NCBI RefSeq assembly: GCF_001586255.1 | Contig: NZ_CP014544.1 | Span: 599,001 to 663,000 of the forward strand | Direction: 5' to 3' | DNA: 64,000 nt | From: Zhongshania aliphaticivorans | GTDB taxonomy: Bacteria; Pseudomonadota; Gammaproteobacteria; Pseudomonadales; Spongiibacteraceae | Part shown: positions 1-64,000 of the stretch, piece by piece | How the letters are laid out: each line of letters starts with the position of its first letter | Position numbering within the stretch: the first letter of the stretch is position 1 | Program-made: the position numbers and the translations under genes | Notes under the pieces: generated by a model | Databases searched by the model: none | What the model was told of the DNA's origin: nothing | The model's input: the letters and a program-made list of their open reading frames with translations, nothing else

Positions 1-669
1 GCCCGTGACAACGGTTATTTTGACCGTTCTGTTGTCCCTGTGCTCGATAAAAATGGCTTAGTGATTTTAGACAAAGACGATTTCATTAAGGCTGACTCAT
101 CGATGGCGGGTCTAGCTAAGTTAAAGGCGTCCTTCGAGGCCATGGGTCAAATCGGCTTTAACGATGTTATTTTGCGTAAATACAATACTCTTGAAAAAGT
201 AAATCATGTTCATACACCCGGAAATTCATCGGGAATTGTCGATGGCGCCTCAGCGGTTTTAATCGGCAGCGAAAAAGCCGGTAAAGATTTGGGTTTGACA
301 CCGCGCGGTCGGATTGTCGCAACCGCAGTGCTGTCCACCTGCCCTATTATTATGCTCACAGGACCTGGGCCAGCCGCACAAAAGGCATTGGCCAAAGCCG
401 GCCTTAAAACCTCAGATATCGATCTCTGGGAAATTAACGAAGCCTTTGCATCCGTTGCTATGCGCTATATGAAGGATTTAGACATCAGTCATGAAATTAC
501 CAATGTAAATGGCGGTGCTATCGCAATGGGGCATCCGCTCGGTGCGACTGGCGGTATGTTAGTGAGCATTACGCTCGATGAACTCGAGCGCCGAGGTTTG
601 AAGCGCGCCATGTTGTCACTCTGTGTCGGCGGCGGGATGGGAATCTCAACGATCATCGAGCGGTTATAG
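1..669 (+). CDS. Thiolase family acyl-CoA acetyltransferase, C-terminal part (5' end outside window)
   Basis: The frame is open from base 1, so the gene starts upstream; the GTG at 40 is internal. Thiolases cleave 3-ketoacyl-CoA with CoA at the end of a beta-oxidation turn. The visible C-terminal half carries the EINEAFA box, the GHPLGATGG segment with its catalytic histidine, and LCVGGGMG with the second catalytic cysteine, so this half is intact. The acyl-accepting cysteine would be in the missing part. The FadJ-like gene begins 54 bases downstream on the same strand, so the two probably form an operon. The true substrate length cannot be told from this fragment. Confidence 0.93.
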
Positions 670-723
670 CTTCTCGCATCAATTAGTTCAATAGACAGTT
701 AACCACCGAATTTAGGGATTAGC

Positions 724-2868
724 ATGAGTGTATTTAAATACGAGAAAGACGCTGACGGCATAGTGACAGTGACTATGGACCAGACAGGTCCAGTCAATGC
801 GATGAACACGGAATACCAGCTAGCAATGGCAGAAACAGTAGCCCGTATCGAACAGGAAGCGGCATTAAGTGGTGTTATTTTTGCTTCGGCAAAAAAGACT
901 TTTTTCGCCGGCGGTGATCTTAATGATCTTTTGGCCGCGAAACCTGGTGATGAAGCATCGTTTATGGAAACTCTTGAAGCTATCAAGGGACCCTTACGAC
1001 GTTTAGAAAAGTTACCTGTACCTGTAGTGGCGGCTATTAACGGCACGGCCTTAGGTGGCGGCTTTGAAATTTGCCTAGCGTGTAACTATCGAATTGCCTT
1101 TAATCATAAGTCTGTGCAGCTGGGCCTGCCGGAAGTCAGTCTGGGACTACTACCTGGCGGTGGCGGTGTTGTGCGCATGGTGAACTTACTGGGATTGCAG
1201 GCCGCCTTGCCCTATTTGCTTGAGGGCATGAAAGTAGTGCCGGAAAAGGCGCTAGCAGCCGGTATGATTCATGAAACAGTACAGTCTCTTGAAGAGCTTC
1301 TTCCTCGCGCAAAGGCGTATATCAAGGCAAATGCGGGTAACGTAGCCGCTGCAATTCAGCCTTGGGATCAGAGTGGCTTTAAGATTCCTGGGGGCAATGC
1401 GAGTTCACCTAAACTAGCGCAGTTATTGATGGCTGCACCGGCCATGCTGGCCGCAAAGACTCGAGGCCTCTTGCCAGCGCCTGAGCAAATACTAGATTGC
1501 GCTGTAGAGGCTGCGCGTGTGGACTTCGACACGGCACTGCGCATTGAAAGCCGCGGATTAACGTATTTGGTGATGACGCCTCAAGCCAAGAATATGATCA
1601 CCACGTTCTTCTTCCAAATGAACGAGATCAATGGTGGTGCGTCACGTCCCCAAGGAATAGCACCACAGTTGACCAAAAAGGTAGGCGTACTCGGTGCGGG
1701 GATGATGGGGCAGGGCATTGCTTATGTCTCGGCGATGGCTGGTATAGATGTGGTTCTTAAGGATATCTCTTTGGATGCTGCTGAAAGAGGCAAAGCCTAT
1801 ACCGAGAAATTGCTGGCCAAGCGCGTTGCTAAAGGGCGCATGAGCGCTGACGAAAAAGCGAAGATCTTAGCGCGGATAATGCCTTCGGCAGAAAATGATG
1901 ATCTCGACGGCTGTGACCTAATTATCGAGGCTGTCTTCGAAAACGTTGAGCTTAAAAATAAGATTATCCGCGCGACGGAAAAGCATTTAGATGATGATGG
2001 TATTTGGGGCTCGAATACCTCGACCTTACCCATAACGCAATTGGCTTTAGCCTCATCACGGCCGGCGAACTTTATCGGGATTCATTTCTTTTCGCCGGTC
2101 GATAAAATGCCTTTAGTAGAAATAATCTGCGGCGAACAGACCAGTGATACCGCACTTGCCAAAGCATTTGATTACGCCCGTCAAATTAGAAAGACGCCAA
2201 TTGTTGTTAACGATTCTCTTGGCTTTTTCACCTCCCGCACCTTTGGTACCTATTTTGACGAGGGCGCTCGCTTGGTTGTTGAGGGCATGCACCCAAGTAA
2301 AATAGATAGTCTTGGTAAGGCTATTGGAATGCCAGTGGGGCCACTAACTGTTCACGATGAAGTGAGTCAGGAGCTGAGTCGTAAGGCCTTTGAAACGTGG
2401 GAGCAGATGGGCGTTGCCGATAAATGGGGTGAGCAAGACTCATTGCGCACTGTAATCGAATTTCTTACCGTTAAAAACGGGCGTGGCGGACGGCACCACA
2501 ACGGCGGTTATTATGACTATGTTGATGGTGGAAAGACGCTTTGGCCGGGTGTGCTTGACGAGTACTACTGTAGCAACGCGCAAGTGCCAGATGACGATAT
2601 TAAAGACAGGTTGCTATTCCGGCAGGTTATTGAAACGCTCAAGTGTTTGGAGTCCGGTGTTTTGCGCACGGTGGCCGATGGCAATATTGGGTCGGTCATG
2701 GGTATTGGCGCCCCAGTTTGGACCGGCGGGTTTTTGCAGTTTGTGAATACCTATGGTCTCGAGAAATTTCAGCGTCGCTGCGCGGAATTGGCAGATAAGT
2801 ACGGTGACCGATTTAGCTGCCCGAGTATCGTCGGCGAGAAAATTCTCGAAGGAAGTATGTTTCGCTGA
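724..2868 (+). CDS. Bifunctional enoyl-CoA hydratase / 3-hydroxyacyl-CoA dehydrogenase (FadJ/FadB alpha-subunit type)
   Basis: A 714-residue beta-oxidation enzyme that hydrates trans-2-enoyl-CoA and oxidises the 3-hydroxyacyl-CoA with NAD. The N-terminal crotonase domain (about 1-200) keeps both catalytic glutamates, E115 in GGGFEI and E137 in LGLPEV. The dehydrogenase domain starts near 318 with a Rossmann motif G324-x-G326-x-x-G329 and continues through IHFFSPVDKMPLVEI, which contains the catalytic His-Glu pair. Length fits the fused alpha subunit. The start is the ATG at 724, behind an AGGGA element. Together with the thiolase upstream it forms the usual alpha/beta pair, here in the order thiolase first. 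Likely cotranscribed with the acyl-CoA dehydrogenase that follows. Confidence 0.95.
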   Translation: MSVFKYEKDADGIVTVTMDQTGPVNAMNTEYQLAMAETVARIEQEAALSGVIFASAKKTFFAGGDLNDLLAAKPGDEASFMETLEAIKGPLRRLEKLPVPVVAAINGTALGGGFEICLACNYRIAFNHKSVQLGLPEVSLGLLPGGGGVVRMVNLLGLQAALPYLLEGMKVVPEKALAAGMIHETVQSLEELLPRAKAYIKANAGNVAAAIQPWDQSGFKIPGGNASSPKLAQLLMAAPAMLAAKTRGLLPAPEQILDCAVEAARVDFDTALRIESRGLTYLVMTPQAKNMITTFFFQMNEINGGASRPQGIAPQLTKKVGVLGAGMMGQGIAYVSAMAGIDVVLKDISLDAAERGKAYTEKLLAKRVAKGRMSADEKAKILARIMPSAENDDLDGCDLIIEAVFENVELKNKIIRATEKHLDDDGIWGSNTSTLPITQLALASSRPANFIGIHFFSPVDKMPLVEIICGEQTSDTALAKAFDYARQIRKTPIVVNDSLGFFTSRTFGTYFDEGARLVVEGMHPSKIDSLGKAIGMPVGPLTVHDEVSQELSRKAFETWEQMGVADKWGEQDSLRTVIEFLTVKNGRGGRHHNGGYYDYVDGGKTLWPGVLDEYYCSNAQVPDDDIKDRLLFRQVIETLKCLESGVLRTVADGNIGSVMGIGAPVWTGGFLQFVNTYGLEKFQRRCAELADKYGDRFSCPSIVGEKILEGSMFR

Positions 2869-2949
2869 TTAGTGAAGTAAATAATATACATCGTCAGGAG
2901 TTTAATGAGCATTGATCTCCTGCGTTTTAATTACTGTATGGAGTTTTTT

Positions 2950-4110
2950 GTGCGAAATTTTACTGAAGATCAGAGCATGTTCCGTGACGCATATCGGAAA
3001 TTTATCCAGACTGAAATCGCGCCAAATATGGAGAAATGGCAAGAGCAAAATATTGTCGACCGTGATGCTTTCAAGCGCGCAGGCGAGCAGGGCTTTTTAA
3101 TGATCTGGCCGGACGAAAAGTACGGCGGTATGGGGGATAGGGACTTTCGCTTTGAGCAGATTATTATTGAAGAAACAGTAAGGCAGGGCTGTGCTGAGTG
3201 GTTTAACACGTTACACAGCCGCTTAGTTGGTCCCTATATCGATCATTTGGGAACGGAAGAGCAAAAACAACGATTTTTACCAGCTTGCGTGTCAGGCGAT
3301 AAAATTCTTGCTATCGCGATGACCGAGCCTGATGCCGGCAGTGATTTGGCCGGTATGCGTACCACTCTGAAGCAAGACGGTGATGATTTTGTTTTAAATG
3401 GTGCGAAGACCTATATCTCCAATGGTATCAATGCTGACTATGTGATTGTGGCGGGCAAGGCCGATATTAACGGTAATCCTCATGCAATGACGCTGTGTGT
3501 TGTCGAGCGTGGTATGGACGGCTTTGAGCGGGGGCGCAACCTAGATAAGATGGGATTGAAAGCACAGGATACCGCCGAATTATTCTTTTCTAATGTCAGA
3601 ATCCCCAAAGAAAATATTCTCGGCGAACCCGGCAAAGGATTTTTCTATCTTATGCAGGGTTTGGCTGAGGAGCGTCTAATTGCCGCGGTTGGCTCTGTTG
3701 CTAACGCTCGGCATGCCTTTAATCTTACCCGCGAGTTTGTAATGAATCGCAAGGTGTTTGGTAAGCAACTGTCGGCAATGCAAAATACACAGTTTAAAAT
3801 GGCGGAGATGGATGCTGAAATTCATGTCCTCGAAATTTTCGTGGATGAGTTGGTCTCGCTACACAACGATAAAAAGCTCACGGTGAATATGGCTGCAAAA
3901 GCGAAGCTGCAGACCACCGAAGTTGAATGGAAAATGCTTGATTTGGGTGTCCAGTTGCACGGCGGCGCGGGTTATATGAATGAGTATCCGATATGTAAAA
4001 TGTTCACCAATGCACGTGTTAATCGAATTCTTGCTGGCAGTTCTGAGATCATGAAATTGATCATTAGCCGCGATATTTTTTCGGACATCTATGCCAGCAA
4101 CTTAGATTGA
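2950..4110 (+). CDS. Acyl-CoA dehydrogenase
   Basis: FAD-dependent acyl-CoA dehydrogenase, the first oxidation step of beta-oxidation. I chose the GTG at 2950: it has GGAG six bases upstream and gives the usual family start (MRNFTEDQSMFR) and length (386 residues). An upstream ATG at 2905 would add 15 residues that match nothing. The flavin/substrate signature AMTEPDAGSDLAG and the C-terminal segment ARVNRILAGSSEIMK are present. The glutamate of the YEG motif used by medium-chain enzymes is replaced by alanine (RILAGSS), while the helix-G motif LAEERL keeps a glutamate as in long-chain and isovaleryl-CoA dehydrogenases. That, and the racemase downstream, fits long or branched substrates. Confidence 0.93.
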   Translation: MRNFTEDQSMFRDAYRKFIQTEIAPNMEKWQEQNIVDRDAFKRAGEQGFLMIWPDEKYGGMGDRDFRFEQIIIEETVRQGCAEWFNTLHSRLVGPYIDHLGTEEQKQRFLPACVSGDKILAIAMTEPDAGSDLAGMRTTLKQDGDDFVLNGAKTYISNGINADYVIVAGKADINGNPHAMTLCVVERGMDGFERGRNLDKMGLKAQDTAELFFSNVRIPKENILGEPGKGFFYLMQGLAEERLIAAVGSVANARHAFNLTREFVMNRKVFGKQLSAMQNTQFKMAEMDAEIHVLEIFVDELVSLHNDKKLTVNMAAKAKLQTTEVEWKMLDLGVQLHGGAGYMNEYPICKMFTNARVNRILAGSSEIMKLIISRDIFSDIYASNLD

Positions 4111-4127
4111 TAAATCAAGGAGATACC

Positions 4128-4910
4128 ATGAGAAATTTTGAAACGATTAATTTTTCCGTTGCTGACCGGGTTGCGACAATTAGTTTAAATCGCCCTAAGG
4201 CAATGAATGCAATCAGTCAGCTTATGCGCCAAGAGCTGCTTAAAGCGATCGAAGATTGCGAGCAAAATGAAAATGTACGCATTGTTGTTATTCGGGCGGA
4301 GGGCCGTGGCTTTAGTGCTGGAACCGACTTAAGTGAAGGCTTGGCGGGGTTCGATACGATCGAGGAGCAAATTCAACGCGAATACAAACCTGTAATAATG
4401 GGTATCGTTAATTCAGATAAATTGTATATTAGCGCCATACACGGCGCCTGTGCCGGAATTGGCGCCGCATTGGCTATGGTCTGCGATCTGGCCATAATGG
4501 CAGACAACGCTTATTTGTATCTGCCATTTGCGGGATTAGGTCTTGTGCCGGATGGTGGTATGAGTCACTTCGTGGTGAACGCAATGGGATACAAAAAAGC
4601 AATTCAGTTATTCGCGGAGTCAGGCCGCTTACCTGCAATTGATTGCGAAAAATATGGCTTCGTCAATAAGGTGGTTAGTGCTGAGGACCTTGAGAGTGAA
4701 GCGCAATCTTGGGCGGCAACCCTGGCCAAGGGGGCGCCTTTGGCACAGAAGTTCACTAAACAAATTATGCGCTCTGTAGCAGACTCTCAATATGTAGACG
4801 TCTTGGATAAAGAGGCAAGGCTGCAAACTGTGTGCTCGACAAGTAGTGATAGTCAAAAAGCCGTGATGGCATTTTTTGAAAAGAAGGAAGCCATTTTTAC
4901 GGGAGAGTAG
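4128..4910 (+). CDS. Enoyl-CoA hydratase/isomerase family protein, PaaG/ECI-like active site
   Basis: A 260-residue crotonase-fold protein. The ATG at 4128 follows AAGGAG with good spacing and lies 17 bases after the previous stop. The oxyanion-hole region AGGRGFSAGTDL-like (GRGFSAGTDL) and GACAGIGAALAM are conserved. Neither hydratase glutamate is kept: GGGxE reads GAALA and the PE motif reads LPFAGLG. Instead D142 sits in GLVPDGG, the position of the catalytic aspartate of PaaG and related isomerases. An isomerase or a non-hydratase role is therefore more likely than classical hydration. It sits in the same run of acyl-CoA genes and could act on double-bond position in branched or unsaturated acyl-CoAs. 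Confidence 0.88.
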   Translation: MRNFETINFSVADRVATISLNRPKAMNAISQLMRQELLKAIEDCEQNENVRIVVIRAEGRGFSAGTDLSEGLAGFDTIEEQIQREYKPVIMGIVNSDKLYISAIHGACAGIGAALAMVCDLAIMADNAYLYLPFAGLGLVPDGGMSHFVVNAMGYKKAIQLFAESGRLPAIDCEKYGFVNKVVSAEDLESEAQSWAATLAKGAPLAQKFTKQIMRSVADSQYVDVLDKEARLQTVCSTSSDSQKAVMAFFEKKEAIFTGE

Positions 4911-5037
4911 TTGTTCTGTTGTTAGAGTTTCTCCTTTATTTCCCCATGCGTCGCTAAGGTGCATTTAACTTCATGGATTTCATGATGTTGGATGCTGGTA
5001 CTGGGGCTCTCTAAAACTAGCTTCATGTTGGTGAATT

Positions 5038-6189
5038 ATGAAAAATAGTGGTCCCTTATCCGGTGTTAAGGTCGTTGAGTTTGGGGGAATTGGTCCCGGG
5101 CCATTCGCCGGTATGTTGTTCGCGGATATGGGGGCAGATGTCATCGTGATCGAGCGGAAGTCCAGCTCTAGTAGTGCTGATCAAGCGGCTTCATCCGCCG
5201 CGATGTTTCTGAATCGCGGTAAACGATCAATTGCGCTTAATATGAAGTCTGCTGAAGGCGTTCAGCTAGCGCTAAGGCTCGTAGATAGCGCAGATGTATT
5301 GATTGAAGGCTTCAGGCCAGGCGTTATGGAGCGCTTAGGTGTTGGGCCTGATGTGTGTCTTGCGCGAAATCCGAAGTTGATCTTTGGCAGAATGACCGGT
5401 TGGGGGCAGACTGGGCCATTAGCGCAGGCTGCCGGGCACGATCCTAATTACATCGGTATATCTGGTGCGCTTTGGTACGGTGGGCGACCCGGTCACGCGC
5501 CTACAGCGCCATTGACCTCTGTTGGTGATATTGGTGGTGGGGCAATGGTCTTATGCTGGGGTGTTCTTTGTGCGCTTATGCAAGCCAGAGAATCAGGGGT
5601 GGGTCAGGTAGTCGATGCAGCGATTACCGATGGTTCTGCATATACATCTAGTTTGTTACTGTTGATGCGAAATACTGGGCAGCTGGCCGAGAACCTAGGG
5701 CAAGGCTGGGCTGATGGTGCAGCCCCTTGGAATGAAACATACCAGTGTGCAGATGGCGGGTTTATCACAATCTGTGCATTGGAGCCAAAGTTCTATCAAG
5801 AGCTACTACAGAGACTGGATCTTACAGAGCATAGAGCTTTTCGGAGTCAGTGGGATACCTCCGCTTGGGGGGAAGGGAAGGGAATACTCAGCTCATTGTT
5901 CAATACACAAAGTAGAGATCATTGGTGCGAGCTTCTCGAAGGTACGGATGCGTGCTTCTCGCCCATTCTTAGTTTTGAGGAGGCAGAAAGACATCCACAT
6001 AATATAGCTCGGGGGACCTACATCCGTGTTAACGATGTTTTGCAACCGTCGATAGCGCCCAAGATGAGTAATTATCAGGCTGTAGTGGGAGCGCCGCCTC
6101 TTGTTGGTCAAGATGGGGGTGCAATACTAACCGAGCTCGGTCTCGGGGCGGGTGCCATTGATTCCCTGAGAAATCAGGGTGTGATTTAA
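5038..6189 (+). CDS. CaiB/BaiF-family alpha-methylacyl-CoA racemase-like protein
   Basis: A 383-residue class III CoA-transferase-fold protein. The N-terminus (LSGVKVVEFGGIGPGPFAGMLFADMGADV) is that of alpha-methylacyl-CoA racemases. The racemase acid/base pair can be placed: H134 in GHDPNYIGISGAL and D164 in VGDIGGG, 30 residues apart as in the characterised mycobacterial enzyme (H126/D156). Such enzymes interconvert (R)- and (S)-2-methylacyl-CoA so that stereospecific acyl-CoA dehydrogenases can use them. This makes isoprenoid, steroid side-chain or other methyl-branched acids plausible substrates of the preceding genes. It is the last gene before the accessory region; the gene to its right is on the other strand. 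Confidence 0.9.
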   Translation: MKNSGPLSGVKVVEFGGIGPGPFAGMLFADMGADVIVIERKSSSSSADQAASSAAMFLNRGKRSIALNMKSAEGVQLALRLVDSADVLIEGFRPGVMERLGVGPDVCLARNPKLIFGRMTGWGQTGPLAQAAGHDPNYIGISGALWYGGRPGHAPTAPLTSVGDIGGGAMVLCWGVLCALMQARESGVGQVVDAAITDGSAYTSSLLLLMRNTGQLAENLGQGWADGAAPWNETYQCADGGFITICALEPKFYQELLQRLDLTEHRAFRSQWDTSAWGEGKGILSSLFNTQSRDHWCELLEGTDACFSPILSFEEAERHPHNIARGTYIRVNDVLQPSIAPKMSNYQAVVGAPPLVGQDGGAILTELGLGAGAIDSLRNQGVI

Positions 6190-6206
6190 GTGTAAAATTT
6201 CTACAC
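6190..6206. other. Small inverted repeat after the racemase gene
   Basis: GTGTA and TACAC are separated by seven bases directly after the stop codon. It lies between two convergent genes and at the junction of the catabolic and accessory regions. It has no T-run, so a terminator role is uncertain. Confidence 0.3.
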
Positions 6207-6244
6207 ACATGAATTATTGTTACTCATTTTGATTTCTAATAATG

Positions 6245-6781
6245 TCAATTGGCGTCCTTGAACTTTTGCATCAAGCGCTGTGCTAATGGCAGTGTAAGTT
6301 CGCTAGGGAAGTACGTGTAGATCTGTGTTTGTATGGAGGTCCATGCTGCAATCCTTTCAATTGCATTGCCTTGGCCATCCAGTGCCAAATCGACCAGCGC
6401 GTCTAAATAGTCTCTCGATCCTTGCCCCAAAACCAGCAGGTAGATCCCGCGAGCAATACAGCGTATCTCACGGTCAGTAAGTGCTTTTGCTGGAATAAAG
6501 CTTGGCTGTAGTGGCTCGGTTATTACGCCAATAGCCACTTCCAGCCTTATGTCATCGAGATGTTGAGTCAGTACGTCGGACGCGTATTCCATTAGCATGT
6601 CAGTACGCCCGACTTCGATGTGGGCGAAGCGAGATATTAGCCATGATTGTACGGCTTGTTCATTATTCGATTCGCGGCCAGTACCGAGAATGGCGACTAA
6701 ATCATCGTTGTAACAGGTCGAAAGACGGCTGTTGATTACCTTTGCTAGTGAGCGGGCAGTTTCTTTGGTTAATGTGTTCAT
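6245..6781 (-). CDS. Hypothetical protein, downstream of the integrase
   Basis: A 178-residue protein I do not recognise. It starts at an ATG behind AGGAGA. It is predicted to be soluble and mostly helical, with no signal peptide or obvious membrane segment and no clear catalytic motif. It lies on the same strand as the integrase and the 136-residue gene upstream, so all three may be one transcript. Position between a core metabolic gene and an integrase suggests it is cargo of the mobile element or its last gene before the left boundary. Confidence 0.7.
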   Translation of the reverse strand: MNTLTKETARSLAKVINSRLSTCYNDDLVAILGTGRESNNEQAVQSWLISRFAHIEVGRTDMLMEYASDVLTQHLDDIRLEVAIGVITEPLQPSFIPAKALTDREIRCIARGIYLLVLGQGSRDYLDALVDLALDGQGNAIERIAAWTSIQTQIYTYFPSELTLPLAQRLMQKFKDAN

Positions 6782-6881
6782 AGTGTCTCCTGTTGGCGTT
6801 TAGCGCCATCATCTTTGTTCCGTATAAATTGGTGTTGTCATTAATGGATATTCAATTTGGGGAGGGCATAACCATTCGGGG

Positions 6882-7292
6882 CTACCAGCCGCCGCCAAGC
6901 GATTTATGTTCTAGGTATTTGCGGACCTTCAGCGATTCGCCGTTTTGAATTGCTTGCCACGTTGTTCGGTCGTCGTAGTTCTTATTGTTTGTGTGTACAT
7001 ACTTACTTGGCTCATTTCTGGGGAAAAGCACCTGCAGTAGCTGATGGATAACGAGAACATTGCTTAATGCTTCATCAGCGATGTTAGTTAGAAATGCTTC
7101 TATGTCTCCCTGCGGCACTTCCCATATGTTCAGTATGCGTTCGGCTAGGATAAGTGCGGCACTGCGTGGCAGCCCTAGTTCAGCGTCATCGGGATCATCT
7201 GCAAGATGTTCCGGTACCTTGATGTTGAGTAAGCGCATGTCGCCTAGGGTGAGCAAAGCGATAAAGTTGGTATCGTTCGTTTTATTGGTCAT
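6882..7292 (-). CDS. Hypothetical protein with possible MbcA/ParS-like (DUF2384) C-terminus
   Basis: A 136-residue protein with an ATG behind AGGGGAA, 26 bases after the integrase stop on the same strand. The C-terminal half (LLQVLFPRN, then WQAIQNGESLKVRKYL) resembles the pattern of Xre/MbcA/ParS antitoxins, in which a helix, a short loop and a 'tpl..I..G....V..yL' ending make the toxin-binding part. The usual RES toxin partner is not visible, and the resemblance is by eye and weak. The adjacent 178-residue gene could be a partner but does not look like a RES toxin. Confidence 0.6.
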   Translation of the reverse strand: MTNKTNDTNFIALLTLGDMRLLNIKVPEHLADDPDDAELGLPRSAALILAERILNIWEVPQGDIEAFLTNIADEALSNVLVIHQLLQVLFPRNEPSKYVHTNNKNYDDRTTWQAIQNGESLKVRKYLEHKSLGGGW

Positions 7293-7318
7293 GAATATTT
7301 CCCCTTATCCCTACTGTG

Positions 7319-8521
7319 TTATTGGGCGGCGTGCCGTTCATCCTGTACGCCAAGCATTTGCTCAAATGCGGAACCGTCCTGTCTTGTCAGGTTGGGTATA
7401 TACCGTGAATACACTTTGAAGAGCATTTCGGTGCTGGCGTGGCCAAGAAATCGAGCTACCCACTCGGGGTTTTCACCGGAAGCCAGTAATAGCGTCGCAG
7501 CGGTATGGCGAGTTTGGTAGGGCCGCCGCATCTTCAGGCCTAGATGGCGGAGTAGGGGATACCAGACACGCTTAGTAATATTGTTGTGATCAAGGGGCTT
7601 GCCTTCGGTATTGCAGAAAACATAAGGACTGAGCTTGCCGGTTGCTTGATATTGAGCCTCTAGTGCGGCTTTAACTGGCCCTAGCATGGGAATATCCCGC
7701 TGGCTGCCGTCAGTTTTGGTGTATTCGGTTTTGCCTTGAACTAATGTTTCTCTGATAGCGATCAGTCCGCGCTTAAAGTCGACGAATTCCCAGCGAAGCC
7801 CATCGATTTCACCGGTACGCATGCCAGAGTAAAAGCGCACCGCATAGTAATTGCGGTAATCCTCGCGTACCGATTCGATGATGCGGTTAACCTCGATTAA
7901 GGAAAACGGCTCAACATGGCTGCGCTGAAGCTTGAGGGGCTTGATGTTCTTATAAGGGTTTTCAAAGGAATAGCGATCTGACGCCTCTTCCAAAATGCCC
8001 TTTAATAGCGCCATATGGGTATTTATGGTCTTGGCTGCAATCTGCTCTTTACCGCCACGACCGGGTTTAGATGCAAGTTTAGATCGGAATTCAAGGATCT
8101 CGGCTTTGTTGATATCGGATAACACGCGTTTGCCGAAAAACTTGATCAGCGAGTTTGAAAGCACCGATTCAATGTTGCGGGCATGGGATGCACGCCATTC
8201 TATTTTCTTTTCGGTTTGCCATTGGCGTGCGAAACTTTCAAAGTTTGGAGACTCTACTTTTGTCGCTGCATTCTCTGCTGCAGAGTGAATATTCGAACCA
8301 GTGGTGGCGAATTTCGCAATATTTGGGCTATTCGGGAAAAACTCAGCGTAGTTAAAGTCCCCGAGTAGAATTTTGGCCTCCATTCGCTGGGTGAAGGCTT
8401 CGAGTTGTTTTCTGTTCTTGGGGTTGTCCTCTAGCAGAGTTTGCTCGCGGTAGCGGGTACCGTGTATGCGGAAATCTATAAAGAGTTTGCCCGTCTCCGG
8501 TCTAGTTCGAATATTAGCCAT
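7319..8521 (-). CDS. Phage-type tyrosine recombinase (integrase)
   Basis: A 400-residue site-specific recombinase. I take the ATG at 8521 (MANIRTRPETGKLF) instead of an upstream start, because it is the usual start of the N-terminal arm-binding domain. The first 60 or so residues form a beta-rich arm-binding domain, then a core-binding domain, then the catalytic domain with arginine in SGMRTGEIDGL, TRHTAATLLLASG (R-H box) and GHASTEMLFKVYSRY with the nucleophilic tyrosine. The start overlaps the end of the excisionase-like gene by eight bases. This int-xis-repressor arrangement is typical of prophages and phage satellites. No structural phage genes are visible nearby, so the element is a remnant or a small integrative element. 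Confidence 0.93.
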   Translation of the reverse strand: MANIRTRPETGKLFIDFRIHGTRYREQTLLEDNPKNRKQLEAFTQRMEAKILLGDFNYAEFFPNSPNIAKFATTGSNIHSAAENAATKVESPNFESFARQWQTEKKIEWRASHARNIESVLSNSLIKFFGKRVLSDINKAEILEFRSKLASKPGRGGKEQIAAKTINTHMALLKGILEEASDRYSFENPYKNIKPLKLQRSHVEPFSLIEVNRIIESVREDYRNYYAVRFYSGMRTGEIDGLRWEFVDFKRGLIAIRETLVQGKTEYTKTDGSQRDIPMLGPVKAALEAQYQATGKLSPYVFCNTEGKPLDHNNITKRVWYPLLRHLGLKMRRPYQTRHTAATLLLASGENPEWVARFLGHASTEMLFKVYSRYIPNLTRQDGSAFEQMLGVQDERHAAQ

Positions 8522-8747
8522 GGGAGACGCCTCCGTTGGCCAAGGGAATTGCAAAGTTGCTGTTAAAGCCTTCGAGCATTTCTTGTTCTATCACTTCCCA
8601 GATGTACAGTATCTTCCTTCCACCAAAAGGGCGTATGTAATGTTTACCCTCAAGTAGAACGCTATCTTTAAGGCTTTGTCTGATGGTTCTGGGGTCATAT
8701 TTTATTTTTGACGAAAGCTCTTCAGTTGTAAGGTATGTTCTGTTCAT
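8514..8747 (-). CDS. Excisionase-like small DNA-binding protein
   Basis: A 77-residue protein with a winged-helix/MerR-like N-terminus (YLTTEELSSKIKYDPRTIRQ) followed by a basic wing (IRPFGGRKILYIW). Small proteins of this kind placed immediately upstream of an integrase act as recombination directionality factors. Its 3' end overlaps the integrase start, so the two are translationally coupled. Transcription would begin in the AT-rich operator region that also drives the repressor in the opposite direction. Confidence 0.75.
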   Translation of the reverse strand: MNRTYLTTEELSSKIKYDPRTIRQSLKDSVLLEGKHYIRPFGGRKILYIWEVIEQEMLEGFNSNFAIPLANGGVSHG

Positions 8748-8772
8748 GCGATCATCTCCAGCGTAGATTTAA

Positions 8773-8851
8773 ATCATTAATGATAATATAAGTTATCATT
8801 TGATATTAAATATACCTAAATTTGCGATCAATGCAATCATTATTTGATAAT
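8773..8851. promoter_or_regulatory. Divergent operator region between excisionase and repressor genes
   Basis: This AT-rich gap carries several copies of the hexamer TGATAA or its complement TTATCA. 8773-8784 is a perfect 12-bp palindrome (ATCATTAATGAT). 8780-8799 has ATGATAA and TTATCAT arms with a six-base spacer. Another TTGATAAT lies at 8844-8851. They sit between two divergent genes of a phage-like switch and are the natural binding sites of the adjacent repressor. Confidence 0.6.
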
Positions 8852-8875
8852 ATATTTAATCGTTTGAGGTTTTAG

Positions 8876-9097
8876 GTGATCCGTTTCCATTTGAAAGAGC
8901 TAATTGCAGAAAAGGAGTTCGCTGAAAAGCGGCGGATTACTATCGGTGAGATAGCTGCGGAGACTGGGATAAATCGGATGACTCTGTCGAAGATCATCAA
9001 TCATCCTGGTCATAGCACGGTGACGGATAACCTGGATAAGCTGTGTAATTATTTTGATTGCGAAGTTGAACAGTTGGTCACCCACTTAAAGGGTTAG
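8876..9097 (+). CDS. XRE-family repressor-like HTH protein
   Basis: A 73-residue Cro/CI-type helix-turn-helix protein. The GTG at 8876 gives MIRFHLKELI. The HTH reads TIGEIAAETGINRMTLSKIIN, with the second helix TLSKIIN as recognition helix. The tail (LDKLCNYFDCEVEQLV) is the usual dimer-forming end of short XRE regulators. It is transcribed away from the excisionase/integrase pair across a region of repeated TGATAA elements, so it probably represses the integrase promoter and its own. Confidence 0.85.
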   Translation: MIRFHLKELIAEKEFAEKRRITIGEIAAETGINRMTLSKIINHPGHSTVTDNLDKLCNYFDCEVEQLVTHLKG

Positions 9098-9253
9098 ACG
9101 CTTTGGAGCGTTTTCGCCGTATAACTTCTGTTGTTCGAGTGAGGTGTATTATTTATCGGCAGCACTTTCTTTTGACCGCAGGGGAATAGAGTTTTAAATT
9201 TGCCTATAGAAACCATCAGAATTAGCCTGCGCTGCTGCTTTTAAACCAGCTGG

Positions 9254-10243
9254 TCAGATTTTGTAGCAATAGTCCATGATTTCGCTGAACCCGACTTCTT
9301 CACGTGCCAGCTTCACCTCTAATTCGTTCAGCCGTGCGATGCTGGGTAATTCATCAGTTACCGATATTTCAGCAGAGAATTTGGTTTTGTAAGCTTTGCC
9401 AGTCCTTGTAAGTTCGCGGTTGAGCTGCTTCAAAATATCGTCTCTTAGCAAGACTTGGTTTCGTCGAAAGCGGATCAGGCGGTGACAAACGAAGAAGTCT
9501 GAGCGTATTGATGTGTCATATTTCCTACAATTCCAGCCGGTATTTCGTGTGGCTCGGTACAAAGCGCGATCTTGCGTATCTCTCCAAACACGGAAATCGA
9601 AATGGTTTGTTGGGTTCGGGTTTTCGTGTGTAGCTTGAGAGGTAAAATTAGTTTCTCCAAACTGATGTTTATCGAGGGCCGCCAAAGTTTTATTCTGTAC
9701 TGATAGCATCCGTTTGGTTGCTGTGGGCATGTCGAAGCGCATTACTTTGGTTGAATCCAGTATGCGTATTTCTCGCGGAAGCTCCTCATTATCTCGATCC
9801 CAGTGATTTACTTTTCGTTTGGGTACCCATTGAATATGCGTACCAAAGAGGCGCGCAACGCCAGCTGAGCTGAATGAGGTAGTGTGAATTTTTCCCTGTT
9901 CAGTATCGTCGTGAAGGAAATAGTATGCTCTTCCAAACCAAATTAGAGACTGGGCTATTTTTTCCACCAACTTACGTACTGTTTCATCAATAGAATGTGG
10001 TGCGTATCCCGGTTTCACGTTGCCAAGTAGCTTTTCCATGAGTTTGTCGTCATTCGAGGTGACCTCGAAAAGATTGCATCTTCGATTGGTTGAATGCAGC
10101 AGTCTCGCAAAATCCTCATCAAACATCCGGCGATTGAAGTCTGGCTTCTGCCGTTCGCGCTTCACGATGAGGCTATCAATTAATCCCATTTCCTCGTCTC
10201 GAAAATGATGCGGGTTTGAAGGTACAGCCCTAGAAATCTTCAT
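9254..10243 (-). CDS. Hypothetical protein, second gene of a membrane-protein operon
   Basis: A soluble-looking protein of about 329 residues if it starts at the ATG at 10243 (MKISRAVPSN). That start overlaps the end of the upstream 828-residue gene by 14 bases, which argues for translational coupling. No known catalytic motif is seen. It is rich in charged residues and has aromatic clusters (SLIWFGRAYYFLHDD; VWRDTQDRALYRATRNTGW). The central part (REIRILDSTKVMRFDMP) looks like a beta-rich core. I do not recognise the family. Placed inside the mobile region, it may act with its membrane neighbour. Confidence 0.7.
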   Translation of the reverse strand: MKISRAVPSNPHHFRDEEMGLIDSLIVKRERQKPDFNRRMFDEDFARLLHSTNRRCNLFEVTSNDDKLMEKLLGNVKPGYAPHSIDETVRKLVEKIAQSLIWFGRAYYFLHDDTEQGKIHTTSFSSAGVARLFGTHIQWVPKRKVNHWDRDNEELPREIRILDSTKVMRFDMPTATKRMLSVQNKTLAALDKHQFGETNFTSQATHENPNPTNHFDFRVWRDTQDRALYRATRNTGWNCRKYDTSIRSDFFVCHRLIRFRRNQVLLRDDILKQLNRELTRTGKAYKTKFSAEISVTDELPSIARLNELEVKLAREEVGFSEIMDYCYKI

Positions 10244-12716
10244 GCTGTGCCTCGTCGTCTTTATGAAAATTGTGAGCAAGGGCCGTGATATGGTGGTTTA
10301 TATCGAAGTTAATGGTGTCGAGTTGCGGCAGGACTTGTTTCGCAAAAAACAGGTGGGACGCATCAGAGGTTGATCTTAGAAATTCCCGCACAATTTCGTT
10401 TTGGTGCTTACTTCTTCCTTCTATGCTCATTTGATCGCCAAATCCGTCGCTTCTTGCTCGATGTTCGAACGACATTTTCCAGTTTATCCGGATCAGACCA
10501 CGCGGCGACGCGCTCATGCTAAAGCGGTGCGGGTCAGAAATGTGCAGCATTCTTTTTAGGTATTCCTGCTTGTTAGGTATACGTTCAATCCAAGAATCGA
10601 ATTTGGCTAGGGCATTCTCTGACAAATGCTCATTATCGAAGTATGCCCCGTATAGGATTGCAAAACCTAAGACTGACGCTAAATCATTGATCACAGTTGA
10701 AATAAGGTGCAATCGAAACTCGTCATTTACTTCAAGTGAGGGGTCCGTGAACTTCGAATCTGCAGCGAGAAACGCTAGGATAAGGAACGTCGGAAAAACC
10801 TTGTTCAACATACTTTCATCGTTTTGTTCAAGAGCGCTAATGCATGCTTCGGCCAGTTCAAAATAGATTTGTCCAAAATGATCCGGAAGTTCATCATTGT
10901 GGGTTTGTTCGAAGATATGTTCGATCATAGCCCCGCTACCCAGCGTAGCAATTGCCTCATCTCGCGCAGAGGCAAGTTTCTTTGACATTTCTGCGGCATT
11001 GATTTCACTGAATGTATATTGCTCCTCCGTGTAATGGTTATAGGCCTGATACCGATCCAAGAGCTTGCCGATTTCGTCAAACCTGTGTGGTAGTTTCCAA
11101 TGGCTATGCAAGCTTCCTAAGACAACTTGGGTTGCGGCCTCTGACATTTTTAATTTTGTCAGTGAATCCACAAAATCTGGAACGATATTTTGGTAAAAAT
11201 CGCATATTGTAGGAAGGGCTTTGGCGTAGTACTGCAATAACTTTTGGACCGCCAATTGTTGGACGTATCGTGGCCTCGATAGGCGTTGCCCCTCGATCTT
11301 TTGCTCAAACTCAATGCGCTCGACAATGAATGCGAGCTCTACCTGCAGAAAGACGGGTAGACTACGCAGGGACTTTTCGCTCCAATCGTCTGTGTCAAAG
11401 TACTGTTTAAGCTCTTTCTCAAAGGTCATCATTCGACGGAGAGTTTCTAGGCAAAGATTACTTCCCAGTGCAGCCCATGTGTCTGCTATTCCAATCTTTA
11501 TAATCGCTGCTTCGGTATTGCCTGTTTGGTTGGCTGAGGCAAAAGCGAGTTCTATGATTTCCTTAATTCTCTTAAGTTCTTGCAAGCCAACGTCAAACTG
11601 GAGTTGTACTGCATACGCTGAAATGCGGGAGGAAAGGCGACCGATAAGTTTTAGCGCAAGAGCAAAGTCACCGACCTGAAATGCAAGCTCAATGTGACTG
11701 GCCAATCTCTCCACAATTTCGTTTTCAAACCATTGGTGATCTGATTTTTCCTCGATCAGCATTTGCTGGCTGCTTGATTGCAGTGCCATGGATGTCGCAC
11801 TGTCCCCAGCTAAAAACCATTGCTTGTGCTTTATTCGCCTCGGAAACCAATAGCTTTCTTTAGCGATATTATGCTTCTTCTGAAAGTAGTGCACTACTAA
11901 GGTTGAATAGGCATTGCTAAGCGCGGGTAGGTTGTCTTTTAGTCCCTCTTTGTCAGATTTGATGCGATTGTCGATATAGTAAAGTTGTTCAAGTGCCTTT
12001 CGGGCCGCCAGAGAGTGATGGTTGGCTAAAGAATTGGAATTTCGAGGGTTTGCCGCGCCGTCGATGTGGCGGGCAATCTTCGGGAGTATTTCAGTTTGAA
12101 CCAGCAAATTGAGGTCAAAGAAATTGAATAGCCTCTGGCCCAATGGAAACAACGCTAAAGCACTCAGCAAAGTTAAAATTGTACCGAATGAATAAACGAA
12201 AAGACCAGGCTGGAATCCAATCAAAGGCGCGGCAGTTGATGCTAAACAGAACATCGCTGAAAACACTAAAACCCGAGAGTATGCACTTCCCACTTGCTCG
12301 TTAGTAAGTAGGTGGATGATATCTCGGCGAAGCCTAGTGTAACCGGCGCTCAGTATAATGCCGATTGTAGCGAAATAGATCGAGAATATAGCAGTGAGCA
12401 GTTGGGCGTATAGCCTGAGCTGCTCGACATTATAATCTTGGTCTTCAGCACTGATAGGGGGCAACCAAGACAGATCCTTTGCTACGTAATCCTCAGCGAA
12501 ATATAGTGCGGCAAAAACTAGTACGACCCCAAAAAGACTTTTTACTCCGACCAATGCGAAAGAGTAGAGAATACGTGCGTTGGTCCTCGCTTCGCTGATT
12601 GAGGTGCCCGTCTGGTATGCGCTACTCTCGAAGGAAAAAGCTATCTCTCCTAAGCGAGTTCGGGTCGCCCAAAACCAAGGCTTGGAATGTAACCATATTT
12701 TCAGTCTATCAATCAA
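10230..12716 (-). CDS. Large membrane-anchored protein of unknown function
   Basis: 828 residues. The N-terminal quarter has about four hydrophobic stretches: SFALVGVKSLFGVVLVFAAL near 50-70, LLTAIFSIYFATIGIIL near 110-125, VLVFSAMFCLASTAAPLIG near 150-170, and a long one ending ALALFPLG near 190. The remaining 600 residues appear helical and cytosolic, without a recognisable nucleotide-binding or catalytic motif. A membrane anchor plus large helical domain with a small coupled partner gene is a common architecture among phage-defence and sensor operons, but nothing here proves that role. Its promoter lies left of the ISL3 element, which inserted about 105 bases upstream of the start. Confidence 0.75.
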   Translation of the reverse strand: MIDRLKIWLHSKPWFWATRTRLGEIAFSFESSAYQTGTSISEARTNARILYSFALVGVKSLFGVVLVFAALYFAEDYVAKDLSWLPPISAEDQDYNVEQLRLYAQLLTAIFSIYFATIGIILSAGYTRLRRDIIHLLTNEQVGSAYSRVLVFSAMFCLASTAAPLIGFQPGLFVYSFGTILTLLSALALFPLGQRLFNFFDLNLLVQTEILPKIARHIDGAANPRNSNSLANHHSLAARKALEQLYYIDNRIKSDKEGLKDNLPALSNAYSTLVVHYFQKKHNIAKESYWFPRRIKHKQWFLAGDSATSMALQSSSQQMLIEEKSDHQWFENEIVERLASHIELAFQVGDFALALKLIGRLSSRISAYAVQLQFDVGLQELKRIKEIIELAFASANQTGNTEAAIIKIGIADTWAALGSNLCLETLRRMMTFEKELKQYFDTDDWSEKSLRSLPVFLQVELAFIVERIEFEQKIEGQRLSRPRYVQQLAVQKLLQYYAKALPTICDFYQNIVPDFVDSLTKLKMSEAATQVVLGSLHSHWKLPHRFDEIGKLLDRYQAYNHYTEEQYTFSEINAAEMSKKLASARDEAIATLGSGAMIEHIFEQTHNDELPDHFGQIYFELAEACISALEQNDESMLNKVFPTFLILAFLAADSKFTDPSLEVNDEFRLHLISTVINDLASVLGFAILYGAYFDNEHLSENALAKFDSWIERIPNKQEYLKRMLHISDPHRFSMSASPRGLIRINWKMSFEHRARSDGFGDQMSIEGRSKHQNEIVREFLRSTSDASHLFFAKQVLPQLDTINFDINHHITALAHNFHKDDEAQHEDF

Positions 12717-12821
12717 AAAATGCTCACTCCCTGTGCCTAGTACTGAAATATTGTTGACGCCGATTCTAATTGTGGAACTAAGGTTGTGTTGTGGGTGCTG
12801 TCGAGCATCATATCAATCTGA

Positions 12822-12829
12822 AGGCATTT
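12822..12829. repeat. Left target-site duplication of the ISL3 element
   Basis: The octamer AGGCATTT directly precedes the left inverted repeat and is repeated exactly after the right one at 14130-14137. Eight-base duplications are typical of the ISL3 family. Confidence 0.93.
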
Positions 12830-14129
12830 GGCTCTTCATCATTAACGGGGGACACCGGCATTCATTAAACTGAATTTGCGAAGAAACAGTTTGATGGAGA
12901 ATACCGATGTCCCACGCAGGAAGAATTATAGGCATATCTGGCCTTGAGATTGAACGGGTAGTTCGCAGGAAAGGGATCGAAGTCTGGGCAAAGCCTGTGC
13001 ACAGGCCGCCTTGTAAGCATTGTCAGGGCAATGGCCTGAGGATTAAGGCCACGCATCTCAGGACGGTGAAACATACCCGTCAGGGTAATCAGGTGCTGAC
13101 GTTACACTTGCGGGTTCCCAAGTACCATTGCACCTCTTGCAAGCGCTATTTTCGTCACGCCTTTACCGGTATTCGTCCGCGTTATCGCGCTTCAGAAGCC
13201 TATCGGCTGGAGGTGTTCGAAGCCCATGATGGCGGTGTAACGCAGCGCAAGTTATCTCGAACCCATCAAATCAGCCCAGCGACCGTAGAGCGTTGGTATC
13301 AGCACCATATTAAGCAAAAGCGTTCCGAGGGGGATCGCCGATATTGCCCCCGCGTCTTGGGGATTGATGAGCATTTCTTTACCCGTAAAAAGGGTTATGC
13401 GACTACGCTTACCGACCTCAAGAATCACAAAGTGTTTGATGTTCAACTAGGACGATCAGAATTGAGTTTGCGCCGCTATTTAAAGGCCCTTGAGGGTCGA
13501 GAGCGCGTTCAGGTTGTGGTGATGGATCTCTCGGAAACGTACCGCAGCATTGCCCGCCGTTACTTTCCCAGTGCCACGATCGTGGCTGACCGATTCCATG
13601 TGGTCAGACTTATTAACCAACACTTTTTAAGTGTCTGGAAGCAGCATGACCCAGAGGGAAGAAAGAACCGTGGCTTAATCAGTTTAATGCGCCGCCATCA
13701 GTGGAATTTGCGCGATGAGCAGCATGCCAATCTTATGCACTATTTGGCTGATTACCCTGTGCTGCAAGCACTGTATGTGGCCAAGCAACGATTAATCCGG
13801 TTTGTGTTGCTCAAGACCCTAACGCGCAAGAAAGCCAGCATCAAGTTGCCGGTATTTATGAGATTGCTTGAAGAGCTAGCTGAGAGCCCGCTACGAGCGC
13901 TAGCTAACACATTGCGCTCATGGTTGAAGCCCATTGTGGCCATGTGGCGATTTAGTAAAAGTAATGGAATAACGGAGGGCTTCCACAACAAAATGGAAAT
14001 GATGACACGACGAGCGTATGGTTTTAGAAACTTTGAAAATTACAGGATAAGAGTGCTAGCCCATTGTGGATGGGACGGGATTATAAACAGGGTTTAATGA
14101 GTGCCATCCCCCGTTAATGGGGTAGAGCC
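12830..14129 (+). mobile_element. Complete ISL3-family insertion sequence, 1300 bp
   Basis: The element is bounded by imperfect inverted repeats of about 25 bases: the left end begins GGCTCTTCATCATTAACGGG and the right end, read from outside on the minus strand, begins GGCTCTACCCCATTAACGGG. Exact 8-bp direct repeats (AGGCATTT) flank it. One transposase gene fills the interior. The perfect target duplication and undamaged gene point to recent insertion. It sits between the promoter side of the minus-strand membrane-protein operon and the recombinase region. Confidence 0.95.
12907..14097 (+). CDS. ISL3-family transposase
   Basis: A 396-residue transposase. The N-terminal zinc-ribbon (CKHC at about 37-40, then CTSC about 40 residues on) is followed by an HTH-like region (GVTQRKLSRTHQISPATVERW). 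The catalytic DDE domain shows GIDEHFFTR, VVMDLSETYRSI with ADRFHVVRLIN, and the C-terminal TEGFHNKMEMMTRRAYGFRNF with the glutamate. These are the standard ISL3 signatures. Full length with no frameshift, so the element should be able to move. Confidence 0.95.
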   Translation: MSHAGRIIGISGLEIERVVRRKGIEVWAKPVHRPPCKHCQGNGLRIKATHLRTVKHTRQGNQVLTLHLRVPKYHCTSCKRYFRHAFTGIRPRYRASEAYRLEVFEAHDGGVTQRKLSRTHQISPATVERWYQHHIKQKRSEGDRRYCPRVLGIDEHFFTRKKGYATTLTDLKNHKVFDVQLGRSELSLRRYLKALEGRERVQVVVMDLSETYRSIARRYFPSATIVADRFHVVRLINQHFLSVWKQHDPEGRKNRGLISLMRRHQWNLRDEQHANLMHYLADYPVLQALYVAKQRLIRFVLLKTLTRKKASIKLPVFMRLLEELAESPLRALANTLRSWLKPIVAMWRFSKSNGITEGFHNKMEMMTRRAYGFRNFENYRIRVLAHCGWDGIINRV

Positions 14130-14137
14130 AGGCATTT
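14130..14137. repeat. Right target-site duplication of the ISL3 element
   Basis: AGGCATTT immediately follows the right inverted repeat and matches the left copy base for base. Confidence 0.93.
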
Positions 14138-14343
14138 TACTTCAAACCTTCAGGTTGCGCTGCGGCTCGAACTTGAGAGTAACGCTAAAGCGTGCTCGGT
14201 CCAATCGCTCTGCGTACCCGATTTCGAATTACTTTTGCGCGTATCTAGCTTCATTAGTATGGTTGAATAAACGCTGCTGGAATGAGGCGGGCGTTGACCG
14301 AAGGTCATCTGGTGGAGTTTAGAAATTTACTAGAAATACAATT

Positions 14344-14373
14344 TGGGCACACTGTGGGCACAGGATGGGCACA
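14344..14373. repeat. Three TGGGCACA direct repeats at exact 11-bp spacing
   Basis: TGGGCACA occurs at 14344, 14355 and 14366. The 11-base period places all copies on one face of the helix. Such phased short repeats beside an attachment core are characteristic arm-type sites of tyrosine integrases. A tRNA-like core fragment lies 70 bases to the right. Confidence 0.7.
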
Positions 14374-14400
14374 GAGGTGCAAAACCGACAGGCGAAAAAA

Positions 14401-14437
14401 AACGGCAAGCCAGTAAGTAACTGATTTGCCGTTCTTT
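14401..14437 (+). terminator. Terminator-like hairpin
   Basis: AACGGCAA (14401-14408) pairs with TTGCCGTT (14426-14433) across a 17-base loop, preceded by an A-run and followed by CTTT. It stands between the arm-like repeats and the tRNA-like fragment. It would work in either direction. Confidence 0.55.
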
Positions 14438-14441
14438 AATG

Positions 14442-14470
14442 TGGTAGCGGGGGCAGGATTCGGTTATGAG
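14442..14470 (-). other. tRNA-derived fragment, probable attachment-site remnant
   Basis: On the minus strand 14462-14442 reads like the 3' end of a tRNA (T-stem remnant, acceptor GCCCCCGC, then TACCA). The adjoining bases GTTATGAG look like the complement of a CAU anticodon arm. It resembles an initiator tRNA-Met from which the T-loop region is deleted and whose 5' half is missing. It cannot be a working tRNA. Integrases commonly target tRNA 3' ends, so this is likely an att core or a displaced copy. Confidence 0.5.
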
Positions 14471-14600
14471 AATTAGCCTATTAATATACATCTAGTATAC
14501 TTAGACGGCATTAATTGGCTTAAAAAGGCGTATTAGTAGCGATTTTCCATATTTTGCGTTTTAATCTGAGAACACTTAACCACAATTGAGGTTGTTCTTG

Positions 14601-17600
14601 ATGGGCGCGAGTGGCACGGCAAACGCCATGGATGAGACGACCTTCGGGCTCGGTGAAAGCTTTTCTGCTATTGAGGAGTGGGCTAGGGCTGAAAACTTCC
14701 AGCCGGAATTGTTGCTCACTTACCACCTCTTAGGTCTTGATCATCATACCGTAGCTATCGCTAACTTGGCCACGGAGATCGTAAAGGAAGAATCTCAACA
14801 GGTAATCGCAGAGTGGGCTGGTAGTCAAATAGCTCAACGGCTCTCAGAATTTTCTCATGCCTTCATTGCTTCCGATATATACGCAACTCACACGGAAATA
14901 ACGATCAGCGGTAGTAACGCTAAAATCGCCCAAGTCTTGGGTGATAAAAAAGAGCGTTCGTTTCTACTATTTCTATTACTTACCTCAAGCCCCAATTTTA
15001 CCCACTGTCGCTACCCACAAGAAGCCGTGATTAACCACCAGCGGCTGAAGATTTGGCTGATATTGCAAGCGGCTGAGCGCCTAGTCGGCAAAGGACAAGC
15101 GAGAGATACTCTTGTCAGCACCGTTGCCAGATTTCTTTCGAAACCAAGAGATGATGGAGGATGGACGGCCATTTGTGCCCTGCTGGATCATTTGCATCAA
15201 TCTACACGTGGCTTCAGGGTCACATATCAGCAGTTTTCTGATGCGGTTGCCATAGCAGCTACTCCGGGTAACCTAGAAAGTGAAGCTCGCCGCCGTGCCT
15301 CAGGATTTTTTAATGCACTAGGTAAGTTGGCTGACGGTGAATATGATCCTATTCGCTCTCATCAGGCCTCGCGAATTGCCGGTCTTAATCAAATTGCTTC
15401 GCTAGCGAGTAGTAAAGAGGCAGAGATCGAAATTCCACCGCCCTTGTTTAATGTAGATGGACAAGGGTTCACCTCCTTGGATGTGGATGACACCGAGCAC
15501 GAGGGTTCGAGTACAGATAGTGAGCCAGCGTTTGTTCTCGATGTTGATCCTACAGATACCGCGGCAGAGCACGCTATTTCGGTAAAGACCTTTCATCTGC
15601 TCTCGCAGGAAGAAGCTAATTATTTGCCGTGGTCGTTGACGGGCGTATTGCCGCCTGAGCGTGCAGCCTTGGAGCGCTGGATCGAGGCAGGGCTCGAATC
15701 AGAGAGCGCGGAGCGAAGTTTAGGCGCGGCTATTGTTGGTCTCTCAGCAATGTGCTCAAGATCCTTTTATTTCACGCTCGCGTTTCAGGTTACTGAGTCC
15801 GTGGGCTTTGAGTGGTCATTGAACGAAGATCTCACTGCGGTGCATCGCCTTGCACCTCGGCGCCGCTCATCATGGGAACCGAATGCAAAGCAGGTTAATC
15901 TGGTAAGACCCTTTCAAAAGGTACTGACTATCGAGATTGCTCCAGGTATTAGTCGCGTCCTGAGGGCAGTCCGAGAGAAAGCGGAAGGCAGCCCTAAAAC
16001 GCTTCATGCTCTGTGGAAATCTGTTAGCGATGAAAAAATGGAGACGTGGTTTCACCGAGAGCGTAGCGATGAGATATCCCGTGTACTGACCGCCATGCCA
16101 GGTAAGTGGGCTGCTCAAGCTGCATACGACCGAAGTGGAGATCATAACTTAACGCGACTACTAATGGCGGAGCCTAATAGTGGTCTGCCCGCATCATGCG
16201 CCTATGGGTATTGGAGCGCTGGCGATGTTAAAAAAGCGATAGCGCGACCTGTTCTCTCTTCAGGGCCATTGGCGGATCAAATCAATGTCATGGGCAGTCG
16301 TCTAGTCATGGGGGCCGCTTATCTCGATAGCTGGATAGATCAAATCAAATCCAAGCTTCTTGAAGCTCCGGGGCTAGATTTTGTTGCGGGTCATAATCGC
16401 ATTGCGACATTCTGTGTGGTGGCGCTCTATGCTGCAACTGGATGCCGCCATACCCAAGATCCATTTGAGTCACTTTCGTACTTTGATCTGGAGGGGCGGT
16501 ACGTCTATATCGACGACAAGTCTGACGGTGTGTTGCATAACGGTCGCCTTACACCCTTACCCGAAGGAGTGTGCCGACTAGTCGCTCAATACATTGATTA
16601 TCTTAAGTGGCTAGCGGAGCAGCTGAGCACTATTGCACCAGCGCTTTCAAAGGAGTTGGTATGCTTGATAGAAGGAAAGCCTGCAAGCATGCCTCTTTTC
16701 TTCTTGCTTGATGCAGAATTGAACTGGCATTCGTTATCGGTCAAAAACAACCAGCTTCCTGGGTTACCATTTGTTGAGTGGGAGTTGCGGGTTAATCAGC
16801 TTCGTCACCGCTATGAACAGGTACTGCCGCGAGCTGGCGTGCATCCTGAGGTGGTGGATGCGTGGACTGGGCACTCCGAGCGCGGTGCCTCGACATACTC
16901 CGATTCCTCGCCTCGGTGCTGGATCGACGATGTCAGTGAATATAGCGAAGCGATTAATAATGTGTATAACGAGCTAGATTTACCGACGGCATTCCCGCTC
17001 CCAGTATTGCCGAGCCTCGGTGTGAAAAGCCAGTTTAACCCGCTACGAACGCAAAAATTCGGCATAAGGTTCCGTAAAGAAGAGCGTGCGAAAAATCGGA
17101 AAAAGGCGATTAGTGAGGCTCACCGCGATATCAACCTTTTTCTTAGGAATAGGAAAATAGCGGATCTGGATAAAACTGACATTGAACGGCTTGCAAAGAA
17201 GATGCTGTTCAATGACCGTAGTGTGCCAGCACCTTATGCTGCAATACGGCTTGCGATCCTAAATCGCAAAATCCGTAAAGAAGGCGATCCAAACAAGCGA
17301 GTTATCACAAAGACTATTGCAGAAATGCAGCCTGAGAAATCCTATATAAGTGAAGGGGTAATTCCGGCGCTAAAAACAGTACCCGAACTAGACACGTGGG
17401 CGAGTGAGGTGCTGAGTGCGAGCAGCCAAAACCGGATGTCGAAGATCGGGGCCGCATCTCTTGGTGCGGTTGTTTTGAGTATCGTAAAGCGCATTAGCTA
17501 CCGTCAGCTCGTTCAGGATGTCGCGTCTGGCAGGCATTATAGGGTGGTGCAGCATGGGGATCGATATTTTGTTGAGTACAACGAGACGTTAGAACTTGAT

Positions 17601-20033
17601 GATCTTAAAGCGCCCGTTCAGCGCCATGAGGTGAACTATAAGCTTGCTAGTCTGCTCCAGAAAGGGATTGGGCATAGTGGCAAAGAAAAGATATTGGAGG
17701 ATTCTCCGCACGATGCGCTGAAATCACTCCCCATTGGCAGCTTCATTGGAGCTGACGTCCATGTTCGTGATCTGAAGGCATTGACGGGAAGTCTCTGCGC
17801 CACTATTGGTCAATATAACTTAATTGCAATGCCCAGCGCAGTTGCTGGTGCGCTCAGTGAGCGTCATCCGCCGACCTCAGCCCCAATACAAGACATATTG
17901 CGTATTGTCGAGGGCCGATATGTAAAGCTCCCCAAAACGAAAAGCGAGCAAGATGAGGTGTTCGCGGCAGAGATCCCAGAAATTGAGGGAAATGCCGCCG
18001 ACCTAGATAAAGTGCAACTCCAGAATAACGCGAATGCCTACTTGCAAGAAATTTTCAATGAGCTCAAAAAATATGAGCCGAATCTAAGGTCAGCAAAAGC
18101 GACAGTTATCGCTATCACTGCTATATCAAAAACCCGCCGAAATGACGTGTCTAATGCTGTTCTTCTATTGGGCTATTGGATCAGCGAAAAAATACGATCG
18201 GGAAAAGGGCGAGGTAAGAACTTTTCGCCCTACGCGATTAATACCATCACAACCTACTTCAGTACTTTGCGCGGGCAATTTGCAGGTGTTTTGTATGACA
18301 CTGACCTGACGGCGCTGGAGAGTGAAGAGCTAACGGATTGTTATGAAGAGTTGCTTGAAGATGCGAAAGAAAATAAGAAAGATTTAAAATATTTTGGCGA
18401 TCTACTTCAAGTCTTTCATGGTTGGGCTGCTCAATATGGCCTAGAGGAGCCTGACTGGTCAGAACTCGATCTGGGGAATTCTTCGCGCCACGTTAGGGCT
18501 GGCCTAGTTTCAGAGACGGACTACTTGGCCGTCTTGCGACACCTTCAAGAGAGTAGTAATTGGCAACAAACTGATCACTTGTTCCTTGGCTTTGTTCTAC
18601 TCTTAAGTTTTCGTTTTGGCCTTCGAAGTAAGGAAGCCCGGTTCCTGCGAAGAAAAAATTGGTGTGAGTCCGGCGGTCAAATATGGGTGCTTGTCGAGAA
18701 CAATAGAAAGCGACGCCTAAAAAGCCATATGAGTCGTCGCGCGGTACCACTCCTATTTCAATTGGATGATGTTGAAATAAAATTAATTGAGATGATGCTT
18801 GCTCATTACGACGCCACAGCTGGTGAGGGGAAAAACGAGTATCTACTTAGTGAAACTATTGATGGCAGGCCGCAAATAACAAGTAAGCACAGTAATATTC
18901 CGAAGGCGTTGATCAAGCTGCTGCGCCAAGTCACTGGAACCTCTCATTTAGTCCTCCATCATTGCCGGCATGCGTTTTACAATACGTTATTTGCGGTGCT
19001 TTGCCCTGCCGAGTCTTTGTTGCATTCTCGATTAAGTAAGAACCTCAATGCACCGCAAATCCGAGAGAATATATTAGGGCCTCAAAGTAAGCTCTCCCGG
19101 CGAGTAGGCATGGCGGTATCGCGTCTAATGGGGCATTCAGGGCCAAGTAGTGGACTTAAGAACTATAACCACTTAATGACGGAGTGGTGCGATGCGTTGA
19201 CACCGGTGGTAAGTGAGCGTTGCTTAGAGGTTAGTGGCGCCCTTAATACGGGTGACCTAGAAGAGTCTAGGCCGATGATCGCCATGGTTGATCAATCCCC
19301 ATTGGCTTATCCGGTGCCCTCGTTGGAGCGAGTGCTTAAGACGCTGAGATTAGTTTCGCAAGGACGGAGTTATGCAAAAGCAGGTGAACTAGCTGGGTTG
19401 GAGCCAGCGCTCCTCGCCAATTTAGAAGACGTTATTAGTAAAACAACTAATAAAATGAGATTTAAGCGCCGCCTGGGTGATTGGAGCGCGGGTAATGATC
19501 ATGATGAAAAGGATTGGTTTATCGGTAGGGAAATGCCTAATGCTCTTTTGCACTATATTCAAGAATCTGCCTGGAACAGGCTAATCAATTTTTCTAAGGG
19601 CCGCAATTTCGTTATCGATAATGAGCAGTTTCCGCAATATGAAACAGAAAGAATACATGAGTTTATTGGTGAGCGTCGCCATTTACTCTTCGTGACAAGC
19701 GAAAGTTGCGCTTTCGTGAAGTATGTCCTCAATCAGCTTCAGCTATCAAGTGAGGCGTGTATTGGTGTGGCTAAAGGGAATGATCCTGATATTAAGGATA
19801 TTTTGCGTGTTCACGGGTTTCTTATTGATAGGGAATTCGAGCCAGCAGGCGCTGTAGGGGCAATTCGAATTGACCCTTTTCCAGATCCTTACCGTGGCGG
19901 AGTGAATCTTAAAAAGTATGGGGCGGTGGTTGTAGGTAGACGGAAAGAAGGCTTCATACGCAACAGTCATGAGCTTGTAGTCGCTTTTTTAGCGATCGCT
20001 GTACTATTAACTTACCAGGGGAGTGATTACTAA
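14601..20033 (+). CDS. Giant protein with two tyrosine recombinase catalytic domains
   Basis: 1810 residues in one uninterrupted frame. The ATG at 14601 has GAGG nine bases upstream; a TTG at 14586 is possible. The first catalytic domain shows R616 in TGCRHTQDPF, an NQLRH box (N732, R735, H736), H758 in GHSE and the tyrosine Y766. The usual first histidine of the HxxR box is asparagine. The second has R1342 in FGLRSKEA, H1453-x-x-R1456 in HHCRHAF, H1512 in MGHSG and Y1522, a complete set. A SAM-like core-binding segment precedes it (about 830-900). The N-terminal 550 and C-terminal 250 residues are unfamiliar. The gene end overlaps the convergent neighbour by four bases. I know of paired recombinases as separate genes (Tn554 type), not this single-chain form. 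Confidence 0.85.
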   Translation: MGASGTANAMDETTFGLGESFSAIEEWARAENFQPELLLTYHLLGLDHHTVAIANLATEIVKEESQQVIAEWAGSQIAQRLSEFSHAFIASDIYATHTEITISGSNAKIAQVLGDKKERSFLLFLLLTSSPNFTHCRYPQEAVINHQRLKIWLILQAAERLVGKGQARDTLVSTVARFLSKPRDDGGWTAICALLDHLHQSTRGFRVTYQQFSDAVAIAATPGNLESEARRRASGFFNALGKLADGEYDPIRSHQASRIAGLNQIASLASSKEAEIEIPPPLFNVDGQGFTSLDVDDTEHEGSSTDSEPAFVLDVDPTDTAAEHAISVKTFHLLSQEEANYLPWSLTGVLPPERAALERWIEAGLESESAERSLGAAIVGLSAMCSRSFYFTLAFQVTESVGFEWSLNEDLTAVHRLAPRRRSSWEPNAKQVNLVRPFQKVLTIEIAPGISRVLRAVREKAEGSPKTLHALWKSVSDEKMETWFHRERSDEISRVLTAMPGKWAAQAAYDRSGDHNLTRLLMAEPNSGLPASCAYGYWSAGDVKKAIARPVLSSGPLADQINVMGSRLVMGAAYLDSWIDQIKSKLLEAPGLDFVAGHNRIATFCVVALYAATGCRHTQDPFESLSYFDLEGRYVYIDDKSDGVLHNGRLTPLPEGVCRLVAQYIDYLKWLAEQLSTIAPALSKELVCLIEGKPASMPLFFLLDAELNWHSLSVKNNQLPGLPFVEWELRVNQLRHRYEQVLPRAGVHPEVVDAWTGHSERGASTYSDSSPRCWIDDVSEYSEAINNVYNELDLPTAFPLPVLPSLGVKSQFNPLRTQKFGIRFRKEERAKNRKKAISEAHRDINLFLRNRKIADLDKTDIERLAKKMLFNDRSVPAPYAAIRLAILNRKIRKEGDPNKRVITKTIAEMQPEKSYISEGVIPALKTVPELDTWASEVLSASSQNRMSKIGAASLGAVVLSIVKRISYRQLVQDVASGRHYRVVQHGDRYFVEYNETLELDDLKAPVQRHEVNYKLASLLQKGIGHSGKEKILEDSPHDALKSLPIGSFIGADVHVRDLKALTGSLCATIGQYNLIAMPSAVAGALSERHPPTSAPIQDILRIVEGRYVKLPKTKSEQDEVFAAEIPEIEGNAADLDKVQLQNNANAYLQEIFNELKKYEPNLRSAKATVIAITAISKTRRNDVSNAVLLLGYWISEKIRSGKGRGKNFSPYAINTITTYFSTLRGQFAGVLYDTDLTALESEELTDCYEELLEDAKENKKDLKYFGDLLQVFHGWAAQYGLEEPDWSELDLGNSSRHVRAGLVSETDYLAVLRHLQESSNWQQTDHLFLGFVLLLSFRFGLRSKEARFLRRKNWCESGGQIWVLVENNRKRRLKSHMSRRAVPLLFQLDDVEIKLIEMMLAHYDATAGEGKNEYLLSETIDGRPQITSKHSNIPKALIKLLRQVTGTSHLVLHHCRHAFYNTLFAVLCPAESLLHSRLSKNLNAPQIRENILGPQSKLSRRVGMAVSRLMGHSGPSSGLKNYNHLMTEWCDALTPVVSERCLEVSGALNTGDLEESRPMIAMVDQSPLAYPVPSLERVLKTLRLVSQGRSYAKAGELAGLEPALLANLEDVISKTTNKMRFKRRLGDWSAGNDHDEKDWFIGREMPNALLHYIQESAWNRLINFSKGRNFVIDNEQFPQYETERIHEFIGERRHLLFVTSESCAFVKYVLNQLQLSSEACIGVAKGNDPDIKDILRVHGFLIDREFEPAGAVGAIRIDPFPDPYRGGVNLKKYGAVVVGRRKEGFIRNSHELVVAFLAIAVLLTYQGSDY

Positions 20034-20854
20034 ATTATCGCGTTAAATGCGAGTAATTCATTAACTACCTTTCCCCCTAATTTATTTCCTTTTTCTTTGT
20101 AAAGACAGCTGAATTTTGTGTGATCAATATAGCCTCGTGCCGCTTGGATGAATGTATCGTGTGAAATTGTGTGCAGTACAATTCTCTTTCCTTCTAAATC
20201 ACCCTCCACAATCGTACCTTTTATTTCTTTGTTATTATCATCAAAACCATGAATTTCGATTACGGCTTGAATTTGTGTCATGTCGATTTGATGCAGAGTG
20301 GCCTTCTTAATGCGCCCAGTGAAATAGATTGTACTCGATTCGGAAAGTCCGAGGTGGCATTCAAATGGCTTTGATATTTTAGAACCTGAATGTTTTTCAA
20401 TAAACTCGCTAATACAAATATCAAAAAATTCAACCTCTTCTTTGCTGAATAGTTTTAATTCAAGTTGATGGTCCCAAATGCCAGTTTCAGAAAGAGTTCT
20501 TTGCGTTAAGTAAGATAGGGCATTGACAAGGAAGTCAAAAATATCGTCAATAGTATGTTCTGGTCCAAATGCAATTATTTCAGAGTAGAATTGTCCGAAT
20601 TTGCGCTTGTATAGATCAAGTTGATCCTCGATTTTAAGAGATATTGCTGAATTTCCATGAAACGTGCACAAATATTTTGTAAGCGAAGAATAAAGGTAGT
20701 GAACGAGTTTGTGCTCATCGGTGTTAATAACCAAGTTTTTCTTTATTGTAAAAACTGAATCTATATTTTTTGTAATAAAATCGACATGTGGGGATGTTGA
20801 TAATATCGTTCTAGATGATGTGCTGTGTTTTTCGGGGTCAGAGATATCTGGCAT
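20030..20854 (-). CDS. Hypothetical protein
   Basis: 274 residues, not recognised. It begins at an ATG after a weak GGTGA element. The first half is helical; the second half (about 165-250) alternates short beta strands (SSTIYFTGRIKKATLHQI, QAVIEIHGFDD, GTIVEGDLEGKRIVLHTI), compatible with a small beta-barrel. No membrane segment or signal peptide. It is AT-richer than the recombinase gene it meets tail to tail, which suggests a separate origin. Two further AT-rich unknown genes lie behind it on the same strand. Confidence 0.65.
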   Translation of the reverse strand: MPDISDPEKHSTSSRTILSTSPHVDFITKNIDSVFTIKKNLVINTDEHKLVHYLYSSLTKYLCTFHGNSAISLKIEDQLDLYKRKFGQFYSEIIAFGPEHTIDDIFDFLVNALSYLTQRTLSETGIWDHQLELKLFSKEEVEFFDICISEFIEKHSGSKISKPFECHLGLSESSTIYFTGRIKKATLHQIDMTQIQAVIEIHGFDDNNKEIKGTIVEGDLEGKRIVLHTISHDTFIQAARGYIDHTKFSCLYKEKGNKLGGKVVNELLAFNAII

Positions 20855-21012
20855 TATTTTTCACCGGTAAAAGTTATCTGCTAGGCGGGGCTGAAAAGAG
20901 GGTGAGATCCGTCACAACGTATCCATAATATCTAATCCAGAATAGGTAACTATTTGCTCCATATTTATTTCACCAGCCCCGAAAGTAGAAATGCTAAAAA
21001 AATAAAATTTAC

Positions 21013-21864
21013 TTATGGTTTGGTATTTCCTCGCCGTATTTGAAGCCTGCTCCTACGTAAATCATATGTCTTATCATTTATGCTCGCATTGACTAGTATT
21101 TGAAGATGTGTTTCGTGGTGTATTTTTGATCCGATATTGTCGAAAGCGATTCGGAGAGCATTGGTGTTATCGGAGTTGATGAGGTGATTAATTTTCTCAT
21201 TAAAAATGGTGCCTGCGAATTTTAGTTGTTGGGCAAGACCATCAGTATTTAGAACTGTAAGTTCATCTGGAGCTCTATCATCGATTTCGCCAAATCTGAG
21301 TCTTTTGTCGGAAATTAAGTCAAGTATATAGGTAGCGGGTAGCGGGCTGTCGTCGCTGAGAATAGTCTGTCCTCGGAAAATTGCTTCATCTTCATTTTTC
21401 GCAAAGCATGAGCCGAAAGCTGTGAAATCTATTGTGCTTTCATATTTGTCTGGGGATAAAAACGACGACAAATCAATGAACGATAGTTGCTGATTTGAAT
21501 TAGGTAGTTTAAGCGCGGTAACTTCGCCATCTGGGATTATTCGCTTTAAGAGATAGGGACTAAGTGCCTCATCTAAAATATAGTATTTTTCAAAAACTGC
21601 GAGACAATCGTCATTCAGTCCCCAAGACTCTTCGAGCAGCGGAAAATGGATCAAGAGGAAGTGCATTAAGCACGGGAGAGGCGCGTCACGCAATGAGTGC
21701 ATTAGGTGCGCTGCGTTGTCGAAAGTAAGGGCTTTGGCTACAAAATCAAGAAGCTCGTGTTGCTTGAGGTTTTTGCTTTCAAACGCTAATTTCCGGCAAA
21801 AAGGTTTAAGTATTTTTTTGTATTGATGATGCGAAACCCAGAGGGGACGGGTGGTACTGGTCAT
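21013..21864 (-). CDS. Hypothetical protein
   Basis: About 283 residues from the ATG at 21864, which has GGAG nine bases upstream; a TTG at 21885 is an alternative. Soluble, no motif recognised. The N-terminal 90 residues are helical with many basic residues (QYKKILKPFCRKLAF; LTFDNAAHLMHSLRD), the rest mixed. It lies in the AT-rich cargo between the double recombinase and the NAD-related module and could form a loose operon with its neighbours. Confidence 0.62.
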   Translation of the reverse strand: MTSTTRPLWVSHHQYKKILKPFCRKLAFESKNLKQHELLDFVAKALTFDNAAHLMHSLRDAPLPCLMHFLLIHFPLLEESWGLNDDCLAVFEKYYILDEALSPYLLKRIIPDGEVTALKLPNSNQQLSFIDLSSFLSPDKYESTIDFTAFGSCFAKNEDEAIFRGQTILSDDSPLPATYILDLISDKRLRFGEIDDRAPDELTVLNTDGLAQQLKFAGTIFNEKINHLINSDNTNALRIAFDNIGSKIHHETHLQILVNASINDKTYDLRRSRLQIRRGNTKP

Positions 21865-21875
21865 GTCAAGATACT

Positions 21876-22000
21876 CCAAATGCAAAACTTCCCCGCTCAG
21901 TTTTGACCGAATTATCTTGATGAATGATTTTTTGCGCTGCGCCGACGGCTTGCCTCAATGCGGGGATGAGGCTGGGGTGCAGCTGCCCCCAAATGCAAAA
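21876..22000. repeat. 12-bp direct repeat CCAAATGCAAAA, two copies
   Basis: Exact copies lie at 21876-21887 and 21989-22000, 113 bases apart, around the upstream region of the 283-residue gene. Between them is a GCCTCA/TGAGGC hairpin (21952-21972). They may be regulator sites or a small duplication. Confidence 0.4.
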
Positions 22001-22030
22001 TTAGTATGATTTTTACTTAATTGCAAGGGG

Positions 22031-22681
22031 TTATTTGAATATTTTAAGAACAAATTTGCTTTTATGTACAGCTTCCCCAAGATTCTTTGTGTACCAATTG
22101 TCCAAATCTGGATGGTCTATACCAACCATTATCCAATATTCAAGTGCTGCCTTGCTTTCGACTAAAACCTTTATTGCTGAGGAAATTAATTTTGATTCAC
22201 TGCTGCTTGCGCCGATATTTTGCGCAGATTTTGCGTGCCATTCCCAAATTCTGAGGCCGGTTTCATTCTGGAATTCAAAGTAATACCAAAGGGAAATTCC
22301 AGAATAGGAGTAGTTAAAGGAGGCGTCAAATCTAGTATAAGCTGGGTTCATCAAATTGATGTACGCACTGCATGCGTCGATATTCTTGGGATCTTCGACC
22401 AGCCCATCAACGAGATGGATTGCTATTAATGAAGTCTGTATCCAGTCTCCAGTCTTATCTATTTTTGAAAGGAATTCATAACAACGGTGGAGTTTTCTGA
22501 CGAATTCCCGAGGAGTCCGTGGCAGATTGAGTGCCTCTGGCGAAGCTACAAATTGATTATACTGATCATACTTCGTGGTTAACTTTGTTATTAGCTCTAA
22601 TATTTGACAGCTGGTTAGGTCTGAATCACGAAGCAGTAGGCTATTCTTTTTGAGTAGTTTTAGGTGTTCTATATGTTCCAT
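22031..22681 (-). CDS. Hypothetical protein
   Basis: About 216 residues from the ATG at 22681; a TTG at 22696 is also possible and the ribosome binding site is not clear. The sequence is helical and rich in Trp and Tyr (YSGISLWYYFEFQNETGLRIWEWHAKSAQNI). I do not recognise it. It is the first of three minus-strand unknown genes and, like them, AT-rich against its surroundings. Confidence 0.6.
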   Translation of the reverse strand: MEHIEHLKLLKKNSLLLRDSDLTSCQILELITKLTTKYDQYNQFVASPEALNLPRTPREFVRKLHRCYEFLSKIDKTGDWIQTSLIAIHLVDGLVEDPKNIDACSAYINLMNPAYTRFDASFNYSYSGISLWYYFEFQNETGLRIWEWHAKSAQNIGASSSESKLISSAIKVLVESKAALEYWIMVGIDHPDLDNWYTKNLGEAVHKSKFVLKIFK

Positions 22682-23408
22682 TTTCTTTAAATCCAAGTTT
22701 CTCAGAGGCCGCCAATTTTCTTCTCCGAAGAAATTTGGATATCGATAAACCGAAAATGAAGATGCTTTACGCTGACGGCTAGCGCTGGTTTCTAAGCCAA
22801 TAGCAACAATACCGAGCGTCTACATAAAACTCAAGTCTTTTGGTTTGCTAGGTTGCAGTTTTTGTAGTTACATGTGGTGGCCTTTGAAAGGATACTTTTA
22901 TACTTCAATCAAAGGATGCAATATGCTTTTTAAATGTTTTAAAGCTGCCTGAACCAAATGTGCCGCCGAGATTTATTGGGTATTCATTAGAAGCTTGGTT
23001 GGTCACCGCTGATTGCCCAGTATGTTTTGGAAGGGCGCGTATTCAAGATTCCGTGTCATTAACTCGTAAATCGGTATTTGACAGCGAAATCATTGGCATT
23101 TGCAGTAATAACCCCAAAATGCACAAGTATACTTTCGATAAGGACACCATGTGTGGCAGTGCTATTAAAAAGGTGTAGTGCTGAATCACATAATTAGGAG
23201 CCTTTGATTCCCACTTAAAATTCGATAACTTAATTAATTTTTCCTATCAGGCTTTGATAGTGCCGTTTAAGTCTCCAACGAAATTGTTTTCGTGATAAGT
23301 GTCAATCCTGCAATAGTTATCAGATTGCTTAAGTTACCTACTTTAATAGATCGTTGTAGCTTATCGTCTTCTTGGAGGCCGAAATCGTCAAGTTTTTTAG
23401 TTCGGAAC
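22682..23408. other. Gene-poor AT-rich stretch
   Basis: About 700 bases without a convincing gene. A 72-codon open frame at 22960-23178 (plus) has only a GTG start and no ribosome binding site, so I leave it uncalled. The stretch holds the promoter side of the minus-strand unknown gene on its left and the 3' side of the phosphoesterase on its right. Confidence 0.5.
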
Positions 23409-24158
23409 TCATATTTCAACAATAAAGCTTTCATCAAAACCAGGGTTCAACCAGTCTGGGCTATATCCACGCGGGTTGCAGACAACGTGTGTATCCCCAA
23501 TTTTGTAATTACAGCTGTTGTGCACATGCCCATGTACCCATACATCTATGCTATGGCTTTCAATCATTGCATCTAGATGGGAGGCGTAGGCGGCGCTGGT
23601 GAGTTCCTCTGAAAGATTTGGTGCAATTGATCTTGCGGAGGGTGCATGATGGGTGACCACAACGTTTTGCTTTGTCGCGCTGGTTGAGAGCTTGTCTTTT
23701 AGCCAATCCAATGAACGGTTATGAATGGCCGTCATACTTATGGGGTTGAGCTTGGAGTACCCTGGCTCAACACGGATCTTCTTGAAATCGGACATTTCCT
23801 GCTGGCAGAAATACCCCGCCAGACGCGGGTCGCCAAATAATTTTAGATCAGTCCAAAGGGTACAGCCAAAGAATGAGATGCCATCGATTTCGACATGGTC
23901 GTTCTCCAGCAGGTGGACATTTGTTCCCTCGACTAACTGCTTTCCCTTTGTCACGAGACCGGGGTATTTCTCGCCGTAGTATTCATGATTACCCATCACT
24001 GCGATGACTGGCTTGTCGGGGAATGTTTTCATCGCCCATTCGAGACCGCGGGTTTTCAGGTTGATATCACCCGCAAGAATGACCACATCCGCGTCTGTAT
24101 CAGGGATCGATAGCGGTGCAAATTCTAGGTGGAGATCGCTCAACACTAATAACTTCAT
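23409..24158 (-). CDS. Calcineurin-like metallophosphoesterase
   Basis: 249 residues with the full set of metal-binding motifs: SDLHLEF (D-x-H) at the N-terminus, AGDIN, GNHEYY, THHAPS and GHVHNSCNY. These bind a two-metal centre for hydrolysis of phosphoesters or phosphoanhydrides. The short compact form is typical of small cytosolic phosphatases acting on nucleotides or small molecules; the substrate cannot be read from sequence. No signal peptide. It lies downstream of the nucleotidase and Nudix-regulator genes on the same strand, separated by about 130 bases, which suggests nucleotide or NAD turnover. Confidence 0.9.
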   Translation of the reverse strand: MKLLVLSDLHLEFAPLSIPDTDADVVILAGDINLKTRGLEWAMKTFPDKPVIAVMGNHEYYGEKYPGLVTKGKQLVEGTNVHLLENDHVEIDGISFFGCTLWTDLKLFGDPRLAGYFCQQEMSDFKKIRVEPGYSKLNPISMTAIHNRSLDWLKDKLSTSATKQNVVVTHHAPSARSIAPNLSEELTSAAYASHLDAMIESHSIDVWVHGHVHNSCNYKIGDTHVVCNPRGYSPDWLNPGFDESFIVEI

Positions 24159-24288
24159 GTCCGTACCCCTGATACTGATTTCATTACGTCTAAGCCGTCC
24201 GATTACTCAAGTACTTATATTAAGGACGACAATCTGGTGAGCCAGGAAATTGCGCAGCGTACAGCTTGTTTCTACGATAAACTGATTT

Positions 24289-24759
24289 TCAGGCTTTCGT
24301 TAATATTTGCTCAAAGTGATCTCTAACCTTAGCCCAGTTTGGAAAGTACTCTGAGCCAAAGTGAATCAGCTCCCCCTCGAATGAATCCTGGCCTTTGCCG
24401 GTGATGTTGTTGTCTATGAGGTAATCACCGCGGCTCAGTCCTTTGTGTGGGCTGATAATAAGGTTGTCTACCGCATCCATGCCAAGGTGCTGCTCTACCC
24501 ATAGGCGTTTTTCGGCGTAGCAGTGGGGGTTTTTTACTGACGGTGCGGTAAGAATGAATACCGCTGTTTTGGGATGGTTGTGGAGCCACAAGTAGGTTTC
24601 GATAGCGCCTTCCACTGGCTCAAGGCTGAGATACATGCCCGGCTGGCTCTGAGGGAATTTCAGTTCTGGGTATTTGGCCTGCCACTGCGTAAAGCCCGCA
24701 TCGTAGTCGCATAGGACGTGGTCCATATCGACGTAGATAATTGTTTTATCGTCAAACAT
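24289..24759 (-). CDS. 5'(3')-deoxyribonucleotidase-like HAD phosphatase
   Basis: 156 residues with HAD-superfamily motif I DMDHVLCDYD, motif II threonine in FILTAPS, and a C-terminal acidic motif LIDNN. The pattern is that of the NT5C type, which dephosphorylates (deoxy)nucleoside monophosphates. Start ATG at 24759 behind AAGGAGA. It is 51 bases downstream of the NrtR-like gene on the same strand and probably cotranscribed with it, which points to nucleotide recycling linked to NAD metabolism. Confidence 0.87.
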   Translation of the reverse strand: MFDDKTIIYVDMDHVLCDYDAGFTQWQAKYPELKFPQSQPGMYLSLEPVEGAIETYLWLHNHPKTAVFILTAPSVKNPHCYAEKRLWVEQHLGMDAVDNLIISPHKGLSRGDYLIDNNITGKGQDSFEGELIHFGSEYFPNWAKVRDHFEQILTKA

Positions 24760-24810
24760 TGAACTTCTCCTTGCCGTGTGCGCTGTCTGGGCCGTGCGTC
24801 ACTCCGTTGT

Positions 24811-25515
24811 TTACCCTTCGAGATTGCGGATGAAGCGGTATTGTTTGCTTTCGGCCTTAGCTCGGTAGAGCTTGGCTGGGCGTCCCCGTGATTCCGTTGC
24901 CTTGCCAGTGTCTTCGAGCAGTTCTGCGCTTTCTAGACGGCGCCGGAACGACTTTTTGTTCAGCTGCGTGCCAATGATAACTTCGTGTAGCGACTGGAGT
25001 TCTGTCAGCGTAAATTCATCGGGTAGGGCAAAGGCTGGCACCATCGAATACAACGCTTTTTGGCGAAGCCGTTCGTGGGCGGCAGCAATAACATCACGGT
25101 GATCGAAGGCTAGGTCTTTCTTTAAGGTTTGGACGGGCTGCCATTTCACATCTGCAACTGACGCGACGGATGACTCACAGGCTGAATGGGCCACTAAGGC
25201 AAAGAAGGCGATCGTCACGCTCCAGCCGCGCGGATCTCGGTCTGGACCGCCCCAAGACAAGAGTTGCTCAATATACGGTGGCTCGACACCAGTCTTCTCG
25301 CGCAATTTGCGGATTGCGCAGGCTTCAATTGATTCATCTTGTTTTAGGTCGATGAATCCACCGGGCAGCGCCCACTTGCCCTCAAAGGGCTCCTTACCCC
25401 GCTGGACCAGCAGTACTTTTAGCTGATCTTCATGCACGGTAAATAGCACGCCATCGACGGTCGTTAGCGGCACGTCATAGTCATGAATATTGTAATTACG
25501 CGGCTTGGCTGCCAT
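24811..25515 (-). CDS. NrtR-like regulator: degenerate Nudix domain plus winged helix
   Basis: 234 residues. The N-terminal Nudix fold (about 10-150) has a Nudix box in which key acidic residues are altered: the usual REL.EETG reads RKLREKTG, so hydrolysis is probably lost. The C-terminal 80 residues form a winged helix (TELQSLHEVIIGTQLNKKSF, then RGRPAKLYRAK), the DNA-binding part. NrtR proteins sense NAD-derived ADP-ribose and repress NAD salvage or biosynthesis genes. The divergent promoter region carries palindromic AGTGTCTT elements, likely its own operators. It could therefore control both the minus-strand nucleotidase operon and the plus-strand SPFH/NAD-kinase-like pair. Confidence 0.88.
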   Translation of the reverse strand: MAAKPRNYNIHDYDVPLTTVDGVLFTVHEDQLKVLLVQRGKEPFEGKWALPGGFIDLKQDESIEACAIRKLREKTGVEPPYIEQLLSWGGPDRDPRGWSVTIAFFALVAHSACESSVASVADVKWQPVQTLKKDLAFDHRDVIAAAHERLRQKALYSMVPAFALPDEFTLTELQSLHEVIIGTQLNKKSFRRRLESAELLEDTGKATESRGRPAKLYRAKAESKQYRFIRNLEG

Positions 25516-25600
25516 GCAGAACCTCTACAAAACCCAGTTTCATATAAATTTTTATCGCTATCGCATCAATAGCTTACCGTAATATTACACCAGTTATGGT

Positions 25601-25672
25601 CTAAAAGACACTAACAGTGCTTGACCAATTTGTGTCTTTAAGACATTATCTAAATCACTTAGTGTCTTAAAG
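25601..25672. promoter_or_regulatory. Three operator-like elements built on TGTCTT between nrtR-like gene and SPFH gene
   Basis: 25633-25645 is TGTCTT, one base, AAGACA. On its left 25601-25614 (minus) reads TTAGTGTCTTTTAG and on its right 25659-25672 (plus) reads TTAGTGTCTTAAAG, 12 of 14 bases alike and in opposite orientation. The cluster lies within 100 bases of both starts in a divergent promoter, as expected for NrtR autoregulation. Confidence 0.7.
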
Positions 25673-25691
25673 CCATTAAAGGAGAGCCGCC

Positions 25692-26726
25692 ATGCTAGGT
25701 ATTCAATACTTCAAAGCCGACCCCACTGTTCACGTGATTCAAATCAGTAGTGGTCGTATAAAGCGCCAAGGTAAGGGCCTTAACTTTTTCTACTACGCTC
25801 CCAATACCTCATTAACCGCTATACCCATGAGCGCCAAAGAAGCGCCTTTTATCTTTAATCTGCAAACGGCGGACTTTCAACACCTTCGTGTGCAAGGTCA
25901 GTTGACGTTCCGCGCCGCTGCGCCTGAGAAGCTCAGCGAATTGCTGAACTTCACCTTAAATCAGGGCGGCAAAGAATACGTTTCTGAAGACCCAAGTACC
26001 CTGGGTGATCGCGTAGTGCGTGTGGCGCAGGGGGTTATTCAGGAATTGATTCAAACCACCGCCCTTCGGACTGCATTAACCATGCTACGGGATTTGGATG
26101 CGCACTTGAAAGCATCACTGACTGATAATCCGGCGCTGGACCGCCTAGGAATTGAAGTGCTGGATGCAATGATCGTTGCACTGAGCCCAACGCCCGAAAC
26201 AGCCAAAGCCCTTGAAGCAGAAGCCCGTGAGGCGATTCTCAAACACGCGGATGACGCAATTTACGATCGCCGAAAGTCTGCGGTGGTTCAAGAGCGCACC
26301 ATCCGCGAGACCGAACTGCAAACAGAAATGGCTGTACAGACTAAGCAGCAAGAAATAGCCGAAGCCAAGCTGGACAATGTGCGTGCCCTTACTAAGAAGA
26401 AGGCCGAAGCCAAGGCGGAGCAGCTGGCAGCGGATATCGAAGCCGAAGCGAAGCGCAAAGCACTGGTTGAGTTAGCGCAGGTGAATCGGCAGATTGAGTC
26501 TGATGCCGAGGCCTATGCGATTACAGCCTTTGCTAAGGCATCAAGTAGTGTTCCAGTGGAATACGTCAAAGCCATGGCCATGGCTAATATGGATCCACAG
26601 CAGTTGTTTGCTGCAGCCATGGATACCTTTGCCATGAATGCCGCCAAGGTCGGTACCCTGAATATTGGCACCGACATATTATCTAACCTAGTGGCAGATG
26701 CTGGCGAGCGTAATTTGGTTCGTTAG
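25692..26726 (+). CDS. SPFH/band-7-domain protein
   Basis: 344 residues, ATG behind AGGAGA. The first 190 residues form an SPFH-like domain, starting LGIQYFKADPTVHVIQISSGRIKRQG. It is followed by a long charged coiled coil (about 195-265: ETELQTEMAVQTKQQEIAEAKL, then alternating Ala/Glu/Lys) and a short Ala-rich tail. No N-terminal membrane anchor is visible, unlike many flotillin/prohibitin relatives. SPFH proteins form ring-like scaffolds. Its promoter holds the NrtR-type boxes and the next gene is NAD-kinase-like, so it may scaffold an NAD-related process. The exact function is unknown. Confidence 0.83.
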   Translation: MLGIQYFKADPTVHVIQISSGRIKRQGKGLNFFYYAPNTSLTAIPMSAKEAPFIFNLQTADFQHLRVQGQLTFRAAAPEKLSELLNFTLNQGGKEYVSEDPSTLGDRVVRVAQGVIQELIQTTALRTALTMLRDLDAHLKASLTDNPALDRLGIEVLDAMIVALSPTPETAKALEAEAREAILKHADDAIYDRRKSAVVQERTIRETELQTEMAVQTKQQEIAEAKLDNVRALTKKKAEAKAEQLAADIEAEAKRKALVELAQVNRQIESDAEAYAITAFAKASSSVPVEYVKAMAMANMDPQQLFAAAMDTFAMNAAKVGTLNIGTDILSNLVADAGERNLVR

Positions 26727-26745
26727 CAATAGAGAGGCATTCATC

Positions 26746-27666
26746 ATGGAACTGACGTCACGCTTTATATTAGTTTATCGTAAAACGCGCCTAACGGAGT
26801 TGGTTGAGCGGTTTAATACTGTTCAACAGGCGCGGTTCTATCTTGAACAATCTGGCGCTGACTTCCACGACTATATGGAAGAGGATCGCCTCTATGGGTT
26901 GGGGCTGGAATTTACCCGTCGCACACTAGCCGAGCTTGGGAGTGTGCAAATGCTGGAGCGCGCCATGCTACCGAGCTACCTATTTCGGGCTGATGATTAT
27001 GTGGTGGTTATTGGCCAAGACGGCTTAGTGGCCAATACATTGAAATATTTGGATGGCCACGCCGTCATTGCGCTAAACCCTGATAGTAGCCGTTGGGACG
27101 GCGTACTGTTGCCGTTTAAACCCGCTGATTTATTACCCATAGTTACTGACGTAATGAAGCAGCGGCGGACATGCCGTGAGATTACTTTTGCGAAAGCCAC
27201 CACCAATGACGGCCAAAGTCTGCTTGCGGTTAACGATCTGTTTATTGGACCAAAGACCCATACCTCTGCCCATTACACGTTAAAGCTAGGGGGAGTTAAA
27301 GAGCAGCAAAGCTCATCTGGGATTATCGTATCAACAGGGCTGGGGTCAACGGGGTGGTACCAGAGTGTGCTGGCCGGTGCGCACGGCGTTTGTCATTCAA
27401 GCTCGAGTCAAGCGGAGTCAGGCGGTTTTGCATGGAATTCGGACTTTTTGATGTACAGCGTACGGGAGCCTTTTCCCAGTAAACAGACTGGGGTCAGTCT
27501 CATTCATGGGCAGGTTAATTACGATAACCCACTCAGTATTGAATCACTCATGCCGGAGAATGGGGTGATATTTTCCGATGGGATTGAAAGTGATTACTTG
27601 CCCTTTAACGCAGGCTCAAGGGTGACTATTACGATTGCTGAGGTTAGGGGGTGTTTGGTTGTATAA
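26746..27666 (+). CDS. NAD kinase-like protein
   Basis: 306 residues; the ATG at 26746 follows AGAGAGG, 19 bases after the SPFH stop. The core shows a diacylglycerol/NAD-kinase-like fold: VVVIGQDGLVANTL in place of the GGDGT loop, and GIIVSTGLGSTGWYQSV as the conserved GSTAY-like segment, which binds NAD in true kinases. The altered first loop (GQDG) makes ATP-dependent NAD phosphorylation uncertain. Such proteins have been noted in NrtR neighbourhoods. With the nucleotidase, phosphoesterase and Nudix regulator it completes a locus apparently devoted to nicotinamide nucleotide handling. Confidence 0.8.
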   Translation: MELTSRFILVYRKTRLTELVERFNTVQQARFYLEQSGADFHDYMEEDRLYGLGLEFTRRTLAELGSVQMLERAMLPSYLFRADDYVVVIGQDGLVANTLKYLDGHAVIALNPDSSRWDGVLLPFKPADLLPIVTDVMKQRRTCREITFAKATTNDGQSLLAVNDLFIGPKTHTSAHYTLKLGGVKEQQSSSGIIVSTGLGSTGWYQSVLAGAHGVCHSSSSQAESGGFAWNSDFLMYSVREPFPSKQTGVSLIHGQVNYDNPLSIESLMPENGVIFSDGIESDYLPFNAGSRVTITIAEVRGCLVV

Positions 27667-27821
27667 ATTTTTAGCTAGGAACCTAATACTTAGTTTCCAT
27701 AATTCCAAAAACAGGATCACAATTAAATGCAATTTAACATCTAGCCGATTATTTTTGCTTCCACTTAACTAGATTCGGTCTATTATTCAATCTCACTTGC
27801 TTCTAAATGGATTGGAACATT

Positions 27822-29765
27822 ATGAGATACGGATATGTGGCTCGACTTGGATTGGTGCTTTTTTTTGCGGTAACTATTAGCGGATGTTCATTATTTCAAG
27901 GATTAGTTAATATGTGGCGGCCACCTCTTACTACGGTGGATCAGCAATACTTATCAGTACAAAGTAACCTAGAGCAGTCTGAGGGATTTATCCCGAATGC
28001 CGGTATCTCGATTTCTAGTGAAATTATCACTTCTAGTCTACCCGATATTATTAAAGAAGCTGTGGCTGATGTTGACCAAGCAGAGCTAAAGGTTCTCTGG
28101 TTTGATTCAAAGATTAGGCTTGTCACGCAAGGTATTTGGATTGATGCTACTTTTAAACTACAGGATCGTGTAAATGGAGTTGCAGGTAAAGGTACGTTTT
28201 CTGGCATAGCTGCAGTCGATGTTGCCGGCGATCAGCTTAGGTTAAGACCAGCCTTTCAGAATATACGCATTCACGACGTAGAGCTTCAGAATGGTACAAT
28301 GGTAACTGATGTTCTGGTGCTTGCAGCATTCAAAACACTTACCGGTGGCCTTGTCGAGACTATCAACTCTGAACTATTAGCAAAACCAATGATTTTGGAT
28401 CTCAAACTTAACACTAGTACGGTGGTTGACCTAGCCGCTGATCTTGGTGATGCAAATACCACAGTGACTGCAGAAAAAGTAAAAGTTTCTCGAAATGTAA
28501 AATCTAGCTTAGTTCGGATTGATGAAACGGGGCTGTCGATGTTGCTGGAGCTACAAGACGGTAAATTGCCAGCTGGCAAGGAGTCAGAAGTTGTTGCTTC
28601 CAGCCTGGGTCTTAAGAAAACTCCATCCGAACTCAATGATTTGTTCCAAAGATACAACAGGATCTTTAACAAACGCTGGGCTTCCTACCTTGATCCTGTC
28701 GATGCCCGGGTAGACATAGATATTCAGGTAGCCAAGCACACGCTCGCATCTCTTTTGCGGGAGGCATTAAGTTCGCAATTGCAAATTGAATACCAAGCTT
28801 CCGTGCCCAGCGTGCAGTTTAAGTCAACTGTCGAGGTTAAGCCAAGTCGCATCGACTGCCAAGATTTACGCAAACCATTCTCAAGGACTCGATATAGCCG
28901 CGCTTCATGTAATTGGTCGTGCTTAAGATGCGTAGATCCTTGCCGACCGCTGGGTCACTGCAGCGTATGCACAGACGACCCTATATGTGTGGCCAACAAA
29001 ACAGCATGCAATGTCCTCGAAGAAAGTCGAGTAGCGGCAGATAATATACTTCACGAGACAGCGAGGGTGGCGCATCAGGCTGACCAAGAGGCGCAGGTTG
29101 CTAAATGTGATGTATTGCGTGAAGCCAATAATTTCATGGCCTTAGGCCGATTTGAAGGTGTAGTCGGTTTTAGCGGTACGGCAAATTTGATTGTTTCAAA
29201 TATCAATGTTGCCGATGACCTCACAACTATTCGAATCACCACTGGGGCCGCCGTAAAAGGTAGGCTCGATGTTGGACTTAAAATCACTCCTTTAGATTTA
29301 GGTCATGTATTCTTGTGTGTTGCGCCATTTGGCAAGCGTTGGAGTCCTGTAATTAAGGCTGATATTCCCTATGAAGAACGAACTATTGCACTAAGATCGA
29401 GGCAAGGCGAGAACGATAAGAGGGGTTATTTGATTCTAGAAGGCAGCATTGCACCTCTAAGAGTCGACGTAAAACTAGATCCGCCAATTAAATCGCTGTT
29501 AACCGACCCATTATTTTTAGCTAAATGTTCAGCAGGTGCTACACGCTTGACTCAAGGCTTAAGCCTTGCCTTGACACTGGAAAGCTTGGGCTTAACTGGT
29601 CGACAGGACATAGTCGCTCAGCTACTAGGTGAATTTTCACAGGAAATTGACGTAAAATCATTTGAACACCAAATAAAATCTGAAAGTATCACTCTTACCA
29701 GTACGCGCAAGATAGTAGTCCAGCCAATGTGGGGGGGCAAAACCATTCGATTGCAAAGCCAGTAG
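27822..29765 (+). CDS. Large lipoprotein of unknown function with Cys-rich insert
   Basis: 647 residues from the ATG at 27822, which gives a clear lipoprotein signal peptide ending in the lipobox TISGC (Cys22); an ATG 15 bases earlier is less likely. The mature protein alternates beta-strand-rich segments. A short central insert (about 350-395) holds a dense cluster of cysteines (RASCNWSC, RCVDPC, HCSVC, DPIC), suggesting disulfides or metal binding in the periplasm. Parts before and after the insert look related in style (VRITTGAAVKG-like strands), so two similar beta domains are possible. It stands alone between the NAD module and a decayed region. Homology not recognised. Confidence 0.72.
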   Translation: MRYGYVARLGLVLFFAVTISGCSLFQGLVNMWRPPLTTVDQQYLSVQSNLEQSEGFIPNAGISISSEIITSSLPDIIKEAVADVDQAELKVLWFDSKIRLVTQGIWIDATFKLQDRVNGVAGKGTFSGIAAVDVAGDQLRLRPAFQNIRIHDVELQNGTMVTDVLVLAAFKTLTGGLVETINSELLAKPMILDLKLNTSTVVDLAADLGDANTTVTAEKVKVSRNVKSSLVRIDETGLSMLLELQDGKLPAGKESEVVASSLGLKKTPSELNDLFQRYNRIFNKRWASYLDPVDARVDIDIQVAKHTLASLLREALSSQLQIEYQASVPSVQFKSTVEVKPSRIDCQDLRKPFSRTRYSRASCNWSCLRCVDPCRPLGHCSVCTDDPICVANKTACNVLEESRVAADNILHETARVAHQADQEAQVAKCDVLREANNFMALGRFEGVVGFSGTANLIVSNINVADDLTTIRITTGAAVKGRLDVGLKITPLDLGHVFLCVAPFGKRWSPVIKADIPYEERTIALRSRQGENDKRGYLILEGSIAPLRVDVKLDPPIKSLLTDPLFLAKCSAGATRLTQGLSLALTLESLGLTGRQDIVAQLLGEFSQEIDVKSFEHQIKSESITLTSTRKIVVQPMWGGKTIRLQSQ

Positions 29766-29888
29766 GGTTTAGTGATAGATAAAGGGGCTCCAGTTGTTGC
29801 TCATGTGGGTATTTTTTGATTGAACGCCAAATTAACCTATCTAACGATACCTCCATGCTTGGGCGTGCCTTTAGATATAGTGAAATGG

Positions 29889-29931
29889 CACGCCGCTGCC
29901 ACCGTTCCCAGTCAACTGTGGCAGCGGCGTG
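29889..29931. terminator. Long perfect stem-loop
   Basis: CACGCCGCTGCCAC (29889-29902) pairs without mismatch with GTGGCAGCGGCGTG (29918-29931) around a 15-base loop. The stem is very GC-rich in an AT-rich setting. No strong T-run follows on either strand. It lies at the 3' end of the decayed minus-strand gene and downstream of the lipoprotein gene, so a bidirectional terminator is the simplest reading. Confidence 0.6.
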
Positions 29932-30485
29932 TTACGCTATTCGGTCTTTTTCCGGAGGTTAACACTGGTGGCTCTGCTCCATCATCCCCTCGGCCACGGT
30001 TCAGTATAGGACTAATTCTTGACGTAGATAAATCAAGGTCATCAACTATATCTGATAGTCTTTCTGCTCGACCCCTTTCATGGACAAAACCCCATAGCGC
30101 TACGTTGTCTTCCGCGTGAAATGTATCCTCCGGTATTCCGGTATCGATATCGGTTGCAAATGCGAGTCGTCGCGTGACATTAATTTTGTACTATTTGGTA
30201 ATGGCCATGTACTACGTGAAAGTCCGAGATATAGCTTTTCGACCAATTCCTAGGTAAATGGGTTAGAGCGAAGTTCTGATACCTTGGGGTCTATTTCCGG
30301 TACGTCTGCATAGTGTTGCTCAATGTAACTATGTTGTGTGGCGATAAGCGGAGATTTCATAACGCGTTGTACGTAATAATCCGTTGTAACATGGAATTTA
30401 CTAGGTGGGGCACTAACGAATCGGCCACCAAGGAGCGATGGCAGGCAGGTGTATAAGTAGCACCAAAGGACGATTGTTTTGACAT
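29912..30485 (-). pseudogene. Decayed gene, possibly a small exported protein
   Basis: The ATG at 30485 has a strong GGAGGAG ribosome binding site, but its frame ends after 42 codons. One frame over, from the same start, runs a plausible reading (KTIVLWCYLYTCLPSLL..., export signal-like), then SKFHVTTDYYVQRVMKS and PEIDPKVSELRSNPFT, ending in TAG. The same frame continues (ELVEKLYLGLSRSTWPLP), then a shift near the AAAATT run at 30181 opens VTRRLAFATDIDTGIPEDTF and NVALWGFVHERGRAERLSDI to a stop at 29912. One start-proximal frameshift, one nonsense codon and one more frameshift explain everything. No family recognised. Confidence 0.5.
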
Positions 30486-30674
30486 AGCGTCTCCTCCTGA
30501 GTGCGTCACTAGAACTCTATTGTTTTAACAACAATTAAAATAGCAGGTTTTGCACCTAGATCACCTATTTCGGTGCACCGGTCTGCAGCCTGTTTTTCCT
30601 CGACTATTGCGGCTTGCAACGCCCAAAACCTGAGCGTATAAAGGTAACAAATATGCACCAGGGATTTAGGTGAA

Positions 30675-31409
30675 ATGGTACGGAATCAGGACAGCCGCGG
30701 GGCATTTCCCGCATCCCGGCCAAAACGACGCTTCACCCCGAAAGAGCTGCGCCTCGATACGTTCCCGATTCAGCATGTGCAAATCGACTGGCAGCGCCTC
30801 ATGGCCAAGCGCGAACTCGTGTTGGATACCGTGGACGCGATGCCCACGTACTTACTCAAGCCCGAAGTCCTGGGCCTTCTCGACGCCGAAAAACACCCAA
30901 CTTACCGCCTGATTCTTGACCTTATGTGGACTGCCGGCGCTCGGATTTCTGAGGTTCTGGCCCTCACACCGAGCCACTTCATTGATGACGGCTACGATTT
31001 CATGGTGGTGCTGCGCACACTTAAACAGCGGCCGGGGAGACCGACTAACGTACAACTCGCCCGTAGCCCAAAGCGGGCCGTGCCCATCATTGACCCGATG
31101 CTTCAAGATCGCATACAGAGCTACCTGTACGCGGGCCATTTTAGGAAGGACGAGCGGATCTTCACCATGGCGCGCCAGACAGTGAACCGGCACATCCATG
31201 ATCTGGTGGATAGAGTAGGGGGCGCGCCGATCAATATTACCTGTCATACCTTTCGGCACAGCTTCGCGATCCATCTATTGCTGCACGGACGGCCGCTGAA
31301 GGTTGTCAGTCAGCTCTTGGGGCATAAATCGATCGAAAGTACCGAGATTTACACCAATGTGCTCACCGCCGATGGCGGGCATTTTTTGGACGGGGTTGAT
31401 TTTCATTGA
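30675..31409 (+). CDS. Short tyrosine recombinase
   Basis: 244 residues. The catalytic domain is complete: arginine in TAGARISEVLAL, HTFRHSFAIHLL (HxxR), and LGHKSIESTEIYTNV with the nucleophilic tyrosine. Only a short basic N-terminus precedes it (about 75 residues), so it lacks a full arm-binding and core-binding region, like plasmid- and integron-cassette-borne recombinases. GC content is higher than in the flanks. It is 79 bases upstream of the Avs-like gene on the same strand, and recombinase next to defence gene suggests a mobile defence cassette. Confidence 0.9.
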   Translation: MVRNQDSRGAFPASRPKRRFTPKELRLDTFPIQHVQIDWQRLMAKRELVLDTVDAMPTYLLKPEVLGLLDAEKHPTYRLILDLMWTAGARISEVLALTPSHFIDDGYDFMVVLRTLKQRPGRPTNVQLARSPKRAVPIIDPMLQDRIQSYLYAGHFRKDERIFTMARQTVNRHIHDLVDRVGGAPINITCHTFRHSFAIHLLLHGRPLKVVSQLLGHKSIESTEIYTNVLTADGGHFLDGVDFH

Positions 31410-31488
31410 GGCCTAAGTATTTTAAGTACATCGCGTTATTGTCCTAGTTCTGCTTAGAACAAATGTCGTTGAATCATAGTTGGGGAAT

Positions 31489-34400
31489 ATGTCAAAAACC
31501 AAGAGACCTATTGATAAGGTCCGAGCATCAAGGGACGGACACGAATACCATGAAGCATGGGCTGCGCGACACGCCATGCGGATTTTGCTGCCGAACTCCG
31601 ATTTGGTTGGAATAGCCATAGAGGGACTGGAGCCCGGAGACCAGAGGTCGGCATCAGAAGAAACTATAGAGATCGCTGATCTCGCTTTTTACTATGGCAG
31701 GCGAGCGAGTTTCAATGGTGCGAGAAAAGTCTGCATTGCACAGTTTAAATACTCAATTCGCGACAGATCCAATCCGTTTCGGGCTGCCGATGCAAAGAAG
31801 ACCATAGAAAAGTTCGGAAAGGCCTTTCGTAGTCTAAGGGGTAAGTATGGGGCTCCACTCGTTCGGAAAAAGGTTGCGTTTGAACTTCATACCAACAGGC
31901 CTATATATAGTCCATTGGTCGAAGCGCTTGATGCGCTGGCGACAGGAACGGCAGTTTCAGGTGAAGTAAAAAAACAAGCAGATCAACTTAAATTGGCCTG
32001 TGGGCTTACTGGAACTGCATTGTCCGAATTTGCTGGAAAATGCAGTATCCAAAGTCTGAATGACACCTTGCGTGAATCTAAAGCCCAGCTTTCCAGCACC
32101 ATTGTTGATTGGTTTGGCAATGGTAGTGATGCCATTGCACGGGCAAGTCTTGGTGACCTCAAGCAAATGATCCGCGATAAGGCCGGATTCGCAGGTACCG
32201 ATAGAAACATTATCGAACATACGGACATCCTTGCTGCATTAGGGTTATCTGATAGCAGCGATCTCCTTCCGTGTCCCGAGGCCCTCGCTGATGTTGGTGA
32301 TATCGTCGAGCGTGAACAGTTAGGCGAAGCTGTTTCCCTTGTTGCTAATCTCGACAAGCCACTTATGGTCCGCGCTGCTGGCGGTACCGGCAAAACAGTG
32401 TTCCTGGACAGCATTTGCAAATCACTTTCGAATGACCACGAAACGGTGTTCTTTGATTGTTTTGGAGGAGGGAACTACAGATCGCCTGGCGACGCACGCC
32501 ACCATCCTCGCCGAGGTTTCATTCATATAGCCAATACCCTCGCTTGTCGCGGATTGTGTGATCCGATTATCCCAGGAAGCGACGACATTGATTCATTGAT
32601 CAATACGTTTCGTCGAAGAATTGAGCAATCGGTCGCTACTCTCGCTTCAAGCAATAGCAAGAAAAGCCTCGTTCTTTTCATTGACGCTATAGATAATGCT
32701 GCAATTCACGCAAAGGACAAACGTGAGGATTCGTTTCCGGTACTGCTTGTCGAACATCTGAATGCAAACCCGGTACCCGGCTTTAAAGTTGTCTTGTCGT
32801 CGCGCACAGAGCGGATTCCCATATCCGACAATTCCTATGTAGATTTCGCTCTCCGTAATTTTAGTTTGGATGAAACCAAGTGCTATCTTCAGGCACGGAT
32901 ACCCGATGTCAGAGAATCGGAGATTCGTGTTGCACAGGCTCGATCTCAAGGAACTCCACGCATTCTCCAATATATGCTGGATACAGAGAGAGGGCTTCTG
33001 GATGAATCCGAAATCAATAAAAAGATTGTACTCAATGACCTGATTCAGGGACGTATCGACAGTGCGCTGGACGAAGCCAGACAGCGCGGCTCCAAAACGG
33101 AGGAGATTAACTCATTCTTGGCAGGTCTAGCTGTCCTACCTCCGCCGGTTCCCCTAAACGAATATGCTCAAGCACATGGTATGGCAATCAGTGCCATAGA
33201 GAGCTTTGCATCTGATTTGTCACCGTTATTGGAACGGACAAAGCATGGGTTGATTTTCAGGGACGAGCCGACAGAAGATCTGGTTCGGGAGAGATATGGT
33301 TGCCTTAAAACACCGCTTCGTTTTCTGGCGAAAAATCTCTTAAAAATGCAGGCTCAATCTGTCTATGCCGCCCGTTCGCTGCCAGATCTACTACTGTTAC
33401 TAGGTGATGCTAGGAAACTGTTCACACTCGCGTTTGATCAGACATTCCCTAAAGAGGTAACCGGCTCGGTTGGCAAGCGTAATATCCGGCTCTCCCGTCT
33501 TAAGGCAGCGATTCGCCATGCGGCATTAGAAAAAAACTATGATCAGCTTGTAGAGCTTACCGTCGAGATGTCGACCGTTGCCGCTGTTGATCGCCGTGGC
33601 ACCGATTATATATTGGATTTCCCCGATCTTGTCATTGCGGCTCAGGATACCGACGCAACCAGGCGGCTATTCGAAGCACGAACTGGTTGGCAGGGAACGC
33701 GGCATGCCCGGTTGGCAATCGCTAACACGCTTTCTGGTGACCATGATGAAGCGCTTCGACATATCCTGGCGACAGAAGACTGGGTGCGGCATTTCCATAA
33801 ACAAGACAGAGATGATCGCCCCTATGGGGAGGGACCAAAGTCTATCGATAATGCATCTGTCACATTCTATTTGCTGGGCCAGAAGCGATTTGAAGATGCA
33901 GCGAATACGCTAGATCGGTGGTACGACTGGTATACCTATAAAATTTGCGAACACGTTTTCGGTTTTGTCTCTCACCCTCAGTCCAATATCGAATATTGCG
34001 ATGTAAAAGGTTTTCTTAATGTACTTTCAAGCAAGGTCGGGGCTTTAACCGCCGCATTGGCGCATCTCGATTTAAAGCCACTTGAGCAAAAAGCACTTTT
34101 ATCCAAGATATCCAAAGCGGCCAGCGATACAGATAAAATCGATGTGCCCGTTCACGGCTCGCGCGACACCGGAGAAATAATTAACGGCTTTCGCAAAGCA
34201 GCCTCGTTAGCCTTGGCTTTACAAGATCGGCGCTCTGCAAAAGCCATCGGTAAGTTGCTCCCTACAGATAGGGCTGGTCTTTGGTTATTTAGGGATCACT
34301 ACTCAGAACAGTATGTATTCCCATTCATTTTCGGCGTAGCCTTGAACGCAGCTATCAAGGATATTGAAGTTCATGAAAAGGATCTGATGCCGAGTGAGCT

Positions 34401-37400
34401 TCGTGACGCCGCTTCCGGGATCAAAAATAGCTTGGCAGGTATAGACTTTCGCCAAGAGCTTGAAAAGCGGCTGGCCAAGCGAATACGTACTGGAACGCAA
34501 GATCAGGAAAAAGAGAAGAAGCCCGGATCGATTAGCTATGAGGATAATCAGCACGCAGAGCGCTTTCTAAATTATCGTTTTGAACCCCTGCTCGACTTGA
34601 CGAGAAAACTGTCCATCGTCCTTCGTAAGCCGAAAGGAAGAGCGGACAAGGCATTCAAAGATCTTGTCAAGTCTTGGGTGGAGACCAGAAAGGAACGGGA
34701 CTACTATCGCGCAGGCAGGTTAAGTCCTTTCTTCACGCTCCTGGGGTTGCAGCTGATACAATTTACTTTGTGGGCTAGGGATGATTTGAAAGCTGCCTCC
34801 GTAAAGACTTTCCTTAATCAACTGCACGACCTGGAAATTGTTTCTACATCCACATTGATAGAATTGGTCTCCATTTTCTCCAAGAGATCCCGGTTGCATG
34901 ATTTTGCTGGTCAAGAAGCGATCCGGTGCGCTTCACTCATTGGGTCTGAAAACGAGATCGACTATAGAGCTTCACTTTATGCGAGACTCGGTCGGGCAAT
35001 TCTACCAGCTAGTATGGAGGAATCTGCAGAGTACTTCCGTGCCGGTCTGGAGCAGATGGATGCCATTGGTTCAGGGGACTACCAGTATACTAACCATCTT
35101 TTTATTCTAGCTGCATCCGTCAAAGGTGCTGAGCTTAAAGAGGCTGATTTTCACACATTGTCGAATATCGCCGAACTTAACCTGACAGATGAACCTGAAA
35201 AATTTCCCTGGTATGCATTCGGACAAGGGATGTCGAGGGTCTCGGGCTGTAGAGGCCTTGCCAAACTCAGTCGATGGGACGATAGGGATAAGGTCACGCT
35301 TGATTGTACGTTAAGGCCCTATTTAACAGCACTCGTTGAGGATGACAAAGTCGCCCCCGAAGACGCGGTAGCACTTAACTGGCTTGCTGATCCAGCAGAT
35401 TACTGGTCATGTAATACCGAGACTTTCGCGAAGGCCCTGGCCGGAAAAAATAGTGAGAATAAAAAACAATTAGTTACGGAGTTAGTTGAGCAATTCGAAG
35501 CGAACAATCCGGGCCTTTCTACTGAGTCAACTGTCAAGGCTCTCGCGGAGATTTCGAGAAGTGTCCTTGGAACTAGGTCCAAAATTGTTAGCCGCTTGAA
35601 TTCTCTGTATCCACATTTTGGCCGGGTAATCAATACACGTAATGAACATGCTAACTATCGTTCCAGCGACGATTTAAAACTCAGGCGCGCCGCAGATAAG
35701 CGAGAAGCGAAGAGCCAAAGCGTACTTACTCGCGTTGCTAATTCTACACGACCGGGTGATTACGAATCGTTGAGTAGCGCGCTTGCAGCGCTAAGTGATA
35801 GCGAAAGTGCATACCGTGTAAAAGATGATTTTTTTGACAAGCTGCGTGTGAAAGTCGGATATGGAGAGCGGGCCGCTTATGTCCGAAATATTTCTGGAAG
35901 TGAACACCTCAATCTCTATTGGAAGCTCGATGAGCTTAAAAAGTGCAATGAATTGTGGTCGGTGTCGTCCGGTGCTCTCAAAAGTGTATATCGACAACTT
36001 GCGAATGCGTTGATATTTCAGCACCTTGACGACCTCATTAGCAACGACAGTCTATCAATCTATCACCTCGCAGATATTTCAGAACTTTCCGGGCTTCCCT
36101 TGGCCGAACTTGTGCTGGAGATAGTCAAGTTGTTCTCTGAACCCGAGTCGTCAGTCGGAGCGCCTGTTTGGCTTGATTTTGCGCACCTTATCTGCGAGCA
36201 AGCTGGCGAGGGGAAAGGGCAGGCTGCGCTTACAAGACTGCTCAGGAGCGACGCAGCAAAACTATCCGGGAGTGTGCTCGACGGTGAGTGGAAAAACGGG
36301 CTTTATCCAAAAAATAAACAGGCGCAAATCTTCGCGGGCCTAGTCTGGCGGCAATTGGGTTCGCCCCGCGCAAGTGACCGTTGGCGGGCTGCTCATTGTA
36401 TTCGTTCCTTTGCGCGCTTCGGGAAATGGAGAGTTGTTGACGCACTTCTGGCGCAGCTAGAGAATCAGGATGCCGGTCCGTTCCATGCCCCAGAATTGAG
36501 GTTTTACTACCTTCATGCAAAGCTTTGGCTATTGATTGCGATAGCTCGGATTTCCAAGGATCATCCAGCGGAGGTTTCCAGGTATAAATCCAAGCTCGAC
36601 CGGGTTCTAGACGATTCAGATGTAAGGCATGTCCTTATGCGGCATTTTGCGGCAAAGGCCTTAATCACGTGTATCGAAGCGAGAGAGATAACCGTTAGTA
36701 CAAAGCGAGAGTCCGAACTCAGAAGTGTTGATCAGTCTCCCTATCCGCTGCTGGAAGAAAAGCTTAAGAAATATAACGGGGATTATCACGAGAACCGTCC
36801 AAAAGCGGCACCGAAACGCGCCTATGATTTTTCACTGGAATATGACTTCAATAAAGAAGACGTCCACTACCTAAGCAATGTTTTTGGGCAGCCACATTGG
36901 TTGGTTGTTGACCTGATCTCAGACATCGTCCACGACATGGATGATGATGCCAAAAGTATGTATGCGTCAGGTGGGCGTGATGGCGCACCACGTGCTAGAC
37001 GTGGACTTAGCAGTGCCTATCATTCTTATGGTGAGCAGCTCGCCTGGCATGGAATGATGATTGCCGCTGGCCAATTGCAGAAAACCAAGCCAGCGACCCA
37101 GGATTGGTGGTGCGACGATCCATGGAATGATTGGCTTAGTCGGTATCTCTTAACGAGAGACGACGGGGTTTGGATCTCGGATATCCTCAACCGAGCTCCT
37201 CCGGAAGTGACTTCAATTCTAATGGAGAGAGGAAAAGACGGACTTGGACTAACAGGTGACAAAAGAAAAATTCTAGGACTAGCGGGACTTGATAACGGAA
37301 TTGATAAATCCGTCGTCGTTGCTGGAAGTTGGTTTTCTGCCGATCACATTCGAGTTCAAATCAGCTCGGCTCTTGTTCGCCCGCGAGAAGCGAAAGCCGT

Positions 37401-37947
37401 TATCAAGAGTCTTCAATCGGACGATCCCATGTGTGTCTGGCTTCCCTCCTGCGCAGAAGACGATGATGGTAAAGGCTATATAAATAGTGAGAAGAGCAAC
37501 TGCCTGCCATGGATCACGATGCCTGGACGTGAGCCGCGTCTCGATGGTGATGACCCAATCGCCAGTGCAGCCGTTTTGCACAAGCCTCGCATAGCGATAG
37601 GCATCGCCGATAGTTTGAATCTTAAAAGTCGTGGCCCGTTCGGCTGCAGTTGTACCGCCAGAGGCAGATTAAAAGCAGAATCAGAAGCCTGGGCTTATTC
37701 AAAATCGAGAGAAGGTGGATCTGGCGATGGTCATCGGCTGGTTGTAAATAAGGCGCTTCTTGAAAAGCTTCTTGTACGTAATAATTCTGATTTAATATTA
37801 CTGATTAACTTACAAAAACATGAAAGCGGATACCGATATGAAAGTGGTAAATATTGGCATACTGTGGCCGTAGTTCGTATTAAGAAATCTTTAAAGATCG
37901 AATATTTTAAGGGCGTTATTAACCATATCTGGAGTTCAAACTATTAA
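31489..37947 (+). CDS. Avs-like antiviral STAND NTPase with N-terminal Cap4/DUF4297-type nuclease-like domain
   Basis: 2152 residues from the ATG at 31489 (a TTG at 31480 would add three). Residues 10-110 match the pattern of Cap4/DUF4297 restriction-type nucleases: GHEYHEAW, then E45, D64 (ADLAFYYG) and Q85-x-K87 (QFKYS), a PD-(D/E)xK variant. A STAND NTPase follows, with Walker A AAGGTGKT (K302) and Walker B LVLFIDAIDNA (D399, D402). The remaining 1500 residues are helical repeat-like and would sense a target. In Avs proteins this C-terminal part recognises phage terminase or portal protein and switches on the effector. Size is at the upper end of that group. Subfamily cannot be set by eye. 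Stands alone, preceded by a recombinase. Confidence 0.82.
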   Translation: MSKTKRPIDKVRASRDGHEYHEAWAARHAMRILLPNSDLVGIAIEGLEPGDQRSASEETIEIADLAFYYGRRASFNGARKVCIAQFKYSIRDRSNPFRAADAKKTIEKFGKAFRSLRGKYGAPLVRKKVAFELHTNRPIYSPLVEALDALATGTAVSGEVKKQADQLKLACGLTGTALSEFAGKCSIQSLNDTLRESKAQLSSTIVDWFGNGSDAIARASLGDLKQMIRDKAGFAGTDRNIIEHTDILAALGLSDSSDLLPCPEALADVGDIVEREQLGEAVSLVANLDKPLMVRAAGGTGKTVFLDSICKSLSNDHETVFFDCFGGGNYRSPGDARHHPRRGFIHIANTLACRGLCDPIIPGSDDIDSLINTFRRRIEQSVATLASSNSKKSLVLFIDAIDNAAIHAKDKREDSFPVLLVEHLNANPVPGFKVVLSSRTERIPISDNSYVDFALRNFSLDETKCYLQARIPDVRESEIRVAQARSQGTPRILQYMLDTERGLLDESEINKKIVLNDLIQGRIDSALDEARQRGSKTEEINSFLAGLAVLPPPVPLNEYAQAHGMAISAIESFASDLSPLLERTKHGLIFRDEPTEDLVRERYGCLKTPLRFLAKNLLKMQAQSVYAARSLPDLLLLLGDARKLFTLAFDQTFPKEVTGSVGKRNIRLSRLKAAIRHAALEKNYDQLVELTVEMSTVAAVDRRGTDYILDFPDLVIAAQDTDATRRLFEARTGWQGTRHARLAIANTLSGDHDEALRHILATEDWVRHFHKQDRDDRPYGEGPKSIDNASVTFYLLGQKRFEDAANTLDRWYDWYTYKICEHVFGFVSHPQSNIEYCDVKGFLNVLSSKVGALTAALAHLDLKPLEQKALLSKISKAASDTDKIDVPVHGSRDTGEIINGFRKAASLALALQDRRSAKAIGKLLPTDRAGLWLFRDHYSEQYVFPFIFGVALNAAIKDIEVHEKDLMPSELRDAASGIKNSLAGIDFRQELEKRLAKRIRTGTQDQEKEKKPGSISYEDNQHAERFLNYRFEPLLDLTRKLSIVLRKPKGRADKAFKDLVKSWVETRKERDYYRAGRLSPFFTLLGLQLIQFTLWARDDLKAASVKTFLNQLHDLEIVSTSTLIELVSIFSKRSRLHDFAGQEAIRCASLIGSENEIDYRASLYARLGRAILPASMEESAEYFRAGLEQMDAIGSGDYQYTNHLFILAASVKGAELKEADFHTLSNIAELNLTDEPEKFPWYAFGQGMSRVSGCRGLAKLSRWDDRDKVTLDCTLRPYLTALVEDDKVAPEDAVALNWLADPADYWSCNTETFAKALAGKNSENKKQLVTELVEQFEANNPGLSTESTVKALAEISRSVLGTRSKIVSRLNSLYPHFGRVINTRNEHANYRSSDDLKLRRAADKREAKSQSVLTRVANSTRPGDYESLSSALAALSDSESAYRVKDDFFDKLRVKVGYGERAAYVRNISGSEHLNLYWKLDELKKCNELWSVSSGALKSVYRQLANALIFQHLDDLISNDSLSIYHLADISELSGLPLAELVLEIVKLFSEPESSVGAPVWLDFAHLICEQAGEGKGQAALTRLLRSDAAKLSGSVLDGEWKNGLYPKNKQAQIFAGLVWRQLGSPRASDRWRAAHCIRSFARFGKWRVVDALLAQLENQDAGPFHAPELRFYYLHAKLWLLIAIARISKDHPAEVSRYKSKLDRVLDDSDVRHVLMRHFAAKALITCIEAREITVSTKRESELRSVDQSPYPLLEEKLKKYNGDYHENRPKAAPKRAYDFSLEYDFNKEDVHYLSNVFGQPHWLVVDLISDIVHDMDDDAKSMYASGGRDGAPRARRGLSSAYHSYGEQLAWHGMMIAAGQLQKTKPATQDWWCDDPWNDWLSRYLLTRDDGVWISDILNRAPPEVTSILMERGKDGLGLTGDKRKILGLAGLDNGIDKSVVVAGSWFSADHIRVQISSALVRPREAKAVIKSLQSDDPMCVWLPSCAEDDDGKGYINSEKSNCLPWITMPGREPRLDGDDPIASAAVLHKPRIAIGIADSLNLKSRGPFGCSCTARGRLKAESEAWAYSKSREGGSGDGHRLVVNKALLEKLLVRNNSDLILLINLQKHESGYRYESGKYWHTVAVVRIKKSLKIEYFKGVINHIWSSNY

Positions 37948-38023
37948 GTTCGAATAAAGATATATTTTCAATATAAGCGAGTTATTTACTTCCTCCAGAG
38001 GAAATGCTCTATGTTTTCAGCAT

Positions 38024-38794
38024 TTAAATATTCTCAAGAGCGCGCATAATTTGCTCTTCAGGAGGTTCTTCGTAAATCAAGGTTGTTGATGGATTGACGT
38101 GACCTGCGATCTTCTGTGCGATCTTCACTGATTTTTTCTGCTTATGAATGACATTAGTTATAAGGGATCGTCGGCCGCTGTGCGAACTGGCCTTTTCGAC
38201 GCCAGCCCAGTCCCTCAGTATCACCGCCATATGTTCCTGTAGAGTGTTTGGGGAATACGGCCCACCTTTTTGAGTAATAAAAAGAGGGGAGGAAGGCATT
38301 AGAGTTCCGGTCTTTTCAAGTCGTAAGCGCAAATATTCTGTCAGCGCTGCGCGAAGTGCGGCGCTTACCATAGGGAGATCTCTAAATTTTCCGCGATGCT
38401 TCCTGACTGGTGGATAAAAATCCTCTGGTTTCACCTCAGCACCAGCTTTGGCTAGGGCTTCGACTTGGCGAACGACCTGGTTGAAACTCTCTACATTGAA
38501 ACTGACTGTTCTCCGCTGGTACTGGCTTTGGGACCGCCCCATAGCATCAGCACCTTTGGTGTAGGCTGCTGGCAGGCTCATGACTTCCAATAATTTGAAA
38601 TCCGTACCCGACGCATTCAGTTTCGCGACTTCTTTGACTTGGAGTAGCGCGATTTCTTGGGCCCGCAGCCCAAGCTTGAAACTGATCTGCATGATGGCTG
38701 TGTTCTTTTCAATGTGCCGGTGGTGCTGAATCACATCGAATACGTGGTCTTGTTGCTCGGCGGTGAGGACGCGCGCCTGGCCAGATTTAGGCAT
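38024..38794 (-). CDS. Short tyrosine recombinase
   Basis: About 256 residues from the ATG at 38794 (MPKSGQARVLT); an upstream extension to 38905 has no family support. The catalytic set is visible: arginine in LGLRAQEIALL, SHSGRRSLIT (H-x-x-R), and AGHVNPSTTLIYEEP with the tyrosine. No arm-binding domain. It differs clearly from the other recombinases in the window. It closes the accessory region on the right and faces the Avs-like gene tail to tail, so either it or the recombinase at 30.7 kb may have mobilised that gene. Confidence 0.9.
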   Translation of the reverse strand: MPKSGQARVLTAEQQDHVFDVIQHHRHIEKNTAIMQISFKLGLRAQEIALLQVKEVAKLNASGTDFKLLEVMSLPAAYTKGADAMGRSQSQYQRRTVSFNVESFNQVVRQVEALAKAGAEVKPEDFYPPVRKHRGKFRDLPMVSAALRAALTEYLRLRLEKTGTLMPSSPLFITQKGGPYSPNTLQEHMAVILRDWAGVEKASSHSGRRSLITNVIHKQKKSVKIAQKIAGHVNPSTTLIYEEPPEEQIMRALENI

Positions 38795-38905
38795 GAAAAA
38801 CCTCGAAGAGGGCTGTAACAATAATCCGTAATAATCATATTTTAACGGATTTTTGACTGAAGTGCGCCTATTTAGACAAAGTGCGGAGCATATTGATGAT
38901 TCCAC

Positions 38906-40009
38906 ATTCAGGCATGGCTCCGGTATTTTCCAACGAGCTGCCGGTGAAATTCGTTACCTTGAGCTCGCTACTAACAATATCGTCGCACCGTTTCAGGCAT
39001 TTTAGGTGAGATCGATGCGCCCGATAAATTCATTGAGCCGATAATTTGATCGACTATAAAAGCGATACTCTGAATTTGATACGCGCTTAATCATATCGGC
39101 AATCATTTCTCTGACCCTTAAAGCTACCTATCTGTTGAAGGTTAAGAGGTCATATGTAGGCCATTCCCGATATAAGAAGGTTTTTCACAACACTTACAAG
39201 CAAGCGGTTACCTGTTTGCTAACTTTGCGTGTAATTTGCCGACTTTACTTGGAAAGTTTGCTTACTTTGCTTGGATGACCAGCAAATCACTTAGCACTTG
39301 TTTGGTAGCGCATCTGTTGATTATAAATACTGATTTATAGTCAGAAGATGGCTCATGACGATTAGGCCCCATTTTGTATGTCATGGGCACTGTTTGGTGG
39401 TCGCGCTATATTCATCTTGTATTTCATGCTGAGCAACATTTTTTGTCGTGGGAATGCAGTAAATACAAAGGTCGTAGATGTGGTCTGAATTCCTTGCTGG
39501 ACCCAGTGGGAATCTCTTAATATACTGAATTATATACAAATAAAGTCGATGTTTGAGTGTGGAAATCCTCCCGCTATGGTGTAGTGACCGATTGAGACGT
39601 TTTCTAACTCCTTATTTCAAGGCTTATTGAACTGCCTTCGACGCTGGTTGGCAAACAGGATTCTAGTTCAGGAATGTTCATTAGAACTAAATGTGACTTA
39701 GTCCTAGGTTTTTCTTCGCGGGAGTTGAGTTAGGGCTTTCAGTTATGCGGGTAATTAAATCTAATAATTGCTATATAAAACAAACTATTAGGTTGTTTTT
39801 CGTGCCGTAATCAAGGCTTGTGTACGGTTATAGTAATGCGGGGATATCCTTCCCGAGCGAGGATAAATGCACTAATTGTGTAGGATTTTGCACGGGAGGT
39901 CAGTTCTCGTTGCTCTTTTATCGAGATACTACGCTCACTTACGGTTTTGCGATGGTTCGATTTTGATTGTCGTATTAGAAAATAATGAAGCATTTGCGAG
40001 GGATTTAAA
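38906..40009. other. 1.1 kb non-coding stretch at the right border of the accessory region
   Basis: No convincing gene on either strand; short open frames lack ribosome binding sites. It holds the tandem imperfect repeats at 39216-39274 and an inverted repeat at 39319-39342 (GATTATAAAT with ATTTATAGTC, four-base loop). The right end provides the promoter of the flavoprotein gene, whose ATG at 40010 has GAGGG upstream. A remnant attachment region is a reasonable reading. Confidence 0.5.
39216..39274. repeat. Three imperfect 16-17 bp direct repeats
   Basis: Units begin at 39216 (TTGCTAACTTTGCGTG), 39236 (TTGCCGACTTTACTTGG) and 39258 (TTGCTTACTTTGCTTGG), spaced 20 and 22 bases. Near two-turn spacing suggests protein-binding sites, for example recombinase arm sites or a regulator of the catabolic cluster. 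Confidence 0.5.
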
Positions 40010-41410
40010 ATGGCGGTAGTTCTCGAGGCAGATTATCTGATAGTTGGTGCTGGCGGGATGGGGATGGCGTTTGCAGATGAGATACTTTCTCACAGTGAAG
40101 CTTCTATTATCATTATCGATAAGAATTTTAGTCCAGGCGGGCATTGGAACTATGCTTATCCATTTGTGCGACTTCATCAAACATCTACATGTTATGGCGT
40201 AAATTCTACGGAATTGGGTGGTGATCAGCGCGATGAGTTTGGTTTGAATAAGGGCTGCTATGAGCTAGCAAGTGGTCGTGAAGTTGTCGCCTACTTTGAT
40301 AATGTGATGCGTCGCCGCTTTCTTGCGTCTGGTCGTGTCAAATATATACCAATGTGCGAATACGATAAGGAATCTGGTACAGCAAAGAATCTTGTTAGCG
40401 GCGAAATATACGAGTTTCGTACTAAAAAAATTGTTGATTCAACTTACTTGAATGTCACTGTGCCTTCGCAGCGGCCACCGACATTTGACTTGTCGGAAAG
40501 CGTAAAAGCAGTTGCAGTAAATGAGCTGCCGAGGGTCGCGCCGCATTATGATAATTTTGTTATTGTGGGGTCGGGGAAAACGGGAATGGACGCGGTATTA
40601 TTCCTGCTAAGTAATGGTATTGATCCTGATCGGATTACATGGGTCATGCCTGCTGATGCATGGATGTTTGATCGATTCACGGTGGATCCTGGTCGGAAGT
40701 TTAGCGATCCAGTAACCCAGTATGCTATTGGTATATTGCAATGCGCACTTGAAGCCGAAAATTATCGTGATTTTTACGACCGCCTAGCTGGTCGCGAATT
40801 AATTATGCAGTTAGATTCCTCAGTTAAGCCTACTCGCTGGCGTTGTGCAACCTTCACGCCGCTGGAGCTAGAACAACTTCGCAGAGTGAAAAACATTATA
40901 CGCATGGGTTATTTGGAGGCGGTAACTGCCACTGAAATGAAACTCACTAAAGGCTCGTGTGCTGTTCCCGCTAACGCGGTTTTTATTGATTGTGCCGCCG
41001 ATGGATTACCTAAGGTTCCTGAGGTTAAGGTATTTGATGGCAATACAATTACGCTGCAAACCGTCCGTATGTGTCAGCAGGTTTACAGTGCTGGGTTCAT
41101 CGGTAATGTGGAGTGCAATGTCGATGCTGACGAAGCTCGCAAGAATGAGCTGTGCCATCCAGTTCCGCTGCCATATCTGGAAATTGATTACTTACGCTGC
41201 GCGCTTCAAAATAGCAAAAATATGTCGGTTTGGTTAAGCGAGCCGGCGGTAGTAAAATGGATTAATGAGTCGCGTACGGATCTATTCAGTCCGCTTCTCG
41301 ATTTTGATGATCCAGAGATAGCTGCAAATATTCAGGCTATGGGTGAATTGATTCAAAAAGCAATTCCAAAGATGGAATCGCTCTTAAGTGAGGGGCGGTC
41401 TAGCAACTAG
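40010..41410 (+). CDS. FAD/NAD(P)-binding oxidoreductase, possible flavin monooxygenase
   Basis: 466 residues. The N-terminal FAD site G13-x-G15-x-x-G18 ends its beta-alpha-beta unit in IIIIDKN. It is followed by PGGHWNYAYPFVRLHQTS, which recalls the PGG.W segment of class B flavin monooxygenases. A second Rossmann motif G187-x-G189-x-x-G192 (IVGSGKTGMD) would bind NAD(P)H. This two-nucleotide-site layout fits single-component monooxygenases, which need no separate reductase. It is not the StyA type of styrene monooxygenase: length and motifs differ and no StyB-like reductase is near. As the first gene of the right-hand catabolic region it is the best candidate for the missing epoxidation step, by position only. 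Confidence 0.75.
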   Translation: MAVVLEADYLIVGAGGMGMAFADEILSHSEASIIIIDKNFSPGGHWNYAYPFVRLHQTSTCYGVNSTELGGDQRDEFGLNKGCYELASGREVVAYFDNVMRRRFLASGRVKYIPMCEYDKESGTAKNLVSGEIYEFRTKKIVDSTYLNVTVPSQRPPTFDLSESVKAVAVNELPRVAPHYDNFVIVGSGKTGMDAVLFLLSNGIDPDRITWVMPADAWMFDRFTVDPGRKFSDPVTQYAIGILQCALEAENYRDFYDRLAGRELIMQLDSSVKPTRWRCATFTPLELEQLRRVKNIIRMGYLEAVTATEMKLTKGSCAVPANAVFIDCAADGLPKVPEVKVFDGNTITLQTVRMCQQVYSAGFIGNVECNVDADEARKNELCHPVPLPYLEIDYLRCALQNSKNMSVWLSEPAVVKWINESRTDLFSPLLDFDDPEIAANIQAMGELIQKAIPKMESLLSEGRSSN

Positions 41411-41446
41411 TATTTCAGCTGTTCCACCCTGTTGTCTCTTTTATAG

Positions 41447-41467
41447 CGCCCCTTGTGGGCGTTTTTT
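41447..41467 (+). terminator. Rho-independent terminator
   Basis: CGCCC (41447-41451) and GGGCG (41457-41461) form a stem with a five-base loop, followed by six T. It lies 37 bases after the flavoprotein stop codon. Confidence 0.85.
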
Positions 41468-41556
41468 ATGCTTGGGAAAATAGTTGTGCCTAGATAATAA
41501 AAAATAGTTTGTTTAATATTTTTATCGATATAATTCGACGTTAGAAATTCGCGTTA

Positions 41557-42054
41557 TTAATGCTCATGCCGTGGAAACTCTTTTACTGACCGCCATATCC
41601 CTAGTAATGTAAGTACGATCATAACGTGTATACCGATCATGGGGAGGTATCCCGAAATATAAATAATGTCATTTGCGATGCCAGACTTGAATGGTCCCCC
41701 ACCAAAAGCTAAGCCTCTCGTACCAAATAAAGCATTAAAACAAGCCTGAATAGTGAATAGCCATGCCGCTGTGAGGGCTCCCCAGAAAAGCCATTTAAAT
41801 TGCGTATCGCTAATGCTGATGAATCTTCCTGCAGCGCCGAGACCAATTAGCATCAAGCCTTGCGTTATCGCTTCCATGTGGGCCATTCGCCACGCCCGGC
41901 CATCATCTGGGATGCTCACTGGTATGTCGATAGGGAGGGGCCATAAAACGATGCGATCTAGTAAGGCAAAAAACCATACCCAGCCAATTAAGAGGCTTAA
42001 GGCAATTAAGCTGAATCCATTTAGGAATAATAGTGCGCGAGTTCGGTCGGTCAT
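41557..42054 (-). CDS. Divergent member of the styrene oxide isomerase membrane family
   Basis: 165 residues with four hydrophobic segments (about 15-38, 65-82, 88-105, 130-152). It shares with the isomerase at 48.3 kb the loop DGRAWRMAHMEA against ADGWKRAHTGPA, keeping the histidine (H59 here, H58 there). It also shares RGLAFGGGPFKSG against RGLSFGDNKFGSG. In styrene oxide isomerase the histidine ligates heme b, which acts as Lewis acid on the epoxide. Overall identity is low. It could isomerise another epoxide or be a non-catalytic partner. Start ATG with GGGAGA upstream; PaaY-like gene precedes it by 43 bases on the same strand, suggesting an operon. Confidence 0.75.
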   Translation of the reverse strand: MTDRTRALLFLNGFSLIALSLLIGWVWFFALLDRIVLWPLPIDIPVSIPDDGRAWRMAHMEAITQGLMLIGLGAAGRFISISDTQFKWLFWGALTAAWLFTIQACFNALFGTRGLAFGGGPFKSGIANDIIYISGYLPMIGIHVMIVLTLLGIWRSVKEFPRHEH

Positions 42055-42097
42055 GATGTCTCCCGTCGAGGCTTACTTTAGATTTTTTGCATGTTTT

Positions 42098-42694
42098 TTA
42101 CGCGAATTCTTTTTTCCTGGCGTGTGACTTGGTGGTTAATCGAATACCCTCGGGCTTACTTATGCGCTCGGGTCTGCAAGTAGCTAATGTATCAAGGCTG
42201 CGTTGCGCAAGGTTTTGATATTCAAGTGTGCCGTTGCATTTCCAGCTTAATTCTTCCGGATTTAAGTCCCGTCGAATCTTTGCGGGCGAACCAAAAATAA
42301 GCTTATTTGGCGGTGATACAAAAGAGTCCGGTACCAGGCTATTGGCGCCGATGATACAGTTTGCGCCGATGTATGAGTTGTCTAGCACGGTGCTATGTAT
42401 TCCTACTAGACAATTTTCTTCTAGCGTGCAGCCGTGAATTACACTGCTGTGACCGATATGGCTGTTGCGTCCCAGTTTTGTTTGTTTGCCGGGAAAGCTG
42501 TGTACCACGCAGCAGTCCTGGATGTTTGAGCCTTCTTCTACATAAATTTGACCAAAGTCTCCTCTTAATACCGCATTAGGACCGATATAACATTTCCCTA
42601 AAATAACCACGTCGCCAATTATTACAGCTGTTGGGTGCACATACGAGTTTAGATCAAGGAAGGGAGTGACACCATCTATTGCATAAAAAGTCAT
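42098..42694 (-). CDS. paaY: PaaY-type left-handed beta-helix thioesterase
   Basis: 198 residues from the ATG at 42694, which gives the PaaY-like start MTFYAIDG; the longer reading from 42721 has no support. Hexapeptide repeats (about 20-130) form a left-handed beta-helix of the gamma carbonic anhydrase group. Histidines in VVHSFPG, SHIGHSS and VIHGC are the metal ligands. The C-terminal region EELSWKCNGTLEYQNLAQR matches PaaY. PaaY hydrolyses CoA thioesters that stall the phenylacetate pathway, freeing CoA. Finding it here supports phenylacetyl-CoA as intermediate. It is transcribed divergently from the CoA ligase gene and together with the isomerase-like gene. Confidence 0.9.
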   Translation of the reverse strand: MTFYAIDGVTPFLDLNSYVHPTAVIIGDVVILGKCYIGPNAVLRGDFGQIYVEEGSNIQDCCVVHSFPGKQTKLGRNSHIGHSSVIHGCTLEENCLVGIHSTVLDNSYIGANCIIGANSLVPDSFVSPPNKLIFGSPAKIRRDLNPEELSWKCNGTLEYQNLAQRSLDTLATCRPERISKPEGIRLTTKSHARKKEFA

Positions 42695-42968
42695 ATCGTA
42701 AAATCCCAAATGGAGAGGCAATATTAATGATACATATTTTATTAGGCGTGGTATATCAGTGTATTGCTACGCACCTCTTGTAAGTAAATTTTTCTGCTGT
42801 GGGTTTTGGTGACATTTCATCTCGTAGGTCCGAGTGCATAGAATTCCTTGAAGCCTCTCTCGGTGTTGCCGGAATTAGTTTGCACACTTAAGCAGGCCCT
42901 CTGCACCAACTGCGATGTTTGGCTCGACCTTTTGATGCATATTGCCCTATATCAGGAGGAAGAAGAAT

Positions 42969-44279
42969 ATGTCTAATTTAAAATCATTCACAAAATCTGG
43001 GCTAGAATCAATCGAAATGGCGAGCAAAGATGAGCTGCAATTGCTACAACTCTCGCGTCTTAAGAAAACGCTCGAGCATGCATATAATAATGTTCCCTTC
43101 TATAAAGAAAGTTTTGAAAAGGCTGGGGTTTGTCCTGATGACTTAAAGTCACTGTCTGATTTGTCAAAATTTCCATTTTTAGTGAAGCAAGATTTGCGAG
43201 ACAACTACCCGTTTGGGCTTTTTGCTGTTCCGCGTGAAGAGGTAGTCCGAGTTCATGCATCAAGTGGTACAACGGGCAAGCCAACGGTTGTTGGCTATAC
43301 CCAAAACGATATAGATACATGGGCTGATCTTGTCGCTCGTAGTATTTATGCCGCAGGCGGACGAGCTGGCGATATCATTCATATAGCCTATGGGTATGGA
43401 TTGTTTACAGGAGGCCTGGGTGCTCATTATGGTGCGGAGCGTCTGGGGTGTACTGTTATACCTATGTCTGGTGGCCAAACCGAAAAGCAAGTGCAGCTTA
43501 TCCAGGATTTCCGTCCTAAGATTATCATGGTAACGCCGTCATACATGTTGAATTTAATAGAAGAATTCGAGCGGCAGGGTATAGATCCGCGTGAAACAAG
43601 TTTGAAAATTGGTATTTTCGGTGCGGAACCGTGGACGAATGCCATGCGCAAAGAGATTGAGGAGCGAGCAGGAATAGACGCTGTTGACATCTACGGACTT
43701 TCTGAGGTGATGGGGCCTGGTGTGGCAAGTGAGTGCGTAGAATCAAAGGATGGTCCGGTGATCTGGGAGGACCACTTTTATCCAGAGATAATAGATCCCG
43801 TCACCGGTGAAGTTCTTCCTGATGGACAAGAGGGTGAGTTGGTCTTTACTTCGCTGACGAAAGAGGCGCTACCAGTAATTCGATACAGAACTCGCGATCT
43901 AACCCAGCTGCTGCCACCTACATCCCGTGGAATGCGTAGGATGGGAAAGATCACTGGTAGGTCGGATGACATGCTAATTATTCGCGGAGTAAATGTATTC
44001 CCTACTCAGATTGAAGAATTATTGCTAAAGCTGCCTGAGCTAGCGCCAATCTACTTGATCACTGTATCTAAGAGCGGGAATTTGGATTCAGTTGCTGTTG
44101 CTGTAGAGCTAGATAATAGCGCTCTCAATATTAGTTCTGATCGTAAGCTTGAAATTGTTAAGAAATTGCAGCATCTCGTTAAAATTCATGTGGGGATAAC
44201 GATTCATGTCGAATTGCAATCGCCAGGCTCTATGGAGCGATCAGTAGGTAAAGCGAAGCGCGTGATTGATCTTCGTTAA
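42969..44279 (+). CDS. paaK: Phenylacetate--CoA ligase
   Basis: 436 residues from the ATG at 42969 behind a strong AGGAGGAA; the upstream ATG at 42942 lies before that site. It activates phenylacetate to phenylacetyl-CoA with ATP. The AMP-binding loop SSGTTGKP is at 98-105. Further family segments are YGYGLFTGGLGAHYGAE, FGAEPW, YGLSEVMGPGVASEC and, near the C-terminus, IIRGVNVFPTQIEE. Length and order match PaaK. The next gene starts one base after its stop, so translation is coupled. It takes the arylacetate formed by the aldehyde dehydrogenase downstream. A ring-substituted substrate is possible. Confidence 0.94.
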   Translation: MSNLKSFTKSGLESIEMASKDELQLLQLSRLKKTLEHAYNNVPFYKESFEKAGVCPDDLKSLSDLSKFPFLVKQDLRDNYPFGLFAVPREEVVRVHASSGTTGKPTVVGYTQNDIDTWADLVARSIYAAGGRAGDIIHIAYGYGLFTGGLGAHYGAERLGCTVIPMSGGQTEKQVQLIQDFRPKIIMVTPSYMLNLIEEFERQGIDPRETSLKIGIFGAEPWTNAMRKEIEERAGIDAVDIYGLSEVMGPGVASECVESKDGPVIWEDHFYPEIIDPVTGEVLPDGQEGELVFTSLTKEALPVIRYRTRDLTQLLPPTSRGMRRMGKITGRSDDMLIIRGVNVFPTQIEELLLKLPELAPIYLITVSKSGNLDSVAVAVELDNSALNISSDRKLEIVKKLQHLVKIHVGITIHVELQSPGSMERSVGKAKRVIDLR

Positions 44280-44280
44280 T

Positions 44281-45468
44281 ATGAGTGTCTACATTTGTGG
44301 TGCAGTACGAACACCATTCAGTATGCCCGGCGGCTTCTTGTCTGCTTTCGACGTGGAGGCGTTGGCGGCACTGCCATTATTCGATCTGATAAATCGAAAC
44401 AGGCTGGTGGACTGGGAGGCTGTTAGTCATATCACGCTGGGTTGCGAAAACAGTCGCGGGGAGGCCGAGAATAATATAGCTCGTACCGCAGCACTGCGAG
44501 CTGGATTTTCAAAGACGATTCGCGGCGAGGTGCAAAGTCGCAGGTCCAGATCCGGCTTGTTTGCCGTTGTAAGCGCAGCCAAATCTATCGCTTCGGGTGA
44601 GCTAAACCTCATTGTTACTGGTGGCGTCGAGAGCGTCGGGCAGCTGCATATACCTAAGTCGATTTTTCAGAGCGCGCGAGGTAATAACTTATTAGTACGT
44701 GCTAATAAGGTAGCCAATGAGCATAGCTCAAATGCATGGGTCTCTGGTGTTGCAAGGCTGGAATATTTGGCCAGTCACTTTTCCATTTCACGTGACGATC
44801 AGGATCAGTTTAGCTTTAGAAGCCAGGCGCGTTGGCATGCGGCAGCGGATAAGGGCTTTTTTGAGCGTGAAGCGATGGTGGTGAGGGTTGTCGACGGGCA
44901 AGGTAATAACCTGATTTTTCGAAATGACGAGGCGAGGTATGTGGCTGATGGGATTGCAGAATTTCGTAGCGTTAATGAAATTCATGGCGTCGACGGAACA
45001 ATAACGCTTGGCAATAGCTCGCCAATAAGCGATGGCGCTTGTGCGATGCTGCTAGCGTCTGAATCGGCTGCTACTCGATACGGATTAGTTCCGCGAGTTA
45101 GAATTGTCGCTCATGCCTTTATTGAATCGCAATCGATAGATTATTTGCTTGGGTCATCCGCTGCCGTGCATAAGGTTTTGAAAATAGCCGGATTGAAACT
45201 GTCGCAAATAGATTTTATTGAGATAAGTGAGGCGTCGGCAGTCAATGCGATTGCAGTTTTACGTGAACTAAAAATCCCTGTAGATGCAGATTATGTTAAC
45301 ACAAATGGTGGCTCGCTAGCCGTTGGTGACCCCGCGGGCGCTACTGGCGCAAGGTTGGTAATCACGGCAATTAATCAACTGGAAAGCAGCGGTGGACGAT
45401 TCGCGGTTTGCGCAATATGTGACGAACATGGGCAGGGCGTAGCTATTCTAATCGAAAGAATAGAATAA
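44281..45468 (+). CDS. Thiolase-like protein lacking catalytic residues
   Basis: 395 residues, ATG one base after the paaK-like stop. The fold is thiolase throughout, but key positions have changed. The nucleophile cysteine is Ser89 (RSRSG where CxSG is expected), the NEAF asparagine is Ser316 (EISEAS), and the GHP histidine is Asp350 (GDPAGATG). Only the second cysteine remains (C380, ICDEHGQG). Thiolysis by the usual mechanism is not possible. Frame and codon use are intact, so it is not a pseudogene. It could bind acyl-CoA as a partner, or catalyse another C-C reaction as thiolase-fold aldolases do, although the DUF35 partner of those is absent. Conserved neighbours suggest a role in the arylacetyl-CoA step. 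Confidence 0.85.
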   Translation: MSVYICGAVRTPFSMPGGFLSAFDVEALAALPLFDLINRNRLVDWEAVSHITLGCENSRGEAENNIARTAALRAGFSKTIRGEVQSRRSRSGLFAVVSAAKSIASGELNLIVTGGVESVGQLHIPKSIFQSARGNNLLVRANKVANEHSSNAWVSGVARLEYLASHFSISRDDQDQFSFRSQARWHAAADKGFFEREAMVVRVVDGQGNNLIFRNDEARYVADGIAEFRSVNEIHGVDGTITLGNSSPISDGACAMLLASESAATRYGLVPRVRIVAHAFIESQSIDYLLGSSAAVHKVLKIAGLKLSQIDFIEISEASAVNAIAVLRELKIPVDADYVNTNGGSLAVGDPAGATGARLVITAINQLESSGGRFAVCAICDEHGQGVAILIERIE

Positions 45469-45499
45469 ATATAATGAATAACTATTTTGGGAGTTCTCT

Positions 45500-45808
45500 A
45501 TGATAAAAGTCAGTCTTATGTATCCGTATAGCCCGGATGGTAAATTTGATCATGAATATTACAAAAATAGGCATCTGCCACTTATACAGGAGAAGATGGG
45601 AAGAAGTTGTCTTAAATATACAATTGATCGTGGAGTATGTGGTGACGCTCCGAATACTAATCCACTTTATATAGCATGTTGCCACATTTATAGCGATTCT
45701 ATCGAAAGCTTTTATGCCGGCTTTGGTCCGCGCCGTCGCGAAATTATTGCTGACGTAATTCATTACACTAATATTAGCCCTCAAATGCAGATCAGTGATG
45801 TGGTGTGA
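45500..45808 (+). CDS. EthD-family protein
   Basis: 102 residues of the EthD/dimeric alpha-beta-barrel type: IKVSLMYPYSPDG, HEYYKNRHLPLI, and a C-terminal stretch RREIIADVIHYTNISPQMQISDV. Members form dimers with a small hydrophobic pocket and include accessory proteins of ether and aromatic oxidation. Many have no known reaction. The gene follows the thiolase-like gene by 31 bases and lies before the aldehyde dehydrogenase in the same run. It may help handle a reactive intermediate such as the epoxide or aldehyde. Confidence 0.85.
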   Translation: MIKVSLMYPYSPDGKFDHEYYKNRHLPLIQEKMGRSCLKYTIDRGVCGDAPNTNPLYIACCHIYSDSIESFYAGFGPRRREIIADVIHYTNISPQMQISDVV

Positions 45809-45941
45809 ATAAATTATAAGAAAGTGCACGACGGGCGATGTGATGTGCACGTTCAGCTTAGTATGAAATACACGATTGCGGTGATATTAAAATCGCTTTT
45901 TCCCATGCAGATTATGGGGAGTTAATTGAGGGGAACGACCG

Positions 45942-47420
45942 ATGACGACTCAAAACCTAATAAATTCAGAACCACTTGTGCTGAATCACTACATAAACGG
46001 ACTGGAATTGGCCGCGTCTGATAATGGGCGGCAGTCGCTTATTAGTCCGGTAGATGAATATGAATTTGCTACGTTTGCTTTAGGAACGCAAGATGATTTA
46101 GACCTTGCTGTAAGTGCGGCTCGTCAACAGTTTGATGGTGGCGAGTGGAGTCAACTGAGCGGTGGCGAGCGTGGTCAGTTACTCAATAAGCTGGCTGATC
46201 TTGTCGAGCGAGACGCCGCCATAATCGCGAATATGGACGCGCGCTGTATAGGCAGGGTTGGAATCGAGCCGACGATATTAGATCTTCCAAATGCGATACA
46301 GACATTACGAACCTCCGGTGGTTGGGCAGATAAAATTGAAGGGCGTACCATTCCAACGCCCGGCTATATGGGTCGACCTACCCTGTCCTATACTTTGCAG
46401 CAGCCGGTGGGTGTGGTTGGCGCAATTGTGCCGTGGAATACGCCTTTTATGATCACCTGTTGGAAGCTTGGCCCTTTGCTTGCGGCAGGTTGTACCGTTG
46501 TTGTTAAGCCTTCGGAGGAAACACCGCTATCTGCCCTGCATTTGGCGAAGCTCTGTAAAGAAGCCGGCTTTCCTGACGGAGTGGTTAATGTCGTGACTGG
46601 TTCGGGCTTGGTGATTGGTCGGGGGCTCGCGGAGCATCCGGGTGTAGATAAGATTACGTTCACTGGCAGCCCAGCTGTAGGCCAAGATATACAGCGCGTA
46701 GCCGCTAAGCAATTTAAGCGAGTATCGCTAGAGCTCGGTGGTAAGAGTCCCCAGATTATTTTTAATGATGCAGATATTGATGCCGCCGTTGGTGGTTGCG
46801 CGATGGGGGTATTCTTTAACCAGGGGCAAATCTGCGCTGCAGGGTCTCGTGTGTTAGTACAGCAAGATATTGCTGAAGAATTCGCGGGGCGATTGGCCGA
46901 AGTCGCGAAAGGTATTGCCGTCGGAGATCCGGCATCCGGCGTTGTGCAAATGGGGCCGCTTGCTAAAAAAGGTCAGTTTGACAGAGTGAATAGTTATATT
47001 CGTTCGGGTGTTCAAGAGGGCGCGCAGCTCCTGGCGGGCGGCGAAAGCGAGTACCAGAAGGGGTGGTTTGTAAAGCCGACAGTATTTTCTCAGGCTACAA
47101 ACAAAATGACGATTGCTCGGGAGGAAATATTTGGTCCAGTGGCAACAGTAATTCCCTTTGCTGACGAAGCTGAAGCGCTATCTATTGCAAATGACTCGCA
47201 GTACGGGCTTGCTGCTACTATTTGGACTCGCGACGTTATGCGGGCACACCGTTTAGCCCGAGGGCTAAAGGTGGGCGCCATCGGTGTAAATTGTTGGGCG
47301 CCAATTGATGCACGGCTGCCTTGGGGTGGCGTAAAATCGAGTGGCATTGGTCGCGAGTGCGGCTTGTCAGGTGTCTTGGCTTATACGGAAGAAAAAGTGG
47401 TTACTATCCTTACCGACTAA
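45942..47420 (+). CDS. Aldehyde dehydrogenase, probably arylacetaldehyde-specific
   Basis: 492 residues of the NAD(P)-dependent ALDH superfamily. Catalytic E264 lies in LELGGKSP and nucleophile C298 in [11 protein letters not shown], with VPWNTPF and FTGSPAVG of the cofactor site. Start ATG at 45942 after GAGGGGAA. Position between the PaaK-like ligase and styrene oxide isomerase makes oxidation of phenylacetaldehyde (or a substituted form) to phenylacetate the most likely reaction; the family alone would not reveal this. The segment around residues 95-110 is unusual ([16 protein letters not shown] in place of the common TGKP region). Confidence 0.92.
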
Positions 47421-48278
47421 TATTCTCCCAGTGCTCCTTTTGTAAGCCGATATGCAAGCCGATTTGGGCGAGCGTCAATACATGGGGTAGAAGCAGTGAT
47501 CGCAGGTCTTGCCTAATGATGTTGGTAAGTATCTGCGAGGCTGCCTCAAGTGCCTGCCACATTTGGCGCGCGATATCAGGTTTCCCCTCCCTCTCTCTTC
47601 TGAATCCCTAATTACGCCTAGTAGTGTTGATTATAATGGGGCGAATTTAATTGATCTTCGTAGTAAAGCAAATGAGTGGTGCAGATAACTAGGTCAATGT
47701 TAAGGTTTATAATTGAAGTGATTTGCGGCGCAGTAAGTCGCAAAAAATCAAGTGTTATATTATAATAATTAACTAAATCAAATGGTTATATCGTATTTTG
47801 CTAGTGTCATCGCGCCTTGAATAACCAAAGAAAGTAGCCTAAAAGTTCACTTTTTTGTGAAGCTGTTCCAGAATGCGTTGTGGCACATCTTATTTGATAC
47901 AAAAAAAAGTGGTAAGTTTTAAAAATGACATGTAAAGTGAGCGGTAAGTGGTTGATGCTCGTTTGCCGCAACTGGCCTCTATAGTCTCGCGGTAGGATCG
48001 AGGGTTCTTGTTAGAGGCATATATTCGAGTAGTTGATGATAATATGGGCGGAGTGGCTTGGAGGTGTTTGGGCTATTTTTGTCTTGTCGTATAAGAGCGA
48101 AGCCTATATTTTGTTCGGCAGTGTTTGCTTGTGGAGCAAAATGAATTTAGCGTCATTGCCGCGACGGTTGAAACATGAGCAACTCCACAGGCTTTAGTTA
48201 ATTGGAGTTTTAAATACTAATAATGTACGGCTGTATTAACTTAATTATAAAAACCAATATTTTCTAGAGGAAATAAAT
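47421..48278. other. Intergenic stretch of 0.86 kb upstream of the isomerase gene
   Basis: No sure gene. On the minus strand a short open frame at 47410-47562 (ATG at 47562, MWQALEAASQILTNII) reads like protein and extends in frame to about 47612. It is too short to be more than a remnant or small protein. GGTAAGT-type elements at 47908, 47940 and (partial) 47989 could be binding sites for the AraC-type regulator. Confidence 0.45.
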
Positions 48279-48761
48279 ATGTTGTCTAGTTTGCAATACA
48301 AAATGTCAGGTCATGGTGTCCTAATGATTTTTAGTACCTTGCTATTTGGTGTCTTCTATTGGATGAACTTGGTAGGTGGGTTTGAGATTATTCCAGGATA
48401 TATAATCTATTTTGATGTGCCTGGAACTGCAGACGGTTGGAAGCGCGCGCATACCGGCCCGGCACTAAATGGGATGATGGTCATTGCAGTGGCGTTTGTG
48501 TTGCCGACCTTAAATTTCTCCGAAAAGATGGCGCGAATACTGGGAAATATAATTATCTTAGATGGTTGGGGCAATGTTGGGTTTTACTTCTTTGGTAACT
48601 TTACTCCCAACCGCGGATTAAGTTTTGGCGACAATAAATTTGGTAGTGGCGATATATTTAGTGCATTAGCATTAGGGCCGGCCTACTTGTTTGGTGTATT
48701 GGCGATGGGTGCGCTGCTTATTATCGGTATCCGCGCACTGAAAGTTGCGAAAAGCAAATAG
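48279..48761 (+). CDS. styC: Styrene oxide isomerase
   Basis: 160 residues, ATG behind AGAGGAAA. It is a small four-helix integral membrane enzyme that converts an aryl epoxide to the aldehyde by a cofactor-assisted (Meinwald) rearrangement. From memory the sequence follows the characterised StyC closely: MSGHGVLMIF, MNLVGGFEIIPGY, RAHTGPALNGMMVIAVAF and NRGLSFGDNKFGSGDIF. H58 stands exactly where the heme-b ligand is. Family length is about 169; the C-terminus is a little shorter. The styrene monooxygenase genes usual in this operon are absent. With the aldehyde dehydrogenase and CoA ligase upstream, it defines a styrene-type side-chain oxidation route. Confidence 0.93.
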   Translation: MLSSLQYKMSGHGVLMIFSTLLFGVFYWMNLVGGFEIIPGYIIYFDVPGTADGWKRAHTGPALNGMMVIAVAFVLPTLNFSEKMARILGNIIILDGWGNVGFYFFGNFTPNRGLSFGDNKFGSGDIFSALALGPAYLFGVLAMGALLIIGIRALKVAKSK

Positions 48762-48836
48762 TTAAATTACAAAATTTATTAAATTAGTGAATTCGGTATC
48801 AGCTTGCGCTAAATAAATATAAAAGAGTGGCTAATA

Positions 48837-49862
48837 ATGAATGGAATAAAAAGCGTAAATAGAGAGTCAGATGTAATGTCCAGGCTGGGTTGGTGTCCGT
48901 CAAATACCAAGCAGCTTGGGAATTTTCGTGAGTGGCAGGATTTTGTTCACGATAATTTTCCCTGGTTAGAACATAAAGACTATAGTGGTGGTGGATTTGA
49001 GGCTGAGGTCAGTACGCATCGTTTTGGCGGCGGCGATGCCAACACGATTGACCTTAGTACTATTAGTGCATCTGACGGAGAGGTGGTGCGCACTCGACAT
49101 TTGGCTGAAGTGGCGGACGCGGGTTTTATTAAAATAATATGGCAGCTTAACGGAAAAATTCACCTAGAGCAGAATAATAACAATTGCCTTATTTTACCAG
49201 GTCAGGCAGCCGTATGTGATACAGCTCGCCCTTACCGAATTGCTATGGCAGAGAGCTCGCGATTTGCTGTGTTAACGCTACCTCATCAAGCGTGCCCTGG
49301 CTGGGATCATATTGGCAGTGCTATATGTGGGACTCGGCTGCTTAAGGGGGCGTCGATTAGTGCTGCGCTTGGCTCCTTGATGGCGCTTAGCGTCGCTATT
49401 CGGGAGGACGAGTCGTCTGAAGATATGGTCACTGTAATTCAGGCCATACAGGCCATGACGACAAAGGCACTTCACCGCTCTGCGGCAACGCAAGGTATGT
49501 CGAAATTTGATAACCCTCGACTTTATAAAGTGCAGCGTCACATCTTAAACAATATTGCAAACCCTGAATTTGCAACTGACGATTTGGCTGCTGAAATGTG
49601 CATGTCGCGCAGGTCCTTATATATGTTGTTTGAGGAAAGTAATACTACGCCTGCAAGGTTAATACGTGATACTCGCTTAGAGCTGGCCATGCATATGCTT
49701 GCTGATAATGCTCAGCGGCATCGTAAAATAACGGATATCGTATTTGATATTGGATTTAATGATTATGCGACATTTAGTCGAATTTTTAAAATTCAGTATG
49801 GCCAAACACCGAGTGAGTTTCGGGCCGTTTCGCTGGCAATAACTCAAGAAGGGCATCACTAA
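48837..49862 (+). CDS. AraC-family transcriptional regulator
   Basis: 341 residues. The C-terminal 100 residues hold the two HTH motifs (ATDDLAAEMCMSRRSLYMLF and KITDIVFDIGFNDYATFSRIF) with QYGQTPSEFR closing the domain. The N-terminal 200 residues look like the AraC_binding_2/FeaR-type sensor domain, including WQLNGKIHLEQNNN. FeaR controls an aldehyde dehydrogenase for phenylacetaldehyde, so an analogous role over the adjacent isomerase and dehydrogenase is likely. Lies 75 bases after the isomerase gene and ends at a strong terminator. Confidence 0.9.
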   Translation: MNGIKSVNRESDVMSRLGWCPSNTKQLGNFREWQDFVHDNFPWLEHKDYSGGGFEAEVSTHRFGGGDANTIDLSTISASDGEVVRTRHLAEVADAGFIKIIWQLNGKIHLEQNNNNCLILPGQAAVCDTARPYRIAMAESSRFAVLTLPHQACPGWDHIGSAICGTRLLKGASISAALGSLMALSVAIREDESSEDMVTVIQAIQAMTTKALHRSAATQGMSKFDNPRLYKVQRHILNNIANPEFATDDLAAEMCMSRRSLYMLFEESNTTPARLIRDTRLELAMHMLADNAQRHRKITDIVFDIGFNDYATFSRIFKIQYGQTPSEFRAVSLAITQEGHH

Positions 49863-49930
49863 CTATTTATCACAATAGCACCCCTCCCTCGTTAATCGAA
49901 ATTCTACCCCTCTAAGTGATAGTGTTTATG

Positions 49931-49953
49931 CCCAGCAAATGCTGGGTATTTTT
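49931..49953 (+). terminator. Rho-independent terminator
   Basis: CCCAGC (49931-49936) and GCTGGG (49941-49946) with an AAAT loop are followed by a T-rich run. It ends the ligase-to-regulator transcription unit, 70 bases after the AraC-type gene. Confidence 0.9.
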
Positions 49954-50121
49954 TTATATGTTATTTAATTAAATGGCTTTTTCGATGAATATTATTTTCG
50001 CCATGATATTCATGCATTAAAACGCACACCTGATCATTAAGTCTGCACGCAGAGAGATGCTCCTGGTCTTAATAATGTGGATTCTATACATCTAATATTG
50101 TTGTGATCGAGGTGTGATTTT

Positions 50122-51150
50122 ATGGCCAACATTAATCGGCGTTACGTATTAAAAGAGCGCCCTAGATTTCAGGTCCCTACCGCAAAATGCTTTCGTCTAG
50201 AAGAAGAGGCGGCACCAGAGCCGGGTGAGGGCGAGTTTCGAATTCGCACTACTTGGTTGGGTATGGATCCAAATTTATTTTCAAAGGTTAAAAAAGTTTC
50301 AGATCAAGCTAGGCCAATTCCGATTGGGGCGGTGATGTACGGGGCGACGGTCGGGCGGGTCGATATCTCTAACCATCCCGATTTTAGCGTTGGTGACCTA
50401 GTTCATGGTTTGTGGGGCTGGCAAGACTACTTTATTAGTAATGGTGCCGGCATATTTAGCGTTGATAACGATATATCCAGGCCTTCATATTGTCTCGGTG
50501 CGCTAGGAGCGACTGGGTTCGGGGCGTATTTGGTGGTTAACGATGTCCTTGCAGTGAAAAATGGTGACACCGTTTTTTGTAGTGCAGCAACTGGTGCACT
50601 TGGGCAAATGGTAGGCCAAATAAGCCACTTAAAAGGTGGTGCTACCTATGGCTCAGCGGGCACAGATGAGAAGTGTCGCTTAGCGGTTTCGAAGCTTGGA
50701 TATACAGATTGTTTTAATTATAAAAGCGAAAATTTTGAGCGCATGCTAAGTGATCGCATCGATGGCGGTATCGACGCCATGGTGGTATCCGCGGGGGGGC
50801 AAACATTCGACGCAACATTTCCCTTGATGGCGCCAGGTGGCAGGATCGCCGTTTGTGGTCTTATGGCGCTGTATTCCATGACGCAGTTACCTGTTACACC
50901 AGATCGGTCATTTATGATCTTGAATGAGATTTTACTTAAGCGGCTGACCGTCAAGGGTTCAATGGTATTGGATATGTTAAATACCGATCGGCACGTAGAG
51001 TTTAAGCGGGAGATGAAGTCATGGATTGCGCAGGGTGTAGTTCGGCCAGTCGAGTTTATTACTGAAGGATTAGAAAATGCACCGGACGCGTTAAGAGCAG
51101 TTTTTGATGGAGAAAACATCGGTAAATCTGTTGTGCATGTAAGTGACTGA
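50122..51150 (+). CDS. Zinc-independent MDR-family NADP-dependent oxidoreductase
   Basis: 342 residues of the medium-chain dehydrogenase/reductase family, closest in style to leukotriene B4/curcumin-type reductases. The start NRRYVLKERPR and the segment PEPGEGEFRIRTTWLGMDP are typical. The cofactor site SAATGALGQMVGQI is present and the catalytic-zinc ligands are missing. Such enzymes reduce alpha,beta-unsaturated carbonyls with NADPH. It begins a new unit after the terminator and has GAGGTG ahead of the ATG. In this setting it may detoxify or saturate an enal/enone intermediate. Confidence 0.85.
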   Translation: MANINRRYVLKERPRFQVPTAKCFRLEEEAAPEPGEGEFRIRTTWLGMDPNLFSKVKKVSDQARPIPIGAVMYGATVGRVDISNHPDFSVGDLVHGLWGWQDYFISNGAGIFSVDNDISRPSYCLGALGATGFGAYLVVNDVLAVKNGDTVFCSAATGALGQMVGQISHLKGGATYGSAGTDEKCRLAVSKLGYTDCFNYKSENFERMLSDRIDGGIDAMVVSAGGQTFDATFPLMAPGGRIAVCGLMALYSMTQLPVTPDRSFMILNEILLKRLTVKGSMVLDMLNTDRHVEFKREMKSWIAQGVVRPVEFITEGLENAPDALRAVFDGENIGKSVVHVSD

Positions 51151-51371
51151 TAGCCGACATCTGCATGCCGGTATTTATTACGTTTATCTTATTGTTTTGG
51201 CTGTGCACATAGCGTCACTCAAAATGCACTTTGCAACAAGCATGTAAATTTTAAACTGAGAGAATAAGGTCCTTGTAATGAAAAAAGGGACTGTGATTTC
51301 TTAATGTAAAGATTGCCAAATAGGCGGATGCAGTCCGCTTTTCATTTAAGCCAGTAAAAGAATATAAAGAT

Positions 51372-53810
51372 ATGGAAAATTTACGATTTAAAATAGCTAG
51401 CTGGATATTGGCGCACCGTGCACATGTAGCATGTGTGTTCCTTGTAATTACGGTCGTCTTTGCTGTCGGCGTTCCGCGCGTAGATATCAGAACTATTTTT
51501 GCAGATTTGCTGCCGTCAGATGATCCGTTTGTTCAAACATTTAAAGATCACCCAAATTTCGGGAATCCGCTAACCATTACCGTTATGGTAAAACGTTCGG
51601 ATGGCGGAAATATTTATAATGAAGATACCTTGAAGAAAGTGTGGGATCTTACTCGGGATATCGATCTCATTGAGGGGGTGGACCATGACAGGATTGTTTC
51701 AATAACCACAGAAAAGGCGAATTACGCAGAAGCGACGCCAATGGGAGTTGAAATGCAGCCCTTAATGGGCGATCGAATTCCGCAGGGCGAAGCGGAGCTT
51801 AAGGATTTACAGCGGAAAGTGGAGCGCTCGCCAATGGCGAGAACTTATCTGGTTTCATCTGATGAAACATCGACGTTAATTCGAGCTGGTTTCCATGAGC
51901 ATTTGTTGGATTATGGTCTTGTTTTTGAGGAAATCCAAAAGCTAGCTAAAGGCGCGGAGGATGGTAGTCATACTATTCGTGTCGTCGGTCAGCCGGTGTT
52001 AACCGGATGGGTTTATCTTCTTCAGGAGCAAACCTATGCCATATTTGCCGTGACAGTGAGTTTGCTTGTTGTTGCACTTGCATTCTATATGCGCAATTTT
52101 GCCGGTGTGATAACGCCTGTAGTCTGCAGTACAGTCGCTGCAATATGGGGCTTTGGATTGGTTGGTTGGTTAAAGTCCCCGATCGAACCCCTTTTGATGG
52201 TTGTTCCGCTATTGTTGGTAGCTCGCTCCTTTTCACACTGCGTTCAATATACCGAGCGTTACTATGAGATCTTTAGCGAGCTTAAAGATCGCAAATTGGC
52301 CTCTGAAGCGACGCTGGCGGTGATGATGGCGCCAAGTGTGTTTGGCATAATCACTGATATGGTCGCTATTATGTGTATCGGTGTAGCGCCTATTCCAGCG
52401 ATGCAGCGATTTGCCTTGTTTTGCGGCTTCTGGGCATTTTTCCTAATTCCTACCGGTGTGATGCTAATCGCTGTAATGCTGTCTTACTTACCTACGCCTA
52501 AAAATATCGACGATATTATTGGTGGTGATCGTGAGAAGGGTATTCATGGCCTGCAGAAGCGAGTGCTTGAAGGCGTGGCCTCGTTAATTACCGGAAAGCG
52601 AATTCCAAAAGTAACCGCTACTATCGTTTGCATTATCTCTATCGTGGTCATCATTCTTTCTAGGCAGGTGGAAATAGGGAACCCGACTGAAGGTAGTAAT
52701 CTACTTTGGGATGACTCCGAATTTAATGTTGGTGTTCGAGATGTGAATGACCATTTTCCCGGCGTTAATTCCTTAGAAATTATTCTTGAGGCCAAAGATC
52801 CCGATAATGTTCAAAAAAGAGCTGCGCGCTCAGAGGAGGCTTATGGGTTAACAAAAGAAATACTACGCGTTGCCTTAAGTCAGGAATACCCAGCTAAAGC
52901 CGCGCGATCCTTCACTGATTTTATGGAAGAAGGCTCTCGATTGTATTCGGGAGGACACCCGGCGTGGCTGTCCCTTGATCCAACAGATAGGTCGGTGAAT
53001 GCGGCTGGTGTTGCCGTCGCCTTTGGCCAGAATCCGCTAAATTTCGCTGACGTTACTGACTTTCAATTTCAGCATAGCGCAATATCCTTGTTCTATAGAG
53101 ATAACAAGCAAGAAACTATTGATCGGGCGCTTGTTGCGGCGCATGCAGCCTTAGATGCTGTTGGTGAAGATCATGAAGGAATTACCGTACGACTAGCATC
53201 GGGCACCATTGCCTTGCAGCATGCAATGAACTCCGTGGTGAAACGCTATGAGTGGATCTTGCTGGGGCTTGCATGTTTGGCGATATTTTTTATTGCTAGT
53301 TATATGTATAAATCCTTTGTCGCATCCTTGGTATTGCTGGTTCCAGTGGTTCTAGCAAACTTCTATCTAACGGCCACAATGTCGATGCTTGGTATTGGTC
53401 TTGACATTAATTCGGTGATGGTGGCTGTTCTCGGTGTTGGTGTTGGTATCGATTATGGCATTTACCTAATGTCACGAATTTGTGAGGAGTACCATGCTCA
53501 GGGCGAGGATTGGGATCGCGCTATCACGGAGGCTCTAACCACCACTGGCAAGGCGATCATGTTCACCGCGTCAATTATGTTGATCGGTATTATGCCGTGG
53601 TATTTCCTTTCTGATCTTAAATTTATGGCGGACATGGGCTTGCTGTTGTCAGCAATTATGTTGATCAACATGGTGCTTGCCTTGTTGGTACTACCATTGA
53701 TTGTGTCAGTACTTAAACCAAAATTTGTTACTCGAACCGACCTGATGGTTGGGGAGGGTATCGACTTGGCATGGTTCAGTGAAGCGCAGTTGACTACTAA
53801 ACCGAATTAA
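51372..53810 (+). CDS. RND/MMPL-family transporter
   Basis: 812 residues with the RND architecture: a first membrane helix near 15-35, a periplasmic loop, five helices around 225-390, a second helix near 420-440, a second periplasmic loop, then five helices at about 640-780. The signature GVGVGIDYGIYLMSR is in the helix pair that carries protons. This single-chain form, resembling hopanoid and fatty-acid transporters, is often encoded with DUF1329, DUF1302 and YCF48-like proteins in clusters for degradation of hydrophobic compounds. It likely moves a hydrophobic substrate or lipid in the envelope. The ATG has only a weak ribosome binding site. Confidence 0.9.
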   Translation: MENLRFKIASWILAHRAHVACVFLVITVVFAVGVPRVDIRTIFADLLPSDDPFVQTFKDHPNFGNPLTITVMVKRSDGGNIYNEDTLKKVWDLTRDIDLIEGVDHDRIVSITTEKANYAEATPMGVEMQPLMGDRIPQGEAELKDLQRKVERSPMARTYLVSSDETSTLIRAGFHEHLLDYGLVFEEIQKLAKGAEDGSHTIRVVGQPVLTGWVYLLQEQTYAIFAVTVSLLVVALAFYMRNFAGVITPVVCSTVAAIWGFGLVGWLKSPIEPLLMVVPLLLVARSFSHCVQYTERYYEIFSELKDRKLASEATLAVMMAPSVFGIITDMVAIMCIGVAPIPAMQRFALFCGFWAFFLIPTGVMLIAVMLSYLPTPKNIDDIIGGDREKGIHGLQKRVLEGVASLITGKRIPKVTATIVCIISIVVIILSRQVEIGNPTEGSNLLWDDSEFNVGVRDVNDHFPGVNSLEIILEAKDPDNVQKRAARSEEAYGLTKEILRVALSQEYPAKAARSFTDFMEEGSRLYSGGHPAWLSLDPTDRSVNAAGVAVAFGQNPLNFADVTDFQFQHSAISLFYRDNKQETIDRALVAAHAALDAVGEDHEGITVRLASGTIALQHAMNSVVKRYEWILLGLACLAIFFIASYMYKSFVASLVLLVPVVLANFYLTATMSMLGIGLDINSVMVAVLGVGVGIDYGIYLMSRICEEYHAQGEDWDRAITEALTTTGKAIMFTASIMLIGIMPWYFLSDLKFMADMGLLLSAIMLINMVLALLVLPLIVSVLKPKFVTRTDLMVGEGIDLAWFSEAQLTTKPN

Positions 53811-53902
53811 TACTCGAAAAAATTAATAATCCAGGCAAAAACCGTAATGTCGCAAACGGTTAGATATTGCGGCTTGTAAATAATAATTCACCGGAGGGTG
53901 TT

Positions 53903-55294
53903 ATGCATATTCGCAAATACGATCTAAATTTTGGCCGTCGTGAGCTCCTAAAAGGAATAGCCTGCGGAGCTGGAACCGGTCTACTGATGCCAATTGAAAA
54001 GGTTATGGCTAAGGATATCCCGCTTACTAGCGCGTATCCCGATGAGCTGTATAGCATCGAAGATCAAACTAAAGGGCAAATTAGCGTAGGGGATTATATA
54101 ACGAAGGCCAATGTAGAGCATGCCAAGCATATTCTGGATCCTTCAATATATGACCAGATAAAAAACGCAGGACGTCGTATCAAGATTAAGGCGCCTACCA
54201 CGGATTTACGCCAGTTGTTCAATCATGCCTATTACGAGGCGATGCAGCGCAATATTGCCGAAGGTCGAACCGCAACGTTTAATGCTGAAGGCAATGTTGT
54301 TGACTCCAGCGGCAATCCCTGGGGTGGTGGCGTCCCCTTTATAAGCCCAAAGACAGGTGTTGAGGTATGGGCGAATATGGCGATGAGCTGGGGCCGTGCC
54401 GACGCCAACACCTATGCGATTAAACAGTGGGATTTTGGTGCCGATGGCAAGCTGGAGTACCAATACGATTTCCAGTGGGTTGAACTGCAAATGCAGGCCA
54501 GAACAGATAGAAAGGTTTTTCGAGGTTATGACAAAGAGCTTCGGAGGCAAACAGTTTACTTTACCAACTCTGCCGACGTTCGCGGCACATCGTTTTTAAG
54601 TAATTGGTCAGTTGATCAGCGTCAGATCCCCGATTTGTATGGTTATCTGCCTGAGTTCCGTCGAGTGCGGCAGTTCCCTGCTAACCAGCGCTTCGAGCCG
54701 CTTATTCCTGGCGCAACTTGGTTCCTTACCGATCCATGGGCTGCTGGCGACCCGTTCCTTACTTGGGGCAATCATAAAATTGTCGAACGCAAGCCAATGC
54801 TAATTGCATGTAGCGGTAACTTCTCCGGTACGGATGACAATTGGCAGCCAAAAGAGCAAGAAGGGAATCCTATTTTCTGGGAATCTGAGTACGAAATGGC
54901 GCCAGACATTATCGTGACTGAATGTGAACCTGTTGGTTTCCCGCGTTCACCAGTGAGTAAGAAGCGCGTTTACGTAGATGCTCGTAACAGTGTGCCTTGC
55001 GGCTGTGTTCGCTATGACCGTCAAGGCAAACTCTGGGCAAACTTCGAAATGGCTTTTGGTCAGTTTGTTGGCGGCGGTAAAGACGGCAAACGCGTTGTAA
55101 TGAGCGCGGACGGTAAGACGCCTGCATGGTCTTGGACTTACGTCATGATTTACGACCATCAAAACAAACGTATGTCGCGTACCCATCACGCTAAGAAAGG
55201 TGTGGGTACTGAATCTCTCTTCCAGATAGATGAAGATTGGTTGTTCGAAACTTACTGCACTCAGCAGGCCTTGCAGTCTCTTGGACGTGCTTGA
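53903..55294 (+). CDS. DUF1329 family protein, Tat-exported
   Basis: 463 residues from the ATG at 53903 behind GGAGGG; a longer frame from 53867 lacks that support. A twin-arginine signal (FGRRELLKGIACGAG) leads into a hydrophobic stretch ending near VMAKDI. The domain itself shows LPDLYGYLPEFRRVRQF, WAAGDPFLTWGN and AYVDARN-like RVYVDARNSVPCG elements. DUF1329 proteins are predicted to have a LolA-like open beta-barrel fold that carries hydrophobic molecules in the periplasm. A paralogue lies at 58.6 kb with the same motifs. Together with the RND transporter and DUF1302 protein it forms a putative envelope transport unit. Confidence 0.88.
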   Translation: MHIRKYDLNFGRRELLKGIACGAGTGLLMPIEKVMAKDIPLTSAYPDELYSIEDQTKGQISVGDYITKANVEHAKHILDPSIYDQIKNAGRRIKIKAPTTDLRQLFNHAYYEAMQRNIAEGRTATFNAEGNVVDSSGNPWGGGVPFISPKTGVEVWANMAMSWGRADANTYAIKQWDFGADGKLEYQYDFQWVELQMQARTDRKVFRGYDKELRRQTVYFTNSADVRGTSFLSNWSVDQRQIPDLYGYLPEFRRVRQFPANQRFEPLIPGATWFLTDPWAAGDPFLTWGNHKIVERKPMLIACSGNFSGTDDNWQPKEQEGNPIFWESEYEMAPDIIVTECEPVGFPRSPVSKKRVYVDARNSVPCGCVRYDRQGKLWANFEMAFGQFVGGGKDGKRVVMSADGKTPAWSWTYVMIYDHQNKRMSRTHHAKKGVGTESLFQIDEDWLFETYCTQQALQSLGRA

Positions 55295-55366
55295 TTAGTT
55301 AATTAGGTGCATGCGCGGTGTTGTAGTGTCGCGCATTGCTCACCTAATGAAGGAAGGAGGTTTCGA

Positions 55367-56377
55367 ATGAAGTTACGTTTATCAACTTGTATTTTAGTGC
55401 TATTGGCGCGGGCATTTATCGAGCCTGTATTGGCCTCTGAATTAGATGAAAGTCTAAATGCTGTTGTTAGTCAGGCAACGCCGACAGATCGATTGTTTAG
55501 TGTGGATTTTAATAAAGACTCCGGTGTCGCTGTTGGTGAAGCTGGCTTGATTATGAGAACTAGTGATGCCGGTAAAACATGGACGAAGGAGGCGTCGCCT
55601 ACAACGCTTGGTCTAATTAGCGTTGCGCACAGCGGTGATAGAGAGATCGCAGTAGGACAAATGGGCGTAGCTATTATTCGGTTCGGATCGTCTGAATGGA
55701 AGCTAGCAGATACGGGCTCCGATATGAGGCTGCTAAATGTTGATATCAATAGTCGCGGTTTAGCTGTAGCAACTGGGGCATTCGGTACGCTTCTACGTTC
55801 CAAAGACGGCGGTGAAAGCTGGGAGTCGATTGCGCCTGATTGGGCAAAGTTATATGACTCTGGTGCGGGCGATGCCGCGGTTATTCGGGACGAGCCTACT
55901 AATTATATTGTAAAGGTCTTGGAAGATAACAGAATCATTGTTGGTGGCGAATATGGTCAGCTAAACGTCTCTGATGATGGCGGTGACAGTTGGTCGGTGC
56001 TGTATAGGCATCCGGAAGTAGATGGCGATATTGCCGCCACTTTTTTTGATTTAAAGCTATCGGGCAATACCGGCTATGCGGTTGGTCAAGCCGGATTGGT
56101 GATTCGTACCGATGACGCAGGGCTAACGTGGCGGCCATTGTCCACGCCGACCAAAGGCAGCTTTTTTGCCGTAACAAATATCGATTCTGAAAAGGTTTTT
56201 GCAGTCGGTCAGCGCGTAGCGATGAAGAGTAGTAATGGCGGAGCGAGCTGGACGATTTTTGAACCTATAGACCTCAGCCTTAATTGGTACTCCGGTTTAG
56301 CGCATGCTGAATCTAGTGAAGGGGGCGTTGTGGCGGTTGGGCACAGCGCGCGTATTTTGTCTCTTACACCTTTTTAA
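55367..56377 (+). CDS. YCF48-like beta-propeller protein, exported
   Basis: 336 residues from the ATG at 55367, which has AAGGAGG upstream; the frame from 55307 is longer but lacks it. The signal peptide MKLRLSTCILVLLARAF ends in LAS. The rest is built of repeated propeller blades: GVAVGEAGLIMRTSDAGKTW, GFAVATGAFGTLLRSKDGGESW-like, AVGQAGLVIRTDDAGLTW and VFAVGQ. This is the YCF48/BNR pattern. These proteins occur next to RND and DUF1329 genes, and may act as periplasmic assembly factors or binding platforms. Confidence 0.88.
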   Translation: MKLRLSTCILVLLARAFIEPVLASELDESLNAVVSQATPTDRLFSVDFNKDSGVAVGEAGLIMRTSDAGKTWTKEASPTTLGLISVAHSGDREIAVGQMGVAIIRFGSSEWKLADTGSDMRLLNVDINSRGLAVATGAFGTLLRSKDGGESWESIAPDWAKLYDSGAGDAAVIRDEPTNYIVKVLEDNRIIVGGEYGQLNVSDDGGDSWSVLYRHPEVDGDIAATFFDLKLSGNTGYAVGQAGLVIRTDDAGLTWRPLSTPTKGSFFAVTNIDSEKVFAVGQRVAMKSSNGGASWTIFEPIDLSLNWYSGLAHAESSEGGVVAVGHSARILSLTPF

Positions 56378-56432
56378 TAGCAAAGTTTCTCTGTGGCGTA
56401 TCCGCAATAAGAATCTAGAGTGAGGGGAAATC

Positions 56433-58499
56433 ATGAAAACATATAAAAAACGCAGTCAAATCGCTTGCTATGTACTTTCCGTGGCGAGTGGCCTCAGTAT
56501 GCAAACGGCATTAGCAGACGGCATTATTGAAACATTGATAGATAAGACTACTTTTTTGGGTCAAATTCGCGTCGACGCGGCTTATAACACCTCGGGAAGT
56601 GAGAACCCCTATAACCAAAGCGGCGTTCCATTCCAAGATGTAGAAGTATCGCGACAAGCATACCTGCCACCGGATTTGGGCGGCGGAAACTGGGGAGATG
56701 TTCCAATTCCGGCTGTTGGCCTACTTGGTTTGAATGTTGTTAATACGGCAGATACTATACGCCGAAGTGATCGAATCCCTGAAGATAATTACGACTTTAC
56801 CCAGAATATAGTGCGATTTAACGGTGAAATGAATATTAGTTTTACCCGAAACTTCCGTCTTAACGCTAAGGTCCGAGCCTTGTTTGACCCAGAAATAAAT
56901 CCGGGTTTCAATGCGTTGGATGTAATGAATGATCAAGGTGGAATCGCGGGTGGCGGCGGTGATCGCTATGCTGATACTGGTCAAATGAATTACTACCAAG
57001 CGAAAGACCGTAATGGAAAAAACATTAGTCCATTTGAAATAGCTGGTCGAGATTACATGGTCGATCTGCCGACTTTTATATTAAATTATAAAACTGGTAA
57101 ATTTGATTTTAGATTTGGTAATCAACAAATTGCGTGGGGACAGGCAGTTTTTTTCCGTACCTTAGATGTTGCAAATGGTTTAGACCTGCGTCGTCATTTG
57201 ATTCTTGATCGAGCCATTGAAGAATACGAGGATGAGCGTACACCGAAACTAGCGTTTAGAGCGACAATGCAAGCTACCAGTAATATGGTCGCAGACGCAT
57301 TTGTTGGTAAATTTCAGCCAGATGTATTGCCAAACCCTAATAGCCAGTACAACGTAGTTCCTGCGCAGTTCTATAAACCACTCGATAATTACTACGTTGG
57401 TGAATACGACAAAGAGCTGGATTTTGGTATTAGATTCAAAGCTGATTACGGCAACTTTGGCTGGCAAGCGATGGCGGTTAGCCGCTACAACCCATTGGGT
57501 GTTTTTCGGTGGGCTGAAAGTGGTATAAACAAGGGGCTTACGCCTCATGGTGGTAACCTAGGAGCGTTGGTGGAGGGGGCTTACACTTCAAAGCCTAAGT
57601 GTAGTGCTACTCAAAATCCTTACGATAATTTTTGTAGATTATACGATAGTGTAGGAGAGGCTCTATCTCATACTCCGTTCACGGTTGGGCCTGGCGGCGT
57701 ATACAGCGATAAAGAATGGTTTTCTAGTGCCGCGGGTGTTCGCCTTGACGGGATAGATGTCTTGAATAGAGCCATTGCCGATTTTCCCGCCTTACGTGAC
57801 GTGTTCGCATCGCCAGTGGCAAATGAAACTGAAGCCGCAGCTCTTTTGAACACATTCTTCCTTGGGGCTGGCGGTAGTATTCGAGGGAATGTACAGCGTG
57901 ATTACTATCGTGAAAATGTGTTTGGATTAGGTGCGAGTTTTGTAAATGAAACCGATGATAACGAATCATTTTGGAATCAGGTAATTGTGAATGTTGAAGT
58001 TCAGTACACGCCTGAACGAGTGTTTACAACACCAGATCTTGCTCAGAATGGCTTAAAAACTGATGAATACATTTTTACAGCGGTTGCTGAAAAGTGGCAT
58101 CGCTGGAGTGAAAATTTTCCGTCGGCGTATCTTGTCGCACAGTATATGCACCGCAGTGAAAGTGATTTGGTCGGCCTGCACTTAAGTGGTTATGGCGGTA
58201 ATGTTGGGAATACGGATTATAAGCGGTCTGACGGTATTTCCGGTGCTGATTACCTTGTGTTTGCCGGTTTTCAACCTTGGCCAAATAAAAAGTATGTTGC
58301 TGAGTGGGCAATTCTCTATGACATTCGGGGCGGTATTCTGGTTCAACCACTTATAAAGTGGAATCCCGGTAGTGGCGTTAGCGTCGATCTTTTCTACAAT
58401 TACGTAAAATCGAATCTACGTGGTGACTCGGGTGATACCTTGATGCGGGCGTTCGATCACGTTCAAGAAGTTGGTTTAAGGGTTTCATACCAGCTGTAA
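56433..58499 (+). CDS. DUF1302 family outer-membrane protein
   Basis: 688 residues with a signal peptide ending ALA (SMQTALAD). DUF1302 proteins are predicted outer-membrane beta-barrels of long strands. Visible are typical features: RLNAKVRALFDPEIN, FDFRFGNQQIAWGQAVFFRTLDVANGLDL, the paired-strand pattern near 340-370 and a C-terminal strand VGLRVSYQL ending in leucine after an aromatic residue. Strong candidate for the channel by which a hydrophobic substrate passes the outer membrane. It ends at a strong terminator and follows the YCF48-like gene by 55 bases. Confidence 0.88.
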   Translation: MKTYKKRSQIACYVLSVASGLSMQTALADGIIETLIDKTTFLGQIRVDAAYNTSGSENPYNQSGVPFQDVEVSRQAYLPPDLGGGNWGDVPIPAVGLLGLNVVNTADTIRRSDRIPEDNYDFTQNIVRFNGEMNISFTRNFRLNAKVRALFDPEINPGFNALDVMNDQGGIAGGGGDRYADTGQMNYYQAKDRNGKNISPFEIAGRDYMVDLPTFILNYKTGKFDFRFGNQQIAWGQAVFFRTLDVANGLDLRRHLILDRAIEEYEDERTPKLAFRATMQATSNMVADAFVGKFQPDVLPNPNSQYNVVPAQFYKPLDNYYVGEYDKELDFGIRFKADYGNFGWQAMAVSRYNPLGVFRWAESGINKGLTPHGGNLGALVEGAYTSKPKCSATQNPYDNFCRLYDSVGEALSHTPFTVGPGGVYSDKEWFSSAAGVRLDGIDVLNRAIADFPALRDVFASPVANETEAAALLNTFFLGAGGSIRGNVQRDYYRENVFGLGASFVNETDDNESFWNQVIVNVEVQYTPERVFTTPDLAQNGLKTDEYIFTAVAEKWHRWSENFPSAYLVAQYMHRSESDLVGLHLSGYGGNVGNTDYKRSDGISGADYLVFAGFQPWPNKKYVAEWAILYDIRGGILVQPLIKWNPGSGVSVDLFYNYVKSNLRGDSGDTLMRAFDHVQEVGLRVSYQL

Positions 58500-58553
58500 A
58501 AGTGTTTTCCAGAGGGACTGGGACTATTTGGGGAATTTAGATTGCCCCGTTTG

Positions 58554-58584
58554 GCCGGCAATTAGATATTGCCGGCTTTTTTTT
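58554..58584 (+). terminator. Rho-independent terminator
   Basis: GCCGGCAAT (58554-58562) pairs with ATTGCCGGC (58568-58576) around TAGAT and is followed by eight T. It separates the DUF1302 gene from the second DUF1329 gene, lying only 16 bases before the latter's start codon. Confidence 0.95.
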
Positions 58585-58599
58585 GTGGAGAATTTTAGT

Positions 58600-59970
58600 A
58601 TGGCGCGTTGGATATCGGGTATTAATCGTCGAGATCTATTGAAATACAGCGGCTCGGTTGTTGGCGCAGGTGTGTTGGCACCACTATGGTCAACGATTGC
58701 TAGAACTGGCGAAATAGATAAAGCCTACCCAGATGAGCTTTTGTCAATTGATGCCTATACAAAGGGAAAAATTAGCACCGGTGGTATGATCAGTGCAGCC
58801 AATGTTGAGCATGTAAAGCATCTTTTAGAACCGGCGAAATATCACCATGTAAAGAACATGGGGCGCAAACTTAAAGTTTTGTCAACGACCACCGATTGGA
58901 TGAAACTCGGGCCATGGGAATATTTAGAGGCCACCTTAAAAAATCAAGGCCGCGCGCGATTTGATGACAGGGGCAATGTTGTAAACGACGACGGCAGGCC
59001 ATGGATAGGGGGCCATCCTTTTCCCAGTACACAGAATGCATTGGAGTTGTTCGCGGGGCTAACTCTTTCGTGGGGGCGCCACGATGCAAGTCTTTACGCC
59101 ATGAAAGAGTACGATGTGGCCAATACTGGCAAGGTAGACTACGAATATGATTTGGTGTGGGCTGAACTTTCTCCTGTCGGACGCTTAGTGCTGGACCCAA
59201 AGCCGTATTGGGAGCAGCATATCGATAAATTGCGTTTTAATACGGTAGTTTATACCTCGCCGGAATCAGAGCGAGGGGCGAGCTATCTCAATATATGGGA
59301 TTATGATCAGCACAAGCTGCCAGATTTATACGGTTATGTGCCGAGCTTTCGAAGAATACGTCAATTTCCTAGCAACCAGCGATTTGAACCTTTAGTTCCC
59401 GGCTCGGCTTTGTACCTGTCAGACGCGTGGGCGGCGGGTGATCCTTTACATACCTGGGGCAACTACAAGGTTGTTGGTCGCCAGCCACTATTAGCCGGTG
59501 TTTCTGGCGGCTGGAACCCAAGTGATTCAAATTGGGAACATGGCGTGCACGGCGGTGATCTAGGTGAAACCTTCTTTGATAGCGTTGTGGAAATGGTGCC
59601 AGAAACTATAGTGTGTGAAGCTGAGCCTACGGGATTTTCACGTTCCCCTGTGAGTAAAAAGCGAGTCTGGTTTGATGTGCGAAATGGCATGCCGCTCGCC
59701 ATGGTGACCTATGATCGTCAGGGTAAACCGTTTCGATCTTTTGATGGTTGTTATGGCCTTTACGACAATGGCACAGCCAAATTCATGGATGGCAAGCATC
59801 CCTATTGGTCATGGGCGTACTTACATGCTTATGAATTTCAATCAGGACGAATGACGCGAATAGAGCAGGTTAAGGAGTTAGCCGGGGGACATATTAGTTC
59901 TGCAAATAATGATTCAATTTATGACGAATATTTAACCCAAGCTGCTTTGCAGCGACTTGGTCGAGATTAA
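58600..59970 (+). CDS. DUF1329 family protein, second copy, Tat-exported
   Basis: 456 residues from the ATG at 58600, downstream of the terminator hairpin and GTGGAG; the open frame from 58528 runs through the hairpin and is not the start. The twin-arginine signal (INRRDLLKYSGS) is followed by VVGAGVLAPLWSTIA. Domain motifs match the first copy: IPDLYGYVPSFRRIRQF-like, FLWAAGDP-like (WAAGDPLHTWGN) and SPVSKKRVWFDVRN. Being immediately after a terminator, it is either expressed by read-through or has its own promoter. It could be a second periplasmic carrier for the same or another substrate. Confidence 0.87.
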   Translation: MARWISGINRRDLLKYSGSVVGAGVLAPLWSTIARTGEIDKAYPDELLSIDAYTKGKISTGGMISAANVEHVKHLLEPAKYHHVKNMGRKLKVLSTTTDWMKLGPWEYLEATLKNQGRARFDDRGNVVNDDGRPWIGGHPFPSTQNALELFAGLTLSWGRHDASLYAMKEYDVANTGKVDYEYDLVWAELSPVGRLVLDPKPYWEQHIDKLRFNTVVYTSPESERGASYLNIWDYDQHKLPDLYGYVPSFRRIRQFPSNQRFEPLVPGSALYLSDAWAAGDPLHTWGNYKVVGRQPLLAGVSGGWNPSDSNWEHGVHGGDLGETFFDSVVEMVPETIVCEAEPTGFSRSPVSKKRVWFDVRNGMPLAMVTYDRQGKPFRSFDGCYGLYDNGTAKFMDGKHPYWSWAYLHAYEFQSGRMTRIEQVKELAGGHISSANNDSIYDEYLTQAALQRLGRD

Positions 59971-60079
59971 TATCTAAGGCTAGATGTTGGCTTGAGTGCT
60001 TAGCTTTTACAGTGTTGTGATTGTGGTGGGTGTATAAGCTACTCGGCAAGTAAGCGTATTTATGTAATTTGAAGAATTG

Positions 60080-60118
60080 CTTTAATCGCGAAAAGCGCTG
60101 TACTTTACGCGATTAAAG
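60080..60118. terminator. Stem-loop between convergent genes
   Basis: CTTTAATCGCG (60080-60090) pairs perfectly with CGCGATTAAAG (60108-60118) around a 17-base loop. The site is between the 3' ends of the second DUF1329 gene and the PaaX-like gene. There is no T-run, so a bidirectional terminator is likely but not certain. Confidence 0.6.
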
Positions 60119-60135
60119 TGACTGGTAATTTAATT

Positions 60136-61065
60136 TTAGTGTTTAAATCTATCGCTTACTGAAATATTTAAACGCGTTCCAGCCTCTATTGATTTGTTGA
60201 GGTCGGCAGATTCACTGACGTATTCGTGGGATAGTTGGCAGGTGTGCTGATAAATCTCGCGACACAACTCAAATGATTTCTGTCCTGGCCAGTCTGATGG
60301 TAGCAAGGTCTCCGGGAGTTGAGGGTCATGGAGATTGGTTCGACGAAATGAATGTATCATCAGCGTTTGAATTTGAAATGCTGTTTTTGGTGTAAGCTTG
60401 TAGCGTTGAATAAGTATTTTGACGGAATAAAATTCTTTTATAAAATTTTGGTAGCGTGAATTGACGTTCTCAAGATTCCAATTTCCCCTTATTTTTAGGT
60501 CATTTTGGATCTTTTCGTCGGCCGCTCCGGTTTCTGCTCTTAGAATAATAGATAGGTCATCAAAGCCATTTTGTTGGACTATCTTTTTGGCTGACTCAAC
60601 CGACGCCGTTGGATGAATGAAAACGCCATTGGTGACTAAGGTGAAACCATCCCATTCTAAATCCCGACGTAACTCACTGCGTTCTGGCGTTGACTCGTTA
60701 TTGCGTTGAATAATGACGAGTGTCCATTTACCGTCCCAATTAAGGTTTGGGGATTTGTAAATGTGTTGATACGCAGCTTCGAAGCGCTTGGTGCCAGATG
60801 GGGTCAGCGTATAAAAGCTTTTTCGGCCGCGCCGCTCCGACGATAGCCAGCCTTCATCAGTTAGACGGAATGCGCTGGTGCGTACCAGTCGTTCGTTTAC
60901 ACCGATAGCGGACATAAGATTAATTAAATCACCCAGCCAAATTCCATGTGTATAGGGAGCAATAGAGTCCCCAAAAACGGTGATGAGTAATGATTTTGAA
61001 CGCGGGTCATTTTTTTTAATATAATTGCTAACCCATTTGTCGATTTCGCTGATTTTTCCCGCCAC
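60136..61065 (-). CDS. paaX: PaaX-family transcriptional repressor
   Basis: 309 residues. PaaX represses the phenylacetate genes and is released by phenylacetyl-CoA. The N-terminal winged helix (SLLITVFGDSIAPYTHGIWLGDLI) is followed by a basic wing (LSSERRGRKSFYTLTPSG). The Cas2-like middle domain (NWDGKWTLVIIQRNN) and the C-terminal domain (SSDWPGQKSFELC-like LLPSDWPGQKSF) are in the family order. It is next to a FadJ-like gene and the paaZ start, so control of these and of the ligase gene is likely. Direct repeats in the paaZ/fadJ-like gap are candidate operators. Confidence 0.93.
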   Translation of the reverse strand: MAGKISEIDKWVSNYIKKNDPRSKSLLITVFGDSIAPYTHGIWLGDLINLMSAIGVNERLVRTSAFRLTDEGWLSSERRGRKSFYTLTPSGTKRFEAAYQHIYKSPNLNWDGKWTLVIIQRNNESTPERSELRRDLEWDGFTLVTNGVFIHPTASVESAKKIVQQNGFDDLSIILRAETGAADEKIQNDLKIRGNWNLENVNSRYQNFIKEFYSVKILIQRYKLTPKTAFQIQTLMIHSFRRTNLHDPQLPETLLPSDWPGQKSFELCREIYQHTCQLSHEYVSESADLNKSIEAGTRLNISVSDRFKH

Positions 61066-61318
61066 GTATTTTTATCCCTGAATAAGTTCAGCTACAAGTG
61101 TGCTTAAATTTTCACTTATATAGAGGCTTAGTTTATCACTACCATGAGTTAATTATGAAATGCTTTGTCGTAGTAGTTCAAGATTGAAGGGGCTGCTATT
61201 GAGAATTGAAATTCGTAGAATTATTTGTGAATATCAGGTCGATAGCGGATAATAACTGAGCCTATCATCGCATGTGTACTGTTGACGATAAAAGGCTCAT
61301 GATAAGTGCGAGTTGCGC

Positions 61319-63424
61319 TTAATTGTTAAGCGAGCTTAGTGTTTGGCTGGTTGCGGCCAGTTTGTGCAGTAGTTTAGCAGGTTCCCAGCACGTATCGCCG
61401 GTTTGCTCGCGAAGTATTTCAAGTTTGCGCACCACTTTATCAAGCCCTATTTTATCCGCCAAATACATTGGCCCGCCGCGCCACCTCGGAAAGCCGTAGC
61501 CATTTACGTAGACTACGTCAATGTCGCTTGGCCGAGCCGCTATGCCCTCGTCAAGTATATGCGCGCCTTCATTGATGAGGGCGAGGCTTAGTCTGTCAAT
61601 GATCTCGTCATTTGAAATTTCTCGCCGAGTAATGCACCACTGGTTTGCTATGCTTTGAATAAGGTCGTGTACAGATTGGTCATTCTTGCGTGCGCGGGTT
61701 TCCGGCTCGTAATTGTAATAGCCAGATCCCGACTTTTGGCCAAGACGGCCCATTTCAACCAGTAAGTCGGGGAGCGCGAACTCGGCGATGCTACCGCTGC
61801 AAATACCCTGATCTCGTCGCGATCGGTAGCTAATATCGATACCGGCTAAGTCTCCCACCGCGAGGGGCCCCATAGCCATGCCCCAGGTTTGTATTACGGT
61901 ATCGACTTGCGCTGGGGTGCAGCCTTCCAGCAGTAAGAGCTGAGCTTGACGGGCGTAGGCCTTGAACATGCGGTTACCCACAAAGCCGTGGCATACGCCA
62001 ACGGCAACGGCGACTTTACCGATGCGTTTAGCTATAACCATAACGCTCATGACCACCTCAGGTGCGGTTTTTTGGGTTCGCACCACTTCCAAGAGTTTCA
62101 TAATATTTGCGGGGCTGAAGAAATGTGCGCCGATAACGTCTTGCGGGCGTCCGGTGACATCGGCGATGGTATTAACATCTAAATAAGAGGTGTTAGTGGC
62201 AAGGATGCAGTTTGGCTTGCAAACCTCGACGAGTTTGGAAAAGACCGCCTTTTTTACATCCATATTTTCAAAGGTTGCCTCAATCACTAGGTCGGCATCG
62301 GCAATGTCAGCGTACTGCAAGCTGGGTTTTATATTGCTAATGGCTTTCGCAAGTTGATCCTGGCTGAGGCGGCCGCGTTTTACAGATTGATTATAGTTAG
62401 CCTCAATTTGATCTAGGCCGCGATTGAGATTTTCTTGGGCCGTTTCTATTAATGTTACGGGAAAGCCGGCGCTTGCGAAGCACATGGCAATGCCGCCGCC
62501 CATCGTTCCTGCGCCAATGACGGCGACCTTATTAATTGGTCTAGGTGTTACGGATGGCGCAATATCTGGGAGCTTAGTACAGGCCCTTTCGGCAAGAAAA
62601 ATATGGCGTAGGGCTGCAGAACCCGCAGAGCTGCGACATTCTAAAAATCGCTCTCTTTCTACCCGCTGGCCCTCATGAATATCGGTTTTTGTGGCGAGCT
62701 CAATGAGTTCGAGTATATAAGCTGGCGCCAGTATTCCCGTCGGTTTCAAGGAATTCTTTTTATTTTCAAAGAAGTGTTCGTCTACGGGCGACGCAATCAG
62801 TGCGCTGGTAGGCCGAACTTTGGCGCCATTGTCGATAAGTTCCTTGGCGTAGGCGATACCGGATTCTGGTAGTGAGGCTGCAATAATTTGGTCGATTAAA
62901 CCGCATTGCAGGGCCTCATCTGCGGAAATTGCCTTACCGCTAGAAATCATCGCAAGTGCTTTTTCAACGCCAATGAGGCGAGGCAATCTTTGGGTGCCGC
63001 CGGAGCCTGGCACCAGTCCAAGTGTGACTTCTGGGAGGCCGAGTTTGGTATTTTGCGCGGCGCATCGGTAATGCGCCGCCATTGCTATTTCAAGGCCGCC
63101 GCCTAAGGCGTTACCGTGTAACGCGGCGATCACTGGTACTGGAAATTCTTCAATTGCAGAAATGACTTCCGGCAGAGTCGGGCCGGTTTGTGGTTTGCCA
63201 AACTCGGTTATATCTGCGCCTGCAATAAAGGTTTTACCCATGCAGTAAATAAGTACGGAGCTTACCTTGTCGGCTTTGGCCCTTGTTAAGGCGCTGATTA
63301 AGCCTTCTCGCACGGCGGCAGATATGGCGTTTATTGGTGGGTTGTTTATTGAGATTAAGCCAATTTTTCCGCGACGTTCATAACATATCGCGGCTGTTAA
63401 TGTATTTGTTGCATTGGTGGACAT
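61319..63424 (-). CDS. Bifunctional enoyl-CoA hydratase / 3-hydroxyacyl-CoA dehydrogenase
   Basis: 701 residues, FadJ/FadB alpha-type without a thiolase. Both hydratase glutamates are present (E112 in GGGLEI and E132 in LGLPEV). The dehydrogenase Rossmann motif VIGAGTMGGG lies near 305 and the catalytic region AHFFSPANIMKLLEV follows. It is the second such enzyme in the window and differs from the one at 0.7 kb. Lying between paaX and paaZ it may do the PaaF/PaaH steps, hydration and oxidation of the ring-opened C8 acyl-CoA. General fatty-acid use is possible. A GGAG nine bases before the ATG is its likely ribosome binding site. Confidence 0.93.
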   Translation of the reverse strand: MSTNATNTLTAAICYERRGKIGLISINNPPINAISAAVREGLISALTRAKADKVSSVLIYCMGKTFIAGADITEFGKPQTGPTLPEVISAIEEFPVPVIAALHGNALGGGLEIAMAAHYRCAAQNTKLGLPEVTLGLVPGSGGTQRLPRLIGVEKALAMISSGKAISADEALQCGLIDQIIAASLPESGIAYAKELIDNGAKVRPTSALIASPVDEHFFENKKNSLKPTGILAPAYILELIELATKTDIHEGQRVERERFLECRSSAGSAALRHIFLAERACTKLPDIAPSVTPRPINKVAVIGAGTMGGGIAMCFASAGFPVTLIETAQENLNRGLDQIEANYNQSVKRGRLSQDQLAKAISNIKPSLQYADIADADLVIEATFENMDVKKAVFSKLVEVCKPNCILATNTSYLDVNTIADVTGRPQDVIGAHFFSPANIMKLLEVVRTQKTAPEVVMSVMVIAKRIGKVAVAVGVCHGFVGNRMFKAYARQAQLLLLEGCTPAQVDTVIQTWGMAMGPLAVGDLAGIDISYRSRRDQGICSGSIAEFALPDLLVEMGRLGQKSGSGYYNYEPETRARKNDQSVHDLIQSIANQWCITRREISNDEIIDRLSLALINEGAHILDEGIAARPSDIDVVYVNGYGFPRWRGGPMYLADKIGLDKVVRKLEILREQTGDTCWEPAKLLHKLAATSQTLSSLNN

Positions 63425-63505
63425 TGTTGGGCGCTCCGGTGCTTATGGCTAATTCAGCTTGAGATTGTCTAAAGTGTTACACAAAAAGTAGTTTGAAGCA
63501 TCTAT

Positions 63506-63534
63506 TGTGTATCATATTAATATGTGTATCATAT
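63506..63534. promoter_or_regulatory. Direct and palindromic repeats in divergent paaZ / fadJ-like promoter
   Basis: TGTGTATCATAT occurs at 63506-63517 and again at 63523-63534, 17 bases apart. The bases between make the perfect palindrome CATATTAATATG (63513-63524). It is centred between the divergent starts (63424 and 63626). A PaaX- or TetR-type site is likely; the motif was not matched to a known consensus. Confidence 0.6.
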
Positions 63535-63625
63535 CGAGTAATTAAACCCATGGGTCTCGAAGCAAGTTTCGGGGGTTCTAGTGGGACCTTGTGTTGCAAA
63601 TAAAAACAGCAGTGGAGTCTGGTTT

Positions 63626-64000
63626 ATGAAGCTCAGCAGTTATATTGCCGGTGAATGGCGTGAAGGCGAAAGTAGAGGCGTGGAAACGTTCGACGCTGTA
63701 AGCGGCGAAACCTTGTGTTATGTCTCTAGCGACGGCGTCGATTTTGCGCAGGCATTGCGTTACGGCAGAGAAGTTGGTGGCGCTGCACTGCGGGCCATGA
63801 CCTTTCATGAGCGTGCCGCTGCACTCAAGGCAATGGCTAAGCAGCTAATGGCGGATAAAGAAGATTTTTATGCGTTATCGGCTAAAACCGGTGCAACCCG
63901 TGCCGACAGTTGGGTGGATATAGAAGGTGGTTTAGGCACCGTATTTACCTATGCCAGCCTCGCAACACGTGAACTGCCAAATGATGTAATGACGGTTGAG
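63626..64000 (+). CDS. paaZ: PaaZ, oxepin-CoA hydrolase / semialdehyde dehydrogenase, N-terminal part
   Basis: The first 125 residues up to the window edge. PaaZ opens the oxepin ring of the phenylacetyl-CoA pathway and oxidises the resulting aldehyde. The start ATG at 63626 follows GTGGAG. The N-terminal aldehyde-dehydrogenase region contains ALRAMTFHERAAALKAMAK, FYALSAKTGATRADSWVD and FTYASLATRELP, which agree closely with the E. coli protein as I recall it. The gene proves that a phenylacetyl-CoA pathway gene block begins at the right edge. It is cut by the window; the ALDH catalytic residues and the hydratase domain lie beyond. Confidence 0.97.
   Translation, partial: MKLSSYIAGEWREGESRGVETFDAVSGETLCYVSSDGVDFAQALRYGREVGGAALRAMTFHERAAALKAMAKQLMADKEDFYALSAKTGATRADSWVDIEGGLGTVFTYASLATRELPNDVMTVE

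Follow-up and report, generated by a model that had tools for sequence, protein, structure and literature searches.

The window analyzed here, the whole stretch of 64,000 nucleotides under study, corresponds to C1:599001-663000 of the 4.20-Mb chromosome of Zhongshania aliphaticivorans (genome G000). It carries a single reading frame with two tyrosine recombinase (YR) domains, located beside a fragment of the initiator tRNA-fMet gene. The features of the locus are the following, in window coordinates:

14586-20033, plus strand: double-YR gene, 1815 aa from a TTG start (ORF list; alignment, profile and residue evidence)
16263-16985, plus strand: first (N) YR catalytic domain, about aa 560-800, with R621, K645, N737, R740, H763 and Y771
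18123-19220, plus strand: second (C) YR domain, about aa 1180-1545, with R1347, K1379, H1458, R1461, H1517 and Y1527
14442-14461, minus strand: remnant of the 3' end of the initiator tRNA-fMet at the left junction, 20 nt, with 16 nt missing before GGTTATGAG
14462-14470, plus strand: GGTTATGAG, with which the island begins on its left side, recurring at every left junction read
14402-14432, minus strand: terminator-like hairpin of the tRNA, part of the duplicated tRNA flank
14345-14373, plus strand: three GGGCACA repeats with an 11-bp period at the right end of the preceding island, candidate arm-type sites
14295-14307, no strand assigned: palindrome TGACCGAAGGTCA at the right end of the preceding island, found once in the window
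7319-8554, minus strand: arm-type integrase, 411 aa, belonging to the preceding island (Phage_integrase listing, identity comparison)
20030-20854, minus strand: convergent 274-aa gene, tentative member of a family of ~290 aa present near most fused genes

A first-pass annotation, based on the 1810-aa version of the ORF that starts at the ATG at 14601, read two sets of YR motifs in this frame. Residues, profiles and homologues confirm that it is a genuine single polypeptide with two YR domains. With the window protein as query, Pfam matched the second domain only (Phage_integrase, aa 1334-1468, E = 6e-4, below the cut-off), PHROG gave an integrase match at aa 1185-1532 and NCBIfam returned a single irrelevant weak match; the N domain in isolation had no Pfam match. 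The profiles built from homologues go further. That of the N domain (27 rows) matches solved XerC-like and XerD structures (4a8e, E = 1.3e-6; 1a0p, E = 3.8e-6) and that of the C domain (25 rows) matches 4a8e (E = 1.8e-8), while 16 of the 27 N-domain members match the Pfam Phage_integrase at E <= 1 (best 3.5e-6). The first domain thus classes as a YR by profile similarity and the second by both profile similarity and its residues (R-K-H-R-H-Y). AlphaFold models had pLDDT values of 44 (N) and 35 from input alignments of only two rows (the window protein and L003), and a Foldseek search with this N-domain model found no match at E <= 0.001. A recent internal duplication received no support from the alignment of the two domains with each other (hhalign probability 2%).

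The catalytic residues listed above for both domains are invariant in an alignment of nine full-length fused proteins. In a wider set of 35 rows, the C domain keeps R, K, R and H in 35/35, H-II in 32/35 and the Tyr in 34/35, the remaining row stopping short of the Tyr position; it is the most secure candidate catalyst. In the N domain, R-I and K are kept in 34/34 rows where present, and R-II and H-III in 35/35. The H-II position, which aligns with the His of the HxxR motif of XerD (H763 aligns with the His of the GH motif), is occupied by Asn in 33 rows and by Tyr in two. The first-pass annotation had noticed this His-to-Asn change; its distribution makes Asn the family state, not a defect. 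The real question at this site is the nucleophilic Tyr, which is found in 13/35 rows, namely in 12/12 of the window clade and in 1/23 of the others (on a Vibrio plasmid), F, L, W, M or Q being present in the remaining 22. The Ser located four residues past the nucleophile position (S775 of the window protein) is kept in 34/35 rows, while the Tyr is mostly lost. Purifying selection acts on both catalytic domains in each of the four pairs compared: dN/dS is 0.11-0.21 in three congeneric pairs (window protein/G004a, G001/G004b and G000b/G016), and the G321/G250 pair gives 0.15 for the N domain and 0.09 for the C domain.

Full-length fused proteins number 11, including that of the window, in nine genomes of three genera. 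A second full-length copy (38% identity to the window protein) is encoded 36 kb upstream on the same chromosome (577933-583224), and a relative with 95% identity occurs in Zhongshania sp. BJYM1 (L003). Within the genus, 10/18 genomes match, some with a single frame of ~1785-1815 aa and the others with the halves in two adjacent genes (~790-830 and ~1020-1085 aa). Across the order, 36/390 genomes match the cassette at E <= 1e-3, several of them weakly, in a search that was incomplete for split cassettes (G003 was matched in the genus search and missed here). The one-ORF layout is found in G321 and G250 and, more distantly, in G316, G263 and G233. Further layouts are two ORFs carrying the N and C domains respectively (N|C) and, in G354, G123 and G323, an ORF of 539-567 aa and a second one, of 1238-1350 aa, that holds both catalytic domains; in G354, this second protein (1238 aa) has two stretches matched by Pfam Phage_integrase. 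In the C-domain tree (35 rows; the C-terminally truncated G011 and a second short C fragment of G229 were left out, and the N-terminally truncated G170 was kept), the window clade is one branch of 12 rows, one of them truncated (support 100/100), and 17 N|C-split rows fall on one side of a branch (81/80). Plasmids also carry relatives: an Acinetobacter plasmid has consecutive genes of 145, 774, 1060 and 399 aa, the last being an arm-type integrase, and a Vibrio plasmid has genes of 197, 743 and 995 aa with no arm-type integrase listed nearby. The large plasmid-borne relatives are annotated as "hypothetical protein", "integrase" or "site-specific integrase". No relative of the double YR appeared in viral contigs scanned with short peptide patterns, which, as only such patterns were scanned, is weak evidence against a phage origin. 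An ORF of 274-299 aa convergent toward the fused gene is present in 10/12 window-clade loci; since the 274-aa protein of the window is only 13-17% identical to seven others aligned, its membership of this family is tentative. In two loci, 222-aa and 346-aa genes, which we take to resemble an AbiE-type toxin-antitoxin pair, lie between the tRNA junction and split YR genes (L027, 4873-6581; L036, 1434-3142).

The double-YR start codon lies 124 bp inward of the left junction of an island of ~75 kb. The tRNA-like fragment and the phased arm-like repeats reported in the first-pass annotation were both borne out, the former as the 3' 20 nt of the tRNA-fMet directly abutting GGTTATGAG, the latter as GGGCACA copies at 14345, 14356 and 14367. 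In the ten copies compared in the genus (that of G011 is truncated), GGTTATGAG is found upstream of the gene, preceded by a 3' piece of tRNA-fMet on the opposite strand and of variable length, and the junction lies 0.1-0.25 kb upstream of the fused gene. Left junctions at this same distance from the fused gene also exist in G321 and G250, so that the repeatable element ends which that annotation proposed to look for among homologues do occur at tRNA-fMet, in the genus and in these two genomes. The shortfall of the remnant left of GGTTATGAG is 5 nt in G011, G321 and G250, 8 in G008, 16 in the window and G004a, 18 in G013, 19 in G001, G004b, G010 and G016, and 32 in G000b, where only ~4 nt of the remnant are left. 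Shortened remnants always abut GGTTATGAG directly; three other junctions (G013, G016 and G017) retain the full 46 nt. An intact tRNA-fMet is present in 18/18 genomes of the genus (721217-721293 in G000). Directly outside the left junction of the window there is an ISL3-family insertion sequence (12829-14129), and similar copies or ends occupy comparable places in G010, G011 and G013 and next to the second G000 copy; in G001, G004 (both copies), G008 and G016, no ISL3-similar DNA was found upstream of the fused gene. The idea that the gene is a passenger of ISL3 was rejected, as the ISL3 copy ends at 14129, outside the tRNA junction.

Such islands form a tandem array on the G000 chromosome, which shows, in order of coordinate, a junction next to what is left of the start of a fused gene (565611), a junction with a gene (577768), the junction of the window (613462), a tRNA stub (688507) and then the intact tRNA. 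Since the next stub after the window's junction, from which the right end was inferred, is that at C1:688507, the window island probably extends from 613462 to ~688506, a length of 75 kb. On its outer left side, the array matches the tRNA-left flank of G009 and its right flank matches that of G014; both flanks joined were seen in no congener examined. G321 and G250 belong to two other genera of the same order, in another family, and their fused orthologues also lie at tRNA-fMet, in islands running from ~36.06 to ~63.5 kb of the contig (G321) and from ~944.4 down to ~891.9 kb (G250). Intact tRNA copies lie at the far end of both islands, where the whole upstream tRNA plus spacer is repeated. 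Internal junctions were found in none of the islands of G001, G321 and G250. In G354, homologues of the left and right neighbours of the G321 island (50% and 40% identity) enclose three tRNA-fMet genes at a distance of 1.57 kb from each other, whereas this distance is ~28 kb in G321; judging from these neighbours, G354 is an empty site relative to G321. The corresponding comparison is less clean for G250, because 8 kb separate its left neighbour gene and the tRNA. With a remnant at one end and an intact tRNA at the other (G321, G250 and G001) and an empty site in G354, these elements have the sequence hallmarks of tRNA-targeting genomic islands.

Other elements share this site and this island. 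A serine-recombinase island (G000:C1:688507-721261; L108, L109) ends in the same tRNA-fMet gene, which is therefore a general hot spot; 9.1 kb of it beside the tRNA are 100% identical in G007, which suggests a recent transfer. The window island contains two further YR genes (30675-31409, 244 aa; 38024-38905, 293 aa), which complicate the picture of a system with three YRs. Between them (window 30675-38905) lies a gene of 2155 aa with a weak NACHT-like match, and G016 has a 2146-aa gene 24% identical to it near its own tRNA-fMet islands.

The right ends of the islands have a recombinase of their own. The same ordinary arm-type integrase lies 1-6 kb from the right end in 6/6 islands examined (two in G000, plus G001, G010, G250 and G321) and faces inward; in the five islands of G000, G001, G321 and G250, its orientation is opposite to that of the fused gene. 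That of the window island is located outside the window (C1:683927-685201). Identity to the window arm-type integrase is 61-82% in the islands examined and 50-54% for the integrases next to the cassettes of G044, G175, G138, G205, G170 and G233. At E <= 1e-60, this integrase was detected in 29/36 genomes with the cassette versus 14/354 without a detected one (Fisher p = 9e-27), and in 22/29 versus 12/344 when the genus is excluded (p = 4e-21); these figures assume that both searches drew on the same 390 genomes, 17 of them from the genus, and may be inflated by genomes rich in mobile elements as well as affected by the incomplete cassette search. The other 7/36 cassette genomes lack the integrase at this threshold. 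Among the 22 pairs found on one contig (from the 36 cassette genomes and typed by hand, seven being related window-clade islands), the integrase is downstream of the cassette and convergent with it in 15, of which 11 have 17-81 kb between the genes; the remaining seven are arranged otherwise. To the left of the intact tRNA, GGGCACA- or GTCACAG-type repeats with a 10-12-bp spacing were recognized by eye in 12 or 13 of 19 sequences, most of which also show a GAAGGTC variant of the palindrome farther out; by the same inspection, they are missing in G009, G000, G007, G016 and G017. These repeats may be the arm-type sites of the right end. The first-pass annotation had suggested that the double-YR protein could act as a self-contained unit. 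Since the far end of the islands has its own arm-type integrase, the presence of which goes with that of the cassette throughout the order, this protein is probably not self-contained.

Starting from the two YR domains and the constraint on both, the tRNA junctions, the tandem array, the empty site of a relative and the linkage to the integrase, we propose that the double YR is the left-end recombinase of tRNA-fMet islands and that it forms, with the right-end arm-type integrase, a three-YR integration and excision system bracketing the cargo, a reading to which we give a probability of roughly two in three. The fused chain would combine two YRs that other relatives encode as neighbours (N, ~800 aa; C, ~1050 aa). 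Excision would yield a circle with attP between the genes of the double YR and the arm-type integrase, which would lie back to back and divergent, and integration at tRNA-fMet would leave the 3' fragment on the left and the intact gene on the right. The C domain would perform YR strand exchange, and the arm-type integrase would bind the right-end repeats and supply the remaining subunits. In the window clade, the N domain could either be a second active site, one polypeptide then amounting to a covalent dimer, or, as is probable for its Tyr-less relatives, mainly bind DNA as a partner that does not cleave.

Several scenarios may explain the same arrangement. It is common for arm-type integrases of this Pfam type to move tRNA islands, and the integrase is present in 14 genomes without a detected cassette, as would be expected if it moved the islands alone and the double YR were a passenger near the left end, or a stabiliser acting for instance on tandem arrays or against excision. 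Yet some of these 14 may have a cassette, given the split ones that the search missed, and the order-wide linkage of both genes, the constant position that the double YR occupies next to the left junction in three genera and the constraint on its catalytic residues make this scenario unlikely. The role of the first domain is more evenly balanced. We would give about even odds to its being a pseudo-recombinase, whose YR fold and R-K-R-H pocket would serve DNA binding or subunit contact without ever cleaving, Tyr771 being incidental. Outside the window clade, the Tyr is replaced in 22/23 rows with R, K, R and H invariant, which fits this possibility, as do the Tfp proteins of SEs, described in PMC10214605 as having the YR fold and no catalytic motif. 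Nevertheless, the Tyr persists throughout a window clade whose rows differ by up to ~65% in sequence, and once outside it, and dN/dS is low.

The first site of the window clade has the full usual set except His-II, a residue that varies among YRs, so both sites of a covalent heterodimer might be functional; the loss of the Tyr from the same domain in nearly all other rows makes a non-cleaving role about as likely. A fuller version, in which two working and non-identical sites in one chain bind both halves of the att core as a covalent heterodimer and form an ordered synaptic complex with the arm-type integrase, is a tentative one that we find rather doubtful. The dimer-like synapsis by tandem fusion imagined in the first-pass annotation is possible in these terms. 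That annotation had also accepted that separate-gene relatives might expose a chance fusion or an assembly error. Such relatives exist, with adjacent genes, but the same uninterrupted frame in nine genomes of three genera, its grouping in one clade and its low dN/dS leave this explanation a negligible probability, and the conserved fused homologues rule it out. As a whole, the earlier interpretation is partly supported.

The proposed three-YR system resembles several known elements without coinciding with any of those compared. Ordinary arm-type tRNA islands share the split and restored tRNA, the displaced fragment at the far end, the arm-type integrase and the tandem accretion; here, an additional double YR of ~1800 aa stands at the opposite end. 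As described in PMC10214605, SEs are integrative and target-specific and have three YR-related proteins, one ordinary and the others large, one of them without the catalytic motif. Nevertheless, they encode these as separate genes in one block, whereas the window has fused YRs, a third YR at the other end and a tRNA-fMet target, and homologues of IntA, Tfp, IntB and Srap in one block are not what its system contains. Against the SE proteins of pSEA1, the N profile had no match and the C profile matched IntA alone, weakly (E = 5e-4; arm-type integrase, 4e-6). GInts (GinA, GinB, GinC, GinD), as presented in PMC5385486, are islands with three putative integrases and variable cargo, in both of which they resemble the islands described here; in that account, a single ginABCD operon lies at one end and the repeats are of 10-17 nt, in contrast to fused YRs and an arm-type integrase at opposite ends and a tRNA target here; the two differ in architecture. 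Tn554 (TnpA, TnpB, TnpC), according to PMC10214605, is an element that needs more than one YR; its proteins are separate, and gene organisation distinguishes it. Tn554 and RIT elements have separate TnpA/TnpB/TnpC or RitA/RitB/RitC genes, where the window has a fusion. Literature searches limited to open-licence PMC papers brought up no described two-YR polypeptide or recombinase-bracketed island.

YRs normally assemble their synapse from separate subunits. If the fuller version with two working sites is true, the double YR would represent a new kind of tyrosine-recombinase machine, and its islands a class with their own recombinases at both ends. The naturally fused N and C domains, relatives with separate genes and a nucleophile retained in the fused window clade would make the division of labour between subunits directly testable. 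The matches in 36/390 genomes of the order point to a widespread island family, and its insertion target would be an initiator tRNA gene, which the island must repair.
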